Shown here: piece by piece, positions 1-64,000 of the stretch
How positions within the stretch are numbered: the stretch's first letter is position 1
Layout of the letters: each line of letters opens with the position of its first letter
NCBI RefSeq assembly: GCF_035917575.1
Contig: NZ_CP109090.1
Location: forward strand, 4,154,001-4,218,000
DNA: 64,000 nt
Direction: 5' to 3'
Origin: Streptomyces sp. NBC_01788
GTDB taxonomy: Bacteria; Actinomycetota; Actinomycetes; Streptomycetales; Streptomycetaceae
Notes under the pieces: model-generated
The model's input: only the letters and a program-made list of their open reading frames with translations
Databases searched by the model: none
What the model was told of the DNA's origin: nothing
Program-made: the position numbers and the translations under genes

Positions 1-735
1 CGTGCCCGGAGTCGTCGGCTCCTCGGCCGGGGACGACGGCTCGGAGGACTCGGAGTCGGACTCGGACTCGGACGGGGCCGGCGTGGACGGCGTGGCCGAG
101 GGCTGCTCCTCGGCGGCCGTGCAGTCCTTGGTGCCGCCGTTCCAGGCCGCGATCAGCTTGTCCTTGATGACCGGGCGGTCCGGGCCCTTGGGCAGGTCGC
201 CGTGCTCGAAGCCGTCGTTCGCGTCCTTCTTGCCGTCGAACTTGACCGCGCCGCGGTACAGGTCGACCTGGGCGAAGCAGCCCGCGTCCGGGACGGCGAT
301 GTCGAGGGAGTCGGTCTGGCCCCGCTTGACCGTCACCGTGTCGAAGTCGACGAACACCTGCTCGCCGGAGGTGGCAAAGGTCGCGCCGTGGGCGAGGTAG
401 GAGGCCAGGGAGGCGGTGCAGGTCGTGGCGTCGTGCGCGGTGCGGACCTTGACGTGGACCTTGCCGTCCTCGGTGGGCCGCAGGTTCTGGTCGTCGACCT
501 TGACGGCGTCGAAGAAGTTCTTGCCGTCCAGCGAGAACTGGCAGCGGTCGCTCTCGGTGACCGTGCCTGCGCCGGTGCCGGGCTGGTAGCGGCCGCCGTC
601 CTTCCAGCCCTCGCCGCCGGGCGCGCTGTGGGCCCAGGCACCGGAGGCGGCGGCGACGGAGGCCGCGCACAGGGCGAGCGTGGCTACGCCCGTTCCCAGC
701 AGGCGGGTGGCGGAGACACGACTGGCTATGGACAT
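1..735 (-). CDS. secreted surface protein, LAETG/sortase-substrate-like, 3' end cut by window
   Basis: The reading frame starts at ATG 735 on the minus strand and runs off the left edge with 245 codons visible. The N-terminus is a signal peptide: Arg near residue 6, then a hydrophobic Leu/Ala/Val core and Ala-rich cleavage region, with an AWAHS-type junction near residue 35. The mature part is a polar domain with paired cysteines. It is followed by an acidic Ser/Glu/Pro-rich linker (SESESDSESSEPSS and similar) typical of wall-spanning stalks. The composition and the linker resemble Streptomyces proteins ending in an LAETG sorting motif. The sorting signal itself would lie beyond the window and cannot be seen, so anchoring by sortase is an inference. 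Confidence 0.72.
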   Translation of the reverse strand, partial: MSIASRVSATRLLGTGVATLALCAASVAAASGAWAHSAPGGEGWKDGGRYQPGTGAGTVTESDRCQFSLDGKNFFDAVKVDDQNLRPTEDGKVHVKVRTAHDATTCTASLASYLAHGATFATSGEQVFVDFDTVTVKRGQTDSLDIAVPDAGCFAQVDLYRGAVKFDGKKDANDGFEHGDLPKGPDRPVIKDKLIAAWNGGTKDCTAAEEQPSATPSTPAPSESESDSESSEPSSPAEEPTTPGT

Positions 736-1075
736 ACGGATCCCATCTTGCTCGTGCGCGAGGTGGCTGGTCGCGGGGCAATGGCACGGACCGGGACGGG
801 CCGACGGAAGGCCGAAGAGGACAGCGGGCCCATCGGTCACATGCGCCACAGTGTGAGGTCATGCTCGTGCGTGCGACTGAGCCTGTCAATCTGCCGGGCC
901 ACAAAGGGACTTCACGCCTTCATCACACTTGTGTCACATAGGGGGCGACTCGTTCCGCCGTGCGGCCGGTGTTCACTTTTCGGGCCATGTGGACAGACTT
1001 ACAGAGTTGTGGACAGAGTTCTCGTCTCGCCCGCAGGCATCCGTACGTCCGCGTACGCACCGAAGAGGAGACCGC
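736..1075. promoter_or_regulatory. divergent intergenic region with a 20-bp-spaced direct repeat
   Basis: These 340 bases separate the surface-protein gene from the alpha-glucosidase gene and should hold both promoters. The visible structure is a direct repeat TGTGGACAGA at 988-997 and 1008-1017. The copies are exactly 20 bp apart, so they lie on the same helix face, about 60-90 bp before the glucosidase start. I see no gene here. Confidence 0.45.
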
Positions 1076-2761
1076 GTGACCGATCACTCCACCACGCACG
1101 ACTCCCCGCAGGACACCGCGTCCGACCTGTCGTCCAGGAACCCGGACTGGTGGCGGCAGGCCGTCGTCCACCAGGTCTACCCCCGCAGCTTCGCCGACTC
1201 CGACGGGGACGGGCTCGGCGACCTCCGCGGCATCACCGGGCGGCTGCCGCACCTCGCCGCCCTCGGTGTGGACGCCGTGTGGCTCAGCCCCTTCTACCCC
1301 TCCGAGCTGGCCGACGGCGGCTACGACATCGCCGACCACCGCGACGTCGACCCGCGCCTGGGCACCCTGGACGACTTCGCCGCCCTGACCGCCGAGGCGC
1401 ACCGCCTGGGCCTGAAGGTGATCGTGGACCTCGTCCCCAACCACACCTCCCGCCTGCACCCCTGGTTCCAGGAGGCGCTGCGGTCCGGCCCGGGATCCCC
1501 GGCCCGCGACCGCTACGTGTTCCGCGACGGCCGCGGCGCGCACGGCGAACGCCCGCCCACCGACTGGCCGTCCGTCTTCGGCGGCAGCGCCTGGCGGCGG
1601 GTGCCGGACGGGCAGTGGTACCTGCACTTGTTCGCGCCCGAGCAGCCGGACCTGAACTGGGGCAGCGAGGAGGTGCGCGCCGACTTCCGCACCACGCTGC
1701 GGTTCTGGGCCGACCGCGGGGTGGACGGCTTCCGCGTCGACGTGGCGCACGCGCTCGCCAAGGACCTCGACGAGCCGCTGCGGGACGTCGGGGACATCGG
1801 CGCCACCGGCGAGGGCGCGCTGCTGCTCGTGCCGCCCGGCAGCCATCCGTACTACGACCGGGACGAGGTGCACGAGATCTACCGTGACTGGCGGCGGATC
1901 CTCGACTCCTACTCCCCGCCGCGCACGGCGGTCGCCGAGGCCTGGGTGCCGGGTGCCCGGCGCGCGCTGTACGCCCGGCCCGACGAACTGGGCCAGGCCT
2001 TCAACTTCGAGTATCTGCAAGCCGGATGGGACGCCGAGCAGCTGCGGCAGGTCATCACCGAGTCCCTGGCCACCGCGCGGGCCGCGGGTGCTTCGGCCAC
2101 CTGGGTGCTGTCCAACCACGACGTCGTACGGCACACCTCGCGCCTGATGCTCCCGGCCGGCACCGACGAGAACGCCTGGCTGCTGTCCGGCGGCCGCGTC
2201 CCGGCCGTCGACGAGGCCGCGGGGCTGCGGCGCGCCCGCGCGGCGACGCTGCTGATGCTGGCGCTGCCCGGCTCCGCCTACCTCTACCAGGGCGAGGAGC
2301 TGGGGCTGCCGGAGGTCGCCGACCTGCCGGCCGAGGTCCTCCAGGACCCGGTGTGGGAGCAGACCGGCCACACCCGCAAGGGCCGCGACGGCTGCCGGGT
2401 GCCGCTGCCATGGAGCAGCACCGGACAGTCGCACGGCTTCGGACCCGGCGCCGCCTGGCTGCCGCAGCCGCCGGGGTTCGCCGCGTACGCCGTCGAGGCG
2501 CAGGACGGAGTGGAGGGTTCGACCCTGGAGCTGTACCGCTCGGCGCTGCGGCTGCGCCGCAAGCTGCTGGAGGGCGAGTCGCTGACCTGGGTGGAGGACG
2601 GACCGGCCGGGGTGCTGGCGTTCGCCCGCTCCGGCGGCCGGCGGTGCGTCACCAACCTGTCGGACCGCGCCGTGCCGCTGCCGCCGGGGGAGGTGCTGCT
2701 GAGCAGCTCCGCCCTGACGGGGCGCCGGCTGGACCCGGACACCACCGTGTGGCTCGCGTAG
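1076..2761 (+). CDS. GH13 alpha-glucosidase (oligo-1,6-glucosidase type)
   Basis: This cytoplasmic glycoside hydrolase family 13 enzyme is expected to release glucose from short malto- or isomalto-oligosaccharides. The GTG at 1076 is chosen because a GAGGAG ribosome site lies about 6-12 bases upstream; it gives 561 residues, the usual length. All GH13 blocks are present: DLVPNH (D118-H123), the nucleophile in GFRVDVAH (D222), the acid/base in AVAEAW (E288), and SNHD (D349, transition-state stabiliser). The QPDLNW motif of region V fits the oligo-1,6-glucosidase subfamily. There is no signal peptide. No sugar transporter or LacI regulator adjoins it, unlike many maltose loci, so the physiological substrate is not settled. 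Confidence 0.92.
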   Translation: MTDHSTTHDSPQDTASDLSSRNPDWWRQAVVHQVYPRSFADSDGDGLGDLRGITGRLPHLAALGVDAVWLSPFYPSELADGGYDIADHRDVDPRLGTLDDFAALTAEAHRLGLKVIVDLVPNHTSRLHPWFQEALRSGPGSPARDRYVFRDGRGAHGERPPTDWPSVFGGSAWRRVPDGQWYLHLFAPEQPDLNWGSEEVRADFRTTLRFWADRGVDGFRVDVAHALAKDLDEPLRDVGDIGATGEGALLLVPPGSHPYYDRDEVHEIYRDWRRILDSYSPPRTAVAEAWVPGARRALYARPDELGQAFNFEYLQAGWDAEQLRQVITESLATARAAGASATWVLSNHDVVRHTSRLMLPAGTDENAWLLSGGRVPAVDEAAGLRRARAATLLMLALPGSAYLYQGEELGLPEVADLPAEVLQDPVWEQTGHTRKGRDGCRVPLPWSSTGQSHGFGPGAAWLPQPPGFAAYAVEAQDGVEGSTLELYRSALRLRRKLLEGESLTWVEDGPAGVLAFARSGGRRCVTNLSDRAVPLPPGEVLLSSSALTGRRLDPDTTVWLA

Positions 2762-2800
2762 GGCCTCTCGTTTGGACCATGCCGGGCTCGCGGGGTCCGG

Positions 2801-2836
2801 GTCCCCGCGCGCGGGCTTCCTCCCGCGCGCGGGTTC
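2801..2836. terminator. tandem GC palindromes between convergent genes
   Basis: Two copies of the 12-bp palindrome CCCGCGCGCGGG lie at 2804-2815 and 2822-2833, six bases apart. The region can fold into one long GC hairpin between two convergent genes (stops at 2761 and 2841). There is no T-run, as is common for Streptomyces terminators. Confidence 0.5.
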
Positions 2837-2840
2837 CGGC

Positions 2841-3593
2841 TCAGCCCGCCGCCGGGCTGGGGCTCGGGTCGCCGGGCAGCACGAGCGGGCTCGACGTGGC
2901 GTTCGGCGGCGGGGTGAGTACGACCTCGGGCTGTCCGCCGGAGGGGGGCGGCGGGGTCAGGTCCGAGTTGGGCAGCTTGGGCGGGGTCGTCTGCATGAAG
3001 AGCACCTGGTCGAAGTTGACCAGGCCGGTGTCCTCCATGACCGTGATGTGGTCCAGGACGGTGGCGTTGGCCTGGTTGGCGAGCTCGCGGACCAGGTCGT
3101 TCTTGGTGGTGGAGCGGATCTTCGCGATGGTGTTGAAGATCGAGCCGTGTGTCACGCGCAGGATGTTGGCCATGTCGGAGTCGAACTGCTTGCCGTCGTC
3201 CCCGGCGAGCTGGGTGACGAAGCCCTGCTGCTGCGGGCTGGCCACGTTCGGCAGCGTGATGTTGAGCAGAGGCGCGATCCTGCGGCAGCTCACGTCCAGC
3301 GCCGCGTGCCCGTCGATCAGGTGCTCACCGGCCCTGACGACCTCCTTGGTGGTCCCCTTCTTCACCGCCATCTCGCCCACGGGGTACTCCCACAGCCCGG
3401 CCGCGCGCACCTTGACCACGAAGTCCCGGTCCGACTCCGTCAGTGGACCCCACTGGGTCTGGGAGATGACCCGGGAGCCGTCGCTGGAGACCTTCTCCAG
3501 GCCCAGCATGCCCGGGTAGGCGAGCGCGACCAGGGTCAGACTGAGCGCCCCGCCCACGAAAAGAGTTCCCGTCGCGTTCCGCGAAAAGCGCAC
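2841..3593 (-). CDS. DUF4142 domain protein, exported
   Basis: The GTG at 3593 is chosen because a perfect AGGAGG sits about 5 bases upstream; longer readings of the frame lack a ribosome site. The protein is 250 residues. An N-terminal hydrophobic segment (about residues 8-28) follows basic residues and acts as signal or anchor. Residues about 45-200 are a helical DUF4142 (ferritin-like fold) domain, with repeated helices such as TESDRDFVVKVRAAGLWEYP. The C-terminal 50 residues are Pro/Ser/Thr-rich. The family is widespread and extracytoplasmic, and its biochemical function is unknown. It is transcribed away from the next gene. Confidence 0.82.
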   Translation of the reverse strand: MRFSRNATGTLFVGGALSLTLVALAYPGMLGLEKVSSDGSRVISQTQWGPLTESDRDFVVKVRAAGLWEYPVGEMAVKKGTTKEVVRAGEHLIDGHAALDVSCRRIAPLLNITLPNVASPQQQGFVTQLAGDDGKQFDSDMANILRVTHGSIFNTIAKIRSTTKNDLVRELANQANATVLDHITVMEDTGLVNFDQVLFMQTTPPKLPNSDLTPPPPSGGQPEVVLTPPPNATSSPLVLPGDPSPSPAAG

Positions 3594-3707
3594 CGTGCCT
3601 CCTGCCCGGTCAAGGTCCCGCCGTGGGCGGTTCGAACACCCACATGTACGGGCCGGGAAGCCCGAAGAACCTTTTGATTCGGTAAAAAATATCGAACACG
3701 ACGTGAG

Positions 3708-3729
3708 ACTGCTCACGCGGGTGAGCAGT
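3708..3729. promoter_or_regulatory. 9-bp-arm inverted repeat in divergent promoter region
   Basis: ACTGCTCAC (3708-3716) and GTGAGCAGT (3721-3729) are a perfect inverted repeat with a four-base GCGG spacer. It sits between the divergent DUF4142 gene (start 3593) and the gene at 3844. The symmetry and position suggest a repressor operator, and the lack of a T-run argues against a terminator. The cognate regulator is unknown. Confidence 0.5.
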
Positions 3730-3830
3730 TCGGCATTCCTTGATGGCGGTCGCGTCCAAGTCCCCTTTCATACATCAAGGTTGACGAAATGTTGACCCGT
3801 TGTGGGGAGAGCTCTGGGGAAAGCCCGACC

Positions 3831-3843
3831 TACATTCGGCCGC
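3831..3843 (+). promoter_or_regulatory. probable -10 element for leaderless start at 3844
   Basis: TACATT at 3831-3836 matches the TAnnnT -10 pattern and ends 7 bases before ATG 3844. Transcription would therefore start at or next to the A of the ATG. There is no Shine-Dalgarno sequence before this ATG. No good -35 is visible. Confidence 0.45.
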
Positions 3844-4527
3844 ATGCCCCCACAGCCCCGCGGTGTGCCCACCGCGCTCCCCGTCCTGCCCTACCGCAAG
3901 CCCACCAAGGGCCGTGACTACTGGGTGCTGGACGACGTCCTGCCCGACGCGGACGCCGTACGGCAGCGCTGCCTGGCCGCGGACGACTGGGTGAAGGGCT
4001 ACCCGTACACCTCCGAGACCTGGCCCGGACTGCGGACCATGCCCGGTCTTGAGCCGTCCGAACTCGCCCGCGTCGAAAGGCTGGTGAGGAAGGCGACCGG
4101 GGCGAAGGAGCTGTGGGTGCAGCAGGCGCCGGGCGGCGGCACCCTCAACCACAACTGCGTCCAGGTGGTGGGCGAGGGCGAGAGTGAACCGAGGCCGCAC
4201 ACCGACTCGCGGGCGCTGTGCCGGTACGCCGCCGTCCTCTATCTCAACCCCTCGGTGCCCAAGGACTGCGGGACCAGCTTCTACCGGCAGCGTCTGCCCG
4301 GCGGCCGGCTCGGCGGCAACGTCGTGCAGCCCCCGCACCAGAACCTCGTCGAGGCCCTGGGCACGCGGTTCGTCGCGCCGGACGCCTTCGAGGAGGACGT
4401 CCGCGTGCCGCACAAGGCCAACCGGCTGCTCCTCTACCACGCCAACCTCGTGCACAGCGCGACCGGCTACTGCGGCGGGAGCCTGGAGGACAAGCGCATG
4501 ACGGCGGTCTTCTTCTGGATGGCCTGA
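3844..4527 (+). CDS. DUF6445-like protein, putative 2OG-Fe(II) dioxygenase fold
   Basis: A protein of 227 residues. Three spaced elements look like the metal and co-substrate ligands of the 2-oxoglutarate/Fe(II) double-stranded beta-helix. They are an HxD pair in RPHTDSRAL (about residues 118-120), a distal His in ANLVHSATGY, and a basic residue in DKRMTAVFFW near the C-terminus. This matches what I recall of the DUF6445 family. The substrate is unknown. The ATG at 3844 is preferred over an in-frame GTG at 3802 because a TAnnnT element ends 7 bases upstream, giving a leaderless message. Confidence 0.68.
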   Translation: MPPQPRGVPTALPVLPYRKPTKGRDYWVLDDVLPDADAVRQRCLAADDWVKGYPYTSETWPGLRTMPGLEPSELARVERLVRKATGAKELWVQQAPGGGTLNHNCVQVVGEGESEPRPHTDSRALCRYAAVLYLNPSVPKDCGTSFYRQRLPGGRLGGNVVQPPHQNLVEALGTRFVAPDAFEEDVRVPHKANRLLLYHANLVHSATGYCGGSLEDKRMTAVFFWMA

Positions 4528-4663
4528 CCCGGTAGCGGCACGCCGGCACGAGGCGGTGGCGGTAAGCGAACCGCCGGGTACGGGTACCCGCCCCTCCGTG
4601 GCACCCGTGCGGCCCCGCGGGGTGCCCGCCGCATCGACCAGGAGGAGCCAGGAGGAGGACGAC

Positions 4664-5554
4664 ATGACCGACACCCGTACCGTGGGCGTCCTGGGCACCG
4701 GGATCATGGGCTCCGCGATGGCCCGCAACCTCGCGAAGGCCGGACACACCGTCCGGGTGTGGAACCGCACCCGGGCCAAGGCCGAGCCCCTGGCCGCCGA
4801 CGGCGCGCACGTCGCCGGAACCCCCGCCGAGGCGGTGCGCGACGCCGACGTGGTCCTGACGATGCTCTACGACGGCGGCACGGTGCTCCGGGTCATGCGC
4901 GAGGCCGCCCCCGCGCTGGGCCGGGGCACGGTCTGGGCGCAGTCGACCACGGTCGGCCTGGAGGCGGCCGGTGAGCTGGCCGCCCTCGCCGACGAGCACG
5001 GCCTGGTCCTCTACGACGCCCCGGTGCTCGGTACCCGGCAGCCCGCCGAGGCGGGCCGGCTGACCGTGCTGGCGGCGGGGCCCGCCGAGGGCCGGGAGAC
5101 GGTGACGCCGGTGTTCGAGGCGGTCGGCTCCCGCACGGTGTGGACCGGCGAGGACGCCGCGGCGGCCACCGCCACCCGGCTGAAGCTGGTGGCCAACAGC
5201 TGGGTCGTCGCGGCCACCGCGGCGACCGGGGAGGCGCTCGCCCTGGCCAAGGGACTCGGCGTGGACCCCCAGGACTTCTTCGACCTCATCGCCGACGGCC
5301 CTCTCGACATGGGCTACCTGCACGCCAAGGCCGGCGTCATCCTCGACGACGCGTACCTGCCCCCGAGCTTCGCGGTGGCCACCGCGGAGAAGGACGCCCG
5401 CCTGATCGTCCAGGCGGGCGAGGCCCACGGCGTCCGCCTCGACGTGGCCGCCGCGAGCGCCGAACGCTTCGCCCGCGCCGCCGCGCGCGGCCACGCCGAC
5501 GAGGACATGGCCGCGGCGTACTTCGCCAGCTTCGACGACTCCGGGGAGGCCTAG
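4664..5554 (+). CDS. NAD(P)-dependent beta-hydroxyacid dehydrogenase family protein
   Basis: A protein of 296 residues. The start at ATG 4664 is fixed by a GGAGGAGG-type ribosome site just upstream. The N-terminus is a Rossmann fold with the dinucleotide loop GVLGTGIMGSAMARNL (about residues 7-22). WNRTRAKAEPL after beta-2 suggests NADP(H) preference, since the Arg residues can meet the 2'-phosphate. The catalytic-lysine helix reads TRLKLVANSW (about residue 174), and the helical C-terminal domain is of the 6-phosphogluconate / 3-hydroxyisobutyrate dehydrogenase type. The substrate cannot be read from sequence; imine reductases share this fold. Its stop overlaps the convergent neighbour's stop by four bases. 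Confidence 0.85.
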   Translation: MTDTRTVGVLGTGIMGSAMARNLAKAGHTVRVWNRTRAKAEPLAADGAHVAGTPAEAVRDADVVLTMLYDGGTVLRVMREAAPALGRGTVWAQSTTVGLEAAGELAALADEHGLVLYDAPVLGTRQPAEAGRLTVLAAGPAEGRETVTPVFEAVGSRTVWTGEDAAAATATRLKLVANSWVVAATAATGEALALAKGLGVDPQDFFDLIADGPLDMGYLHAKAGVILDDAYLPPSFAVATAEKDARLIVQAGEAHGVRLDVAAASAERFARAAARGHADEDMAAAYFASFDDSGEA

Positions 5555-6522
5555 CCCAGGCAGACCACGAGCAGGCAGAGGTGGGACGGCGACTTGGGGT
5601 TGTCCGTGGGGCTCGTCTGCGGGGTCTGCTGGGCGGTGCCGTCGGACGCGGTGGACGCGGTGGACCCGGGCGCCGTCCGCTGGGTCGCCGTCGAGGAGGA
5701 CCGCGAGGCCGACTGGCCGGACTGACCGGACTGACCGGACTGCCCGGACTGGGCCGACCGGTCCGCCGGAACCGACTGGGCCGGCCGGTCGGCGGAGGCG
5801 GAGCTGCCGGCGTCCGGTGCCGTGGCGCCCTGCTGCGGGGCGGACGGCTCTGTCCGGGCCGGCGCCGCGGGCACGTCGGAGGGTGCCGACGGGTCCTGCG
5901 CCGTGCGGGGAACGGCGGCGTCCGGGCGTACGTCCTGCGGCGTGGTGCCGCGCGGCGCCGACCGCTGGTGCCGGCCACCGGCCGCGGGTGAGGTCTGCCG
6001 GGCGTCCGAGGGCGTCGCGGCCGGGTCGCCGGGCTGCGCCGGCCGGCTGTCCCCGACGGTGCCCGTGTGCGGGACCTCCGGTGCCGGGGCCGCCTGCGTG
6101 CGGTCGGTGGAGTGCCGGTCCATCGAGGCGACGGTCAGGCCGCCCCCGACGAGGGCGACGGCGGTGGCCACCAGGGCCCTGCGCTGGGTCTTCTTCCAGC
6201 GGGCCAGTTGGCGGCGCCGCGCCGCCCGCCCGGGCCGCTGCCGTGACGGTGCGTCCGGCACGTCGGCGGGAAGCCCCGTGGGCGTGTCGCCGGGGACATC
6301 GGCGGGGTTGCCGACGGGTGCGAGGCCCGGAGCGGAGCCCGCGGCCCCGCCCGCCGCGACGCCGGCTCCGAGAGCCGTCGCGGAAACGGCCGCGGTCCCG
6401 GTCGCTGTATGGGTCGTGAGGGGCGCCGTGAGGTCCGGTGCTATGTCCGGTGCGTACGCACCGCAACCGGGGCACACCAGGGCGCCGTTGAGGTGCCTAC
6501 GGCACGTGGAGCAGTAGTCCAT
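5551..6522 (-). CDS. zinc-ribbon membrane protein with long Ser/Gln/Pro-rich tail (SCO2400-like)
   Basis: A protein of 323 residues starting at ATG 6522 with AGGAAG upstream. The N-terminus is a CxxC...CxxC zinc ribbon (MDYCSTCRRHL then CPGCGAYAP). An Ala/Gly-rich stretch, a basic segment (RRRQLARWKKTQRRAL) and one membrane helix (about residues 115-132) follow. The remaining ~190 residues are disordered, Pro/Ser/Ala-rich and contain four GQS repeats. The protein ends in a short hydrophobic SHLCLLVVCLG. The N-terminal block resembles Streptomyces proteins named after SCO2400 (from memory). Topology predicts a cytoplasmic zinc ribbon and an outside tail. Its function is unknown. Confidence 0.72.
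   Translation of the reverse strand: MDYCSTCRRHLNGALVCPGCGAYAPDIAPDLTAPLTTHTATGTAAVSATALGAGVAAGGAAGSAPGLAPVGNPADVPGDTPTGLPADVPDAPSRQRPGRAARRRQLARWKKTQRRALVATAVALVGGGLTVASMDRHSTDRTQAAPAPEVPHTGTVGDSRPAQPGDPAATPSDARQTSPAAGGRHQRSAPRGTTPQDVRPDAAVPRTAQDPSAPSDVPAAPARTEPSAPQQGATAPDAGSSASADRPAQSVPADRSAQSGQSGQSGQSGQSASRSSSTATQRTAPGSTASTASDGTAQQTPQTSPTDNPKSPSHLCLLVVCLG
5711..5746 (-). repeat. 9-bp in-frame tandem repeat (GQS codons)
   Basis: Four 9-bp units of the form GACTGNCCG encode the GQSGQS run in the tail of the gene at 5551-6522. Small differences between units mark it as an in-frame coding repeat that may vary in copy number. Confidence 0.7.
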
Positions 6523-6641
6523 CCGGTCTTCCTGACTAGGCCTGCCGAGCGGCCAGTCACGCTAACAAGGCTCGCGATGGACTGTGTGCAGCCTGTGTGA
6601 CGCTCCTGCACGGATTCCCGGCACCCCGACCGGCCGGGCCG

Positions 6642-7007
6642 TCAGGCCCGGTCGGTCAGCTCGTCGGCGTACACCTGCGACAGCGGCTGCGGACCCACGT
6701 ACTGCTGGCAGTTGCACTGCCCCGGCTCGAAGCGCAGCGGCTTCTTGTTCTCGTCCCAGGCCGTCGGCACCTCGACGCGCTCGTGGCACCGGCCGCTCTT
6801 GTCGTGCTTGGCCAGATGGTGGGTGCACCCGCACACCGGCTCCGGCGGCTTGTGCGCCGCCTCGACGGCCAGCCGCTCCGCCTTCGCCGCCTCCATCAGT
6901 TCGAGCTTGCGCTCGTGCCGGTTGCGCAGCGCGGTGCGGATGTTGTCCCCGAGCCAGGCGAAACCGCCGGTCCAGAAGACGATCAGCACCCACCAGATCC
7001 AGCCCAT
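6642..7007 (-). CDS. small membrane protein with Cys/His metal-binding-like tail
   Basis: A protein of 121 residues starting at ATG 7007 behind a GTGAGGG ribosome site. One aromatic-rich membrane helix opens the protein (MGWIWWVLIVFWTGGF). An amphipathic helix follows (residues about 28-52). The polar domain then carries CGCTHH, H, C-H-E and CNCQQY groups that look like metal ligands. The protein seems conserved in streptomycetes, but I know no function for it. It lies between two other membrane-protein genes on the same strand, with gaps of 119 and 38 bases. Confidence 0.7.
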   Translation of the reverse strand: MGWIWWVLIVFWTGGFAWLGDNIRTALRNRHERKLELMEAAKAERLAVEAAHKPPEPVCGCTHHLAKHDKSGRCHERVEVPTAWDENKKPLRFEPGQCNCQQYVGPQPLSQVYADELTDRA

Positions 7008-7045
7008 CGGCCCTCACCCTTCCCCCCGTGGAGTTCCTCGTGATT

Positions 7046-8086
7046 TTAGGAGGAATCCCGGATGTTCGCGCCTGGCAGGGCCGGGTGGCGTCGCGGACGC
7101 GGCGGCCGGGGGTGCGGATACGGGCCTGTCGGCGCGCCTGCCGGGGCACCCGCAGCCGCCGGGGCAGCCGCCGGAGCCGGGATCCGCCGCCACGGCACCA
7201 GCACGGCAGCCCGGCGCGGCAGCCATCCAGGGCCGCGGCCGTGAAAGAGCGCGAGGACGACCGCCGCGGCCACCGCGATCAGGTGTTCACGCCCGGCCAG
7301 GTTGGGCTTGACCACCGACTCCACCACCATCGAGCCGCCGGTCAGGAGGAACACGACCGGGGCGCGCCGCACCACGGACAGGTAGGTGAACAGCCCCACC
7401 ACGGCGGCCGAAGGGCCGGTGTCGAGGATCCGGCCGGTCTCGGGCGGCAGCCCCAGCCCCCACCAGCCGGGCCCGATCGCGATCATCAGCCGCACGGTCA
7501 GGGTGCCGGCCAGGGTGGTCGCGTACGAGATGAACAGTGTCCGGCCGCGGCCCAGGGTGAGTTCGGCCAGCGCGAAGGCGAGGAACAGCTGGGTGATGCC
7601 GGCCCACACCGGCAGGTCGAGGGCCGGGACGTACAGGGACACCGGGGTGCGCAGCAGGGCCAGCCACAGCGGCAGGTCGGCCTGGACGCCGCCGGCGATC
7701 CGTACGACCGCCTCCCCGGCCGGCCGCTGTGCCACCGCGTGGAAGAAGACCACGCCGAAGGCCGCCACGAAGGCCAGCACCAGCCCGGACAGCCCCCGGT
7801 GCGCCAACCGCCGTACGGGGTCGACGACGATGCCGTGCCACTCGGCGCGCAGCGTCCGCACGGTGAACCGCGCGAACCGCACCGCCACATCACGCACCCG
7901 TACCGGTGCGTCGCCCGCCGGCCTGCCGCCCGTCGCCGCGCCGTTCGCCGGTGGGCCGTCCGGTGGCCGGACGGCCCACTGTCCGCGGTCCCGCCGCCCG
8001 GCGTCCCCCGGTCCCCCCGGACGCTCCGGACGCTCCGCCCAATCCCTTGTGTCCCTCGTGTCCCTCACACCGCTGTGCTGCTGCAC
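7046..8086 (-). CDS. rhomboid-like multi-pass membrane protein
   Basis: GTG 8086 is preferred because AAGGAG lies 10 bases upstream; an upstream GTG at 8116 has no ribosome site. The protein has about 346 residues. A polar Arg/Asp-rich N-terminal 80 residues precedes about six hydrophobic helices. TGPSAAVVG and a later His in REHLIAV occupy the places of the rhomboid Ser and His, but the active-site GxSG is GPSA. Many actinobacterial proteins of this kind are labelled rhomboid-like and may not be proteases. The tail is Pro/Ala-rich and presumably cytoplasmic. Confidence 0.65.
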   Translation of the reverse strand: MQQHSGVRDTRDTRDWAERPERPGGPGDAGRRDRGQWAVRPPDGPPANGAATGGRPAGDAPVRVRDVAVRFARFTVRTLRAEWHGIVVDPVRRLAHRGLSGLVLAFVAAFGVVFFHAVAQRPAGEAVVRIAGGVQADLPLWLALLRTPVSLYVPALDLPVWAGITQLFLAFALAELTLGRGRTLFISYATTLAGTLTVRLMIAIGPGWWGLGLPPETGRILDTGPSAAVVGLFTYLSVVRRAPVVFLLTGGSMVVESVVKPNLAGREHLIAVAAAVVLALFHGRGPGWLPRRAAVLVPWRRIPAPAAAPAAAGAPAGAPTGPYPHPRPPRPRRHPALPGANIRDSS

Positions 8087-8241
8087 CGCTGTCCGGCTCC
8101 TTAGCAGTTCCCCCACCTCGTGCGCACAACCGTATGGACCGTAATCCAGGCCGCCGCGTTGCCACAGACGGCCTCACAGCGGCGGCAGGGGCCGCGGCGG
8201 GGAGCGCCGCGCGGGGGCCGGCGGCGGGTGCGGGGGACGGA

Positions 8242-8574
8242 TCAGCCGGCGCGCTGCTGGCAGGGCACGCAGCAGCGTGCGTACGGCAGGATCTCCAGCC
8301 GCTCCACCGGGATGGGCTTGGCGCAGTCCTCGCAGTTCCCGTAGGAGCCGCCGTCCAGCCGCGCGAAGGCGGCCTCGATGTCCTTCAGCGCTTGCTTCAG
8401 GGCGTTCTTCTGCGCGGTCAGGAGGTCGTCGGCCTCCTGACCGCCCTCCTCGCCCTCCTGGACGGCCCGCAGTTGGGCGAGGCGGGAGTTGCGCTCGTGT
8501 TCGAGGCGCTGCCGGGCATCGTGCGCGCTCAGGCGCTCGGCCGCGGAGGCACTGCTGGTGGTCTCCCACGACAT
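8242..8574 (-). CDS. DksA/TraR-family C4 zinc-finger protein
   Basis: A protein of 110 residues. ATG 8574 is chosen; the longer frame would need a TTG. A helical hairpin (about residues 12-72) leads to a C4 zinc finger, CEDC then CVPC, with the family block PIPVERLEILPYARC between. DksA/TraR proteins bind RNA polymerase through its secondary channel and modulate initiation, often with ppGpp. Whether this short version does so is not known. It is a close paralogue of the protein at 13698-14021, sharing the EILPY block and the (A/S)YG(N/S)C turn. Confidence 0.88.
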   Translation of the reverse strand: MSWETTSSASAAERLSAHDARQRLEHERNSRLAQLRAVQEGEEGGQEADDLLTAQKNALKQALKDIEAAFARLDGGSYGNCEDCAKPIPVERLEILPYARCCVPCQQRAG

Positions 8575-8742
8575 CGGCGATACGGTCCCTTCAAGCAAAA
8601 GAGCCGGTGACGAGGGGGGCCGCGGTGACGTACGGCCCCCCTCCTGACCCTCCAGCGTGGCCGCGCGCGGAAGCGGCGGCCATCGGTCGCAGTACCCATT
8701 TCCGGCGGGCGGCGGGGTGCACCGCCGCCCGCCGTCCGGGTC

Positions 8743-11133
<2,391 letters not shown>

Positions 11134-11215
11134 CGGAGGCCTCCGGCAGGCACGCCGCGACTGCGGCCGACGCGGTCACGGCGGTCGAGGGACGAAAGGG
11201 GCGAAAAGGGAGGTG

Positions 11216-11671
11216 TCAGATGCCGAAGGTCCGCGGCGGCGCCCGGCCGCCGTCCTGCACCACGTGCACCGTGCGGGCGGCCACGGTCACCGGGACGGGA
11301 CGCGTCCGCCCGGGTGCGGGGAGGGGAACGTCCGTGACGTCCTCGGTGGTGGCGAACTGCCCGTGCGCGACGGGCCGGTCCCCGTGGAACTCCTGCCGGG
11401 TCCCGTCCTGCGCCGAGCACACGACGGTGCACCCCTGCCCGGCGTGCGGAGCGTCCACCGGACGCTCGTCGGTGCCGGGGTGGCCGTCGCCGGGCGCGGA
11501 GCCGGAGTGCTGTCCGGGCTCGAGGTCCGCGACGGAGGTCGCCGCGGCAGGGGCAGGGGTGGGCAGTGGCGGGGGGCTGCCGGTGGTGAAGACCGCCAGG
11601 AGGGCGAGCAGTGCGGCCGTCAGGAAGGCCAGGGCACGGGAGGCGGGGTCGGTGCTCGGTGCTGGGTGCAT
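11216..11671 (-). CDS. small secreted or membrane-anchored hypothetical protein
   Basis: A protein of 151 residues starting at ATG 11671, preceded by AAAGGGGAC. One hydrophobic segment (about residues 12-32, ALAFLTAALLALLAVF) is followed by a Pro/Ala linker and a domain with one CTVVC pair. I do not recognise the family. It ends 82 bases before secDF on the same strand and may be co-transcribed with it. Confidence 0.6.
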   Translation of the reverse strand: MHPAPSTDPASRALAFLTAALLALLAVFTTGSPPPLPTPAPAAATSVADLEPGQHSGSAPGDGHPGTDERPVDAPHAGQGCTVVCSAQDGTRQEFHGDRPVAHGQFATTEDVTDVPLPAPGRTRPVPVTVAARTVHVVQDGGRAPPRTFGI

Positions 11672-11777
11672 GCACCGTCCCCTTTCGTGTGGCACTCGTG
11701 AGCGGACGCGGATGTCGTACCCGGGACCCCGGCCGGGGAGTGGACAGCCGGGACCCCGGGTGGTCGTGGGCGGGCGG

Positions 11778-12437
11778 TCAGGGCTCGATCAGACCGGCCC
11801 GGATGGCGTAGCGGGTGAGCTCCAGGCGGTCGCGCAGCCCGAGCTTCTGGAGCAGGTTGGCGCGGTGCCGCTGGACGGTCTTGATGCTGATGAAGAGGAT
11901 CTCGCCGATCTCCTTCGAGGAGTGCCCCTCCGCGACCAGCTTCAGGACCTCCTCCTCGCGGGGCGTCAGCACCTGGTCCGGGGTCTCCTCGCCGTGGCGG
12001 ACCCGGTCCAGGTAGTTGCGGATCAGCGCGGTCACCGCGCCCGGGTACAGGAACGGCTCGTCCCGCATCGCCGCCCGGCAGGCGGCGACGAGGTCCTGGT
12101 CGGCGACGGACTTCAGCACGTACCCGCTGGCACCGGCCTTCAGCGCCTGGAAGAAGTACTGCTCGTTGTCGTGCATGGTGAGCATCAGGATCCGCAGGTC
12201 CGGCTTGAGCGCGACCAGTTCACGGGTGGCCTGGAGGCCGGTCAGCCGGGGCATCGCGATGTCCAGCACGGCCAGGTCGATGTCGTGGGTGCGGGCCATC
12301 TCGATGGCCTCCGCGCCGTCACCGGCCTCGGCGACCACCTCCAGGTCCGGTTCCTGGTCGAGGATGAGCCGCACTCCCCGGCGTACCAGCGCGTGGTCGT
12401 CGGCGAGCAGGATGCGGATCGTGGTCGGCTCGGACAT
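11778..12437 (-). CDS. NarL/LuxR-type response regulator
   Basis: A protein of 219 residues. The receiver domain has the acidic pair DD (13-14), phospho-acceptor D59 in LAVLDIAMP, and K109-type lysine in GYVLKSVAD. The C-terminal LuxR helix-turn-helix reads LTPREEEVLKLVAEG...SIKTVQRHRANL (about residues 150-205). It follows the kinase gene with a two-base gap, so the pair is translationally coupled. The target genes are unknown; the neighbouring exported protein and secDF lie downstream on the same strand. Confidence 0.94.
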   Translation of the reverse strand: MSEPTTIRILLADDHALVRRGVRLILDQEPDLEVVAEAGDGAEAIEMARTHDIDLAVLDIAMPRLTGLQATRELVALKPDLRILMLTMHDNEQYFFQALKAGASGYVLKSVADQDLVAACRAAMRDEPFLYPGAVTALIRNYLDRVRHGEETPDQVLTPREEEVLKLVAEGHSSKEIGEILFISIKTVQRHRANLLQKLGLRDRLELTRYAIRAGLIEP

Positions 12438-12439
12438 GG

Positions 12440-13396
12440 TCAGGTCTGCTTCCTGGGAACGACGGGCGCGGTCAGCCGGACCTCGGTTCCGGCCGTGGGG
12501 GTGGGGGCGATGTCGAGGCCGGCCCCGATGAGCAGGGCCCGCTCGCGCATGCCGCGTATGCCGGCGCCTTCGTGCGCCGCCTTGATGCCGCGCCCGTCGT
12601 CGGTGATGGCCAGCTCCACGGCGCCGTCGGTGTGCCGCAGGCTGACCTCGATCCGTTCGGCGTCCGCGTGCCGGGCCACGTTGGTCAGGCTCTCCTGGGC
12701 GACACGGTAGAGGACCAGCTCCGTCTCCGGCTCCAGGGCGGGCAGGTCGGTGTCGAAGCGGCGCACCACCTGCAGCCCGGTGTGAGTGGCGAAGTCGGTG
12801 GTCAGCGAGGTCAGCGCGGCGACCAGACCGAGGTCGTCCAGGACCCCGGGCCGCAGCCGGCGTACCAGCCGGCGGACCTCGTCCAGGCTTCCCCGCGTGA
12901 TCTCCTGCGCCTGGAGCAGTTCGTCGCGCAGCGGCGCGTCCGCCTCGTCAGCGGCCCGCTTGAGCGCGAGCAGGATCGCGGTCATGCTCTGGCCCACCTC
13001 GTCGTGCAGCTCCTGCGCGATACGGCGCCGCTCGGCCTCCTGGGCGAGCAGGACCCGGGCGCTGCTCGTGGCCCGCTCGTTCTCCAGCCGGTCGAGCATG
13101 GCGTTGAACGTGCGGATCAGCTCCGCCACCTCGCCGCCGCCCTGCTCGGGCAGCCGCTGGCCGGGGCGCAGCAGGTCCACGGTGGTCATCAGCTTCGTCA
13201 CCCGGTCCAGGGGGGCCAGTCCCCAGCGCAGCAGGGCGGCGTTGGCGACCAGCATGACGGCCAGGCCGCCGACCAGGATGACGGCCTCGGTCAGCACGAC
13301 CGGCACCGAGACGGTCACCGGGGCCCACAGCAGCAGCGCGGTGGCCGAGCCCAGCACCACGGCGTTGAGCCCGAAGATCCGCCAGAACAGGGACAC
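12440..13396 (-). CDS. membrane sensor histidine kinase (HisKA_3 type)
   Basis: GTG 13396 is preferred to the GTG three codons upstream because AAGGAGG sits 10 bases before it and only one base before the other. The protein has 318 residues. Two N-terminal membrane helices flank a very short loop. A HAMP domain (about residues 60-110) is followed by the HisKA_3 dimerisation helix with phospho-accepting H131 in AQELHDEVGQSM. The HATPase_c domain (NVARHADAERI, TDDGRGI, GIRGMRER) is at the C-terminus. With almost no extracellular domain, it probably senses the membrane itself. It forms a pair with the regulator at 11778-12437. Confidence 0.93.
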   Translation of the reverse strand: MSLFWRIFGLNAVVLGSATALLLWAPVTVSVPVVLTEAVILVGGLAVMLVANAALLRWGLAPLDRVTKLMTTVDLLRPGQRLPEQGGGEVAELIRTFNAMLDRLENERATSSARVLLAQEAERRRIAQELHDEVGQSMTAILLALKRAADEADAPLRDELLQAQEITRGSLDEVRRLVRRLRPGVLDDLGLVAALTSLTTDFATHTGLQVVRRFDTDLPALEPETELVLYRVAQESLTNVARHADAERIEVSLRHTDGAVELAITDDGRGIKAAHEGAGIRGMRERALLIGAGLDIAPTPTAGTEVRLTAPVVPRKQT

Positions 13397-13697
13397 CAGG
13401 GTCACGCCTCCTTACGTGATGCGGTCTGCCTCTACTGTCGGTCATCGCGCATCCCGGACGAGCCGCGGCCCCTGTGGTCCCGACCGGGCCTGCCGCCAGT
13501 GTGCCGTCCGCCGGCTCCCGCATGCGATGGGGCCCGGTCCCCATTTCACCCGGTGCGGCCTACCCATGCACAGGTCGAGTGGATCCCCCGATCGGCCGCA
13601 AATGGGTTCTGGACCCGATGGGAAACCGCGGCCGGTTCGACCAGGGTTGAGGTGTGACCGACCCCCGTCCCCCGTTGCACAACGAAAGGCACTGACC
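13397..13697. promoter_or_regulatory. divergent intergenic region with short inverted repeat
   Basis: The region separates the kinase operon from the DksA-like gene and must hold both promoters. ATGGGG (13527-13532) and CCCCAT (13539-13544) are an inverted repeat with a six-base spacer. I see no open reading frame with coding character. Confidence 0.4.
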
Positions 13698-14021
13698 ATG
13701 TCGCTCGACGCCGCCCGGACCGAACCCCGCGAGCGCCTGTCCGCTCAGGAGGCCCGCCGGCGCCTTGAACACGCCCGCGGGACCCGGCTGGTCCAGCTGG
13801 AAGCCCTCGGCGAGACCGGGCAGACGGCGGACGACCACCTGATGTCCTCCCAGCGTGAGGCCATCATGCGGGTGCTGAAGGAGATCGACGAGGCGTTCGC
13901 CCGCGTCGAGGACGGCACCTACGGGTCCTGCCTGGAGTGCGGCAAGCCGGTGCCGGCGGAGCGCCTGGAGATCCTGCCGTACACGGGGCACTGTGTCGGC
14001 TGCCGGCGCCGTACCGCCTGA
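13698..14021 (+). CDS. DksA/TraR-family C4 zinc-finger protein
   Basis: A protein of 107 residues starting at ATG 13698 with GAAAGG upstream. It has the same layout as the protein at 8242-8574: a helical N-terminal region with RRRLEHARGTRL, then CLEC...CVGC with PVPAERLEILPYTGHC between the cysteine pairs. It probably contacts RNA polymerase or shares that fold. It starts a rightward run of closely spaced genes that leads to the MreB-like ATPase. Confidence 0.88.
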   Translation: MSLDAARTEPRERLSAQEARRRLEHARGTRLVQLEALGETGQTADDHLMSSQREAIMRVLKEIDEAFARVEDGTYGSCLECGKPVPAERLEILPYTGHCVGCRRRTA

Positions 14022-14076
14022 ACCGTCCGCCTGTCCGTCCTGCCTTCGTCCTCCGCCCTGCCCGAGGGGTGAAACG

Positions 14077-14448
14077 GTGAACAACCAGATCATCGGCGAC
14101 CGCGACACGCACCTGACGGCCGAGGACCTCGCCGCGCTGCGCGCGAACCTCGACGAGCAGCGCCTGTTCCGCCAGGAGCAGCTGGAGCAGATCTCGGCCG
14201 CCGCGACCTCCCGCGCGGACGCCCTGCTCCAGCAGCAGGCCGCCTCGCAGCTGGAGGTCCGTGTGAAACTCGCGGCCTCGGCCCGCATGGTCCTCGCCGA
14301 CGTCGAGGCGGCCCTGGCGCGCATGGACGAGGGCGGCTACGGCATGTGCCACCTGTGCCGGCGTCCCATCGCGCGGGAACGCCTCGAGATAGTGCCGCAG
14401 GCCCGCTACTGCGCGCGCTGCCAGCAGGTCAGGGAGGCAGGGCGGTGA
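14077..14448 (+). CDS. DksA/TraR-family C4 zinc-finger protein, divergent
   Basis: A protein of 123 residues. GTG 14077 follows GAGGGG by seven bases. Residues about 12-75 form a long Gln/Ala-rich coiled-coil helix pair. The zinc finger is CHLC...CARC around RPIARERLEIVPQARYC. It is more divergent than the other two family members in the window and has a longer coiled coil, as in true DksA. Its stop overlaps the next start by four bases (GTGA), so the two are translationally coupled. Confidence 0.87.
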   Translation: MNNQIIGDRDTHLTAEDLAALRANLDEQRLFRQEQLEQISAAATSRADALLQQQAASQLEVRVKLAASARMVLADVEAALARMDEGGYGMCHLCRRPIARERLEIVPQARYCARCQQVREAGR

Positions 14449-15260
14449 CCGTCACCCAGCGTTCGCGTGCCGCCGCGGCCACCCGGCACCGGCCGTGGCC
14501 GCTGGGCCGGCAGGGGTGGGGCATCGCCCTCGACATGGGCAGCGCCCGCACCCGCGCCTGGGTCGCCGGGCGTGGTCTCGTCCTGGACGTCCCCACGGTG
14601 ACGTTCCCCGGCTCCGGGGCGGTGTATCCGATACAGCGCGGCACGATCATCGACACCGAGGGCACGGCCCGGATGCTCGACCGCCTGCTCGGCAACCGCC
14701 TGCCCCGCTTCACCCGCCCCCTGGTCGTCCTCACCGCCCCGGTACTGGACGGGGTGGCCTTCCGCAACGAGGCCCGTACGGCGGTGGAGGTGCTGCGGCC
14801 GCGTGGGGTGCTGACCATCCCCAGCGCGCGGGCCGTCGCCCTGGCCGCGGGCGCGGACCTGGCCCGCCCGCTGCTCGTGGTGGACATCGGCGCGCATCTG
14901 ACCGAGGTGGTGCTGCTGTCGGAGGGCGCCGTCGTCGACGCGCGCCGCACCGCGCTGGGCACCAGCGACCTCGAATCGGCCGCGCCGGTGCAGATCTGCG
15001 AGGCGGTGGCCACCATGGTGACCGCGATGCTGCGGCAGGACCGTACGTCGCTCACCGTGGACGCCCTGCGCCGGGGCGCGCTGCTGGCCGGGGGCGGCGC
15101 CCTGCGCCCCGAGATCACCTACCACCTCACCGGCAAGCTGCACGCGCCCCTCAAAACCGTGGCGGCGCCGCACACCGCCGCCGTCCGCGGCGCTGCCACC
15201 CTGCTGCGTTCCGCGCACGACCACTCCGCGGACCCGGGGGACCAGCCCTCCGCCCCGTAG
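14445..15260 (+). CDS. MreB/Hsp70-fold (actin-like) ATPase
   Basis: A protein of 271 residues. The actin/Hsp70 nucleotide motifs are present: phosphate-1 loop ALDMGSARTRAWV (about residue 28), phosphate-2 loop VVDIGAHLTEVVL (about residue 146), and an adenosine motif AGGGALRPE (about residue 211). It is about 70 residues shorter than true MreB and lacks the usual N-terminal amphipathic helix, so a role in rod shape is doubtful. GTG 14445 overlaps the preceding DksA-like stop. Coupling to a stress-type regulator suggests an accessory stress role, which is inference. Confidence 0.8.
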   Translation: MTVTQRSRAAAATRHRPWPLGRQGWGIALDMGSARTRAWVAGRGLVLDVPTVTFPGSGAVYPIQRGTIIDTEGTARMLDRLLGNRLPRFTRPLVVLTAPVLDGVAFRNEARTAVEVLRPRGVLTIPSARAVALAAGADLARPLLVVDIGAHLTEVVLLSEGAVVDARRTALGTSDLESAAPVQICEAVATMVTAMLRQDRTSLTVDALRRGALLAGGGALRPEITYHLTGKLHAPLKTVAAPHTAAVRGAATLLRSAHDHSADPGDQPSAP

Positions 15261-15318
15261 AAAGCCCCCGTCCCCACTCCACCCTGAGGACAACGAGGAC
15301 ACGAAGGAGGGCCGCGCC

Positions 15319-15972
15319 ATGGCCGGCGGCATCCCGCGGGCCCAGCCGCCCCCCGAAGGACTGTCACCCGACGACCCGCTCCCCGACGAACTCCCCCGCC
15401 GCGTGCTCTGGCGCCTGCGGCGCAACCCGATGCGCCGGCCCAGCGACCTGGCCCAGGCGTGGATCGGCCTCGGCATCCTGCTGGCCGTGCTGGCCGGCAC
15501 GCCCGTGGCCCTGCACTTCGTCGGCGACACCGCCCTGCGCCACTACGAGCGGGCGGCCGAGCACCAGGAGAGGACGCGGTGGCAGACCACCGCGGTCCTT
15601 CTGCACGACGCTCCCCGCCATCCCGAGCCGGGGTCCGAGGAGGCGAAGGAGACCCGCTACCCGGTGCCGGTGCGTTTCACCGACCCGGGCGGGCTCGCCC
15701 GCACCGCGAGGACCCACGTCGAGCCCGGACTGCCGGCGGGAAGCCCCGTCGACGTGTGGGCCGACACCGACGGACGGATCACCGAGCCGCCCCTGAGCGC
15801 CGCCCAGGTGCGCAGCCACAGCAAGGGCTGGGCGATCCTCGCCGCCCTGGCCGTCCCGGTCACCGGCGCCGCGGTGTACGGCGCCGCCGGGCTGCTGCTC
15901 CGCCGCCGCAACCTGGCCGCCTGGGACAGCGCCTGGGCCCGCACCGCACCCGGCTGGACGCCGTCCCCGTGA
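15319..15972 (+). CDS. Rv1733c-family two-helix membrane protein
   Basis: A protein of 217 residues starting at ATG 15319 behind GAAGGAGG. The layout is a cytoplasmic Pro/Arg-rich N-terminus, a first helix (about residues 48-68, WIGLGILLAVLAGTPVAL), an exported domain of about 110 residues, a second helix (about 170-192) and a short C-terminus. This topology and the NPMRRPSDLAQAW block resemble mycobacterial Rv1733c, a dormancy-regulon protein of unknown biochemistry. It follows the MreB-like gene by 58 bases. Confidence 0.68.
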   Translation: MAGGIPRAQPPPEGLSPDDPLPDELPRRVLWRLRRNPMRRPSDLAQAWIGLGILLAVLAGTPVALHFVGDTALRHYERAAEHQERTRWQTTAVLLHDAPRHPEPGSEEAKETRYPVPVRFTDPGGLARTARTHVEPGLPAGSPVDVWADTDGRITEPPLSAAQVRSHSKGWAILAALAVPVTGAAVYGAAGLLLRRRNLAAWDSAWARTAPGWTPSP

Positions 15973-16343
15973 TCTCCGGGGGTGCCGCACCCCGGCCCGG
16001 TCGATCTTGATGATGCTCTGTCAGCTCACCGGCATGGAAGCGCCCCCGAACACTGCCGGAAACCGGCAATGTGCGAGGTGGGGCCGGTCGGGCATCATGC
16101 CGTGAGGGGAGCACCGCGGACGGTTCCGGTGCCGGGCATCGGCAGATGTCCGTTGCCGGAGCCGGCAGGGGGGAAGTACCGCCGCCCGGTGCGTCGCAGG
16201 GGGAAGAGGGGGCTGACGATTCCGCGGCGCACCCGTCTCCCGCCGTCTCCCGGCGCCCGAGCCGCCGGGACACCGCGGGGGGCCGCACCCGGCCACCCGG
16301 TCTCTCCCTTACTCACCGTTCCTTACTGTCAAGGACGTATGCC
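15973..16343. promoter_or_regulatory. regulatory region upstream of flotillin gene with two TGCCGG/CCGGCA palindromes
   Basis: No gene is seen in these 371 bases. A GC hairpin at about 15976-15995 may end the preceding transcript. TGCCGG-AAA-CCGGCA (16054-16068) and TGCCGG-AG-CCGGCA (16154-16167) are near-identical palindromes whose first bases are exactly 100 bp apart. They could be paired operators for the flotillin gene, or simple GC hairpins. Confidence 0.45.
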
Positions 16344-18428
16344 ATGGATGTCATCGGCGCACTCGTCGCGGGCTGCCTGCTCGTCGTTCTCCTGCTGCTG
16401 CTGTTCACCTTCTCCCGGCTGTTCCGCAAGGTGGAGCAGGGCAAGGCCCTGATCGTCTCCAAGATGCGCAAGGTCGACGTGACCTTCACCGGCCAGGTCG
16501 TCCTGCCGGTGCTGCACAAGGCCGAGGTCATGGACATCTCGGTGAAGGCCATCGAGATCACGCGCACCGGCCGCGAGGGGCTCATCTGCCGGGACAACAT
16601 CCGCGCCGACATCCGCATCACGTTCTTCGTACGGGTCAACAAGACCGCCGAGGACGTCGTCCGGGTCGCCCAGGCCGTCGGCACCGCCCGCGCCAGCGAC
16701 CGGGACACGTTGCAGGAGCTGTTCCACGCCAAGTTCTCCGAGGCGCTGAAGACCGTCGGCAAGCAGATGGACTTCACGGACCTCTACACCAAGCGTGAGG
16801 AACTGCGGTTCCAGATCATCGAGGTCATCGGTGTCGACCTGAACGGCTACCACCTCGAGGACGCGGCGATCGACTATCTGGAGCAGACGCCGCTGACCCA
16901 GCTCGACCCCGGCAACGTCCTCGACGCCCAGGGCATCCGGAAGATCACCGAGCTGACAGCCGTGGAGCACGTGCGCACCAACGAGGCACAGCGCACCGAG
17001 CAGAAGGAGATCACCCGGCAGAACGTCGACGCGCGCGAGGCCATCCTGGAGCTGGAGCGCCGCCAGGCGGACGCCGAGATCAAGCAGAGGCGGGAGATCG
17101 ATACCTCCCGCGCCCGCGAGGAGGCCGAGACCGCCCGCGTGGTGGAGGAGGAGCGGCTGCGCGCGCAGAGCGCCTTCCTGCGCACCGAGGAGGAGCTCGG
17201 CGTCCAGCGCGAGAACCAGGCCCGTGAGGTCGCGGTCGCCGCGAAGAACCGCGAGCGGGTCATCGCCATCGAGAACGAGCGCATCGAGAAGGACCGCCTC
17301 CTCGAGGTCATCGCCCGGGAGCGGGAGACCCAGCTCACCCGGATCTCCGCCGACAAGGAGGTCGAGGCGGAGAAGCGGGAGATCGCCGAGGTCGTCCGCG
17401 AGCGGGTCGCGGTGGACCGCACGGTCGCCGAGCAGGAGGAGTCCATCAAGAAGCTGCGCGCCGTGGAGGAGGCGGAGCGCGAGCGCCAGGCCGTGATCAT
17501 CGCCGCCGAGGCGGAGGCGCAGGAGAAGCTGGTCAAGGACATCAAGGCCGCCGAGGCCGCCGAGCAGGCCGCCACCCACCGCGCCGCCGAGGAACTCACC
17601 CTGGCCGAGGCCCGGTTGAAGACCGCCGACCTCGACGCCCGCGCCAAGCTGCGCCTGGCGGAGGCCGTCCAGGCCGAGGCCGCCGCGGAGGGCCTGGCCG
17701 CCGTCCGGGTCCGTGAGCAGGAGGCCGAGGTCATCGAGAAGGCCGGCCGCGCCGAGGCCGAGGCGTTGCAGGCCAAGGCACTGGCCGAGGCCCGGGGCAC
17801 CGAGGCCCGGCTGCGCGCGGAGGCCGAGGGCGCCCAGGCCAAGGCGCTCGCGGAGGCCGCCGCGATCGGCGAGAAGCTGAAGGCCGAGGCGGCGGGCCTG
17901 ACCGAGAAGGCGGCGGCGATGGCCGCCCTGGACGAGGCCTCCCGCGAGCACGAGGAGTACCGGCTGCGGCTGCAGGCGGAGAAGGAGATCCGGCTGGCCG
18001 GCCTGGAGGCGCAGCGGCAGGTCGCCGAGGCGCAGGCCACGGTCCTCGCGACCGGTCTCGAGCACGCCGACATCGACATCGTCGGCGGCGAGTCGGTCTT
18101 CTTCGACCGCCTGATGAGCGCGATCTCGTTCGGCAAGGGCATCGACGGATTCGTGGAGAACTCCCGCACCGCGCAGGCCCTTGCCGCGCCCTGGCTGGAC
18201 GGCTCGTCGAACTTCACCGAGGACCTCGGCCGGATGCTCGGGCATCTGGGCTCGGCCGACGTCAAGAACCTGACGGTCTCCGCGCTGCTGATGAAGATGA
18301 TGCAGACGGGCGGCACGAACGCCGGTCAGCTCCAGCAACTCCTCGACCGCGCCGGTGAGCTGGGCCTCGCCGACACCCCGCTCGCCGCCCTCAACGGCAC
18401 CGCCCTCAACGGCACCACCCGGGCCTGA
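16344..18428 (+). CDS. flotillin-family SPFH/band 7 membrane scaffold
   Basis: A protein of 694 residues starting at ATG 16344 with AAGGA upstream. It has an N-terminal membrane helix (about residues 4-24), then the SPFH domain (about 28-220) with ITRTGREGLICRDNIRADI and DFTDLYTKREELRFQIIEVIG. A very long coiled coil follows (about 225-580), with (A/E)-rich heptads typical of flotillin domains such as AEAEALQAKALAEARGTEA. The C-terminal helical domain has no known motif. Flotillins build ordered inner-membrane platforms. No nfeD gene adjoins it; instead a giant AAA ATPase gene follows after 176 bases, which suggests that the two work together. Confidence 0.9.
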   Translation: MDVIGALVAGCLLVVLLLLLFTFSRLFRKVEQGKALIVSKMRKVDVTFTGQVVLPVLHKAEVMDISVKAIEITRTGREGLICRDNIRADIRITFFVRVNKTAEDVVRVAQAVGTARASDRDTLQELFHAKFSEALKTVGKQMDFTDLYTKREELRFQIIEVIGVDLNGYHLEDAAIDYLEQTPLTQLDPGNVLDAQGIRKITELTAVEHVRTNEAQRTEQKEITRQNVDAREAILELERRQADAEIKQRREIDTSRAREEAETARVVEEERLRAQSAFLRTEEELGVQRENQAREVAVAAKNRERVIAIENERIEKDRLLEVIARERETQLTRISADKEVEAEKREIAEVVRERVAVDRTVAEQEESIKKLRAVEEAERERQAVIIAAEAEAQEKLVKDIKAAEAAEQAATHRAAEELTLAEARLKTADLDARAKLRLAEAVQAEAAAEGLAAVRVREQEAEVIEKAGRAEAEALQAKALAEARGTEARLRAEAEGAQAKALAEAAAIGEKLKAEAAGLTEKAAAMAALDEASREHEEYRLRLQAEKEIRLAGLEAQRQVAEAQATVLATGLEHADIDIVGGESVFFDRLMSAISFGKGIDGFVENSRTAQALAAPWLDGSSNFTEDLGRMLGHLGSADVKNLTVSALLMKMMQTGGTNAGQLQQLLDRAGELGLADTPLAALNGTALNGTTRA

Positions 18429-18430
18429 CG

Positions 18431-18491
18431 ACCCGCGGGAGGGCCCCGAGCCGCCGCCTTCAAGGGGCGGTCGGGGGCCCGCCCCCCGCGG
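18431..18491. terminator. imperfect GC hairpin between flotillin and ATPase genes
   Basis: CCGCGGGAGGGCCCC just after the flotillin stop pairs imperfectly with GGGGCCCGCCCCCCGCGG at about 18473-18490. It may reduce read-through from flotillin into the ATPase gene, lowering the amount of ATPase without separating the two genes. The structure is inferred by eye only. Confidence 0.35.
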
Positions 18492-18604
18492 ATCACGCCG
18501 CGAACGCGGGGCCGGGAACCCGGCCCCGCCGACGGGGGCCGGCCTGATCCGCCGGACAGGCCTGCCCCCGGGCCCGCACCTCTTCGTGAAGGGACGCACC
18601 ACCC

Positions 18605-21600
18605 ATGGCCACCGCCCTGGAGACGGGTTCGTACGACTCCGTGGACACCGGAACGTACGAGGTGCTGCGCGACCGGCTGACCGCGCAGGCCGCCGAGCTC
18701 GCCCGCGGGGCCGAGCGACTCAACGCCCGACGGGCCGAGGAGTTCGGTGCCACGCGCCTGGACCTCACCGGCACCGGCCGGCTGCGCACCGAGCACCCCA
18801 GCGTGCCCCGCGACGTCGTGGCCGTCGGCGACCGCCTGCTGTTCGGATACAACGGCCACCTGCCCGAACCCCGGGTCGGCGACGTCCTCGCACTGCACGA
18901 CCGGGAGCTGAACCGGCTCCCCGAGGACGCGGTGCCCGGACTCCTCGACGACCCCGCCTTCGTGCGGGAGTTCGAGGCCCTGCACCGTTACTACCGGCAG
19001 GCCCGGCTGCTGAGCCTGCGCCGCGTCGAGGACCGCCTCCTCGCCGTCTTCCGGACCGGTGAGAAGGCCGGCGACATCCGGGTGCTGCGCTGGACACTCA
19101 CCGCCGACGGCCGGGCGGCGTTCCTGGACGGGCGCGGCGAACGCGACCACGTCCCGCCGCCTTCCCACGACTTCGAGTGGACCGCGACCGGCCGTGAGGA
19201 CCACGTCCTCGGCCGCCACCCGCACGTCTCCGTGCGCGGCGAGGTCTTCGTCTCCACCGTCGGCGGCCGCCTCACCGTCAAGACGGAGGACGACACCGAG
19301 ACCGGCGAGGGCATCCACAGCGAACCGGTCGAGGAGCCGCTGCAGGCCCTCGCCGACGCGGATATCGCGTACGCGAGCGTGGGCCCGCTGATCCTGCTGC
19401 GGATCCGCCCCTACAAGGAGCAGGCCCACCGCCACCTCGTCTTCCACACCCTCACCAGGACCGTGGTCCGCATCGACGGCGTCGGGCAGGCCTGCCGCCG
19501 CCTGCCCGACGACCAGGGCATCGTCTTCCCCGGCGGCTACTGCCTGGCCACCGGCGCCCACAAGACCTACGAACTCGGCAGCTCGGGCCTGGAGTTCGAG
19601 CGCGAGGTGCGTTCGCCCTACGGCGAGGACGTGCTGTACGCCTTCCACGCGCCCGCCGAGGGACGCAGCCTGCTGCTGTCGTACAACACCATCCGCGAGG
19701 AGGTCGCCACCCCGCTGTCCTGCCACGGCTGGGCGCTGTTCGACGACGGCACGCTGATGGCGCTGCGCACGGACCCCTCGGCCGGACCCGACGAGCCGGG
19801 CCGTGTGCACCCCCTCCAGTTGTGGAGCTCCCCCTACGTCTCCGACACCCACGCCGGCGCCACGGGCACCGGACCCCTCGGGCGGATCGGCAACGCCGAC
19901 CTCGTACGCGGCATCTCCGACTGCCTGTCCATCGGCCGCGCCGTCGCCGAGACCACGCCGACCGTCGAGGTGTACGAGGCGCTGGCCGCCGCCTGCGTCC
20001 GCGCCCTCGACACCCACCACTGGCTGGACGAGGAGGAACTGGGCGACCTGCGCACCCCGCTGGACGCCGTACGGGCCACCGCCGAGCAGGTGCTGGAGGA
20101 GTTCCGTACCGTACAGACGCTGACCCGGCAGGCCGCGGACGCGCTCGAAGCGGCCGCGGGCAGGCTCGCCGCGGTGGTGCGCCGGCTGCGTGGCGAGGCA
20201 CCGCGCGGCGCCGCCGCGTGGGTCGGCGGCCTCAGCGAACTGCGGCAGGCCCAGGGCCACTTGCTGACCCTGAAGGAGATGCGGTACGCGGACGCCGCCC
20301 GTATCGACGAGCTCGCCGCCGAGGCGGAGGCCGACCTCACCACGTTCGGGCAGCGGGCGGTCGCCTTCCTGGCCCGCGAGGACGCCTTCGCCGACCACCA
20401 CGAGGAGGTCGAACGCCTCGCCGCCGACGCCGAGTCGATCGGCAGCGTCGCCGAGGCGGCACCGGTCGCCGGCCGGCTCGACGACCTCGCCGGCACGCTG
20501 CGCACGGTCACCGAGGTCGTCGCCGGCCTCGACATCGGCGACGCCACCGTGCGCACCTCCGTCCTGGAACGCATCGCCGAGGTGCTCGGCGGCGTCAACC
20601 GCGCCCGCGCCCTGCTCGACGCCCGCCGCCGTGAACTGCGCGACCAGGAGGGACGCGCCGAGTTCGCGGCCGAGTTCGCGCTGCTCGGCCAGGCCGTCAC
20701 CGGCGCGCTCGCGGCCGCGGACGATCCGGACGCCTGCGACGAGCAACTCGCCTCCCTGATGGTGCGACTGGAGAACCTGGAGTCCCGCTTCGCGGAGTTC
20801 GACGACTTCCTCGGCGAACTGGCCGACCGGCGCACCGAGATCTACGAGGCCTTCTCCGGCCGCAAGCAGGGCCTCCTGGACGCCCGCGCCCGCCGCGCCG
20901 AACAACTCGCCGCCTCCGCCGGGCGGGTGCTGGAGACGATCGCCCGGCGCGCGGCCACCCTCGCCGACACCGACGCCGTCAGCACCTTCTTCGCCTCCGA
21001 CCCACTGGTCGCCAAGGCCCGCCGCACGGCCGAGGAACTCCGCGAACTCGGCGACCCCGTACGGGCCGAGGAACTGGACGGCCGGCTGAAGTCCGCCCGC
21101 CAGGAGGCGGCCCGCGCGCTGCGCGACCGCACCGACCTGTACGCCGACGGCGGCCGCACCATCCGCCTGGGCACCCACCGCTTCGCCGTCACCAACCGGC
21201 CGCTCGACCTCACCCTGGTCCCGCAGGGCGACGGCCTCGCCTTCGCCCTGTCCGGCACCGACTACCGCGCTCCCGTCACCGACCCGGCCTTCGCGGACAC
21301 CCGCCCGTACTGGGACCGGCGGCTGCCGTCCGAGTCGCCCGAGGTCTACCGCGCCGAGCACCTCGCCGCCCGCCTGCTGCGCCGACACGGCGCGGCCGCG
21401 CCGGCCCAGGCCGACCTGCCGGCCCTGGTGCGCGGGGCCGCGGAGGAGGCGTACGACGAGGGCTACGAGCGCGGCGTCCACGACCACGACGCGACGGCGA
21501 TCCTCACCGCCCTGCTCTCCCTCTACGAGCAGGCCGGGCCCCTGCGCCACGAACCCGCCGCGCGCGCCGCCGCCCAGCTGTTCTGGGCACACGGCACCAC

Positions 21601-23524
21601 CCCCGGGGCCCGCACGGCCTGGACCCGCCGCGCCGCCTCCCTGGCCCGCGCCCGCGACACCTTCGGCCCGTCCCCCGCCATCCCCGAACTCATCACGGAA
21701 CTCGCGACGTCCCTGGAAACCTGGCCGTCGACCGATGGCGGCCGCGGGGCGGCTCCTCTGGGCGCGGGCGACCTCGCGCCCGCTGCCGCGGCGTACCTCT
21801 TCGAGGAGCTGACGAGCGGGACCGACGGGTTCGTCATCAGCGCCGCCACCCGCACTCTGCTCGACAAGTTCCGCCACACCGTGGGCAGTTCCGCCTACGA
21901 CGAGGACCTGGCCGCGCTCGACGACCTCGCCGCGCGCCGCCAGCTCGCCGGGGCGTGGCTGTCGGCGTACGTCACCTCCACCGGTACGGAGATCACCGCC
22001 GGGGACCTGGCCGAGGCGGTCGCCGCCGAGCTGTGCCCGGACCTGCCCCGCTACGAGTCCGAAGTCTCCCCGGTGACCACGGTCGAGGGCCTGCTCGGCA
22101 CCCACCCGCGCATCGAGAACCGCACGCTCACCCTGCGGATCGACGAGTTCCTGGCCCGTACCGAACGCTTCGAGACGCGGGAGGCCCCCGCCTTCCGCGC
22201 CTACCAGCGCCGCCGCACCGCCCTCGTCGACGCCGAACGCGCCCGGCTGCGCCTGGACGACCACCGCCCGCGCTCCATGGCGGCGTTCGTCCGCAACCGC
22301 CTCATCGACGAGGTCTACCTGCCCCTCATCGGTGACAGCCTCGCCCGCCAGCTCGGGACCGCGGGCGAGAGCAAGCGCACCGACACCGGCGGCCTGCTGC
22401 TGCTCGTCTCGCCGCCCGGCTACGGCAAGACCACGCTGATGGAGTACGTCGCCGACCGCCTGGGCCTGATGCTCGTCAAGATCAGCGGACCCGCGCTCGG
22501 CCACGCCGTCACCTCGCTCGACCCGGCCGAGGCCCCGAACGCCACCGCCCGCCAGGAGATCGAGAAGATCAACTTCGCGCTGGCGGCGGGCAACAACACC
22601 CTGCTGCTCCTGGACGACATCCAGCACACCTCGCCGGAACTGCTCCAGAAGTTCATCCCGCTGTGCGACGCCACCCGCCGGGTCGAGGGCGTGTGGAACG
22701 GCGAGGCGCGCACCTACGACCTGCGCGGCAAGCGGTTCGCCGTCTGCATGACCGGCAACCCCTACACCGAGTCCGGCGAGCGCTTCCGCGTCCCCGACAT
22801 GCTCGCCAACCGCGCCGACGTCTGGAACCTCGGCGACGTCCTCACCGGCAAGGAGGACGTCTTCGCGGTCAGCTTCCTGGAGAACGCGCTCACCGCGAAC
22901 GCGGTGCTGGCCCCGCTGGCCGGCCGCGACCGCCGCGACCTCGACCTGTTCCTCCGCCTCGCGGGCAACGACCCCGCGGCCCGCGCGGACCGGCTCGGGC
23001 ACCCCTACGCGCCCGCCGAGGTCGAGCAGATCGTGTCCGTGCTGCGCCATCTGCTCAGCGCGCGCGAGACGGTCCTCGCGGTCAATGCCGCCTACATCGC
23101 CTCCGCCGCCCAGTCCGACGAGACACGCACCGAGCCGCCGTTCCGCCTCCAGGGCTCCTACCGCACCATGAACAAGATCGCCCAGCGGCTGCGGCCCGTC
23201 ATGAACGACACCGAACTGTCCGCCGTCCTCGACGACCACTTCACCGCCGAGGCACAGACCCTCACCACGGGAGCCGAGGCCAACCTGCTCAAACTGGCCG
23301 AGCTGCGCGGCGCCCTGACCCCGCTGCAGGCGACTCGCTGGGCCGAGTTGAAGTCGGCCCACATCCGCGCGCAGGCCCTCGGCGGCCCGGCCGGGGATCC
23401 CCTCACGCGCGCGACCGCCGCCCTTGCCCTGCTGGCCGACCGGATGGGCGCCATCGAGGCCGCTCTCACGGGCCGCACCGCCTCCCGGGCCCGGCACGCG
23501 GCCGAGCCCGGAACGGAGGAGTGA
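18605..23524 (+). CDS. giant AAA ATPase, flotillin-associated ('DNA repair ATPase' type)
   Basis: A protein of 1,639 residues. Residues about 1-480 have a repetitive beta-strand character, like a propeller, with motifs such as VLRWTLTADGRAAFLDGRGE. About 490-860 are predicted helical and coiled-coil. About 1250-1480 form a AAA domain of MoxR-like style with Walker A SPPGYGKTTL (G1272-T1277) and Walker B LLLLDDIQH (D1337-D1338). GNPYTESGERFRVPDMLANR looks like sensor/Arg-finger territory. Such proteins are often labelled DNA repair ATPase, but I see no nuclease, helicase or DNA-binding motif. Adjacency to flotillin suggests a membrane-linked remodelling role. The start is ATG 18605. Its stop is followed within six bases by a small membrane-peptide gene. 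Confidence 0.85.
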   Translation: MATALETGSYDSVDTGTYEVLRDRLTAQAAELARGAERLNARRAEEFGATRLDLTGTGRLRTEHPSVPRDVVAVGDRLLFGYNGHLPEPRVGDVLALHDRELNRLPEDAVPGLLDDPAFVREFEALHRYYRQARLLSLRRVEDRLLAVFRTGEKAGDIRVLRWTLTADGRAAFLDGRGERDHVPPPSHDFEWTATGREDHVLGRHPHVSVRGEVFVSTVGGRLTVKTEDDTETGEGIHSEPVEEPLQALADADIAYASVGPLILLRIRPYKEQAHRHLVFHTLTRTVVRIDGVGQACRRLPDDQGIVFPGGYCLATGAHKTYELGSSGLEFEREVRSPYGEDVLYAFHAPAEGRSLLLSYNTIREEVATPLSCHGWALFDDGTLMALRTDPSAGPDEPGRVHPLQLWSSPYVSDTHAGATGTGPLGRIGNADLVRGISDCLSIGRAVAETTPTVEVYEALAAACVRALDTHHWLDEEELGDLRTPLDAVRATAEQVLEEFRTVQTLTRQAADALEAAAGRLAAVVRRLRGEAPRGAAAWVGGLSELRQAQGHLLTLKEMRYADAARIDELAAEAEADLTTFGQRAVAFLAREDAFADHHEEVERLAADAESIGSVAEAAPVAGRLDDLAGTLRTVTEVVAGLDIGDATVRTSVLERIAEVLGGVNRARALLDARRRELRDQEGRAEFAAEFALLGQAVTGALAAADDPDACDEQLASLMVRLENLESRFAEFDDFLGELADRRTEIYEAFSGRKQGLLDARARRAEQLAASAGRVLETIARRAATLADTDAVSTFFASDPLVAKARRTAEELRELGDPVRAEELDGRLKSARQEAARALRDRTDLYADGGRTIRLGTHRFAVTNRPLDLTLVPQGDGLAFALSGTDYRAPVTDPAFADTRPYWDRRLPSESPEVYRAEHLAARLLRRHGAAAPAQADLPALVRGAAEEAYDEGYERGVHDHDATAILTALLSLYEQAGPLRHEPAARAAAQLFWAHGTTPGARTAWTRRAASLARARDTFGPSPAIPELITELATSLETWPSTDGGRGAAPLGAGDLAPAAAAYLFEELTSGTDGFVISAATRTLLDKFRHTVGSSAYDEDLAALDDLAARRQLAGAWLSAYVTSTGTEITAGDLAEAVAAELCPDLPRYESEVSPVTTVEGLLGTHPRIENRTLTLRIDEFLARTERFETREAPAFRAYQRRRTALVDAERARLRLDDHRPRSMAAFVRNRLIDEVYLPLIGDSLARQLGTAGESKRTDTGGLLLLVSPPGYGKTTLMEYVADRLGLMLVKISGPALGHAVTSLDPAEAPNATARQEIEKINFALAAGNNTLLLLDDIQHTSPELLQKFIPLCDATRRVEGVWNGEARTYDLRGKRFAVCMTGNPYTESGERFRVPDMLANRADVWNLGDVLTGKEDVFAVSFLENALTANAVLAPLAGRDRRDLDLFLRLAGNDPAARADRLGHPYAPAEVEQIVSVLRHLLSARETVLAVNAAYIASAAQSDETRTEPPFRLQGSYRTMNKIAQRLRPVMNDTELSAVLDDHFTAEAQTLTTGAEANLLKLAELRGALTPLQATRWAELKSAHIRAQALGGPAGDPLTRATAALALLADRMGAIEAALTGRTASRARHAAEPGTEE

Positions 23525-23529
23525 CGACG

Positions 23530-23697
23530 ATGGAGACGATGACGGCGGTCACCGCGGCGATGGCGGTGATGACGCCCTTCCTGGTCCCGCTCAGCACCGC
23601 CACGCTGATCGTGGCGGCCAGTACGACCGTCCTGGTGCGCCGCGACCGCCGCCGTGCCCACGCCTACCGCTGCACGTCGCCGGCCGAGGAGGACTGA
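23530..23697 (+). CDS. 55-residue single-pass membrane peptide
   Basis: The ATG at 23530 follows a GGAGG site that overlaps the end of the ATPase gene; a GTG at 23521 overlapping that stop is the alternative. The peptide has 55 residues. Residues about 5-35 form one membrane helix (VMTPFLVPLSTATLIVAAS). A basic stop-transfer segment VRRDRRRAHAYRC and an acidic end PAEED follow. Tight coupling to the ATPase suggests a membrane partner or tether for it. No known family is recognised. Confidence 0.62.
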   Translation: METMTAVTAAMAVMTPFLVPLSTATLIVAASTTVLVRRDRRRAHAYRCTSPAEED

Positions 23698-23722
23698 GCG
23701 CCTCCCGGGCGGCGCCGCCGGA

Positions 23723-23989
23723 TCAGTTCCGCGAGTTGCCGAACAGGAGGCGGTAGCCGATGAGCAGCACGAGCGAGCCGCCGATGGCCGCGCCCCAGGT
23801 GTAGAGATCGAAGAAGTTGTTCTCCACGGAGCGGCCCAGGAACTTGGCGGAGAGCCACCCGCCCACGAACGCGCCCGCTACGCCGATGAGTGTCGTACCG
23901 ATCAGTCCGCCCGGGTCCCGCCCCGGCAGCAGGATCTTGGCGATGGCCCCGGCCAGCAGTCCGAGAATGATCCAGCCGATGATGCTCAC
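23723..23989 (-). CDS. GlsB/YeaQ/YmgE-family stress membrane protein
   Basis: A protein of 88 residues. GTG 23989 is chosen with GAAGAGG upstream. There are three hydrophobic helices with the family pattern IIGWIILGLLAGAIAKIL, a Gly-rich LIGVAGAFVGGWLS, and a final helix IGGSLVLLIGYRLLF. Proteins of this family (transglycosylase-associated in name only) are small general-stress membrane proteins. It is convergent with the ATPase-peptide genes and divergent from the TerD gene. Confidence 0.86.
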   Translation of the reverse strand: MSIIGWIILGLLAGAIAKILLPGRDPGGLIGTTLIGVAGAFVGGWLSAKFLGRSVENNFFDLYTWGAAIGGSLVLLIGYRLLFGNSRN

Positions 23990-24198
23990 GTCGCCTCTTC
24001 TCCAGGAGTATGGGTTGCCTGATCGCGTGGTTCCGGATGCCCGCAATGGCCAGGACGCGAGTTACCGCGCCGGTGGTTGCCCGGCCGGTCCGCATCCAGC
24101 ACATATTTTCATTATTGCGCAACCCTGGAACTGCCGGGGAGGGCAGGCGCGTTGAGTCCCGTGAACACGGGGGACCGGAAAAGCTGCGGAGGAGTTCG

Positions 24199-25368
24199 AT
24201 GAGTGTGCCCTTGACCAAGGGCGGCAACGTCTCGGTGAGCAAGCAGGCTCCCGGCCTGACGGCGGTCACGGTCGGACTGGGCTGGCGGGCGGATGCCGGA
24301 TACGAGCTGGACGCCAGCGCGCTGTTGTGCGACGCGTCCGGAAAGGTGCTGTCCGACCGGCACTTCGTCTTCTTCAACAACCTGAGCAGTCCCGACGGTT
24401 CGGTCCGCCACAGCGGCGGCGGCCCCGCCGGTGGCGACGACCAGCGGATCGACGTCGACCTGACCCGCGTCCCCGCCGAGGTCACCAAGGTCGTCTTCCC
24501 GGTCTCGCTCTACGAGGGAGCCGCGCGCGGGCACGCCTTCGGCCAGGTGCGCGGCGCCCACATCCGCGTGCTCGACCAGGAGGGCGGCGCCGAACTGGCC
24601 CGGTACGACCTGGCGGCCGACGGCCTGTCCGGCGAGACGGCACTGGTCTTCGGCGAGCTGTACCGGCACGGCGCCGAGTGGAAGTTCCGCGCGGTCGGCC
24701 AGGGCTACGCCTCGGGCCTCGCGGGCATCGCCGCCGACTACGGCGTGGACGTCCTGCGGGAGACCACGGACGCGGAGGGGAGCCCGGCCGCGTCCGGTCC
24801 GGTCCCGGGCCCGGCCTCCGGTGCGGGAGCGTACGACCGGGTCCCGCCGGCCCCGATGCCCACGACGCCCCCACCCCTCCCCGCGCCGTCCGCCCCGCCC
24901 GCGCCGGCCGTCCCCGTGACGCCGACACCGACCCTGGTGTCCCCGCAGCCGCCGACCGTCACCGCACCCCCGCACCCCACGAGGAGCCCCGCCATGACCT
25001 GCTTCTTCGACCCCGGCCACGGCCCCGGCACGATGAGCGTGGACTGGTACCCGCAGTGGGGCGTACCCCGGCCGGTCCAGGCGTGCGCCGAGTGCGCGCA
25101 GCGCGTCCAGACCACCGCACCGCCGTTCTACACCCCGCCCCAGCCGATGAGCCCGGGGTATCCCCAGGCCCAGCAGGGCTATCCGCAGGGTTACCCGCAG
25201 CAGGGCTACCCGGCCCCCCAGGGCGACCAGCAGCAGGGCGGCCGCCGATTCGGCACCGGTGCGCTCATCGGCGCCGGCGCGGCCGGCCTGGTCGGCGGGG
25301 CCCTGCTGAACGAGGCGTTCGACGACGACGAGCCGGACGTGGTGATCAACAACTACTACGAGGAGTGA
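24199..25368 (+). CDS. TerD-family calcium-binding stress protein with extended C-terminus
   Basis: A protein of 389 residues starting at ATG 24199 behind GGAGGAG. The TerD domain (about residues 1-190) has the family start VPLTKGGNVSVSK. Acidic clusters that bind calcium in TerD are present: ELDASALLCD, NNLSSPDGSVRHSGG and GGDDQRIDVDL. A Pro-rich linker (about 200-275) leads to a second region with CAECAQRV, a Tyr/Gln/Pro-rich stretch and a Gly-rich segment (TGALIGAGAAGLVGG). It ends in the acidic-aromatic tail DEPDVVINNYYEE. Many Streptomyces TerD proteins are the bare domain, so this C-terminal extension is unusual. Confidence 0.88.
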   Translation: MSVPLTKGGNVSVSKQAPGLTAVTVGLGWRADAGYELDASALLCDASGKVLSDRHFVFFNNLSSPDGSVRHSGGGPAGGDDQRIDVDLTRVPAEVTKVVFPVSLYEGAARGHAFGQVRGAHIRVLDQEGGAELARYDLAADGLSGETALVFGELYRHGAEWKFRAVGQGYASGLAGIAADYGVDVLRETTDAEGSPAASGPVPGPASGAGAYDRVPPAPMPTTPPPLPAPSAPPAPAVPVTPTPTLVSPQPPTVTAPPHPTRSPAMTCFFDPGHGPGTMSVDWYPQWGVPRPVQACAECAQRVQTTAPPFYTPPQPMSPGYPQAQQGYPQGYPQQGYPAPQGDQQQGGRRFGTGALIGAGAAGLVGGALLNEAFDDDEPDVVINNYYEE

Positions 25369-25411
25369 CCAGCCCGCGCGAAGCGGGGGAGCGGGGCAGG
25401 GAGGGCGGGAC

Positions 25412-26086
25412 ATGACGGTTACCCGGTCGCGGCGGCGCTGGCCGACGGTGGTGCTCCTGGCAGCCGCCTGCTACGTCGCCGTGCGCGTGGCAGGCGGGCT
25501 GCCCTCCGGCTCCGACCCCCGGCCCGTACCGGCGGCCCCGTCCCCTGTCCCGGCCTCGCCCACCGCTCCGGTGAGCCCCTCGGCGACGGCTACCGCGGGA
25601 CCCTATGACCCCGCCGATTACGCCGCCCAGGTGCGCCGGAGGGCCGGCCAGGCGGGCGTCAGCGCCCAGCTGCTGATGGCGATCCTCTACAACGAGTCGT
25701 ACAAGCCCCACGAGCCCGGTCTCGAACGGGCCTGGCAGAAGTACAAGCCGGACGCCGCCTTCGGCATCGCCAACATGCACCGTGCGACCTTCGACGCCAC
25801 CAGGAAGGACCGTGACTTCGCGAACCGCTCCTGGGACGAACTGCCCGACGACCGCGACCTCGCCGTCGAGGCCGCGGCCTGGTACCTGCACGACCTCGCG
25901 GCCGTGCTGCCCGCCCAGTGGGCGGCCCCGTACAGCAAGGACGACCTGCTGGCCCTCGGCTACAACACCGGCCAGGGCAACATGCTCGCCTTCGCCCGCG
26001 GGGCCACCCCCGGCAGCCAGGCCGGGTCCTACCTCGACAAGTTGCACGCGAACTGGGCCGAGGCCGGCCGGGCGGTCCGCTCCTGA
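25412..26086 (+). CDS. secreted lytic transglycosylase-like (SLT fold) protein
   Basis: A protein of 224 residues starting at ATG 25412 behind GGGAGGG. A signal or anchor segment (about residues 10-28) is followed by a Pro/Ala/Thr linker and a lysozyme-like SLT domain (about 70-215). The likely catalytic glutamate is E95 in LLMAILYNES, and AFGIANMHRATFD and LGYNTGQGNM match the family's GxxQ and Y-N-G blocks. It would cut peptidoglycan outside the membrane. It starts 44 bases after the TerD gene and may share its transcript. Confidence 0.78.
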   Translation: MTVTRSRRRWPTVVLLAAACYVAVRVAGGLPSGSDPRPVPAAPSPVPASPTAPVSPSATATAGPYDPADYAAQVRRRAGQAGVSAQLLMAILYNESYKPHEPGLERAWQKYKPDAAFGIANMHRATFDATRKDRDFANRSWDELPDDRDLAVEAAAWYLHDLAAVLPAQWAAPYSKDDLLALGYNTGQGNMLAFARGATPGSQAGSYLDKLHANWAEAGRAVRS

Positions 26087-26103
26087 TGTCCGGACGAGAG
26101 GCC

Positions 26104-26787
26104 CTACACCCGGGCCCGCGCTGCCGCGCGGCTCGCGCGGGCCGATGGGCGGGCCCGCTTCGCGGTCCTGGCGACGAGCAGCGGGCTCAGTGGCCCGGTG
26201 CTCATGCGCTCCACCAGCGGCACGGCCAGCCGCCGTGCCAGCAGGACGACGATCAGGGTGACCACGGTGCCCACCAGCGCGCCGACGCCGACGTCATGCG
26301 GGTAGTGGGCGCCGACGTAGACGCGCGAGGCACCCATCGTCACGGCCGTGAGCAGGGCGATGGATCCGAGCCACCGGCTGATGAGCAGCAGGGCCGCCGC
26401 GAAGGCGAAGGCGACCGTGGTGTGGTTGCTGGGGAAGGCGTAGTCGTCGACCGGGGGGCACGCCTCGATGAGGAAGTCGTGCGGGAGGGCCCGGCAGGGG
26501 CGCGGCTCCTGGAAGACGTTCTTGATCCCGCTGTTGAGGGCGTACGCCAGGATCACGGCGAACGGCGTGGCCAGGACGGCGGTCATGACCGTGTTCCCCT
26601 GGCGCCGGGCCCGCCACCAGGCCACCAGCAGGAAGAGCGCGAACAGGCCCATGCCGATGTCGGAGAAGACCGCGACGGGCTCGTTCAGCCAGTGGGTGTC
26701 CCGAGCGAAGTTGGTGACGTCGGTGTAGAGGCCGCCGTCGATGGCCGCGCCGTCGAGCCCCGTGGCGGGCGGGGGGGAAGTCGTCAT
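26104..26787 (-). CDS. PAP2-family membrane phosphatase
   Basis: A protein of 227 residues with six hydrophobic helices. The three PAP2 signatures are in order: KNVFQEPRPC (KxxxxxxRP), DYAFPSNHTT (PSxH, with Asn in place of Gly), and SRVYVGAHYPHDV (SRxxxxxHxxxD). Such enzymes dephosphorylate membrane lipids such as undecaprenyl diphosphate or phosphatidate. The basic Arg/Ala-rich C-terminal tail is probably cytoplasmic. A GGAG site precedes ATG 26787. Confidence 0.9.
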   Translation of the reverse strand: MTTSPPPATGLDGAAIDGGLYTDVTNFARDTHWLNEPVAVFSDIGMGLFALFLLVAWWRARRQGNTVMTAVLATPFAVILAYALNSGIKNVFQEPRPCRALPHDFLIEACPPVDDYAFPSNHTTVAFAFAAALLLISRWLGSIALLTAVTMGASRVYVGAHYPHDVGVGALVGTVVTLIVVLLARRLAVPLVERMSTGPLSPLLVARTAKRARPSARASRAAARARV

Positions 26788-27279
26788 CAGGTGGATCTCC
26801 GGGCCATGGGTCCACGTGCGTGAGCGCTCCGGGGAACGCGTGTGAACACACGCGGACGCAGAAGTGGAACCCTCGTGAAGCCGGGCCGTCCGAGGGATGG
26901 ACGTCTACAGATTGGTAGACGGTAGCAGTTGGTGGTCCGGTTGCCTCAGGCGCCGTCGCATTGCCCGCGAGGAGATCAAGGTCACTCGAAGTGGCGGCGT
27001 CGCGACCAGGCGGTCCGCGGGAAACGCCTCGATGACAGGTTCATGCGCCGCCGGGCCCGCTGAGGCCGCTCGGGCCGACTGGGCAGGGGCAGACCCGCCA
27101 CGGGGGGTGCGAACGAGTCTGCCCCTGCACGATGCCGCCCGCGTACCTCCCCCCGGAGAGCAGACGGCCCGACCCCGCGTGGGGGTCACTTGTTTCAGCG
27201 TGGCGCGAGCGCCGACTGTCACGGGTGCGGGTCCACTGACACGAAGTCGACACAATCGTGCGGCAAGACACCCAATCCG
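26788..27279. promoter_or_regulatory. 492-base intergenic region with a 7-bp-arm operator-like palindrome
   Basis: No convincing gene is seen. CGTCTAC (26902-26908) and GTAGACG (26915-26921) form a perfect inverted repeat with a six-base spacer, about 115 bp upstream of the PAP2 start. The 20-bp size fits a TetR- or MarR-type site. Reading frames across the region have no coding bias or ribosome site. Confidence 0.45.
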
Positions 27280-28179
27280 TCACTCGGTCTTCGCCGCACC
27301 GGCCTGTCCGGGCTTCTCGTTCTTGGCGTTCTTCTTGCTCTGCTCGTTCTTCTCGCCGGCCGAGTGGCCGTTCGGCTGTCCGTTGTCCTTGGCCGGGCCG
27401 CTCCCGCCGTCCGAGCCGTTCCCCTTGCCCGCGTTGCCCGCGTTGCCCGCGTTGCCGGCGTTGCCCGCGTTGCCGGCGTTGCCGGCGTTGCCCGCGTTGC
27501 CCGTCCCGGCCTGCGACAGCTGGTCGGCGCAGTACGCGTCGACGTTGTCCTCGCCCCCGGCGGCCTCGATGAACCGCTTCCAGGCCGTGGACTCCAGCGC
27601 CTTGCCCCTGCCCTTCACCGACGCGTACGCGCGGCAGTGGGCCAGGATGTCCTTGGCCGTGGGCGGGCGGTCCCGGGTCACGGAGGGCGCGGGCGTGGGG
27701 GAGCCGGGCCCGGACGGGGCGGTGGAGGCGGACGCCGGTGTCGACGCGGGCGCCGGGGCCCGGGGCGCGGTGGGCGACGGGTGCCGCCGTACCCGGCCGT
27801 CGTCCTCCGCCTTCCTGTCGGACTCCGGTGAGCCGATCGCCGCGATCGCCACGCCGCTGAACGTCAGGCCGGCGAGGAGCACGGCGACGGCGGCCCGCAC
27901 CGAACGCCGCCCCAGGACGTGCCGCGACCGCCAGTCGTCCCGCCTCCGCGCCCGCGCCTGCTGGTGGACGCCCTCCGCCCGGGCGGCCCGGAAAGCGGCC
28001 ACGGCCCGCTGTTCGGCCGATGTGTCGAGGGACCCGGCGCGCAGGGCGCGGCGGAGTGCGGACTCCAGCGCGGCGGCGCGGGTTCCGTCGTCGGCACCGG
28101 ACCCGTGGCCGCCCGTACCGGCGCGTCGGTGGTCCACGCCCCCACCGTCGCTGTGTCGGTCGCCCATGCCCGTGTCCAT
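27280..28179 (-). CDS. single-pass membrane protein with exported NAG-repeat tail
   Basis: A protein of 299 residues from ATG 28179, or 295 from ATG 28167. A cytoplasmic N-terminus with helices such as ALESALRRALRAGSLDTSAEQ is followed by one membrane helix (about residues 95-113, AAVAVLLAGLTFSGVAIAAI). Outside there is a Pro/Ser/Thr linker, then a small helical domain with two cysteines (ILAHCRAYASVKG and DNVDAYCADQLSQAG). The tail is low-complexity: eight NAG repeats, then Lys/Asn/Gly-rich sequence. The layout recalls anti-sigma-like membrane proteins, but no sigma factor gene is adjacent and no zinc motif is present. Its function is unknown. Confidence 0.68.
   Translation of the reverse strand: MDTGMGDRHSDGGGVDHRRAGTGGHGSGADDGTRAAALESALRRALRAGSLDTSAEQRAVAAFRAARAEGVHQQARARRRDDWRSRHVLGRRSVRAAVAVLLAGLTFSGVAIAAIGSPESDRKAEDDGRVRRHPSPTAPRAPAPASTPASASTAPSGPGSPTPAPSVTRDRPPTAKDILAHCRAYASVKGRGKALESTAWKRFIEAAGGEDNVDAYCADQLSQAGTGNAGNAGNAGNAGNAGNAGNAGNAGKGNGSDGGSGPAKDNGQPNGHSAGEKNEQSKKNAKNEKPGQAGAAKTE
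27427..27498 (-). repeat. 9-bp tandem repeat, eight copies, encoding NAG
   Basis: Eight in-frame 9-bp units (GCCCGCGTT or GCCGGCGTT on the plus strand) encode an Asn-Ala-Gly run in the exported tail. The near-identity of the units suggests recent slippage and likely strain-to-strain length variation. Confidence 0.8.
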
Positions 28180-28408
28180 CCCATGCGGTAGCTACTCGTT
28201 CGCTCTACGGATCCGACGCCCTCGCTGCTCATTCCGACTGCCTCAGCGTATGGAGGCCCTCTCCCGTCACACCCGGGCTCCGGCCGACAGGGGCCGGGCC
28301 AGGGCAGGACAAGACGGGGCGGCGGGGCAGGGCGCGGGGAGCCTTCGGGCGGCCCCTTCGGGCGGCTCCTGCGGGCGGCTCCTGCGGGCGGGGCCCAGCG
28401 GGCCGTCT

Positions 28409-29041
28409 TCAGGCGCGGAGGCCGCCGAGACCGCCGAGGCCGTCGAGGAGCAGCGCGAGCCCGCCCAGGAACTCCTGGTCGGCGCCGACGTTCCGGGCGT
28501 GCCGGGCGGTCTCCGTCATGTGCGGGAACTCGGCGGCCGGCAGCTCGGTGATGGCCACGGTGCCCGCACCGGACAGGGCCCCGAGGTGTTCGAGCTGGAT
28601 GGCTCCGATGACGTAGCTGAGCAGTCCGCGCAGGGCCACGACCCGCCGCTCGCCCTCGACGCCCGCCTCGGTGAGGACGGCGAGCACCGCCTCCGACCAG
28701 CGCAGTACCCCGAGGGAGTGGTGCCGGTGGCTGATGGCGAGCGGGACGGTCGCCGGGTGGGCCGCCACGGCGTCGCGCAGCCGCCGCACCATGACCTCGA
28801 TCCGCTCGCGCCACGGCATGCCGGGGTCCGGCGGCTCGACGTCCACACCGGCGAGTACGAGCTCGACGACGAGCCGTTCCAGTTCCTCGCGGTCGTCCAC
28901 GTACCGGTAGAGCCCCATCGTGCTCATGCCGAGTTCCTTGGCGACGGCGCGCATCGACAGTCCGGTGAGCCCGTCCCGGTCGATGACGGCGAGGGCGGCC
29001 GCGGCCGGCTGGTCCGGTGTGAGTGAACGTGGGCGTGGCAT
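28409..29041 (-). CDS. TetR/AcrR-family repressor
   Basis: A protein of 210 residues. The N-terminal helix-turn-helix reads GLTGLSMRAVAKELGMSTMGLYRYVDDREEL (about residues 24-54, cited as two parts: GLSMRAVAKELGMS and TMGLYRYVDDREEL). The C-terminal domain is the TetR_C tetracycline-type ligand pocket. It is divergent from a peroxiredoxin-like gene 72 bases away, and the space between holds a duplicated palindrome that also covers its own -10 region. Autorepression and control of the neighbour are therefore likely. The inducer may be a redox-active or lipophilic compound, but this is inference. Confidence 0.9.
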   Translation of the reverse strand: MPRPRSLTPDQPAAAALAVIDRDGLTGLSMRAVAKELGMSTMGLYRYVDDREELERLVVELVLAGVDVEPPDPGMPWRERIEVMVRRLRDAVAAHPATVPLAISHRHHSLGVLRWSEAVLAVLTEAGVEGERRVVALRGLLSYVIGAIQLEHLGALSGAGTVAITELPAAEFPHMTETARHARNVGADQEFLGGLALLLDGLGGLGGLRA

Positions 29042-29046
29042 GGCGG

Positions 29047-29094
29047 TTGACAGCGTACGGCATACGCCTACGCTGGTAAGCGTATGCCGTACGC
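29047..29094. promoter_or_regulatory. TetR operator pair over divergent promoters
   Basis: GCGTACGGCATACGC (29053-29067) and GCGTATGCCGTACGC (29080-29094) are perfect inverted copies, 15 bp each, with a 12-bp spacer. Each arm is itself palindromic (GCGTA-N5-TACGC). TTGACA (29047-29052) and TACGCT (29069-29074), 16 bp apart, form a rightward promoter inside the pair. On the other strand TACGCT (29057-29052) is a plausible -10 for the tetR gene. Confidence 0.78.
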
Positions 29095-29112
29095 CTACGG
29101 AGGGAGCCCGTC

Positions 29113-29715
29113 GTGCCCATGTCCCGCAGTCCGGTGAGGCCCGGTTCGATCGTCCAGGAGCGGTGTCTCACCGCCGTCTCCGGCGAGCAGGTCGCCGTGC
29201 CCGATCCCGACCGGCTGATCCACCTCCAGTTCCGGCGCTTCGCCGGCTGCCCGGTCTGCAACCTGCACCTGCGCTCGGTGGTGCGGCGGCACGAGGAGAT
29301 CGAGGCGGCCGGTGTCCGCGAGGTCGTGCTCTTCCACTCGCCCGCCGAAGAACTGCTGCCCCACACCACCGATCTCCCGTTCGCCGTCGTCGCCGACCCG
29401 GACAAGCGGCTGTACCGGGAGTTCGGCGTGGAAAGCTCACCCCGCGCCCTGCTCGACCCGCGCGCCTGGTGGCCGATCCTCCGCGCGGTCGTGAGCGGTC
29501 TCCGGGAGGTCGTCCGCGGGCGGGAGCGCCTACCGTCCACCAGCCCGCACGGCGGCCGCCTCGGCCTCCCCGCCGACTTCCTCGTCGCGCCCGACGGCCG
29601 GGTCCTGGCCGCCACGTACGGCGAGCACGTCTACGACCAGTGGCCGGTCGACGAACTGCTGCGACTGGCGGCCACGCACACGACGAAGCCCCGAAAGCCC
29701 GAACATCACGGCTGA
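29113..29715 (+). CDS. peroxiredoxin-like (AhpC/TSA) protein
   Basis: A protein of 200 residues. GTG 29113 follows GGAGGGAG by six bases. The thioredoxin-fold redox site is RRFAGCPVCNLHLRS (CPVC, about residues 44-47), in the peroxidatic position of the AhpC/TSA family; LLPHTTDLPFAVVADPDKRLYREFGVE is the following beta-alpha region (HTTDLPFAVVADPDKRLY). It probably reduces peroxides or disulfides in the cytoplasm. It is controlled through the duplicated palindrome that it shares with the divergent TetR gene. Confidence 0.82.
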   Translation: MPMSRSPVRPGSIVQERCLTAVSGEQVAVPDPDRLIHLQFRRFAGCPVCNLHLRSVVRRHEEIEAAGVREVVLFHSPAEELLPHTTDLPFAVVADPDKRLYREFGVESSPRALLDPRAWWPILRAVVSGLREVVRGRERLPSTSPHGGRLGLPADFLVAPDGRVLAATYGEHVYDQWPVDELLRLAATHTTKPRKPEHHG

Positions 29716-29841
29716 CGAACAGGAAGGACTCCATCCGACCCAGTCGCTGGACGACACCGTCCACCAGCGCGTGCGGCTCGGCGGCAAGGTCCGGTGGCGG
29801 CCCGATAGGAGTTCAGGCGGACCGCGGCACCGGCAACGGGA

Positions 29842-29865
29842 GGCGGACACGGGCACCTGTCCGCC
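29842..29865. terminator. hairpin between convergent genes
   Basis: GGCGGACA (29842-29849) pairs with TGTCCGCC (29858-29865) around an eight-base loop. It lies between the peroxiredoxin stop and the rhamnosidase stop, so it could end both transcripts. Confidence 0.45.
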
Positions 29866-29891
29866 CGTGAGTCCGTGGGATCGCCGGACGG

Positions 29892-32800
29892 TCAGGCGGT
29901 GAAGTGGTGTGTGCCGGAGCCGACCTGATACACCGCGCAGCCGTCCTCCTGGCGCAGGAGCGTCCCGCCCGTGCGGGTGACCGCCTTCGGGGTGGACGCG
30001 GGGATCCACACCTCGGCAGCCGTGTTCGGCGGCACCGTGCAGGTCAGGGTGAAACGGCCGGCGCGCTGCCGCCATTGGGTGGAGACGGGCCCGTAGACCG
30101 AGGTGAAGGTGGCGCGGGAGGAGGTGACGGCTCCGCCCGGACGGGGGCGGACGACGATCTCGCGGTAGCCGGGCCGGCCCGCCGAGATACCGGCGATGTT
30201 GGCGTACATCCACTCTCCCACCGAGCCGTAGGCGTAGTGGTTGAAGGAGTTCATGCCCGGGTCCTGGAAACCGCCGTCGGTCCTGATGGAGTCCCAGCGT
30301 TCCCACATCGTCGTGGCGCCCCTGTCGATCTGGTAGCCCCAGCTGGGGAAGGAGCGCTGCTGCAAGAGGCGGTAGGCGATGTCGGTGCGCCCGGCGTCGG
30401 TCAGGACCGGCAGCAGCCGGGGCGTGCCGAGGAAACCCGTCGAGAGGTGCCAGTCCCTGGCCTCGATCAGGGCGACGAGCCGGTCGGCCGCGGCCTTCCG
30501 CAGTCCGTCCGGCATCAGGTCCATGGACAGCGCGAGGACATAGGCCGTCTGCGTATCACCCTTGACCCTGCCGTCGGAGGTGACGTAGGCGTTCCGGAAC
30601 GACTCTCGTACCCGGCCGAAGAGATCGAGGTATGAGGCAGGGTCCTTGCCGAGCTCCGTGGCCATCCGGGCCGCGAGATCGGCGCTGTGCGCGAAGTACG
30701 CGGTGGCGATGACGTCTTTGGGGGTTTCGTCGTCGGTGTTCAGCCAGTCGCCGTATCCCTCGGGCGGGCGCAGCAGCCGGACGCTGTTCTTCTCCAGATA
30801 CGTCAGCCACGCCTGGACGGAGGGCCAGGCGTCCGCGAGGACCTGTCGGTCGCCGTAGGCCTGGTAGAGCGACCAGGGGACGGTGACGCCCGCGTCGCCC
30901 CAGCCGGCGGTGCCGCCGCCGAGTCCGCCGACATCCGGCGCCACGTTCGTGAACGCGCCCTCCGCGGTCTGGGCGTCCCGGAGGTCGACGAGCCACTTGG
31001 ACAGGAAGCGGGCCGACTCCATCGTGTAGGCGGCCGTGGGTGCGAAGACATTGATGTCTCCCGTCCATCCGAGGCGCTCGTCGCGCGCGGGCGTGTCCGT
31101 CGGAACGGAGAGGAAGTTGCCGCGCTGCCCCCAAATGATGTTGTGGTGCAGTTGGTTGAGCATCGGCACGTCGGTCTCGAAGTCGAGCGTGGACGATGCT
31201 GACGTATACATGACACGCCCGGTGACGGCCTTCGCCGAGGGGGTACCGGGGAATCCGGTCACCTCGACATAGCGGAAACCGTGGACGGTGAAGCGGGGCT
31301 CGTAGCTCTCCTCCCCGTGGCCCTTGAGGGTGTACGTGTCGGTCGCCGACGCGCTCCGCAGGTTCGCCGTGTAGACGGTGCCGTCGGGGTTGAGCACCTC
31401 GGCGTGTCTGAGCCGGACGGTCGTTCCCGCGGCACCCGACACCCGCAGGCGTACCGAACCGACCATGTTCTGGCCGAGGTCGAACACGAAGACACCGGGC
31501 CTGGGCTGGGTCACCTTCTTCGGTGTCAGCTCCTCGGCCACGCGTACCGGACCGTTCTCCTGCGCGACGATCAGGCCGGGGCCGACGTCGCCGGCCTCGC
31601 GTACGCCGGGCCAGCCCCCGTCGTCGAAGCCGGGTGAGGTCCAGCCGGGGGTCTCCTTGCGGGCGTCGTACGTCTCGCCACCGTGGAGGTCGGCGGCGAC
31701 GATCGCCCCGGAGACGGCCCGCCAGCCGGCGCCCGAAGTGATGCGCTCGCTCGTCCCGTCCGCGTACTCCACCTCCAACTGCGCCAGCAGAGCCGGGTGT
31801 TCGCCGTACTGATGAGGGCCGAACATGCCGACGTCGCCCGCGTACCAGCCGGGCGCGAGATACACCCCGATGGCGTTGGCGGCACCGGGCCGCAGGAGCG
31901 TGGTGACGTCGTACGTCTGGTAATGGACGCGGGTGCGGTAGTCCGTCCAGCCGGGAGCGAGCTGGTCGCGGCCCACGCGGCTGCCGTTGAGGTGGGCCTC
32001 GTAGAGGCCGAGCGCCGTGGCGTACAGCCGTGCGCGGGACACCTTCCGGTTGCGGAGCCGGAACTCGTGGCGCACCTGCGTGACGGCGTACGTCACCGGG
32101 ACGACCCTTCCCCAGGGCCCGCCGCCCCACGGCGCCGCCACCATCGCCGCCGGCCAGCCGCCGTCGTCGAAGCCGAGCCCGCGCCAGTCGGCGGGAGGCT
32201 CCTTGTCGGTTGCCTTCCAGGAGGCGTCGGTGACCGTCCTCTGCTCGCCGGAAGCGGTACGGACCGTGAGAACGGCGATGAGTCCCGCCGGGCCCGGGGA
32301 CGCGTTGGTGGCGGAGACGGCGATGACGTTGTCGCCGGTGTGCACCTGGTCCAGTACGTCGATCACGGCCGGGCGGCGCCAGCCGTCGTTGTCGGTCTCC
32401 AGGTCGGTGCGGGCCACCTCGACCCCGTTCACGGAGACGGCGTACACGTTGTCCGCGCTGATGGCGAGCGTCGCCGCGGTGATCCCTTCGGGCAGCTTCG
32501 CGATGCCGCGGAACCAGCGGGTGACCGCCGGAACACTGCTCGCCGGATCACCCTCGGGGAACCAGATCCAGGAACTGCCCTCGAGGGAGGGCACGTTCGC
32601 GAGGCTCGCCGGAGCCGAGATCCAGTCGGCCGTCCACTGCCCGGCCTCCATGAGACCGGTCTCCCACCACGAGGGCTCGCTCCAGCCGGAGGTCCGGCCG
32701 TCGGCGTCCCACACACGTACGGACCAGAAGTAGCGTGTCCGGGGCCCGAGCCGAGGACCGCCGTACGGCACGAGGACGGACTCGCCGGACGTGACCTTCC

Positions 32801-33083
32801 CGCTGTCCCAGACGTCCGGACGGGACAGGCCCTTCGCGGTGGTGGCGACGCGGACCTGATAGGCGCTCTGACGCATATCCGGCTTCTCGCAAGCCAACGG
32901 CCAGCTCAGCCGGGGCCGTTGTGCGTCGAGACCGAGGGGGTGCTGGACGTACTCCACGCTCGGCGCCGTGACACGCAGACCGTCGTGCCCGGAGGCCGGT
33001 GAGGCCGCCGCCGGTATCGCGTCCAAGGACGCCGCCGCGACGGTGGCGGCCGCACCCGCCAGAACACTCCTCCTACTGATCAC
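29892..33083 (-). CDS. secreted GH78 alpha-L-rhamnosidase
   Basis: A protein of 1,063 residues. GTG 33083 has GAGGAG six bases upstream. A twin-arginine-like signal (SRRSVLAGAAATVAAAS) predicts Tat export. The GH78 layout is seen: an N-terminal beta domain with WSVRVWDADGRTSGWSEPSW, beta-sandwich carbohydrate-binding regions, then the (alpha/alpha)6 barrel. The general acid is E669 in ARDERLGWTGD and the general base is E928 in TTMWERWDS. Their 259-residue spacing equals the E636-E895 spacing I recall for the S. avermitilis enzyme. It releases terminal L-rhamnose from plant glycans or flavonoid glycosides. LacI-type palindromes lie upstream. Confidence 0.93.
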   Translation of the reverse strand: MISRRSVLAGAAATVAAASLDAIPAAASPASGHDGLRVTAPSVEYVQHPLGLDAQRPRLSWPLACEKPDMRQSAYQVRVATTAKGLSRPDVWDSGKVTSGESVLVPYGGPRLGPRTRYFWSVRVWDADGRTSGWSEPSWWETGLMEAGQWTADWISAPASLANVPSLEGSSWIWFPEGDPASSVPAVTRWFRGIAKLPEGITAATLAISADNVYAVSVNGVEVARTDLETDNDGWRRPAVIDVLDQVHTGDNVIAVSATNASPGPAGLIAVLTVRTASGEQRTVTDASWKATDKEPPADWRGLGFDDGGWPAAMVAAPWGGGPWGRVVPVTYAVTQVRHEFRLRNRKVSRARLYATALGLYEAHLNGSRVGRDQLAPGWTDYRTRVHYQTYDVTTLLRPGAANAIGVYLAPGWYAGDVGMFGPHQYGEHPALLAQLEVEYADGTSERITSGAGWRAVSGAIVAADLHGGETYDARKETPGWTSPGFDDGGWPGVREAGDVGPGLIVAQENGPVRVAEELTPKKVTQPRPGVFVFDLGQNMVGSVRLRVSGAAGTTVRLRHAEVLNPDGTVYTANLRSASATDTYTLKGHGEESYEPRFTVHGFRYVEVTGFPGTPSAKAVTGRVMYTSASSTLDFETDVPMLNQLHHNIIWGQRGNFLSVPTDTPARDERLGWTGDINVFAPTAAYTMESARFLSKWLVDLRDAQTAEGAFTNVAPDVGGLGGGTAGWGDAGVTVPWSLYQAYGDRQVLADAWPSVQAWLTYLEKNSVRLLRPPEGYGDWLNTDDETPKDVIATAYFAHSADLAARMATELGKDPASYLDLFGRVRESFRNAYVTSDGRVKGDTQTAYVLALSMDLMPDGLRKAAADRLVALIEARDWHLSTGFLGTPRLLPVLTDAGRTDIAYRLLQQRSFPSWGYQIDRGATTMWERWDSIRTDGGFQDPGMNSFNHYAYGSVGEWMYANIAGISAGRPGYREIVVRPRPGGAVTSSRATFTSVYGPVSTQWRQRAGRFTLTCTVPPNTAAEVWIPASTPKAVTRTGGTLLRQEDGCAVYQVGSGTHHFTA

Positions 33084-33107
33084 TACGACTCCTCGTCCAG
33101 GAATGGA

Positions 33108-33119
33108 TGAATCGATTCA
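33108..33119. promoter_or_regulatory. LacI-type operator palindrome, proximal
   Basis: TGAATCGATTCA is a perfect 12-bp palindrome with the central CG typical of LacI-family operators. It lies 25 bases upstream of the rhamnosidase start, in a position to block transcription. Confidence 0.62.
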
Positions 33120-33247
33120 GTTCAGGTGAGTGTGGGTAACGTACGGGCGGGCGGGGTGAAGGTCAATCAGTGTGCGGGCACTTTCGTGCGCGGCCTGTGT
33201 TCGACCGTCACGCGTAGCGGGACCGGCGCGCGGCGTGGAGTCGGTCG

Positions 33248-33263
33248 ATTGAACGGTTTCAAT
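33248..33263. promoter_or_regulatory. LacI-type operator-like palindrome, distal
   Basis: ATTGAA (33248-33253) and TTCAAT (33258-33263) flank a CGGT centre. The site is about 140 bp upstream of the proximal one, which would allow looping by a tetrameric LacI-type repressor. It also lies near the end of the tetR gene at 33321-33959. Confidence 0.42.
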
Positions 33264-33320
33264 TCAGCGGCCCGCTCGGACCGCTCGAGCCGGCCGGAGA
33301 CAGGCGCGAGGCGTGAACCC

Positions 33321-33959
33321 TCAGACGCTCGTCCCGGTGGCGGGAGGAGCGGCCGGGCCCGACACGGACTCGGGGGCGGTGCGGGCCCGCAGGATTTCCT
33401 CGACGCCGTCCAGGAACGTCTCGGAGATCAGTTGCGGATCGAAGAGGCAGCCGGCCGCCATCGCGCCGTCCCTGAGCATGACGAACTGCCGGCCTGCGGC
33501 GTCGGCGGGCGTGTCGCCGGTCTGCGCGAGCAGGTCGGTGACGGTGTCCAGGAACCACTGCCGGTGAGCGAGTACCGCCCGGTGGACGGGGTGGTCGGGA
33601 TCGGGATACTCGGCCACCGCGTTGAGGAAAGCGCAGCCGCGGAAACCGGGGGACGCGATGCCCTCCACGATGCACCGGCCGACGTCACGGACCCGATCGG
33701 CCGCCGACCGCCCGCTCGCCGCGGCGACGGCGTCCACCTGCCCCCGGATCGCCCGGTCGGCCTGGTCGAGGTAGGCGAGGATGAGGTCTTCCTTGCCGGA
33801 GAAGTGCCGGTACAGCGTGGCCCGGGTCACCTGTGCCTCCGAGGTGATCCGGTCGATGCCGACGGAGTGGATCCCCTCCGCGTAGAAGATCTCGGTCGCC
33901 TTGCTGAGCAGCCGCGATCGCGCTTCCGAGGTACTGCCGCCTTCTGTGCTCCGACTCAT
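33321..33959 (-). CDS. TetR/AcrR-family repressor
   Basis: A protein of 212 residues. The HTH is IDRITSEAQVTRATLYRHFSG (cited as SEAQVTRATLYRHF; about residues 35-55). The C-terminal domain is of the type with GFRGCAFLNAVAEYPDPDHP, seen in TetR proteins controlling redox or efflux genes. ATG 33959 has no ribosome site but has a TACGCT -10 ending seven bases upstream, so the message may be leaderless. The divergent DUF308 gene is separated by a long inverted repeat that overlaps both promoters. Confidence 0.9.
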   Translation of the reverse strand: MSRSTEGGSTSEARSRLLSKATEIFYAEGIHSVGIDRITSEAQVTRATLYRHFSGKEDLILAYLDQADRAIRGQVDAVAAASGRSAADRVRDVGRCIVEGIASPGFRGCAFLNAVAEYPDPDHPVHRAVLAHRQWFLDTVTDLLAQTGDTPADAAGRQFVMLRDGAMAAGCLFDPQLISETFLDGVEEILRARTAPESVSGPAAPPATGTSV

Positions 33960-33985
33960 GCGGATCAGCGTACCAAGGGGATGAG

Positions 33986-34053
33986 GGAGAACGTTCGGTC
34001 TTGACAGCGGAGCCGTCAGTCGCCTTGAGTGGGAAGAAGACCGAACGTTCTCC
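33986..34053. promoter_or_regulatory. long inverted repeat, TetR operator pair
   Basis: The 17-bp arms at 33986-34002 and 34037-34053 are perfectly complementary, with a 34-bp spacer. Each arm is centred on GAACGTTC with a flanking CGGTC, as in a TetR site. The left arm overlaps TTGACA (34001-34006), the -35 of a rightward promoter, and the -35 region of the tetR gene on the other strand. Confidence 0.75.
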
Positions 34054-34152
34054 TTCGCGCCTCGCCCGGCGAAGCAGCTGATCGATGAGGCCGGCAAACA
34101 GCACGCGGCGAGCCGGCGACGGACGACTCCACTGCCCCCGAAAGGCGCACAC

Positions 34153-34719
34153 GTGAAGACCCTTGAAACCCTGGAAACCCGCGCCACCACGGCCCCCCTG
34201 GCCCTGCGCAAGCTGTACTTCGTCCGCTTCGCCTTCGCGGCCGTATGGGCCGCTGTGCTGTTCGCGACGGCCTCGACGCTGGGCCCGCTGAGCGTGACGC
34301 TGCTGGTGATCTACCCCCTGTTCGATGTGGCCGCCGCGGTCGTCGACGTCCGTACCGCGAGGGCGAACGGCGGCGCGGCCACCGGCCTGTACGCGAACAT
34401 CGTGATCAGCACGCTGGCGGGCATGGGCCTGGCGGTCGCCGCCGCGTCCGGTATCCCGGCCGTCCTGCGGGTGTGGGGACTCTGGGCGATCACCGCGGGA
34501 CTCGTGCAACTGGTCGTGGGGGCGGTCCGACGCCGACTGGGAGGCCAGTGGCCGATGATCGCGAGCGGAGCCATCTCCACCGTCGCGGGCGCGTCGTTCA
34601 TCGCCCAGGCCGGCGGGGAGAACGCCTTCCTGGGAAGCCTCGCGGGCTACGCGTTCCTGGGCGGCGTCTTCTTCCTGATCTCCGCCCTGCGCCTGAAGAA
34701 GGCGGACAGGGAGGGATGA
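34153..34719 (+). CDS. DUF308/HdeD-like membrane protein
   Basis: A protein of 188 residues with six hydrophobic helices in three pairs, as in HdeD/DUF308 membrane proteins. GTG 34153 follows AAAGG. Blocks such as LLVIYPLFDVAAAVVDVRTA and VWGLWAITAGLVQLVVGAVR are typical. Its role is unknown; the long TetR operator upstream shows that it is the regulator's likely target. A hairpin at 34771-34801 follows the gene. Confidence 0.8.
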   Translation: MKTLETLETRATTAPLALRKLYFVRFAFAAVWAAVLFATASTLGPLSVTLLVIYPLFDVAAAVVDVRTARANGGAATGLYANIVISTLAGMGLAVAAASGIPAVLRVWGLWAITAGLVQLVVGAVRRRLGGQWPMIASGAISTVAGASFIAQAGGENAFLGSLAGYAFLGGVFFLISALRLKKADREG

Positions 34720-34770
34720 CCGGACGCAACGGGACGTCCACCACCGCCGACCGACGCCCCGGCCGCCGAC

Positions 34771-34801
34771 CGGAAGTCCCCGATCCCGAAAAGGACTTCC
34801 G
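34771..34801 (+). terminator. hairpin after DUF308 gene
   Basis: CGGAAGTCC (34771-34779) pairs with GGACTTCCG (34793-34801) around a 13-base loop. It lies 52 bases past the DUF308 stop and before the next gene's promoter region. Confidence 0.5.
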
Positions 34802-34948
34802 CGGCCGTTGCCTCCGCCGTGCGACGACATCCCTTCGCGCTTGCCGAGTGGGCCAGGGGTATTCGGCTCGTCATTGCGACCCAATGCTTATCCAACTCCC
34901 CTACATTGGAAGGGAGTTCGCCGCGCAGGAGGGGGAGCGTTGGAATTG

Positions 34949-35641
34949 ATGGTCCTGTTCCTGATCACCGTCCTCTGCTTGGCGCTGCGCCAGCTGTTCG
35001 TATGGATCCGCGGTATGCACCACAGAAGGCGGCTCCCTCCCCCGGCCATCACCTCGGCGCAGGCGGCGGCGTGCCAGAACCAGGCCTTTTACGAGATCTG
35101 CCGAAGATCCAGAGGGCCCGGCTGGCGGGCGGTCCGCATGGCGGAGTACTTCACGGACCAGGGGTGGAATCGTGCGGACGCGATGCTCATTCTCGCGGAG
35201 CCGCTGAAGCACGGACTGATCAAGGTTTATGGATGGCGGTTCGGTATGTACGGACCGACCCGGACGGGCTGGGACGAGTACCGGAAGAACTTCATGTGGT
35301 CAGGAGGCAGTGAGGTGGTCAACATTTCCGCCGGATCCGGCGGTTTCGTCGTGGCGAATGTCCACAGCTCTCACGCTGTCGCCCAGGGAGGCGTCGGCAA
35401 CAGCGCCAAAGTGCGGGATGTCTCCCACCGGCAGTTGATCGACGCGCTGAGAGAGGACGCACGCAGCGCGGAGCCGGACGAGGCCGTACGGGCGCAGGAG
35501 TACGCGGACGACCTGGCCGAGGCGGTCCAGACGGAGAACCCGGCGCGGGCGGATCGGGTCCTTGGCCGGATCAACGCCCTCCTGGTGGCGGCTCGTTCGG
35601 CCTTCGCGCTGACCAGGGACCTGCTGCCGCCGGGCATCTGA
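34949..35641 (+). CDS. hypothetical membrane-anchored protein
   Basis: A protein of 230 residues from ATG 34949; a TTG at 34940 closer to the AGGAGG is the alternative start. It has one N-terminal membrane helix (MVLFLITVLCLALRQLF), then a basic segment and a winged-helix-like stretch (AEYFTDQGWNRADAMLILAE). Next comes a short Gly/Ser/Val-rich beta region (VVNISAGSGGFVVANVHSS) and an acidic helical C-terminus. The beta stretch recalls the Gly/Asn-rich linkers of some actinobacterial signalling proteins. I do not recognise a family, and local codon use is slightly less GC-rich. Confidence 0.66.
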   Translation: MVLFLITVLCLALRQLFVWIRGMHHRRRLPPPAITSAQAAACQNQAFYEICRRSRGPGWRAVRMAEYFTDQGWNRADAMLILAEPLKHGLIKVYGWRFGMYGPTRTGWDEYRKNFMWSGGSEVVNISAGSGGFVVANVHSSHAVAQGGVGNSAKVRDVSHRQLIDALREDARSAEPDEAVRAQEYADDLAEAVQTENPARADRVLGRINALLVAARSAFALTRDLLPPGI

Positions 35642-35653
35642 AGCGGGAAACAG

Positions 35654-35688
35654 CGGAGCCCGGGCGCCACTCGGGCGGCCGGGCTCCG
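35654..35688. terminator. bidirectional hairpin terminator
   Basis: CGGAGCCCGG (35654-35663) pairs with CCGGGCTCCG (35679-35688) around a 15-base loop. It lies between convergent stops at 35641 and 35718. Confidence 0.65.
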
Positions 35689-35717
35689 TGGTCAGCGGTG
35701 TTATTGCGTTCTGTGCT

Positions 35718-37169
35718 CTATTCGGTGATGTCGATCTTGTCGTGGGACGGCTCGGCCGACGCCGGTGTCGAGGATTCGACCTGTGCCGGGGTCTTCGCCG
35801 TGCCGCGTCCCGCGAGGCCCTGGAGGAGCTGGGCGAGGTCGACGCCGGTGGTGGAGCTGAGGAGTTCCATGCCCTGGGCGACGTTGTCGGCGACCGTGCG
35901 CGGGAGCTGGCCCGCGCCGTCCGTGGAGATGACGGTCAGCTTGTCCACGGCCGACAGCGGCTCGGCCGCCTTGGCGACAACCTGCGGCAGCACCTCGACC
36001 AGCATCTGGAGCACCGCCGCGTCGCCGTACCGTTCGAACGCGTCGGCCTTCTTGTGCATGGCGTCGGCCTCGGCCGCGCCCTTCGCGGCGATCGCGGCCG
36101 CTTCGGAGTCACCCTCGATACGAACGGCGTCGGCGAGCGCCGCACGGTGGGCCTTCTCGCCCTCACCGGTGAGCCGTGCCCGCTCGGCGGCCGCTTCGGC
36201 CTCCTTGACCAGGGCGATGCGGTGGGCCTCCGCCTCCTGCTCGGCCCGGTAACGGTCGGCGTCGGCGGGCTTGCGGACCTGGGTGTCCAGTTCGCGGTCG
36301 GTCAGCGCGGCCTGCCGGACGGCGACCTTCTCCTGCTCCTGCAGGACCTCCTGCCGCCGGGCGGCCTCGGCGAGCGGGCCGGCGGCGTTGGCGCGGGCGG
36401 CTGCCTCGTCCGTCTCGGCCTTGATCTCGGCCTGCTTCAGGGCGTAGGTGCGCTGGGCGATCGCGATCTCTTCCTCCGCCTTGAGGCGGGCCTGCTCGGA
36501 AGCGCGCCGTGCGACGGCCTCGGCGATGTCGGCCTCCTGCTTGGCGCGGGCCGCCTCAGGCCGGCCGAGGTCCTCCAGGTAGGAGCCCTCGGTGGTGATG
36601 TCCTGGATCTGGAAGGCGTCCAGCACCAGCCCCTGCCCGGACAGGCTGGCCTCGGCCTCCTCCGCGACCTGACCGGCGAAGGCGGCACGGTCCCGGATGA
36701 TGTCCTCGACGGACATCCGCCCGACGATGGAGCGCAGCGCGCCGGACAGCACCTCCTGGGTGAACCCGACGATGCCGTCCTGCTGCTGCAGGAAGCGCTG
36801 GGCCGCGGCGCGGATCGAGTCCTCGGTGCCGCCGACCTTGACGATGGCGACGCCCTCCAGGTTGGCCTTCACCCCGCGCAGCGTGACCGCGCCCCGGACG
36901 GCCACCGGAATGTGCCGGCTGGACAGGTCGAGGCTGAACTTCTGCTGCACGAAGGGCACGACGAAGACACCGCCGCCGACCACGACCTTCTGGCCGCTGT
37001 TGTCGATGGAGACGCGGCCGGTCTCGGGGTCCGTGGACTTCTTGCCGCGCCGTCCGGTGACGATGAACGCCTCGCTGGGACCCGCGACCTTGTAGCGGGT
37101 GACGACCACGAGGGCCAGCAGGACCAGGAGTACGACGGCTCCTATCACGGCAATCAGTACAGGGCTCAT
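35718..37169 (-). CDS. flotillin-family SPFH protein (FloT-like)
   Basis: A protein of 483 residues starting at ATG 37169 behind GAGGGG. It has an N-terminal helix (about residues 4-23), an SPFH domain (about 30-200) with GGGVFVVPFVQQ and ALRSIVGRMSVEDIIRDR, then a coiled-coil flotillin domain (about 205-380) rich in EA(E/A) repeats. The C-terminal helix region VLQMLVEVLPQVVAKAAEPL is diagnostic of true flotillins. It is downstream of an NfeD-like gene on the same strand (121-base gap), the classical bacterial flotillin pair. It is distinct from the longer flotillin at 16344-18428. Confidence 0.93.
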   Translation of the reverse strand: MSPVLIAVIGAVVLLVLLALVVVTRYKVAGPSEAFIVTGRRGKKSTDPETGRVSIDNSGQKVVVGGGVFVVPFVQQKFSLDLSSRHIPVAVRGAVTLRGVKANLEGVAIVKVGGTEDSIRAAAQRFLQQQDGIVGFTQEVLSGALRSIVGRMSVEDIIRDRAAFAGQVAEEAEASLSGQGLVLDAFQIQDITTEGSYLEDLGRPEAARAKQEADIAEAVARRASEQARLKAEEEIAIAQRTYALKQAEIKAETDEAAARANAAGPLAEAARRQEVLQEQEKVAVRQAALTDRELDTQVRKPADADRYRAEQEAEAHRIALVKEAEAAAERARLTGEGEKAHRAALADAVRIEGDSEAAAIAAKGAAEADAMHKKADAFERYGDAAVLQMLVEVLPQVVAKAAEPLSAVDKLTVISTDGAGQLPRTVADNVAQGMELLSSTTGVDLAQLLQGLAGRGTAKTPAQVESSTPASAEPSHDKIDITE

Positions 37170-37290
37170 ATGTGGAATCCCCTCAGCCCTCCCCGGGGGA
37201 CGGCGAATCGGAACGGATCAGAAACGGACGCGGAAGGAAGACGAAGGGGCGGGCGTGCGGGCCTCGTGGTGTGGCGCGCAGCTTCGACGG

Positions 37291-37800
37291 TCAGTCGTCG
37301 ACCGGCCGGACCACGACCGAGGTCGCGGACAGCACCGACTCCACCCAGACCTCGGCACCCCGCGCCACCGGCACCGAACACTTCGCGGCCAGCTTCAGCG
37401 GCTGCCCGGCGAGATGCACCAGCACTTCGCCGTACCCCTCGGCCGGAATAGCGGTCACCACGGAACCGGAGCCGCCGACGAGATCGTCGCCCCGCGGAGC
37501 GGCAGCGCCCTGCTCCCGCATCAGGGCGCGGCTGAGTTTCCACGTCAGCCAGCCCGTGGCGACGCCCGCCACCACGCCGATCGCCGTGGCCCCCGTGACC
37601 CCCAGGCCGGTGGTGCCGAGCGCGATCGCCCCGCCGAAGCCGAGCATGGACACGAATCCGGCGATGACCGGCAGCGACAGCAGCCCGTCGAACAACCCGT
37701 CCAGCACCCCGCCGAACAGGCCTTCCAGGATCCCGTCGAAGATCAGCGAGAGCACCAGCAGGACCAGTCCAGCGATACCGAGACCCACAAACCAGTTCAT
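37291..37800 (-). CDS. NfeD-like membrane protein with OB-fold domain
   Basis: A protein of 169 residues starting at ATG 37800. Several hydrophobic helices (about residues 1-95) include Gly/Leu-rich IFDGILEGLFGGVLDGLFDG. A C-terminal soluble domain (about 105-169) with GDDLVGGSGSVVTAIPAEGYG and beta strands is the NfeD OB-fold. NfeD proteins are the usual partners of flotillins. It shares a strand and probably a transcript with the flotillin gene downstream. Sequence conservation is modest, so context carries much of this call. Confidence 0.75.
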   Translation of the reverse strand: MNWFVGLGIAGLVLLVLSLIFDGILEGLFGGVLDGLFDGLLSLPVIAGFVSMLGFGGAIALGTTGLGVTGATAIGVVAGVATGWLTWKLSRALMREQGAAAPRGDDLVGGSGSVVTAIPAEGYGEVLVHLAGQPLKLAAKCSVPVARGAEVWVESVLSATSVVVRPVDD

Positions 37801-38310
37801 TTGGGCCGCGCTTTCACTCGACGATCTCCCCCGCCCGCATATTGCCATGCGATCGGGTGACAACACATTGCCTGCTCCCGGCAATCTTTACACGCACTTG
37901 ATGCCGCCTTGATACGCCCTTCGTCCGGACGCCGACGTTCCGCTGCAACTCGTGACGCGGAGTGCGGACGCGAGGCGCGACGGCGGTACGGGCCGCCGCC
38001 CTGAAGCCCGACGCCCGCCCTCCCGCAAACCGCGCGCTGTCCGCAGGGCGCACCGCCCCGGGCCAGGGCCGCAGCGCATCACGGCCGCCGCTTCCGTTGC
38101 CGGGCAGTGGAAGCGGCGGCGGCCACCTTCGCCGTCGCCCGCCACGGCTACGCCGCCCCGCGCCGGCGACGGGAGGAAGCGCCCGAGGCCGCCATGGCCC
38201 GACGGCCTCGGCGCGGAGCGGGTGGTCGGCTCGCGTGCACACACCTCGCGTCATTTGTGTGACTCCTCCTACACTCACCGTCACACGGCGCATCGACACG
38301 AGGGGGCCTG
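37801..38310. promoter_or_regulatory. 510-base divergent intergenic region with a 12-bp-arm hairpin
   Basis: No gene is seen. GCCGCCGCTTCC (38084-38095) and GGAAGCGGCGGC (38109-38120) form a perfect hairpin with a 13-base loop, about 190 bases before the PucR gene. It may be a regulator site or an attenuator. Promoters for nfeD (left) and pucR (right) must lie here. Confidence 0.4.
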
Positions 38311-39951
38311 ATGCTGCTGAACGGAACGGCCGGGCAGGGGGACGCCGCCGCAGCGGGGCCGACGCTGGAAAGACTTCTGTCGGTCATGGGTGCCGGTGCG
38401 CTGGAGCTGTGCACGGCTCCGCGGGGCCTGGGGGGCGTGGTCGAGGGAATCACGGTGCTGGACCCGCTGGAGTCGGGGCTGCCGCGGGGGCAGGTGCTGC
38501 TGGCAGTGGGCATGGATCCGCAGTCGGCCGCCGCCGTCGACGTCGTGCGCGATGCCGCCGGCTCGGGAGCGGCCGCGCTGGTCTTCGGGCCGGGCAGGTC
38601 GGGACGGCCCCCGGACGCGCTGCGGGCGGCCGCCGAGGACGCCGGTACGGCGGTGCTCTTCCGGACGGCGTGGTGCGGCTGGGTCGAGTTGATCGGCGCG
38701 CTGCGGGCCGGTCTGGTCCTGTCCGGAGTCCCCGCCGATCCGGCTGTGACGCCGGGCGACCTGAACGGGCTGGCCGACGCGGTGGCGGTCCTGGTCAGCG
38801 GCGCGGTGACGATCGAGGACGTGGAGTCCCGGGTCCTGGCGTACTCGTCCACGAAGGAGGACGTGGACGAGTTACGCCGACTGACCATTCTCGGCCGCCG
38901 CGTGCCGGAGTGGCGCGTGGCCGCCATGCGGGAGGCCGGGTTCTTCCGCGCGTTGTGGGGCTCGGGGGACGTCATCCACCGGCCGGCGCACGGGGAGAAT
39001 CCCGAACGTCTGGTGGTGGCCGTCCGGGCAGGCGGAGAGATCCTGGGATCGATCTGGGTGGCGGCCGCGGGCGGCGACCTCCCGCCACACGCCTCCGACA
39101 CACTGCGGTCGGCGGCGCGGGTGGCGGCCGTACATCTGCTGCACCACCGCTCGCACCGTACGCACGCCCGGCTGGTCGAGGACGCGGCCCGTGCGCTGCT
39201 CGACGGACGGGGATCCGCCGGTCTGCTGACCGAGCGCACCGGAATTCCGGCGCGCGGGAACTGCGCCGTCCTGTCGGTACGCCCCGGAGCCTCCTGCAAG
39301 GCGGAGGAAACCGTAAGGCTGTGTGCCCTGATGGCGGTGTACTGCGGCGCGAACGACCTCACGCCGGTCGCGGTGCCGGTGAGCCAGGGGGCCCTGGTCG
39401 TGGTGGGCGCGCTGCACCAGGACATGCAGCGGGCCGTCGAACAGGTCGCACGTCTGGGGAAGTCACTGGTCCGGCAGGTGGCCGACGCGTTCGGGCCGGA
39501 AGCGAGAATCGGTCTGGGCACGGTGGTCGGGACCCTGGCGGACCTGCCCGAGTCCCGCCGGACGGCGGACCTGGCACTGAGAGCCCTGCTCTCGACGGGA
39601 GAGCACCGCACCGTCGCCTTCGCGAGCGAGGTGGCCGAGACGATCGCCCTGAACCAGATGCTGGACACGCTGACGGGACCGTCCCTGGCACCGGAGACAC
39701 CGGTGGCACGCCTGGTGGCGTTCGACGCCGCGCACGGCGGAGGCACCATGGTGCAGACCCTGCGGGCCTACCTCGACCACTTCGGTCACGTGCCGGACAC
39801 CGCTCGGGCGCTGGGTGTGCACGCGAACAGCCTCCGCCACCGGATCAGCCGGCTCACCGAGGTGTCCGGGCTGGATCTCCGCAGTCCGGACGCCCGGCTC
39901 CTCGCCCAACTGCAACTGCGCCTTCTCGACCGCGGTGGCCGGGAGGCGTGA
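38311..39951 (+). CDS. PucR-family transcriptional regulator
   Basis: A protein of 546 residues starting at ATG 38311 behind GAGGGGGCC. An N-terminal PucR/CdaR sensory region (about residues 15-300) precedes a GGDEF-like middle portion. The C-terminal HTH_30 domain reads LRAYLDHFGHVPDTARALG then VHANSLRHRISRLTEVSGLDL (cited in parts: GVHANSLRHRISRLTE). Members control purine, amide or amino-acid catabolism. The next gene, 211 bases downstream on the same strand, encodes a PLP decarboxylase-type enzyme and is the natural target candidate. Confidence 0.9.
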   Translation: MLLNGTAGQGDAAAAGPTLERLLSVMGAGALELCTAPRGLGGVVEGITVLDPLESGLPRGQVLLAVGMDPQSAAAVDVVRDAAGSGAAALVFGPGRSGRPPDALRAAAEDAGTAVLFRTAWCGWVELIGALRAGLVLSGVPADPAVTPGDLNGLADAVAVLVSGAVTIEDVESRVLAYSSTKEDVDELRRLTILGRRVPEWRVAAMREAGFFRALWGSGDVIHRPAHGENPERLVVAVRAGGEILGSIWVAAAGGDLPPHASDTLRSAARVAAVHLLHHRSHRTHARLVEDAARALLDGRGSAGLLTERTGIPARGNCAVLSVRPGASCKAEETVRLCALMAVYCGANDLTPVAVPVSQGALVVVGALHQDMQRAVEQVARLGKSLVRQVADAFGPEARIGLGTVVGTLADLPESRRTADLALRALLSTGEHRTVAFASEVAETIALNQMLDTLTGPSLAPETPVARLVAFDAAHGGGTMVQTLRAYLDHFGHVPDTARALGVHANSLRHRISRLTEVSGLDLRSPDARLLAQLQLRLLDRGGREA

Positions 39952-40162
39952 GCATTCGGGCGCCCCCACGAAGAAAGAGCCGCTTCTTCGTGCCCGAGCA
40001 CCATGGCGGCTGTGGCACGTCCGCGGCTTCGCTCCCCGGTGAGAACCGCGCGGCGGAAAACCGGGACTCCCGACGAAGACACCCGCACCGCTCCGACGAG
40101 AGTCTGGTGGTCCGCCCCACGGCAGCCGTGGCGGCGAGAACTCGGCTCGGGGAGAGTGCACG

Positions 40163-41458
40163 ATGAATGGTTCTGACAAGGCCGACCGGCGCGAGCGGAT
40201 TCTGCGGGCAGCCGTAGAGCAGGGACTCCTGGAACCCGAGACGGCCGTACTGGCCGGGTTCGTCGACCTCGACGGCGTCAACGACACCGTCACGTCCCTG
40301 CGGAGCGCGTTCCCCGACTCCCTCCGGGTCCTGCACGCGTTCGCGGCCAAGGCGAACTGCCTGGTTCCCGTGCTCGAGGAAGTGCGCCTGAGCGGCATGG
40401 GCTGCGAGGTCGCCAGTGCCGGCGAACTCGCCCAGGCGCTGGAGGCGGGCTTCGAACCCGCACACATCGTGTTCGACTCCCCCGCCAAGACACGGGCAGA
40501 ACTGGTCCGGGCACTGAGCCTGGGGGTCGCGGTGAACGCGGACAGCTTCCAGGAACTCTCGCGGCTGGACGAGATCCTGGCGACCCGTCGTTCCGACTCG
40601 CGCATCGGTGTGCGCATCAACCCCCAGATCGGCGCCGGCTCGATCACCGCCATGAGCACGGCCACGTCGACCTCGAAGTTCGGTATTCCGCTGGAGGACG
40701 AGGGCAACCGGCGACGACTGCTCCAGGCGTACCGGGACCGTCCCTGGCTCACCTGGGTGCACACACACGTCGGCTCGCAGGGCTGTCCCCTGGACCTGAT
40801 CGCCCAAGGCATCGCGAAGGCGGTGGAGTTCGCCGAGGAGATCAACGCCCACCTCGGCCGCCGGCAGGTCACCGGCATCGACATCGGGGGAGGACTGCCG
40901 GTCAATTTCGACAGCGACGAGACGACGCCCGGCTTCGACACCTACGTGGATCACCTGCGCGAGCACGCGCCGGCCCTCTTCTCGGGCGAGTACGAGATCA
41001 TCACCGAGTTCGGCCGTTCCGTGCTGGCCAAGAACGGGTTCACCGCCGCGTACGTCGAGTACACCAAGACCGTCGGCGGACGTCCCATCGCGATCACCCA
41101 CGCCGGCGCACAGGTGGCCACCCGGACCGTGTTCGCCCCCGACGCATGGCCCCTGCGGATCGAGGCCCACGACCCCGGCGGCCGGGCCAAGCACGGCCGG
41201 CCCGTGCCACAGGACATCGCGGGCCCGTGCTGTTTCGCGGGTGACCTGCTGGCACGCAACCGTGCGCTGCCCCTCCTCGACGTCGGCGACCTCGTCGTCG
41301 TCCCGGACACCGGCGCCTACTACTTCTCGACGCCTTTCCACTACAACAGCCTGCCCGAACCCGCCGTGCACGGCGCCCGCGTCGACGCCGACGGCCGTGT
41401 CACCTTCCGGCAACTCCGCGCCGCACAGGCCGTCCACCCGGCCCCGGCCCTTGCCTGA
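40163..41458 (+). CDS. fold-III PLP-dependent decarboxylase (diaminopimelate/ornithine decarboxylase-like)
   Basis: A protein of 431 residues. The PLP lysine is K63 in HAFAAKANC. The Gly-rich phosphate loop is GIDIGGGLPVNF (about residue 238), and the active-site Cys region is GPCCFAGDLL (C357 aligned with the DapDC catalytic cysteine). EFGRSVLAKNGF and DTGAYYFSTPFHYNS complete the family pattern. It resembles lysA but is more divergent, as in Y4yA-type catabolic or peptide-biosynthesis enzymes, so diaminopimelate as substrate is not assured. The PucR gene upstream suggests inducible catabolism. A 12-bp hairpin follows the gene. Confidence 0.84.
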   Translation: MNGSDKADRRERILRAAVEQGLLEPETAVLAGFVDLDGVNDTVTSLRSAFPDSLRVLHAFAAKANCLVPVLEEVRLSGMGCEVASAGELAQALEAGFEPAHIVFDSPAKTRAELVRALSLGVAVNADSFQELSRLDEILATRRSDSRIGVRINPQIGAGSITAMSTATSTSKFGIPLEDEGNRRRLLQAYRDRPWLTWVHTHVGSQGCPLDLIAQGIAKAVEFAEEINAHLGRRQVTGIDIGGGLPVNFDSDETTPGFDTYVDHLREHAPALFSGEYEIITEFGRSVLAKNGFTAAYVEYTKTVGGRPIAITHAGAQVATRTVFAPDAWPLRIEAHDPGGRAKHGRPVPQDIAGPCCFAGDLLARNRALPLLDVGDLVVVPDTGAYYFSTPFHYNSLPEPAVHGARVDADGRVTFRQLRAAQAVHPAPALA

Positions 41459-41513
41459 CGCTGATACGCGCTCTCCCGCGTGCCTCCACCGGAGAGCCGA
41501 CCGCAGCCACTTG

Positions 41514-41546
41514 GGCCGGGCGTGCCACGAGCGAGCACGCCCGGCC
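41514..41546 (+). terminator. GC hairpin terminator
   Basis: GGCCGGGCGTGC (41514-41525) pairs perfectly with GCACGCCCGGCC (41535-41546) around a nine-base loop, 55 bases after the decarboxylase stop. Confidence 0.65.
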
Positions 41547-41598
41547 GCCCGGAGAGAAGAAAAAACCCACAACGCCAGGAAAGGCAGGTGTAACCGCC

Positions 41599-41838
41599 AT
41601 GAAAGTAAGGTCCGCCCGGGCAGGGTGTTCCACGGAGGAAGCGACACCCCCGGGCCGACGGGCCATCGGACGACGGCTGTCCGCCACCGTGGTGCGCTGC
41701 GGCCGAATGACGTGTGACGTCGCGCGATGGTTCTCACGTCGCCGGCGCGTCGCGGCCGACCAGTTCCTCCGCGGCGCGTGCTACGGGACGGGCACGGCCG
41801 TGGTCGGTCTGCTGGTGGTGTGGGCACAGACCCGCTGA
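41599..41838 (+). CDS. small single-pass membrane protein, hypothetical
   Basis: A protein of 79 residues from ATG 41599 with GGCAGGTG upstream. An Arg-rich N-terminal half with three cysteines is followed by a C-terminal membrane helix (about residues 59-75, GTGTAVVGLLVVWAQ). No family is known to me. It lies between the decarboxylase terminator and another hairpin. It may be a real small protein or a chance frame. Confidence 0.42.
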   Translation: MKVRSARAGCSTEEATPPGRRAIGRRLSATVVRCGRMTCDVARWFSRRRRVAADQFLRGACYGTGTAVVGLLVVWAQTR

Positions 41839-41846
41839 CGACAAAG

Positions 41847-41873
41847 GAGCCCCGGACCGACGGTCTGGGGCTC
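41847..41873. terminator. hairpin terminator at left edge of the accessory segment
   Basis: GAGCCCC (41847-41853) pairs with GGGGCTC (41867-41873), with an inner GACC/GGTC step and a short loop. A TCTTC run follows. It can end rightward transcripts, and from the other side the leftward kinase transcript. Confidence 0.6.
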
Positions 41874-41880
41874 TCTTCGC

Positions 41881-41917
41881 TGGACCGGGCGACGAGAACC
41901 GAACCAGCGCTCTCAGC
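41881..41917 (-). pseudogene. degenerate copy of tRNA-Gly 3' end
   Basis: These 37 bases align without gaps to the last 37 of the intact tRNA-Gly(CCC) gene (46467-46503), including the terminal TGG that encodes CCA. By my count 32 of 37 positions agree, and the orientation is the same. The T-stem pairing is broken and the 5' half is missing, so it cannot be a functional tRNA. It may be an old attachment-site copy left by integration at the tRNA. Confidence 0.5.
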
Positions 41918-41940
41918 CCGGGCGCGATTGCCTCGGCCGG

Positions 41941-44091
41941 TCAGGCGGGCCCGTCCGGGCTCCGCGAGAAGGCCGTGTCGCCGGCCATCGCCACGATCGC
42001 GTCCCTGACGAGCAGCACGCGCGGCGGGTAACCCTGCGCTTTGTCCCCGGGGTCGTCCAGAGCGGAGGTGCGCCAGACCTCCGCCCCGGTGCGGCTGTCC
42101 AGTGCCAGCAGACGGCCGAAGCGGTTGGAGAAATAGACCCGCTTGTACGTCGCCGACACCGCGGGCGCGGACAGACTCTCCATGTCCGTGACCTTCTGCC
42201 AGAGTTGTCTGCCGCTGTCCGCCGACACCGCGGTGACCGACCCGTCGGACCGGACGAAGTAGACGACGCCGTCCGCGAGGGTGGCCGCGCCGGTCAGCGG
42301 ATGTGCCAGCGGTATCCGTCTGACCTGCCCGGTTTCCGGGGCCACCCGCAGCAGCGCGTTGTACGGCCGTTCGTACCCGGCTTCGTACACGTCCTTCGCG
42401 GTCTGGGGGGCGAGGAACAGTGGTCGCCCGCCTACGGCGCCGAGCGCTTCCGCCTTCTTGGGCAGTGTGGCGCTTTCGGTCAGGCTGCCGGGTCCGAGCC
42501 TCATCAGGTCGACCGGGGCCTGGCCGGACTCGGTGCCCTCCGAGCACAGGGCGTAGGGGACGCCTCCCAGTGCCGTCGGAGTGCAGTACTCGTCCAGCGA
42601 AGGCGCCCGCCACAGTTCCTTGCCGGAAGGTCCGTAGGCCACGAACCACGAGGAGTCGGGAGACAGGGTCAGCAGTCCGCCGTCGTACAGGACCGCCTTT
42701 TCGGCCCGGTTGATGTCGCGTTGCCACCGCCGGTGCCCGGTACCGGCGTCGAGGGCCACCAACCGCCTGGTCTCGTCGTCCGGTTCCTCGTACATGTAGA
42801 CCAGCCCGTCGCGAACGCCGATCGGCTGGGCCCCCTGAGGGCGGGTGCCGGTCCGCCACAGGGTGCGGCCGGAGGCCGCGTCGATTCTGGCCGCCGTGAA
42901 TCCCGTACCGCCGCAGAACAGGTCGCTTCCCTCCGCCACACATCCGGGGCTGCCGTAGTCGAGAGGGACACCCGTCACGTCGTACCGCAGCTTCGTCCGC
43001 CACGGCCGCCAGCCGTCGGGCAGTGACGCGGCACGGGCGGTGGCGGTGGCGTCGGAGGCGGTGGTGGTCGTGTCCGGAGCGGACACGAAGACACCCATCC
43101 CGATCCACAGCCCCGTGACGGCCAGCGCCGCGCCGAGGCCGGTGAGCAGCATCCGTGCTCGTCGGCGCTTGCCGCTGCCGGTGCCGGTCGCGGCACCCGC
43201 GGAACTGGTGGCGGCCTTCCGAGAAGTGGGGCGACGCCGGGGTTTCGTGGACTGCCCGGTCTCAGGGGACCCGGTGGCGTCGGATTCCGGCAGCGCCTGG
43301 AGCATGCGGTGTATGTCCGTCAGTTCCGGCCGTGCGGCCGGGTCCTTGTCCAGGCAGCGCTCGACAATGTCCAGGAGCGCTTCGGGCACCCCGCCGAGGT
43401 CCGGCGTCCCGTACACCACCTGATAGCCGGTTATGTACGGGCTGTCGGCGTCGAACGGTCCCGTGCCGACGGCCGCGAACACCAGCAGTGATCCCAGCGA
43501 GAACACGTCCGAGGCCGGGGTGACGTCTCGGGCGGAGGCCACTTGTTCCGGCGACATGAAGGGCGGAGTGCCGATCATCCGCCCGGTCGCGGTGAGGTTC
43601 TGGTTGTCGGAAGCACGCGATATGCCGAAGTCGATGACGCGCGGCCCGTCCTCGGTCATCAGGACGTTGCCCGGTTTGAGGTCCCGGTGCACCAGGCCCA
43701 CCCGGTGGATGTCGCGCAGTGCCTCGGTGAGCCCCAGCCCCAGCGCGCGCAGCTCCCGCCGGCTCAGCGGGCCGCCCTTCTCCACGACTTCGGCGAGGCT
43801 GAGTCCCGGCACGTAGAGCGTCGCCATCCACGGCCGGTCGGCGTCCGGGTCGGCATCCACGACAGGCGCGGTGAAGGCACCGCTCACTCTGCGCGCTGCC
43901 GAGATCTCCTGCCGGAAGCGCGTCCGGAACTCCTCCTCCTGGGCATACGGCCCGTGCACGAGCTTGACCGCGACCTGCCGTCCCGAGGCGGAGACTCCGA
44001 GATAGACGACTCCCATGCCGCCCGCCCCGAGCCGGCGGAGAAGGGTGTACCCGCCTATGGAATCCGGGTCCCCGCTGCTCAGGGGCGTCAT
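41941..44091 (-). CDS. membrane Ser/Thr protein kinase with extracellular PQQ propeller
   Basis: A protein of 716 residues. The N-terminal Hanks-type kinase domain (about 12-270) has the Gly loop LGAGGMGVVY, ATP lysine in VAVKLV, catalytic HRDLKPGN, DFGIS, and the GTPPFMSPEQ activation segment. A basic Thr/Ser/Lys linker leads to one membrane helix (about 312-332). Outside, about 350 residues of beta-propeller PQQ-like repeats (RTLWRTGTRP, RRWQRDINR, GRQLWQKVTD, AEVWRTSA) presumably bind a ligand. It is inside the segment bounded by the tRNA and its 3' relic. Its stop faces that relic. Confidence 0.92.
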   Translation of the reverse strand: MTPLSSGDPDSIGGYTLLRRLGAGGMGVVYLGVSASGRQVAVKLVHGPYAQEEEFRTRFRQEISAARRVSGAFTAPVVDADPDADRPWMATLYVPGLSLAEVVEKGGPLSRRELRALGLGLTEALRDIHRVGLVHRDLKPGNVLMTEDGPRVIDFGISRASDNQNLTATGRMIGTPPFMSPEQVASARDVTPASDVFSLGSLLVFAAVGTGPFDADSPYITGYQVVYGTPDLGGVPEALLDIVERCLDKDPAARPELTDIHRMLQALPESDATGSPETGQSTKPRRRPTSRKAATSSAGAATGTGSGKRRRARMLLTGLGAALAVTGLWIGMGVFVSAPDTTTTASDATATARAASLPDGWRPWRTKLRYDVTGVPLDYGSPGCVAEGSDLFCGGTGFTAARIDAASGRTLWRTGTRPQGAQPIGVRDGLVYMYEEPDDETRRLVALDAGTGHRRWQRDINRAEKAVLYDGGLLTLSPDSSWFVAYGPSGKELWRAPSLDEYCTPTALGGVPYALCSEGTESGQAPVDLMRLGPGSLTESATLPKKAEALGAVGGRPLFLAPQTAKDVYEAGYERPYNALLRVAPETGQVRRIPLAHPLTGAATLADGVVYFVRSDGSVTAVSADSGRQLWQKVTDMESLSAPAVSATYKRVYFSNRFGRLLALDSRTGAEVWRTSALDDPGDKAQGYPPRVLLVRDAIVAMAGDTAFSRSPDGPA

Positions 44092-44176
44092 CGCCGATCA
44101 TCCTTCCCAGCGCCTGCCTGCCTCACGGAGATCAGACTAGGGCCTGCCCCTCCGGGAACGGAGCCGCGCCGGGGGC

Positions 44177-44584
44177 TCAACTCCCTGCTGCCCCACGAGC
44201 GTCCTGAGTCAGGCACGATCGCAACTGTTCCTCAAGGGACGGGACGGATGCGGCCTCGCATGACATGACAACCACTAGCCTGCTGAGTTCGATGCCCTCG
44301 GGCCGCTTTATGTAGGACCATCGCTGTCCTGCCCGCAGAAGCGTCTTGAAGAGCAACCGCCGCCCGGAGGCATCGCCTGGCAGTGCCTCATCCGCGGCCT
44401 TGACGATCAGCACGCAGTGGTCCGCAGACAACCACTTCAGATCGCCCAGACAGTCTGACAGGGCATCCCAGTTCCACCCGAAGTGATCAGGCAGCCTCAA
44501 CCCGTTGTAGAACTGCTGGAAGACAGCGTCCGTGTCGCGCATCTCCCGGCCGTCGAGACGCGCTACGTACGTCCTGCCGGTCAC
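44177..44584 (-). CDS. barstar-family protein, intact C-terminal domain of a frameshifted gene
   Basis: The protein has 135 residues if read from GTG 44584. The barstar fold signature is clear: DTDAVFQQFYNGLRLPDHF then GWNWDALSDCLGDLKWL, with acidic residues on the binding helix. Barstars inhibit barnase-type ribonucleases. There is no ribosome site before the GTG, and the frame stays open upstream without a good start. The preceding N-terminal residues are readable only in another frame (44605-44729), so the gene is probably frameshifted. No barnase-like gene is seen nearby. Confidence 0.72.
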   Translation of the reverse strand: MTGRTYVARLDGREMRDTDAVFQQFYNGLRLPDHFGWNWDALSDCLGDLKWLSADHCVLIVKAADEALPGDASGRRLLFKTLLRAGQRWSYIKRPEGIELSRLVVVMSCEAASVPSLEEQLRSCLTQDARGAAGS

Positions 44585-44604
44585 GGGAAGCAGTAGATCG
44601 ACAG

Positions 44605-44729
44605 GCAGTGCGTGCGCCTTGCTCCGGAACTACCTGCAACCAGGGCCCCGTGTGCACCGCCACGCTTCCTCCTGTGATCCAGACCGTGTACCGCTGCGAA
44701 ATCAGTTCTTCTGGCAGTGGTGCAGCCAA
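44605..44729 (-). pseudogene. displaced N-terminal portion of the barstar-like gene
   Basis: From TTG 44729, with GAGAGG directly before it, this frame reads LPEELISQRYTVWITGG then SVAVHTGPWLQVVPEQG before running out of frame near 44610. Removing one base or adding two there would continue into ALPVDLLLPVTGRTYVARLDG of the barstar frame. This points to an indel. Sequencing error is the alternative. Confidence 0.5.
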
Positions 44730-44874
44730 CCTCTCACGCGGGCGTCTTTCCTGGCTCGCCTGCGTGACCCGCCATGCTGCCGTCAGCCTCTGCCAGCGCC
44801 TGTCAACGTTGGTCGGCCTCGGACGGCCCAGGGACGGCCCGGCTGCGGGTATTACCGGCCACCGTTTCGTGGCA

Positions 44875-45051
44875 TCACTCGTACACCACTGCTGTGCTCA
44901 GGGCCCGTGCGAAGAATGTCCAGTCCCCGGACGGCGGCATCTCCTGGTCAAAGTTCCGGTACCAATTTGGAGAGGAGCTGATCCACGCCGCGAGCGCTTC
45001 GAGGTACCGCTCAAGCGTCGGGTTCTCCCACTCGGCGCCGGTATCCCACGC
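44875..45051 (-). pseudogene. DUF7660-like gene fragment, 5'-truncated
   Basis: The frame WENPTLERYLEALAAW, then WYRNFDQEMPPSGDWTFFAR and ALSTAVVYE followed by TGA at 44875, looks like the C-terminal two thirds of a DUF7660-type protein. An in-frame stop lies at 45052-45054 and there is no start codon or ribosome site, so the 5' end is lost. The match is from memory of the family. This stretch and the adjacent barstar remnant suggest decay. Confidence 0.52.
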
Positions 45052-45224
45052 TCACCAGCCCACCACTCTCCCAGGATGGGAGCTCCCCGCGCACGCCACC
45101 TACGGACCCGCAGTCGGGAACGGCGCCCTATCCACACGTGGGCGCGCGTCGGTGCAGCGCGCGCGGAGCGCGCCCGGCGGAGCGGAGCGCAGCCGGGGCT
45201 TGAACCCGTGAAGAAGGTTGTAAC

Positions 45225-46319
45225 TCAGTCGTCGGCAGGGATGCGCCACAAGGGCGCCGCGTACTGATCTGGGCGGCTGTTGATGAGGAGTTGGCGCAGC
45301 TCGCCGCGGTGAGAGCCGCTGAGGTTCAGGGCCTCGGTGATGTGGCGGAAGGTCGTGTGGGTGACTCCGCGGCCGTGTGCCTCACGTTGGAACTGGGCGA
45401 GTCGGGGCAGTACGTCGTCGGAGTCGAGCCTCGTCGGTGGCTGCTCGGTGAGCCATGTCGCCTTGTTGCGTTCGTAGTCGATTTCAGAGAAGCCGCAGAT
45501 CTCGCGGCTGTATGCCTCGGCTTCGTCCAGGGTGGCCGTCGTCATGATGGCGCGGGCCAGGGTGTTGCGGCTGATGGCTTCATCCAAGTCGACTTCGTGG
45601 ACCGTGGGCCCCTCCTCGGTGAGGGGTACGGCGAAGCCGGCGTCCCGGATTTCGCAGAGGCCGCGGGCTCCTCGGGCTGTCGCCGCGAGCATCGCTGTCG
45701 CCTCTGAGGGGTGCCACTCCAGGACGCTGCCGACCGACTCCACGTCCTGCGCCGTGAAGCTGTGGACGAGGGGGCCGAAGAGGGGGCGCAAGTCGTCGGG
45801 CGAGACTTCACCGTCCAGTCCCGGGCCTACGACCAGCAAGCGGATCGGGGCGTTGACCTGACAGCACGCGGCGAGGGTGAGGGCGTCGGCGAGCGGGCTC
45901 TTGAGCGTGGGCTCGTCGCCCTCGGCGAGGATGTCGCCGCCCACGTCCAGCAGATCGATCGACACGGGGGCCAAGTGGTCGATCAGCTCTTCGAGCTGGC
46001 GTGTGACGCCCTCGGCGCCGTGGTGCGGGTCGAGCAGGGCGAAGGTGTGGGGGAGCCCTGCCGCGAGTCGGGGGAGAGTGGAGCCCGCCGGGGCGATCGG
46101 CTCGGCCGTGGCCGGCACCGACCAGACGCAGCGGGTGACCGGTTCCAGACCCGTGAAGTTGTCCGCCCCTCGCGGGCCCGGGATCGGGTCGACCAGCAGG
46201 CGGTCCCAGGCGTACGTGAGGATCACCGCCTGGTCCTCGTCGCCGTACAGGGCGGCGTGAAGCATTGCGGCGGCGACTGCGTCGCCACCTCCTCCTGCTG
46301 CGACGATCAACCGCGTCAT
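45225..46319 (-). CDS. DUF1152 domain protein
   Basis: A protein of 364 residues starting at ATG 46319. The N-terminal IVAAGGGGDAVAAAMLHAAL is a Gly-rich, nucleotide-binding-like loop typical of DUF1152, and SIDLLDVGGDILAEGDEP and ALTLAACC are further family blocks. The fold resembles archaeal and bacterial proteins of unknown activity. It is the first gene left of the tRNA-Gly, transcribed leftward like the other genes in this segment. Confidence 0.82.
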   Translation of the reverse strand: MTRLIVAAGGGGDAVAAAMLHAALYGDEDQAVILTYAWDRLLVDPIPGPRGADNFTGLEPVTRCVWSVPATAEPIAPAGSTLPRLAAGLPHTFALLDPHHGAEGVTRQLEELIDHLAPVSIDLLDVGGDILAEGDEPTLKSPLADALTLAACCQVNAPIRLLVVGPGLDGEVSPDDLRPLFGPLVHSFTAQDVESVGSVLEWHPSEATAMLAATARGARGLCEIRDAGFAVPLTEEGPTVHEVDLDEAISRNTLARAIMTTATLDEAEAYSREICGFSEIDYERNKATWLTEQPPTRLDSDDVLPRLAQFQREAHGRGVTHTTFRHITEALNLSGSHRGELRQLLINSRPDQYAAPLWRIPADD

Positions 46320-46435
46320 GTGCTCAACATTACGGGCTGGAGGCCTGGCGACCAGCCCTGATCTACCAACGCTCCGACGAGGAGCGTCAGCAAGCGAATC
46401 CGGCACGCAGCGACTGATCACCGCACACAACAACA

Positions 46436-46460
46436 AGGCCCAGGTCGCTGACCTGGGCCT
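46436..46460 (-). terminator. terminator of tRNA-Gly
   Basis: AGGCCCAGGTC (46436-46446) pairs perfectly with GACCTGGGCCT (46450-46460) around a three-base loop. In the leftward transcript it follows the CCA end by six bases and is followed by a T-rich stretch (TTGTTGTTG), an ideal intrinsic terminator. Confidence 0.85.
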
Positions 46461-46466
46461 GAATCA

Positions 46467-46540
46467 TGGAGCGGGTGACGAGAATCGAACTCGCGCTCTC
46501 AGCTTGGGAAGCTGATGTTCTACCATTAAACTACACCCGC
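46467..46540 (-). tRNA. tRNA-Gly (anticodon CCC), CCA encoded
   Basis: On the minus strand GCGGGTG pairs with CACCCGC as a 7-bp acceptor stem. The anticodon stem GCTGA/TCAGC encloses the loop TTCCCAA, giving anticodon CCC (codon GGG). The T arm contains GTTCGATTC. The discriminator T and terminal CCA are encoded. The mature RNA has 71 bases plus CCA. A perfect hairpin terminator follows. Confidence 0.96.
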
Positions 46541-46808
46541 GTAAGACGCCGACCAAAGTTCGGGTCCGGCGCTCACTGTACCCCATCCCTGGCCCTCGGT
46601 GCTCGAACCGTGGGGCCGGTGTGCGTTTCAAAAGGGGGAGCGGCGCTGCGGGGGAACGGAGTTGGGGCGTACGGTGGGGGTGCGCGGCTGGGGTCCTGTG
46701 GGCCGGAGTGCCGTCTGGTGGCACGTCTCCTTGATCCCGTACTGTGGCTTTTGTCGTCAGGCGGCGAGAGGCCAGACGCGGTTCTGGGGAAGGGACTTAA
46801 GGGACTTG

Positions 46809-46967
46809 ATGGAGCGCACCGTCGTCCGTTGTGCCGAGGGGCACGTGTTCAGCACCGCTTCGTTCCCGATGCAGCAGGCCGAGCGGCTCGGCCCCGGCCG
46901 GCTCATGAGGTGTCCACGGTGTGCCAGGCTCCGCAGCGTGGTGCCTGTGGGACTGCAGAAGCGGTAG
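46809..46967 (+). CDS. 52-residue zinc-ribbon-like protein
   Basis: ATG 46809 follows AAGGGA. The peptide has VVRCAEGHVFST (Cys, His) and MRCPRCARLRSV (CxxC), which can make one metal site. GLQKR closes it. It lies just before dcd and appears to be a conserved small actinobacterial protein, with no known function. Confidence 0.65.
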   Translation: MERTVVRCAEGHVFSTASFPMQQAERLGPGRLMRCPRCARLRSVVPVGLQKR

Positions 46968-47030
46968 CGGCAGCAACGCGGTACCGGCGCGTGGAGTCGT
47001 CCTGATTGTGGGGGCTCCGCGCGTCTTGCG

Positions 47031-47042
47031 TATCCTCGCTAC
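47031..47042 (+). promoter_or_regulatory. -10 element for a leaderless dcd message
   Basis: TATCCT (47031-47036) ends six bases before GTG 47043, so the transcript should start at the start codon. A loose -35, TTGTGG (47006-47011), is 19 bp away. Confidence 0.55.
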
Positions 47043-47618
47043 GTGCTTCTCTCAGACAAGGACATCCGGGCCGAGATCGACGCCGGGCGGGTGCGGATCG
47101 ATCCCTTCGACGAATCCATGGTGCAGCCGTCGAGCATCGATGTGCGGCTCGACCGCTACTTCCGGGTGTTCGAGAACCACCGCTACCCCCACATCGACCC
47201 CTCCGTCGAACAGCCGGACCTCACCCGGCTCGTCGAGCCGGAGGGCGACGAACCGTTCATCCTGCATCCGGGGGAGTTCGTCCTCGCGTCGACGTACGAG
47301 GTCATCTCGCTTCCCGACGATCTCGCCTCCCGGCTCGAGGGCAAGAGCTCGCTCGGGCGGCTCGGGCTGGTCACCCACTCCACCGCCGGGTTCATCGACC
47401 CCGGCTTCTCCGGGCACGTGACCCTGGAGCTGTCGAACCTCGCGACCCTGCCGATCAAGCTCTGGCCCGGGATGAAGATCGGGCAGCTGTGCCTGTTCCG
47501 GCTCAGCTCGCCCTCCGAGGCCCCGTACGGCAGTGAACGCTACGGCTCCCGGTACCAGGGGCAGCGCGGTCCCACCGCCTCCCGCTCCTACCTCAACTTC
47601 CACCGCACGCAGGTATGA
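47043..47618 (+). CDS. dcd: dCTP deaminase
   Basis: A protein of 191 residues that converts dCTP to dUTP in the cytoplasm, feeding dTTP synthesis. [13 protein letters not shown] at the start, [10 protein letters not shown], and the active-site blocks [10 protein letters not shown] and [18 protein letters not shown] (catalytic Glu in TLEL) are all present. The C-terminal [14 protein letters not shown] is the nucleotide-gripping tail. The GTG start has no ribosome site and is probably leaderless. The phosphoribosyltransferase gene follows after 16 bases, likely in the same operon. Confidence 0.96.
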
Positions 47619-47634
47619 GGGGCGCGCCCACGAC

Positions 47635-48144
47635 ATGACCGAGATACGAGAGAACCTCAGCTACGAGGACTTCGGCACCGCCGTGCGCGAGCTCGCGCAG
47701 ACCATCGCCGACGACGGGTACGAGCCGGACATCGTGCTCAGCATCGCGCGCGGCGGAGTCTTCGTCGCCGGCGGGCTCGCCTACGCCCTCGACTGCAAGA
47801 ACATCCACCTGGTCAACGTCGAGTTCTACACCGGTGTCGGGACCACGCTCGAGATGCCCGTCATGCTCGCGCCCGTGCCCAACGTGATCGACTTCTCCGA
47901 CAAGAAGGTCCTGATCACGGACGACGTCGCCGACACCGGCAAGACGCTCAAGCTGGTCCGCGACTTCTGCCTGGACACCGTCGCCGAGGTGCGCAGTGCC
48001 GTCATCTACGAGAAGTCCCAGTCGCTCGTGAAGTGCGAATACGTCTGGAAGCGCACCGACGACTGGATCAACTTCCCTTGGTCCGTGCTTCCTCCGTGCC
48101 GCAAGGCCGGTACGCCGATCACGCCCTCGAAGGACGCCCTGTAG
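47635..48144 (+). CDS. phosphoribosyltransferase family protein
   Basis: A protein of 169 residues starting at ATG 47635. The PRPP-binding loop is KVLITDDVADTGKTL (about residues 89-103), and VLSIARGGVFVAGGLAYAL is the pyrophosphate loop region. It resembles xanthine/hypoxanthine-type or uncharacterised actinobacterial transferases. Its base substrate is not evident, but co-transcription with dcd fits nucleotide salvage. Confidence 0.88.
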   Translation: MTEIRENLSYEDFGTAVRELAQTIADDGYEPDIVLSIARGGVFVAGGLAYALDCKNIHLVNVEFYTGVGTTLEMPVMLAPVPNVIDFSDKKVLITDDVADTGKTLKLVRDFCLDTVAEVRSAVIYEKSQSLVKCEYVWKRTDDWINFPWSVLPPCRKAGTPITPSKDAL

Positions 48145-48165
48145 CGAGACCCCGCATCGAGCGTC

Positions 48166-48199
48166 GTACGGCCCCGCAGCAGGCGCTGCGGGGCCGTAC
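48166..48199. terminator. strong bidirectional terminator
   Basis: GTACGGCCCCGCAGC (48166-48180) pairs perfectly over 15 bp with GCTGCGGGGCCGTAC (48185-48199) around a four-base loop. It sits between convergent stops at 48144 and 48215. Confidence 0.8.
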
Positions 48200-48214
48200 C
48201 TGTGCGTGGTCGGG

Positions 48215-49465
48215 TCAGGCGCTGGTCAGCGCGGCCTGGCCGCGGTCGGCCTTGACCGGGCCGGCGGCGGACGGCCGGACGTCGAAGTCGAACATGGCGG
48301 TGGGGACGTACAGCGAGCAGCAGGCGTTGGGGATGTCCACGATGCCGCTGATGCGTCCCTCTATGGGCGCGGAGCCGAGCAGCAGGTAGGCCTGCTCTCC
48401 GCTGTAGCCGAACCTCTTGAAGTACTCGACGGCGTTGAGGCACGCCCGCCGGTAGGCCAGCGTGGCGTCCATGTAGAAGTTGGTGTCCGTGTCGTGGTCG
48501 ACGGAGACACCGATGAAACTGATGAACTCCGTGTAGCGCGGCTCGACGTTGCCGGGCATGAACACCGGGTTGGTGGTGATGCCGTACTTCTCCATGCCGC
48601 CCTTGATCAGTTCGACATGGAAGTCGATGTAGCCGCCCATCTCGATGGCGCCGCAGAAGCTGATCTCTCCGTCGCCCTGGCTGAAGTGCAGGTCGCCCGC
48701 GGAGAGCTTGGCGTCCTTGACGTACACGGGGAAGAAGGCCCGCGAGCCGCGGGTCATGTTCTTGATGTCCTGGTTGCCGCCGTTCTCACGGGCCGGCACC
48801 GTACGTGCCCCTTCCTCGGCGATGCGGGTGGCGACGTCACCGGTGGCCGTGCCGGCGAGCGCGTGGGTGGCGTCCGGAGGTACGGCGAGGGGCGGGACCC
48901 GGTTCGGGTCGGTGTCGATCAGCGCCTTCTCGCGCCTGTTCCAGCGGGCGAGCATCTCGGCGGACGGGGCCGTTCCGAACAGACCGGGGTGGGTGATTCC
49001 GGTGTAGCGGATGCCGGGCAGGTGGCGGGAGACCGCCTGCTGGCCGTGGAAGTTCCAGATGGCCTTGTAGGAGTCCGGGAAGTAGTCGGTCAGGAAGCCT
49101 CCGCCGTTGGTCTTGGCGAAGATGCCGGTGTAGCCCCAGCCCTGGCCCGCCGCGTCGCCGCGCTGCTGCGGCACGGGACCGAGGTCGAGGATGTCGACGA
49201 CGAGCAGGTCGCCGGGTTCGGCGCCCTCCACGCCTATCGGCCCGCTGAGCATGTGAGGGACGGTCAGGTCGATGTCGCGCACGTCGTTGGCGGAGTCGTT
49301 GTCGCCGATCTGGCAGTCGGTCCAGTCGCGGCACTCGATCCGGAACTCCGCTCCCGGCTTCACCATGGTGGCGTTGGGGATGTCGGGGTGCCACCTGTTG
49401 TGTCCGGGAACGTCCTGCTCGCGCATCGACTTGCTCTGGTCCACGTTGAAGAGAATTTCGGGCAT
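48215..49465 (-). CDS. fmdA: formamidase/acetamidase
   Basis: A protein of 416 residues starting at ATG 49465 behind GAGGAG. It hydrolyses formamide or acetamide to the acid and ammonia in the cytoplasm. Family blocks include GHNRWHPDIPNATMV, EPGDLLVVDILDLGPV, TNGGGFLTDYFP, HPGLFGTAPSAEML and GDGEISFCGAIEM. The length matches FmdA. It lies nine bases after the amide channel gene, whose stop contributes to the ribosome site. Confidence 0.95.
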   Translation of the reverse strand: MPEILFNVDQSKSMREQDVPGHNRWHPDIPNATMVKPGAEFRIECRDWTDCQIGDNDSANDVRDIDLTVPHMLSGPIGVEGAEPGDLLVVDILDLGPVPQQRGDAAGQGWGYTGIFAKTNGGGFLTDYFPDSYKAIWNFHGQQAVSRHLPGIRYTGITHPGLFGTAPSAEMLARWNRREKALIDTDPNRVPPLAVPPDATHALAGTATGDVATRIAEEGARTVPARENGGNQDIKNMTRGSRAFFPVYVKDAKLSAGDLHFSQGDGEISFCGAIEMGGYIDFHVELIKGGMEKYGITTNPVFMPGNVEPRYTEFISFIGVSVDHDTDTNFYMDATLAYRRACLNAVEYFKRFGYSGEQAYLLLGSAPIEGRISGIVDIPNACCSLYVPTAMFDFDVRPSAAGPVKADRGQAALTSA

Positions 49466-49474
49466 GACAACTCC

Positions 49475-50128
49475 TCACTTCTGATCCGGTGACGTTGGAG
49501 CACCCGCGCTGCCGGCCGGCGGAGCGGCTCGGGTCGGCCGGGGCGTTCCACGGGTGCGCGGCCACAGCCCCACGAACATCAGCACGCCGAACACTCCCAG
49601 CGCGATGGCGGTCTCGGTGGGGTGCTTCCAGTAGCCGGTGAGCAGCAGCGCCGCGGGAATGGCACCGGTGACCCAGCCCTCGATCGCGGTGATCCAGCCC
49701 GTATACGCCCTGAGGTGCTCCATCTTGAGGCCGAGCAGCAGGAAGAACAGGAACCAGAGCAAGGCCCAGTAGAGCCAGATGACCCCGAAGGGGGCGTCGT
49801 GCAAGAGGTGGAAATTGGCGTACGAATATCCCAGTGCGGCTATTGCCACAAACAATGAGTAGTAGCCGACGCCGGTGGTGTCGAGGTTGGCGAGCAGGCC
49901 GATACCCACGTACAGATAGGTGAATCCGAACAGGTAGATACCGGATGCCGCCAGAATCTTCTTGGGGTCGCCGCCGGCGGTGAAGATGAGGTAGGTCGGC
50001 GTCAGTACCTGCAATGTGCCCACGAACAGGTTCAGTATTGCTCCTGACCGGGCATCGACCTTGTTGAGGAGCAGCAACCCATTTATGAAGAGCACTGCGC
50101 CGACAAACAGGAGTCCCACATTTCCCAC
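49475..50128 (-). CDS. amiS: AmiS/UreI-family amide or urea channel
   Basis: A protein of 217 residues from GTG 50128 with AGGAGG nine bases upstream. There are six membrane helices with the family blocks GNVGLLFVGAVLFINGLLLL, TPTYLIFTAG and YWALLWFLFFLLLGL. UreI/AmiS proteins conduct small neutral amides, so it should import substrate for FmdA. The order zinc-ribbon gene, channel, amidase on one strand is a typical amide operon. The Pro/Ala-rich tail is unusual. Confidence 0.92.
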   Translation of the reverse strand: MGNVGLLFVGAVLFINGLLLLNKVDARSGAILNLFVGTLQVLTPTYLIFTAGGDPKKILAASGIYLFGFTYLYVGIGLLANLDTTGVGYYSLFVAIAALGYSYANFHLLHDAPFGVIWLYWALLWFLFFLLLGLKMEHLRAYTGWITAIEGWVTGAIPAALLLTGYWKHPTETAIALGVFGVLMFVGLWPRTRGTPRPTRAAPPAGSAGAPTSPDQK

Positions 50129-50166
50129 CGCGACGCACCTCCTGACTCCGCGTGGGGTGGAGACCG

Positions 50167-50445
50167 TCAGGGACGCGGCAGCCGCGAGAGCGCGGGGTGC
50201 GGTCGCCGCTCCGGCCTTGTGCGCGAGGGAACTTCGGAGACCACGGCTGGGGCCTCACGGGCCTGCTCCTCCCGTTCGCGGAGGGCGGCGGACGCGCTCG
50301 AGGTCGTCGACAGGCCGCGCGAGGAGTACAAACGCCTCGCAGCTTCCGCACAAGAAGGGCAACCGTATGTCTTGGGTGCCGTTCCGATCGTCAATTTCAC
50401 ATCGAAGGGGCCGCAATGGTCGCACAGATATTCGTAAGTGGCCAT
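50167..50445 (-). CDS. fmdB: FmdB-family zinc-ribbon regulatory protein
   Basis: A protein of 92 residues starting at ATG 50445, with GGAG six bases upstream. The FmdB ribbon has CDHCGPF and CPSC around YEYLCDHCGPFDVKL. The remaining 55 residues are Ser/Arg/Pro-rich and disordered. FmdB proteins accompany formamidase genes and are thought to regulate them, though the mechanism is not known. It is the first gene of the amide operon, 38 bases before amiS. Confidence 0.88.
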   Translation of the reverse strand: MATYEYLCDHCGPFDVKLTIGTAPKTYGCPSCAEAARRLYSSRGLSTTSSASAALREREEQAREAPAVVSEVPSRTRPERRPHPALSRLPRP

Positions 50446-50829
50446 TATTGCTCCGGAAATTGGCTGGACGCTCACGAACCCGAGCGTGCGGCGCGCTGGA
50501 AAAGCGTGTGCCGCAACTGTTTCCTCTCTTCAAGGAGACGTCTCGTCAATGGGCGTGTCAAGTCGGGGAGGGGCCGTCCGCCCTCTCCCCTGCTCCGGCG
50601 GTCTGTGGGGTGCGCAACAGCGCATGATCGTGCGGCCGTATTGATCATTCAGGTGCCGCGGGGAACCAGTGGAAGATCCTCTGTGAGGGCGGGGTGAGGC
50701 GGCTCACTCGGGATTTTGCTGGACGGGCGCGACCGATACCTTTAGTTTCGATAAATAGATTGATTTTCCTTATGCGGAGGCACAGGCGCCGCGCATACTG
50801 TCTCGCAGAAAGCCAAGGAGGGCGGATCG
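50446..50829. promoter_or_regulatory. divergent intergenic region with AT-rich patch
   Basis: These 384 bases hold no gene. A locally AT-rich patch at about 50735-50775 (TAGTTTCGATAAATAG and following) is the likely promoter of the rightward gene. GTGAG-GCGG-CTCAC (50694-50707) is a short palindrome. The fmdB promoter must lie near 50450-50550. Confidence 0.4.
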
Positions 50830-51261
50830 GTGAGCAACATGGACGCCGTGTGGGTACGAGGCGTGAACGGCATTCAGTTGCATCACGTGACCGACCTGCA
50901 GGACGCCGGCAGGTTTCTGGGCAACGCGGCGATGGCCCTGCGGGCCGCACACGTGAGGACCGGCACCGACCAGTACGCCGGCCTCGCCGCCGAGCTGAAG
51001 AGCCTGGTGGAGCGGGTGCGGGAGCTGGAGGACACCGCACGTTCGGGCATGCACGAGCTGCACTCCACCGACCCCGAGCGGTTCGCCCGCTGCCGGGACG
51101 GTCATGAGCCGTGGCCCGGCGAGATCCCGGCGGGGTTCATACCGCGCCACACCTGCAAGGACGAGTGCCTCTACCACGACCGCGGCGTCGTCGAAGCCGT
51201 CATGCAGTGCACCTGCGGGCAGCCGCCGTGCCGGGCCTGCGAGATCGGCGGCAAGCTCTGA
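50830..51261 (+). CDS. conserved hypothetical protein with Cys/His cluster
   Basis: A protein of 143 residues. GTG 50830 follows AGGAGG by nine bases. A helical N-terminal part (about 20-75, with ELKSLVERVRELEDTARSG) precedes a Cys/His-rich tail: HTCKDECLYHD, then QCTCGQPPCRACEIGG, which looks able to bind one or two metal ions. I do not recognise a named family. A 14-bp terminator follows. Confidence 0.7.
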   Translation: MSNMDAVWVRGVNGIQLHHVTDLQDAGRFLGNAAMALRAAHVRTGTDQYAGLAAELKSLVERVRELEDTARSGMHELHSTDPERFARCRDGHEPWPGEIPAGFIPRHTCKDECLYHDRGVVEAVMQCTCGQPPCRACEIGGKL

Positions 51262-51335
51262 CGAGCGAAGACCGGCGCAAGCCGGCGAGGACTCGCGAAG
51301 ACCGGAGAAGACTCGCGAGGACCAGCTGAGACGAG

Positions 51336-51366
51336 CAAGGGGCCCGGCGCATCGCCGGGCCCCTTG
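51336..51366. terminator. strong bidirectional terminator
   Basis: CAAGGGGCCCGGCG (51336-51349) pairs perfectly with CGCCGGGCCCCTTG (51353-51366) around a three-base loop, between convergent stops at 51261 and 51396. Confidence 0.85.
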
Positions 51367-51395
51367 TGCTGGTGGGCCGCTGGAACGCCGGAGCG

Positions 51396-52292
51396 TCAGA
51401 ACGTGCCGAGCTTCACGATCGACAGCAGTGCGATCAGCTGGATCGCCGAGGCACCCAGGGCCTTGGGCCAGGGCAGGTCGTGGGAGCGGCTGACCATGAG
51501 GGTCAGCAGCGCGCCGCACGCGATCCAGGTGGCCCAGCCGAGCAGCTGGACGAAGCCCGCGTCGCCGCCGAGGAACATCGCGACGAGCAGACGCGGAGCG
51601 TCCGTCACCGACATGATCAGCATGGACAGGCCGACCGTGGGCTGCCAGGCCCCGTCGCCGCCGAGCTGGCGGGCCAGGGTGTGGGTGACCACACCGAGGA
51701 CGAAGGCGCTGAGCACCAGCGCCACGGCGGTGATCAGGACGATCGGGATCGCGTTGGTGAGGGTGGCGTTGATGGCCTCCTCGCGGGCGCCGTCGAAGCC
51801 GAAGACCGCGAGCAGCCCGTAGAGGAACGTCACGATGAGGGCGGGGCCCCACATCGCGTAGTCGCGCATCTGGAGGAAGGTCTGGTTGGGGGACAGGACT
51901 ATGCCCCGCAGCAGGTCGGTCCAGTGCAGCCGGGGACCGATCGGACCGGCCGGCGCCGAGCCCGCACGGTAGGTCCCGCTCTCGTTGTACGGGTCCTCGC
52001 CGACCGCGAAGGCCTGGGTGTGGCCGGGGTTGTCGGCCGCGTACGGATCGGGTCCGCCCTGCGGGTGGCCGCCGCCGAAGTACTCCGGCTCGCCGTAGCC
52101 ACCGCCGTCGGCCCGGGGCCACTGGGCGCCCCCGCCTCCGTACGGCGGCCGCTGCTGCGGGTACGGCTGCTGCGCCGGGGGATAGCCGTACGAGGGGGCC
52201 TGGGGTGCCTGCTGCCCGTACGGAGGTCGTTGGGTCCGCGCCTGCGGGGCCCGGTCGTTCCGGTCGCCGCGTCCGCTCCTGAATCCAGCCAC
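51396..52292 (-). CDS. Yip1-family membrane protein
   Basis: A protein of 298 residues from GTG 52292. About 125 residues of Tyr/Pro/Gln/Gly-rich disordered cytoplasmic tail come first. Five hydrophobic helices of the Yip1 domain follow, with PNQTFLQMRDY and GLLAVFGFDGAREEAIN. Bacterial Yip1 proteins have no clear function. The start lacks a ribosome site, but a TACGTT -10 ends seven bases upstream. Confidence 0.85.
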   Translation of the reverse strand: MAGFRSGRGDRNDRAPQARTQRPPYGQQAPQAPSYGYPPAQQPYPQQRPPYGGGGAQWPRADGGGYGEPEYFGGGHPQGGPDPYAADNPGHTQAFAVGEDPYNESGTYRAGSAPAGPIGPRLHWTDLLRGIVLSPNQTFLQMRDYAMWGPALIVTFLYGLLAVFGFDGAREEAINATLTNAIPIVLITAVALVLSAFVLGVVTHTLARQLGGDGAWQPTVGLSMLIMSVTDAPRLLVAMFLGGDAGFVQLLGWATWIACGALLTLMVSRSHDLPWPKALGASAIQLIALLSIVKLGTF

Positions 52293-52299
52293 GTCATCG

Positions 52300-52305
52300 A
52301 ACGTA
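52300..52305 (-). promoter_or_regulatory. -10 element for a leaderless Yip1-family message
   Basis: On the minus strand TACGTT ends seven bases before GTG 52292, the same spacing seen before three other genes in this window. No ribosome site is present. Confidence 0.45.
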
Positions 52306-52554
52306 CCCGAGCCCGCCGAATCCCGTGCGGGAGCGGGTGTTCCGGCAGGGCTTTGGGTCCGAGCTGTGACATCCCCTAAGGGGCGTTCCGGGCGTTTCTC
52401 AGGGGTGTCCGCGGGGTGCTCGGAGACGGCTCACGGGCGGTCCGAGGCGCCGGGCGGGAGCTTCCGGTTCGCCTCCCGGTTCGCCTCCCGGATCGCCTCC
52501 CGGATCACGGAGGCGCTGAGTGGCGGCCCGGGGGCCACCGGGCAGGATGGGACC

Positions 52555-52911
52555 ATGAGCGTAGTCAAGATCAACGTACTGACCGTGCCAGCCGAGCAGC
52601 GCGAGACGCTGGAGAAGCGCTTCGCCTCCCGGGCGCACGCGGTCGAGAACTCCGACGGGTTCGAATGGTTCGAGCTCCTGCGCCCTGTCGAGGGCACCGA
52701 CACCTATCTCGTCTACACACGCTGGCGTGACGAGGAGTCGTTCCAGGCCTGGATGGAAGGGCCGATGAAGTCCGCGCACCAGGGCACCGGCACCGGCACC
52801 GGCACCGGCGCGGGTGAGGGTGAGGGAGAGGAGCGGCCGAAGCCCGCAGCCAGCGGTTCCACCCTGTGGTCCTTCGAGGTCGTGCAGCAGGCCGCGCCCA
52901 AGAGCGCGTAG
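52555..52911 (+). CDS. antibiotic biosynthesis monooxygenase (ABM) domain protein
   Basis: A protein of 118 residues starting at ATG 52555 behind AGGATGG. The ferredoxin-like ABM fold is seen in VVKINVLTVPAEQRETLEK, GFEWFELLRPVEG, YLVYTRWRDEESFQAWM and a final strand LWSFEVVQ. In the loop before the last strand a Gly-Thr repeat (four 6-bp units at 52783-52806) and acidic residues are inserted. Members include heme-degrading and small quinone monooxygenases. His or Asn ligands for heme are not obvious here. Confidence 0.85.
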   Translation: MSVVKINVLTVPAEQRETLEKRFASRAHAVENSDGFEWFELLRPVEGTDTYLVYTRWRDEESFQAWMEGPMKSAHQGTGTGTGTGAGEGEGEERPKPAASGSTLWSFEVVQQAAPKSA

Positions 52912-52956
52912 CGCTCCCGGAGACCGCTCGCGGGAGACCGCTCCTGGAAACACGGC

Positions 52957-52990
52957 GACGCCCCCGTGCCCATACGGACACGGGGGCGTC
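52957..52990. terminator. bidirectional terminator
   Basis: GACGCCCCCGTG (52957-52968) pairs perfectly with CACGGGGGCGTC (52979-52990) around a ten-base loop, between convergent stops at 52911 and 53035. Confidence 0.75.
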
Positions 52991-53034
52991 GGACGCTGGA
53001 CGACCATGCCGCCCGGTCGTGCGCCGGCTGCCGC

Positions 53035-55338
<2,304 letters not shown>

Positions 55339-55363
55339 GGGGGCTCCTGATGCGGCCTCGAAA

Positions 55364-55377
55364 TTACTGATCAGTAA
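55364..55377. promoter_or_regulatory. 14-bp operator palindrome upstream of the EtfD-like gene
   Basis: TTACTGATCAGTAA is perfectly self-complementary and ends 25 bases upstream of ATG 55338. Its size and symmetry fit a TetR-family site. A second short repeat, GTAGTC (55383-55388) / GACTAC (55396-55401), lies beside it, over the expected -35. Confidence 0.68.
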
Positions 55378-55550
55378 CTTATGTAGTCCGTTTGAGACTA
55401 CCCCCATCTTCTGACGCAATGCAGCCGGGCGCGGGGTGATCTGGGTCGCTGGAAGCCCTCGTGGGGGCCGTCCGGGGGTACGGGAGGCCCGCCCGGGGAT
55501 CCGGTAGCGCGCCGTTCGTGTTATTCGCACCCGATCGCCCCATATACCCC

Positions 55551-55563
55551 TAATTTAAGAACC
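55551..55563 (+). promoter_or_regulatory. -10 element for a leaderless message
   Basis: TAATTT (55551-55556) ends seven bases before GTG 55564, so transcription would begin at the start codon. No ribosome site is present. Confidence 0.5.
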
Positions 55564-57009
55564 GTGCTATACGGGATCGCCACCGCCATCACCGCTCTCC
55601 TCCTCGCCGCCCTGCTCTCGGCGCTGCTCCGAGTGCTCGCGCTTCGGCTTGGCCTCGTCGACCGCAGGAGGCGGGGACGCCCCTTGCCGCTGCTCGGCGG
55701 CCTGGCCGTGGTGCTCAGCACCTGCCTGGTCGCCGCGGCCGGCGGCTGGACGGGTACCGCCCCGCTGGGCGACGGGGTGGGCAGGCTGCTCGCCGCGGGC
55801 GCCGCGGTCGCCCTGCTCGGGACCGCCGCGGACGTGTGGCGGCTGAAGACACCGTTCCTGTTCGTCGGTACGGCCCTCGCGGCGGCCTGCGTGGTGCCGT
55901 ACGACGAGACCGGGCCCGTGGCCGGGATCGCCGCCGTCGCCTGGATCGCCTGTGTGGCCGCCGCCTTCCGGGGGCTCGATCACGCGGACGGCCTCGCGGG
56001 CACGGTGGGGGTGCTCACCGCGTTCGGGGTGGGCGCGTGCGCGGCGGCCGAGGTGATGGACGACCTCGCGGTACTGCTGAGCGTGCTGGCCGCCGCCCTC
56101 ACCGGGTTCCTGATGCACAACTGGCATCCGGCGCGGGTCGCCTTCGGATCCGGCGGCTCGCTGTTCACCGGCTTCGTGCTCGCCTCCACGGCCCTGCTCA
56201 CCCGGACCGGGTACGACACGGTCTCCACCGTGGCGGTGCTGTTCGCGCTCACCGCCACGGCGAGCGCCGACGCCGTCCTGGTCCTGGTGTCACGGAAGCT
56301 GGCGGGGCGTCCGCTGCTGCGCCGAGGCCCGGACCACCTCGCGCACCGGCTGCGCCGGCTCGGGCCGACCCCGCCGGGTGCGACCGTCCTGCTCGGTCTC
56401 GGCACCTTCGCCGCGGTCCTGGTCGGGGTGCTGGTCCATACGGGCTGGGTCGGGCCGAAGGCGGTGGCGTGGGTGGCCGGGGCGGCCCTGGTGGCCGTCC
56501 TCGGGCTGCTGCGGGTGCCCGCGTACGCGCCGCGGCGCCCGACCGAACTCGGCAACGCCCGTGTGCAGTCCCCGCTCCCGGGTACGCGCACCCAGTCCCG
56601 GCTGCCCGGCACGCGGGAGCAGTCCCGGCCTCCCGGGACCCGGGGGCAGACCCGGGTGCCCGGCACCCGCGGGCGCCCCGAGGAGCGCACGGCCAGGGGC
56701 CTTCCCGCGGGTGGTGCCACGCGCGCGCGTGCGGAGGCGTTCGGTGGCGGTGGCGGGGCACCGCCACGCGCGCGTGCCGGCGCTTCCGGCGCCCGCCCCC
56801 GCGGCGAGCCCTTCTGGGGCATCCTCCGCGCCCAGGGGCAGTCCGCCGCGGGAGCCCCGCGCGGCCGGATTCCGTACGACGCGGAGGCCGGCGGACCCGG
56901 CGTATCCGGGGTGCAGACGCCTCGTCGTCAACTTGAATACCCGCCTCCTCCGCCCAGGCAATCCACATCGCCGCAGGTCAGAGCGCCCTTGCGTATAAGG
57001 GATGGATAA
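55564..57009 (+). CDS. divergent MraY/WecA-like membrane protein with long repeat tail
   Basis: A protein of 481 residues. About ten membrane helices (residues 1-325) follow the plan of polyprenyl-phosphate sugar-phosphate transferases. However, the acidic motifs are altered: DD is AAD (LGTAADVWRLKTP), the third motif keeps DG (DHADGLAGTVG), and the last motif GD(S/T)GS is GSGGS. Catalysis is therefore doubtful. The C-terminal ~150 residues are disordered, with four nine-residue PGTR repeats. The gene is the immediate neighbour of the dnaK promoter but in the opposite regulatory context. Its start is probably leaderless. Confidence 0.76.
   Translation: MLYGIATAITALLLAALLSALLRVLALRLGLVDRRRRGRPLPLLGGLAVVLSTCLVAAAGGWTGTAPLGDGVGRLLAAGAAVALLGTAADVWRLKTPFLFVGTALAAACVVPYDETGPVAGIAAVAWIACVAAAFRGLDHADGLAGTVGVLTAFGVGACAAAEVMDDLAVLLSVLAAALTGFLMHNWHPARVAFGSGGSLFTGFVLASTALLTRTGYDTVSTVAVLFALTATASADAVLVLVSRKLAGRPLLRRGPDHLAHRLRRLGPTPPGATVLLGLGTFAAVLVGVLVHTGWVGPKAVAWVAGAALVAVLGLLRVPAYAPRRPTELGNARVQSPLPGTRTQSRLPGTREQSRPPGTRGQTRVPGTRGRPEERTARGLPAGGATRARAEAFGGGGGAPPRARAGASGARPRGEPFWGILRAQGQSAAGAPRGRIPYDAEAGGPGVSGVQTPRRQLEYPPPPPRQSTSPQVRAPLRIRDG
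56563..56670 (+). repeat. 27-bp in-frame tandem repeat (PGTR units)
   Basis: Four 27-bp units encode nine-residue repeats of the form (V/T/E/G)Q(S/T)(P/R)(L/P/V)PGTR in the tail of the MraY-like protein. Units differ at wobble positions, so the repeat is not entirely recent. Confidence 0.7.
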
Positions 57010-57011
57010 GT

Positions 57012-59646
<2,635 letters not shown>

Positions 59647-59685
59647 CGCAATAGCGGACGACGCACGAGAGGAGGGACGTCGGGG

Positions 59686-60861
59686 ATGAGCACCAAGGAC
59701 TTCATCGAGAAGGACTACTACAAGGTCCTCGGCGTCCCCAAGGACGCCACCGAGGCCGAGATCAAGAAGGCGTACCGGAAGCTCGCCCGCGAGTTCCACC
59801 CGGACGCCAACAAGGGCAACGCCAAGGCCGAGGAGCGCTTCAAGGAGATCTCCGAGGCGAACGACGTGCTCGGCGACGCCAAGAAGCGCAAGGAGTACGA
59901 CGAGGCCCGCACCCTGTTCGGCAACGGCGGCTTCCGCCCCGGACCGGGTGCCGGCGGCGGCTCCTTCAACTTCGACCTGGGCGACCTCTTCGGAGGCGCC
60001 CAGGGCGGCGGCGGGAGCGGCGGCTTCGGCGGCGGAATCGGTGACGTCTTCGGGGGCCTGTTCAACCGGGGCGGGGCGGGCACCACGCGCACCCAGCCCC
60101 GGCGCGGCCAGGACATCGAGTCCGAGGTCACGCTGAGCTTCACCGAGGCCATCGAGGGCGCGACGGTGCCGCTGCGCATGTCCAGTCAGCAGCCGTGCAA
60201 GGCCTGTTCGGGCACCGGCGACAAGAACGGCACCCCGCGGGTGTGCCCGACCTGCGTCGGCACCGGACAGGTGGCGCGCGGCTCGGGCGGCGGGTTCTCC
60301 CTGACGGACCCGTGCCCGGACTGCAAGGGCCGCGGGCTCACCGCGGAGAACCCCTGCGAGGTCTGCATGGGCTCCGGGCGGGCCAAGTCGTCCCGGACGA
60401 TGCAGGTCCGCATCCCGGCCGGGGTCAGCGACGGCCAGCGCATCCGGCTGCGCGGCAAGGGCGCCCCGGGCGAGCGCGGTGGACCCGCGGGCGACCTGTA
60501 CGTGGTGGTGCACGTCGGGGAGCACCCGGTCTTCGGCCGGCGGGGCGACAACCTCACTGTCACCGTGCCGGTCACGTTCGCCGAGGCGGCCCTCGGCGGC
60601 GAGGTCCGTGTGCCCACCCTGGGTGGTCCGCCGGTGACCCTGAAGCTGCCCCCGGGCACCCCGAACGGGCGTACGATGCGGGCCCGTGGCAAGGGCGCGG
60701 TCCGCAAGGACGGCACCCACGGCGACCTTCTGGTCACCGTGGAGGTGAGTGTTCCGAAGGACCTGTCGGGGAAGGCTCGTGACGCGCTTCAGGCGTATCG
60801 CGAGGCCACCGCGAGCGAGGACCCGAGGGCCGAGCTGTTCGAGGCCGCGAAGGGAGCATGA
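59686..60861 (+). CDS. dnaJ: chaperone DnaJ (Hsp40)
   Basis: A protein of 391 residues starting at ATG 59686. The J domain (about 9-74) has the HPD motif in [11 protein letters not shown] Gly/Phe-rich linker contains many GG runs. Four CxxCxGxG zinc repeats follow ([32 protein letters not shown]), then the C-terminal substrate domain. It stimulates DnaK's ATPase. Its stop overlaps the hspR start (ATGA). Confidence 0.97.
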
Positions 60862-61316
60862 GTGAGATGGACGGCCGCCGCCGCAACCCGTACGAACTGA
60901 CGGAAGACACACCGGTGTACGTCATCTCCGTGGCCGCCCAGCTGTCCGGACTGCACCCGCAGACACTCCGTCAGTACGACCGGCTGGGACTGGTGTCCCC
61001 CGACCGCACCGCCGGCCGTGGGCGCCGCTACTCGGCCCGCGACATCGAACTGCTCCGCCAGGTGCAGCAGTTGTCGCAGGACGAGGGCATCAACCTGGCC
61101 GGAATCAAGCGCATCATCGAACTGGAGAACCAAGTCGCGGCGCTCCAGTCCCGGGCCGCGGAGCTCCAGGCGGCGCTGGACGGCGCGGCGGCGGCGATGC
61201 GGCAGCGCGAGGCCGCCGTCCACGCCTCCTACCGCCGGGACCTGGTTCCCTATCAGGAGGTCCAGCAGACCAGCGCGTTGGTGGTGTGGCGGCCCAAGCG
61301 CCAGCAGCCGGACTGA
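60858..61316 (+). CDS. hspR: heat-shock repressor HspR (MerR family)
   Basis: A protein of 152 residues starting at ATG 60858. The MerR winged helix reads [21 protein letters not shown] then [21 protein letters not shown] (cited as [16 protein letters not shown] and [14 protein letters not shown]), followed by a coiled coil ([15 protein letters not shown]). It binds HAIR sites at dnaK and, in relatives, at clpB and lon, with DnaK as co-repressor. It is co-transcribed with dnaJ. A 20-bp terminator follows. Confidence 0.97.
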
Positions 61317-61333
61317 CACGCACCCGCTCGACG

Positions 61334-61379
61334 ACGACGAGGGGCCGGGAGGCCGTAAAGCCTCCCGGCCCCTCGTCGT
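61334..61379 (+). terminator. terminator of the dnaK operon
   Basis: The 20-bp arms at 61334-61353 and 61360-61379 are perfectly complementary with a six-base loop (CGTAAA), followed by GTCTT. It lies 17 bases past the hspR stop and is the strongest hairpin in the window. Confidence 0.92.
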
Positions 61380-61573
61380 GTCTTGCGCGTGCGCTGCCCG
61401 TAAAGGGGGTTTGGAGGTGATTCCGCAAGGCTCCGCAAAGCCTTCACGGCTGCAGCGGAGCGTTACGTTGCTATCTCGTTAAGTGGTTCCGCTTGACGCC
61501 GGTGGTCGCCTCCGCGTTGGCTTTTCAGTCACCTGGGTCGCAATGCTGCGCCCTCGTCCGGAAGGCACCAGAA

Positions 61574-62698
61574 GTGAGCACCTTGATGCGTCGTATCGCC
61601 ATAGCCGTGGCCGCGCCCACGCTGACCTTCTCGCTCGCCGCCTGCGGGTCGCTCAGCGGGTCGGAGAGCGGCAGCGACGCGAGCCCGACCAGGGGCAACG
61701 ACCTGACGGTGGGTCTGCTGCTGCCGGAGACGGCCAACACCCGTTACGAGAAGTTCGACTACCCCATCATCAAGGAGAAGGTCGCCGCCCTGACCGGGAA
61801 GCAGGGCAAGGTCGAGTACGCCAACGCGGACGCGGACGCGAGCCGGCAGGCCGGCCAGATGCAGCGAATGATCGACAACAAGGTCGACGTCATCCTGCTC
61901 GACGCCGTCGACTCGCACGCCATCGCCGACATGGTGCAGAAGGCCAAGGACGCGGGCATCCCGGTCATCGCCTACGACCGGCTCTCCGAGGGCCCGATCG
62001 ACGCGTACATCTCCTTCGACAACGAACTGGTGGGGGAGGTGCAGGGCCGCTCCCTGATCGAGGCGCTGGGCCCCAAGGTCGGCACCTCCGACAAGATCGT
62101 CATGATCAACGGCTCGCCCACCGACCCGAACGCCAAGCAGTTCAAGGAGGGTGCGCTCTCCCAGCTCGGCGGGAAGGTCACGATCGCCAAGTCCTACGAC
62201 ACCAAGGACTGGAAGCCGGAGAACGCCCAGGCGAACATGGCCCAGGCGCTCGCCTCGCTCGGCAAGGACAACATCGCCGCCGTCTACTCCGCCAACGACG
62301 GTATGGCGGCCGGCGTCATCAAGGCCTTCAAGGACGTGGGCGTCACCGATCTGCCGGTCATCACCGGCCAGGACGCCGAACTCGACGCCGTGCAGCGGAT
62401 CGTGGCCGGCGAGCAGTACATGAGCGTGTACAAGCCCTACCCGACGGAGGCCGAGACCGCCGCCCAGATGGCGGTCGCCAAGGTCCAGGGCAAGGACATC
62501 CAGTTCGACTCCCTCACCAGGGACCGGGTCAGCAGCCCCACCCACCATGACATCCCGGCCCAGTTGGTCTCCGTGGTGGCCCTGACCCAGAAGAACATCA
62601 AGAGCACGGTCGTCGACGACAAGATCTACAAGATGGAGGACATCTGCACCCCGAAGTACCAGGCGTCCTGCACGGCGCTCGGTCTCGTGCTGCAATAA
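61574..62698 (+). CDS. sugar ABC transporter substrate-binding lipoprotein (XylF-like)
   Basis: A protein of 374 residues. GTG 61574 follows GAAGG by eight bases. A signal peptide ends in the lipobox TFSLAAC (Cys about 24). The periplasmic-binding-protein fold of the ribose/xylose group is seen in LTVGLLLPETANTRYEKFD, NKVDVILLDAVDSHAI, AGIPVIAYDRL and PVITGQDAELDAVQRI. Such lipoproteins deliver a monosaccharide, often xylose, to an ABC transporter. No ATPase or permease follows: an 11-bp terminator ends the transcript, so it is an orphan within this window. Confidence 0.9.
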   Translation: MSTLMRRIAIAVAAPTLTFSLAACGSLSGSESGSDASPTRGNDLTVGLLLPETANTRYEKFDYPIIKEKVAALTGKQGKVEYANADADASRQAGQMQRMIDNKVDVILLDAVDSHAIADMVQKAKDAGIPVIAYDRLSEGPIDAYISFDNELVGEVQGRSLIEALGPKVGTSDKIVMINGSPTDPNAKQFKEGALSQLGGKVTIAKSYDTKDWKPENAQANMAQALASLGKDNIAAVYSANDGMAAGVIKAFKDVGVTDLPVITGQDAELDAVQRIVAGEQYMSVYKPYPTEAETAAQMAVAKVQGKDIQFDSLTRDRVSSPTHHDIPAQLVSVVALTQKNIKSTVVDDKIYKMEDICTPKYQASCTALGLVLQ

Positions 62699-62702
62699 CT
62701 GC

Positions 62703-62733
62703 CTGTCGGACCCGGCGCGTTCGGGTCCGACAG
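62703..62733 (+). terminator. terminator after binding-protein gene
   Basis: CTGTCGGACCC (62703-62713) pairs with GGGTCCGACAG (62723-62733) around a nine-base loop, four bases past the stop. Confidence 0.8.
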
Positions 62734-62894
62734 CAGGCGCGATCACGCCGCGATCCGCCGGACACCGGCCCGTACACACCGGTCGAAACCGCTGGTTTTC
62801 GAGGGTCGCGCCGACAGGAGCCGTGTTGCACAGCCGGTCCGCTCCGCGCATAGTTGCGCTGCGGAAGACGCGGAGACCGGGGGTGTGATGGGGC

Positions 62895-63938
62895 ATGACC
62901 GGGCACGGGACGGCGGAGCATCCACACGGTGCCGACCGACTGTGCGAGGCCGGAGAGCACGTGTACGCCCGGGCCGTACGACGGGGCCGGGTGCCGCGCC
63001 GGATCGCAGAGCCGGTGCCCTGCCTGCTCGAACTCGCCCTGCTGCACCCTGACCCCGACGACATGGGCTTCCTGGTGCCGACCGCGCCGCAGGAGGTCAT
63101 GACCCGGCTGCTGCGCGGGATGTACGACGAGGTCAGTGAGAGCCACCGGCGGGTGAGCTCGGTGGTGGCCGCCGTCGAGCGGTACGGCGGGCTCGGCCGC
63201 CAGGCACGGGTGCCCTCCGCGGCCATGGAGGGTACGGCGATCCGGGTCCTGGACGGCCTGTCCCGCATCCAGGCGGCCATGGACGAGGCGACCGAGGCGT
63301 GCACCACCGAGGTGCTCACCGTCCAGCCGGGCGGCATCCGCCGCGAGCACGAACTGTCCGAGGGGCTGCACCGGGCGCTGGCGCTGCGCGGGCGCGGGGT
63401 GCGCATGCGGGACCTGTACACCCATGTGGCCCGGCACGGCCAGGGGCTGCTCAACTACCTGGAACTGCTGGGCGACGCGGTCGAGGCGCGCACGCTGGAC
63501 GAGGTGATCGACCGGCTGATCCTCTTCGACCGCACGGTCGCCTTCGTGCCCGCCAACGCCGACTGCACGATGGCGCTGGAACTGCGCCATCCCGCGCTGG
63601 TGGAGTACCTGGGGACGGTCTTCGAACGGCTCTGGCGGCTGGCGATCCCGCTGACCGCGCCGCTGCCCGACACGGGCATCGAGGGCATCTCCCACCGCGA
63701 GCAGTCCATCGCGGCGCTGCTGGCCGAGGGCCACCAGGACGCGGTGATCGCCGAGCGGCTGGGCATCAGCGTCCGCACCTGCCGGGCCCACATCGCCCGG
63801 CTGTCCGAGACGCTGGGGGCGGCCAGCCGTACGCAGTTGGGCGTGCGGATCGCCCAGGCGGGGCTCGACGGGCCGCCGCGCGCCGCGGGGGTGGGCCCGT
63901 TCACGGTTCCGGGTCCAGAAGTCCCGACCGTCCGATGA
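62895..63938 (+). CDS. LuxR-type helix-turn-helix regulator
   Basis: A protein of 347 residues starting at ATG 62895. The N-terminal ~250 residues are a helical and beta domain of a kind common in streptomycete regulators (TrmB-like, with RVLDGLSRIQAAMDEA and LYTHVARHGQGLLNYLELLG). The C-terminal LuxR HTH reads GISHREQSIAALLAEGH then AERLGISVRTCRAHIARLSE (about 262-320). There is no receiver domain. Its target and ligand are unknown. Its end overlaps the end of a convergent paralogue. Confidence 0.85.
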   Translation: MTGHGTAEHPHGADRLCEAGEHVYARAVRRGRVPRRIAEPVPCLLELALLHPDPDDMGFLVPTAPQEVMTRLLRGMYDEVSESHRRVSSVVAAVERYGGLGRQARVPSAAMEGTAIRVLDGLSRIQAAMDEATEACTTEVLTVQPGGIRREHELSEGLHRALALRGRGVRMRDLYTHVARHGQGLLNYLELLGDAVEARTLDEVIDRLILFDRTVAFVPANADCTMALELRHPALVEYLGTVFERLWRLAIPLTAPLPDTGIEGISHREQSIAALLAEGHQDAVIAERLGISVRTCRAHIARLSETLGAASRTQLGVRIAQAGLDGPPRAAGVGPFTVPGPEVPTVR

Positions 63939-64000
63939 GGTAGCCCAACTGGGCGCGGCTGCCGCTGCCGAGGGTGGCGGCGAGCTTGGCGATGTGCTCA
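63901..64000 (-). CDS. LuxR-type regulator, partial (C-terminus only)
   Basis: The visible 33 codons, read leftward to TGA 63901, are EHIAKLAATLGSGSRAQLGY then LIGRSGLLDPEP. They align with HIARLSETLGAASRTQLGVR of the neighbouring LuxR protein. The gene therefore encodes a close paralogue running in the opposite direction, most of it beyond the window. The two genes overlap by about 38 bases at their ends. Confidence 0.72.
   Translation of the reverse strand, partial: EHIAKLAATLGSGSRAQLGYLIGRSGLLDPEP

Follow-up and report, generated by a model that had tools for sequence, protein, structure and literature searches.

A flotillin gene adjacent to a large MoxR-like ATPase in Streptomyces: conserved linkage, NfeD erosion and an operator-like pair associated with a PucR-family gene

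Introduction

What does a flotillin do beside a giant AAA+ ATPase, and is a membrane peptide part of the same machine? The SPFH scaffold HflK/C pairs with the AAA+ protease FtsH, and an AAA+ partner bears on the question of how bacterial flotillins are powered. We addressed this in a window (the whole stretch of DNA analysed, 64,000 nucleotides) from a genome of a single 8.27-Mb contig, assigned to the genus Streptomyces by the names of near-identical proteins. A preliminary description had proposed a flotillin scaffold, an ATPase motor and a small peptide acting as tether.

Results

Gene layout

The three open reading frames are real, lie where they had been placed and share one strand. The flotillin (694 aa, 16344..18428, plus strand) has an SPFH/Band_7 domain (Pfam E=1.1e-9, 39 bits against a cut-off of 23.6), an N-terminal hydrophobic stretch, read off the sequence, and a long tail. 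The MoxR-like AAA+ ATPase (1639 aa, 18605..23524, plus strand) follows, with a beta-propeller, a helical middle and an AAA+ module. The ATG of the 55-aa single-span membrane peptide (23530..23697, plus strand), a lineage-specific accessory, begins six bases past the ATPase stop, as described. Convergent with the operon, the minus strand at 23723-24046 encodes a small membrane protein, which we take to resemble the GlsB/YeaQ stress family. A terminator scan returned 0 hits.

Linkage of flotillin and ATPase

We compared 152 loci, consisting of the window, 11 of 12 plasmid records (the second Proteus was left out), 60 stretches of whole genomes (one from a different class, the rest covering 59 out of the 64 further Streptomyces copies listed) and 80 named contigs. 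Because the latter are the best 80 of 549 relatives, the sample favours actinobacteria. In 150 of the 152 the ATPase is immediately preceded by the flotillin, both genes being on one strand; for the remaining two (L179 and L192) the flotillin stretch falls beyond the contig. With identical ATPases removed, 145 unique loci from four phyla are left, and the adjacency, whose conservation the preliminary description had named as a check, holds in all 143 that can be scored, with a spacing between the two matches of 9 to 625 bases (median 156). In the loci checked, the ATPase is never apart from the flotillin, and the form without NfeD and PspA is a simple natural version of the system. Against our preferred reading, adjacency can mean co-regulation without contact.

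In terms of neighbours, clustering of ORFs of at least 80 aa (simple gene calling) in 144 actinobacterial loci gave four widely recurring clusters: the ATPase (142), the flotillin (141), an NfeD-like protein (81) and a regulator (71). The next most frequent cluster reaches 25 of 144.

Of 121 Streptomyces genomes sampled, 63 encode DUF3686, a domain of the ATPase, 62 of them with a match above the cut-off. Across a phylum sample it was found in 8 of 296 genomes and 2 of 198 genera, and in 0 of 14 control genomes. Two genomes (G067, G095) have two separate DUF3686 copies each, and one locus (L054) has five in-frame stops inside the ATPase match range, perhaps a frameshift in that genome.

The ATPase is also encoded on twelve "plasmid" records, some chromosome-sized, from Streptomyces, Nonomuraea, Deinococcus, Pseudomonas, Proteus, Hymenobacter, Halomonas, Photobacterium and Vibrio. 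A pQBR103 query gave at least 7,782 matches among 8,000 scored candidates, including a P. aeruginosa cluster of 1746 aa. Viral contigs yielded 56 pattern matches, with 0 relatives among them. In two plasmid relatives, PspA and YjfI or Tir genes stand within the same run, an arrangement more in keeping with membrane work than with DNA repair.

Domains and fold of the ATPase

Pfam assigns DUF3686 to residues 31-472, DUF7902 to 593-677 and AAA from 1265. We found no paper on DUF3686 in the open-access literature searched. The N-terminus, noted earlier as beta-rich, is predicted to be a propeller (residues 49-410, 18749..19834, plus strand), and the middle, noted as coiled coil, is predicted to form long helices. 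Foldseek with the N-terminal half gave low TM-scores (0.1-0.2 of the query in the top rows), a point against our preferred reading.

The AAA+ module covers residues 1214-1570 (22244..23314, plus strand). Both Walker motifs noted in the preliminary description are present, A over P1270-T1277 and B at D1337-D1338. K1275, T1276, D1337 and D1338 occur in 151/151 rows with a letter (152-row alignment, one gap). The second Walker B residue, usually Glu, is Asp in 151/151 rows. Candidates for the remaining roles are N1385 (sensor 1), R1403 (finger) and R1520 (sensor 2). Re-alignment of Foldseek candidates to the predicted module puts it closest to the MoxR-type remodellers CbbQ and NorQ. Proteins of the MoxR/CbbQ/NorQ type are recognised by a beta-hairpin before sensor 1 and a helix-2 insert. 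The predicted model has such a hairpin (strands 1359-1364 and 1367-1372) between the Walker B and sensor 1 strands; compared at the level of secondary structure, it has no clear helix-2 insert.

Pfam found no protease domain in the ATPase. Known anti-phage systems (PADLOC-DB 2023) gave no significant match beyond the ATPase P-loop, the best being IetA (E=0.0029), confined to residues 1265-1293.

Between the helices and the AAA+ module lies a G-V-H-D-H-D-A motif (residues 957-963, window 21473-21493). H959, D960 and D962 are found in 152/152 rows and H961 in 123/152. This is possibly a metal site or a second active site.

Erosion of NfeD in Streptomyces

In most loci a hydrophobic YqiJ/NfeD-type protein is encoded upstream of the flotillin. 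The observation that the flotillin lacks an NfeD partner is true of the window and of the genome, but this absence is special to part of Streptomyces. An actinobacterial NfeD profile gave only a chance-level match against the whole source genome (E 0.77). A Pfam YqiJ scan alone is not proof of absence, because the models also miss one full Streptomyces NfeD that we tried. A different NfeD adjoins another SPFH gene 2.2 Mb away in the source genome. The 217-aa ORF upstream (15319-15972) was considered as a hidden NfeD and rejected, with no Pfam match at E<=1. We assume that its two-span product resembles Rv1733c-type proteins; a cluster of such genes lies near the operon in 7 loci.

With a profile of 202 positions drawn from 47 of the NfeD-bearing loci, NfeD was classed as full (match ending at 191-201), truncated (ending at 117-162, C-terminal domain missing) or absent. 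Among non-Streptomyces unique loci it is full in 31/31 scorable cases. The 106 scorable unique loci of Streptomyces divide into 52 full, 29 truncated and 25 absent, with 7 not scorable. One locus classed as absent (L102) has an ORF resembling an NfeD remnant. On a FastTree tree, at least 6 changes are needed between full and not full, and at least 9 between absent and present. On these sequence comparisons, the missing NfeD in the window reads as a derived loss. Hinderhofer et al. (2009) report 17 genomes with a flotillin-type SPFH2 and without NfeD2; the stepwise loss is added by the present analysis.

The 55-aa peptide

The peptide has no Pfam match. Counting the window, 8 of 152 loci encode a similar peptide immediately after the ATPase; six of these eight seeded the profile, and two (L124, L130) are new finds. 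In 7/8, the opening of the frame and the ATPase stop are no more than about 20 bases apart, and in four of these the frame overlaps the stop. The common core resembles FLVPL...VLVRRDRRR. Differences by codon position number 398, 298 and 470, a hint that the peptide may be under purifying selection. On the tree it needs at least 7 changes.

With 8/152 loci, the peptide is an optional extra and not a core tether. The proposed layout is supported in its scaffold and motor parts, given the adjacency in every scorable unique locus and the predicted MoxR-type fold of the motor module. The tether is its weakest part; the usual membrane partner is NfeD/YqiJ, which this lineage lost.

An upstream operator-like pair and a PucR-family gene

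Upstream of the flotillin lie two palindromes of the TGCCGG-N3-CCGGCA type, about 76 bp apart. The operator-like palindrome 1 (TGCCGGAAACCGGCA, 16054..16068, no strand assigned) is beside a putative promoter, where a -10-like hexamer CATCAT (16093..16098, plus strand) occupies a conserved CANNAT position, whose A and last T are invariant in 57/57 alignment rows. A sigma-70 promoter scan returned 0 hits. Palindrome 2 (TGCCGGGCATCGGCA, 16130..16144, no strand assigned) is 76 bp from palindrome 1.

TGCCG-N5-CGGCA sites number 147 in 65,685 bp of upstream stretches versus 48 in 2,844,689 bp from other parts of these loci, an excess that is descriptive because the motif was noticed in those upstream stretches. 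A pair 74-78 bp apart is present in 67 of the 145 loci with 450 bp upstream (39 at exactly 76; 68 if the range is widened slightly). In the source genome the exact pair is found a single time, at the window operon. Single strict sites there number 10 versus 5 for a reversed control, which counts against our preferred reading. Among 121 Streptomyces genomes, 37 have the exact pair versus 2 for the reversed control; judged by coordinates, 31 of these 37 have a pair at the ATPase locus.

Stray pairs elsewhere have a divergent gene of one family beside 7/7 of those analysed (a count that excludes pairs in G047, G050, G076 and the short-contig L251). Two of the seven neighbours were scanned and contain GGDEF_2 and PucR HTH_30 domains; the others were recognised by sequence. 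The regulator frame at L247 departs near its end, and behind the stray pair at L245 stands a truncated NfeD with no flotillin. At the operon itself, 63 of 112 unique Streptomyces loci have a divergent PucR-family gene no more than 800 bp away, and 61 of these 63 also have an exact site. In the other loci the regulator is elsewhere in the stretch (16), absent (28) or unscorable (5). Two observations count against a simple pairing: the 2/63 divergent regulators without a site, and the site still present in 20 of the 28 loci without a regulator in the fetched stretch. Outside Streptomyces, the site is found in 0/31 loci and the regulator in 0/30.

From this association we infer that a PucR-family protein reads the palindromes. 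The only close regulator homologue of the source genome is 3.6 Mb away (70% identity, no operator beside it), a point against our preferred reading, in which the regulator probably acts there in trans. This homologue (L258, G000:7723000-7737500) adjoins what we take to be a 484-aa GAPDH-like gene and a NiFe-hydrogenase-like gene; at L250, a stray pair of a different genome, what appears to be a GAPDH-like gene is again the neighbour. The operator pair with its PucR-family gene is new here, and no paper joining PucR, flotillin and SPFH was found in the open-access literature searched. The two offer a handle on when the system is produced.

We also considered other readings of these sites. RNAalifold on 57 rows gave 12 pairs, of which 2 have any two-sided change, and the pairs of site 1 hardly vary. 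Site 1 as an RNA element was therefore rejected, and it reads as a DNA operator. Thirteen loci were folded, and in many of them palindrome 2 falls within a longer hairpin, which the consensus fold did not pick. At 16130-16189 a long hairpin with a short loop is possible, and its arms differ together between some relatives. Rfam gave two minus-strand matches, both under gathering scores. OsdR was discarded as the regulator, as its consensus AGGGCCGATCGGCCCT, in the form given in PMC5069765, does not match the palindromes.

Discussion

The flotillin-ATPase pair is not new, since the operon is already listed by Ravi et al. (2024, PMC11237479). There it comprises PspA, a CesT/Tir chaperone and a YqiJ/NfeD (YqiJ/YuaF) protein, with shorter forms without PspA. 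Its flotillin has a membrane segment, a band-7 domain and a coiled coil, and its AAA+ is fused to a beta-propeller and a coiled coil; the window proteins share both layouts, the coiled coil of the flotillin being presumed. On the contrary, its 3-TM YqiJ/YuaF (NfeD) protein is missing from the window operon, which we therefore file as a derived variant. The CesT/Tir-PspA dyad of the longer form also differs from the window operon, which has no PspA and adds, relative to the form described there, a small membrane peptide and the PucR-linked operator pair. The one PspA gene of the source genome over cut-off lies outside the operon, which does not favour our preferred reading.

In P. aeruginosa, bacABCDEF forms one transcript in which BacA belongs to the DUF2170/YjfI family and BacB is PspA-like (PMC10948618, PMC13086221). 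The two reports together make BacC a short NfeD and BacD an SPFH protein, and the proteins of two further genes, bacE and bacF, rise together in a bacA mutant. P. aeruginosa encodes a relative of the ATPase of 1746 aa, and we infer that bacE or bacF is this relative. Sigma-54 control has been proposed there, compared with PucR-type control here. Against our preferred reading, strain PA14 showed no pronounced phenotype when SPFH genes were deleted singly or in combination, for the traits examined (PMC13086221). The HflK/C cage with FtsH, also treated in PMC13086221, likewise pairs an SPFH scaffold with an AAA+ motor, but FtsH is a protease, and no protease domain was found in the window ATPase. 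CbbQ and NorQ share the AAA+ fold and a conserved nucleotide site; their matched chains have about 230-270 residues, compared with a single 1639-aa chain with propeller and helices here. NorQ, according to structure titles, also works with the VWA domain of NorD.

We consider it rather probable, while unproven, that the ATPase is a MoxR-like remodeller of envelope complexes recruited by the flotillin. The findings favour a remodelling motor docked at the membrane, and they argue against DNA repair. Many of the records listed bear the name "DNA repair ATPase", which looks misleading, and some source records already say "MoxR-like ATPase". A role in repair could be argued from that label, which also stands in the Pfam text, and from a weak P-loop similarity to RuvB. 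However, the RuvB models touch the P-loop only, at 20.9 and 20.2 bits against cut-offs of 282 and 299.05 (RuvB_N, 21.1 bits, cut-off 27). In line with the first description, no nuclease or DNA-binding family exceeds its curated cut-off in the ATPase. With the constant linkage to a membrane scaffold and the predicted MoxR-type fold of the AAA+ module, this makes repair very unlikely.

A more serious alternative, which we still hold to be unlikely, is that the ATPase assembles or activates one membrane enzyme or transporter, the flotillin merely holding this client, without general remodelling. A role of this kind has been proposed for NorQ with NO reductase, and CbbQ and NorQ are the closest solved folds. 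Transporter-type neighbours also point this way, among them a 668-aa protein in 25 loci, to our eye TrkA-like, NhaA beside the S. globosus copy and ArsB/NhaD near the NBC_00080 copy. Yet a fixed nearby client would be expected more often than the at most 25 of 144 loci reached by any cluster beyond the core four. Quite improbable, in turn, is the 55-aa peptide as a functional replacement of NfeD that tethers the motor to the membrane. The peptide occurs in 0 of 83 unique loci with full NfeD versus 7 of 54 in which NfeD is truncated or absent (counts that include loci on contigs ending after the ATPase), and its frame opens close to the ATPase stop in all but one of its loci. Nevertheless, four of the eight peptide loci still have a truncated NfeD, 47 of the 54 loci without full NfeD have no peptide, and NfeD state is constant within each of the six independent pairs contrasting in the peptide. 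The link may be shared ancestry, and we found nothing beyond it in favour of compensation.

Under the reading of a flotillin-recruited remodeller, flotillin assembled on the inner side of the cytoplasmic membrane would recruit the large MoxR/CbbQ/NorQ-like AAA+ protein, whose own beta-propeller and long helices could take the adaptor role. Driven by ATP, the motor may then assemble, release or reactivate protein complexes of the envelope when the membrane is stressed; PspA-type polymers are among its plausible substrates. The NfeD/YqiJ partner would be dispensable in Streptomyces, where it seems to have been trimmed and lost several times. The PucR-family regulator, with a local gene in the 63 Streptomyces loci noted above, would set transcription by reading the operator pair. 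A more specific proposal, which we regard as possible but doubtful, is that Streptomyces turned a PspA-linked flotillin kit into an NfeD-independent remodeller, with a propeller-adaptor motor on the flotillin, a PucR-family looped-operator switch, and the flotillin-ATPase pair as its core.

Finally, the 668-aa protein, NhaA/NhaD-type antiporters and CBS proteins near some copies give a hint of ion homeostasis.
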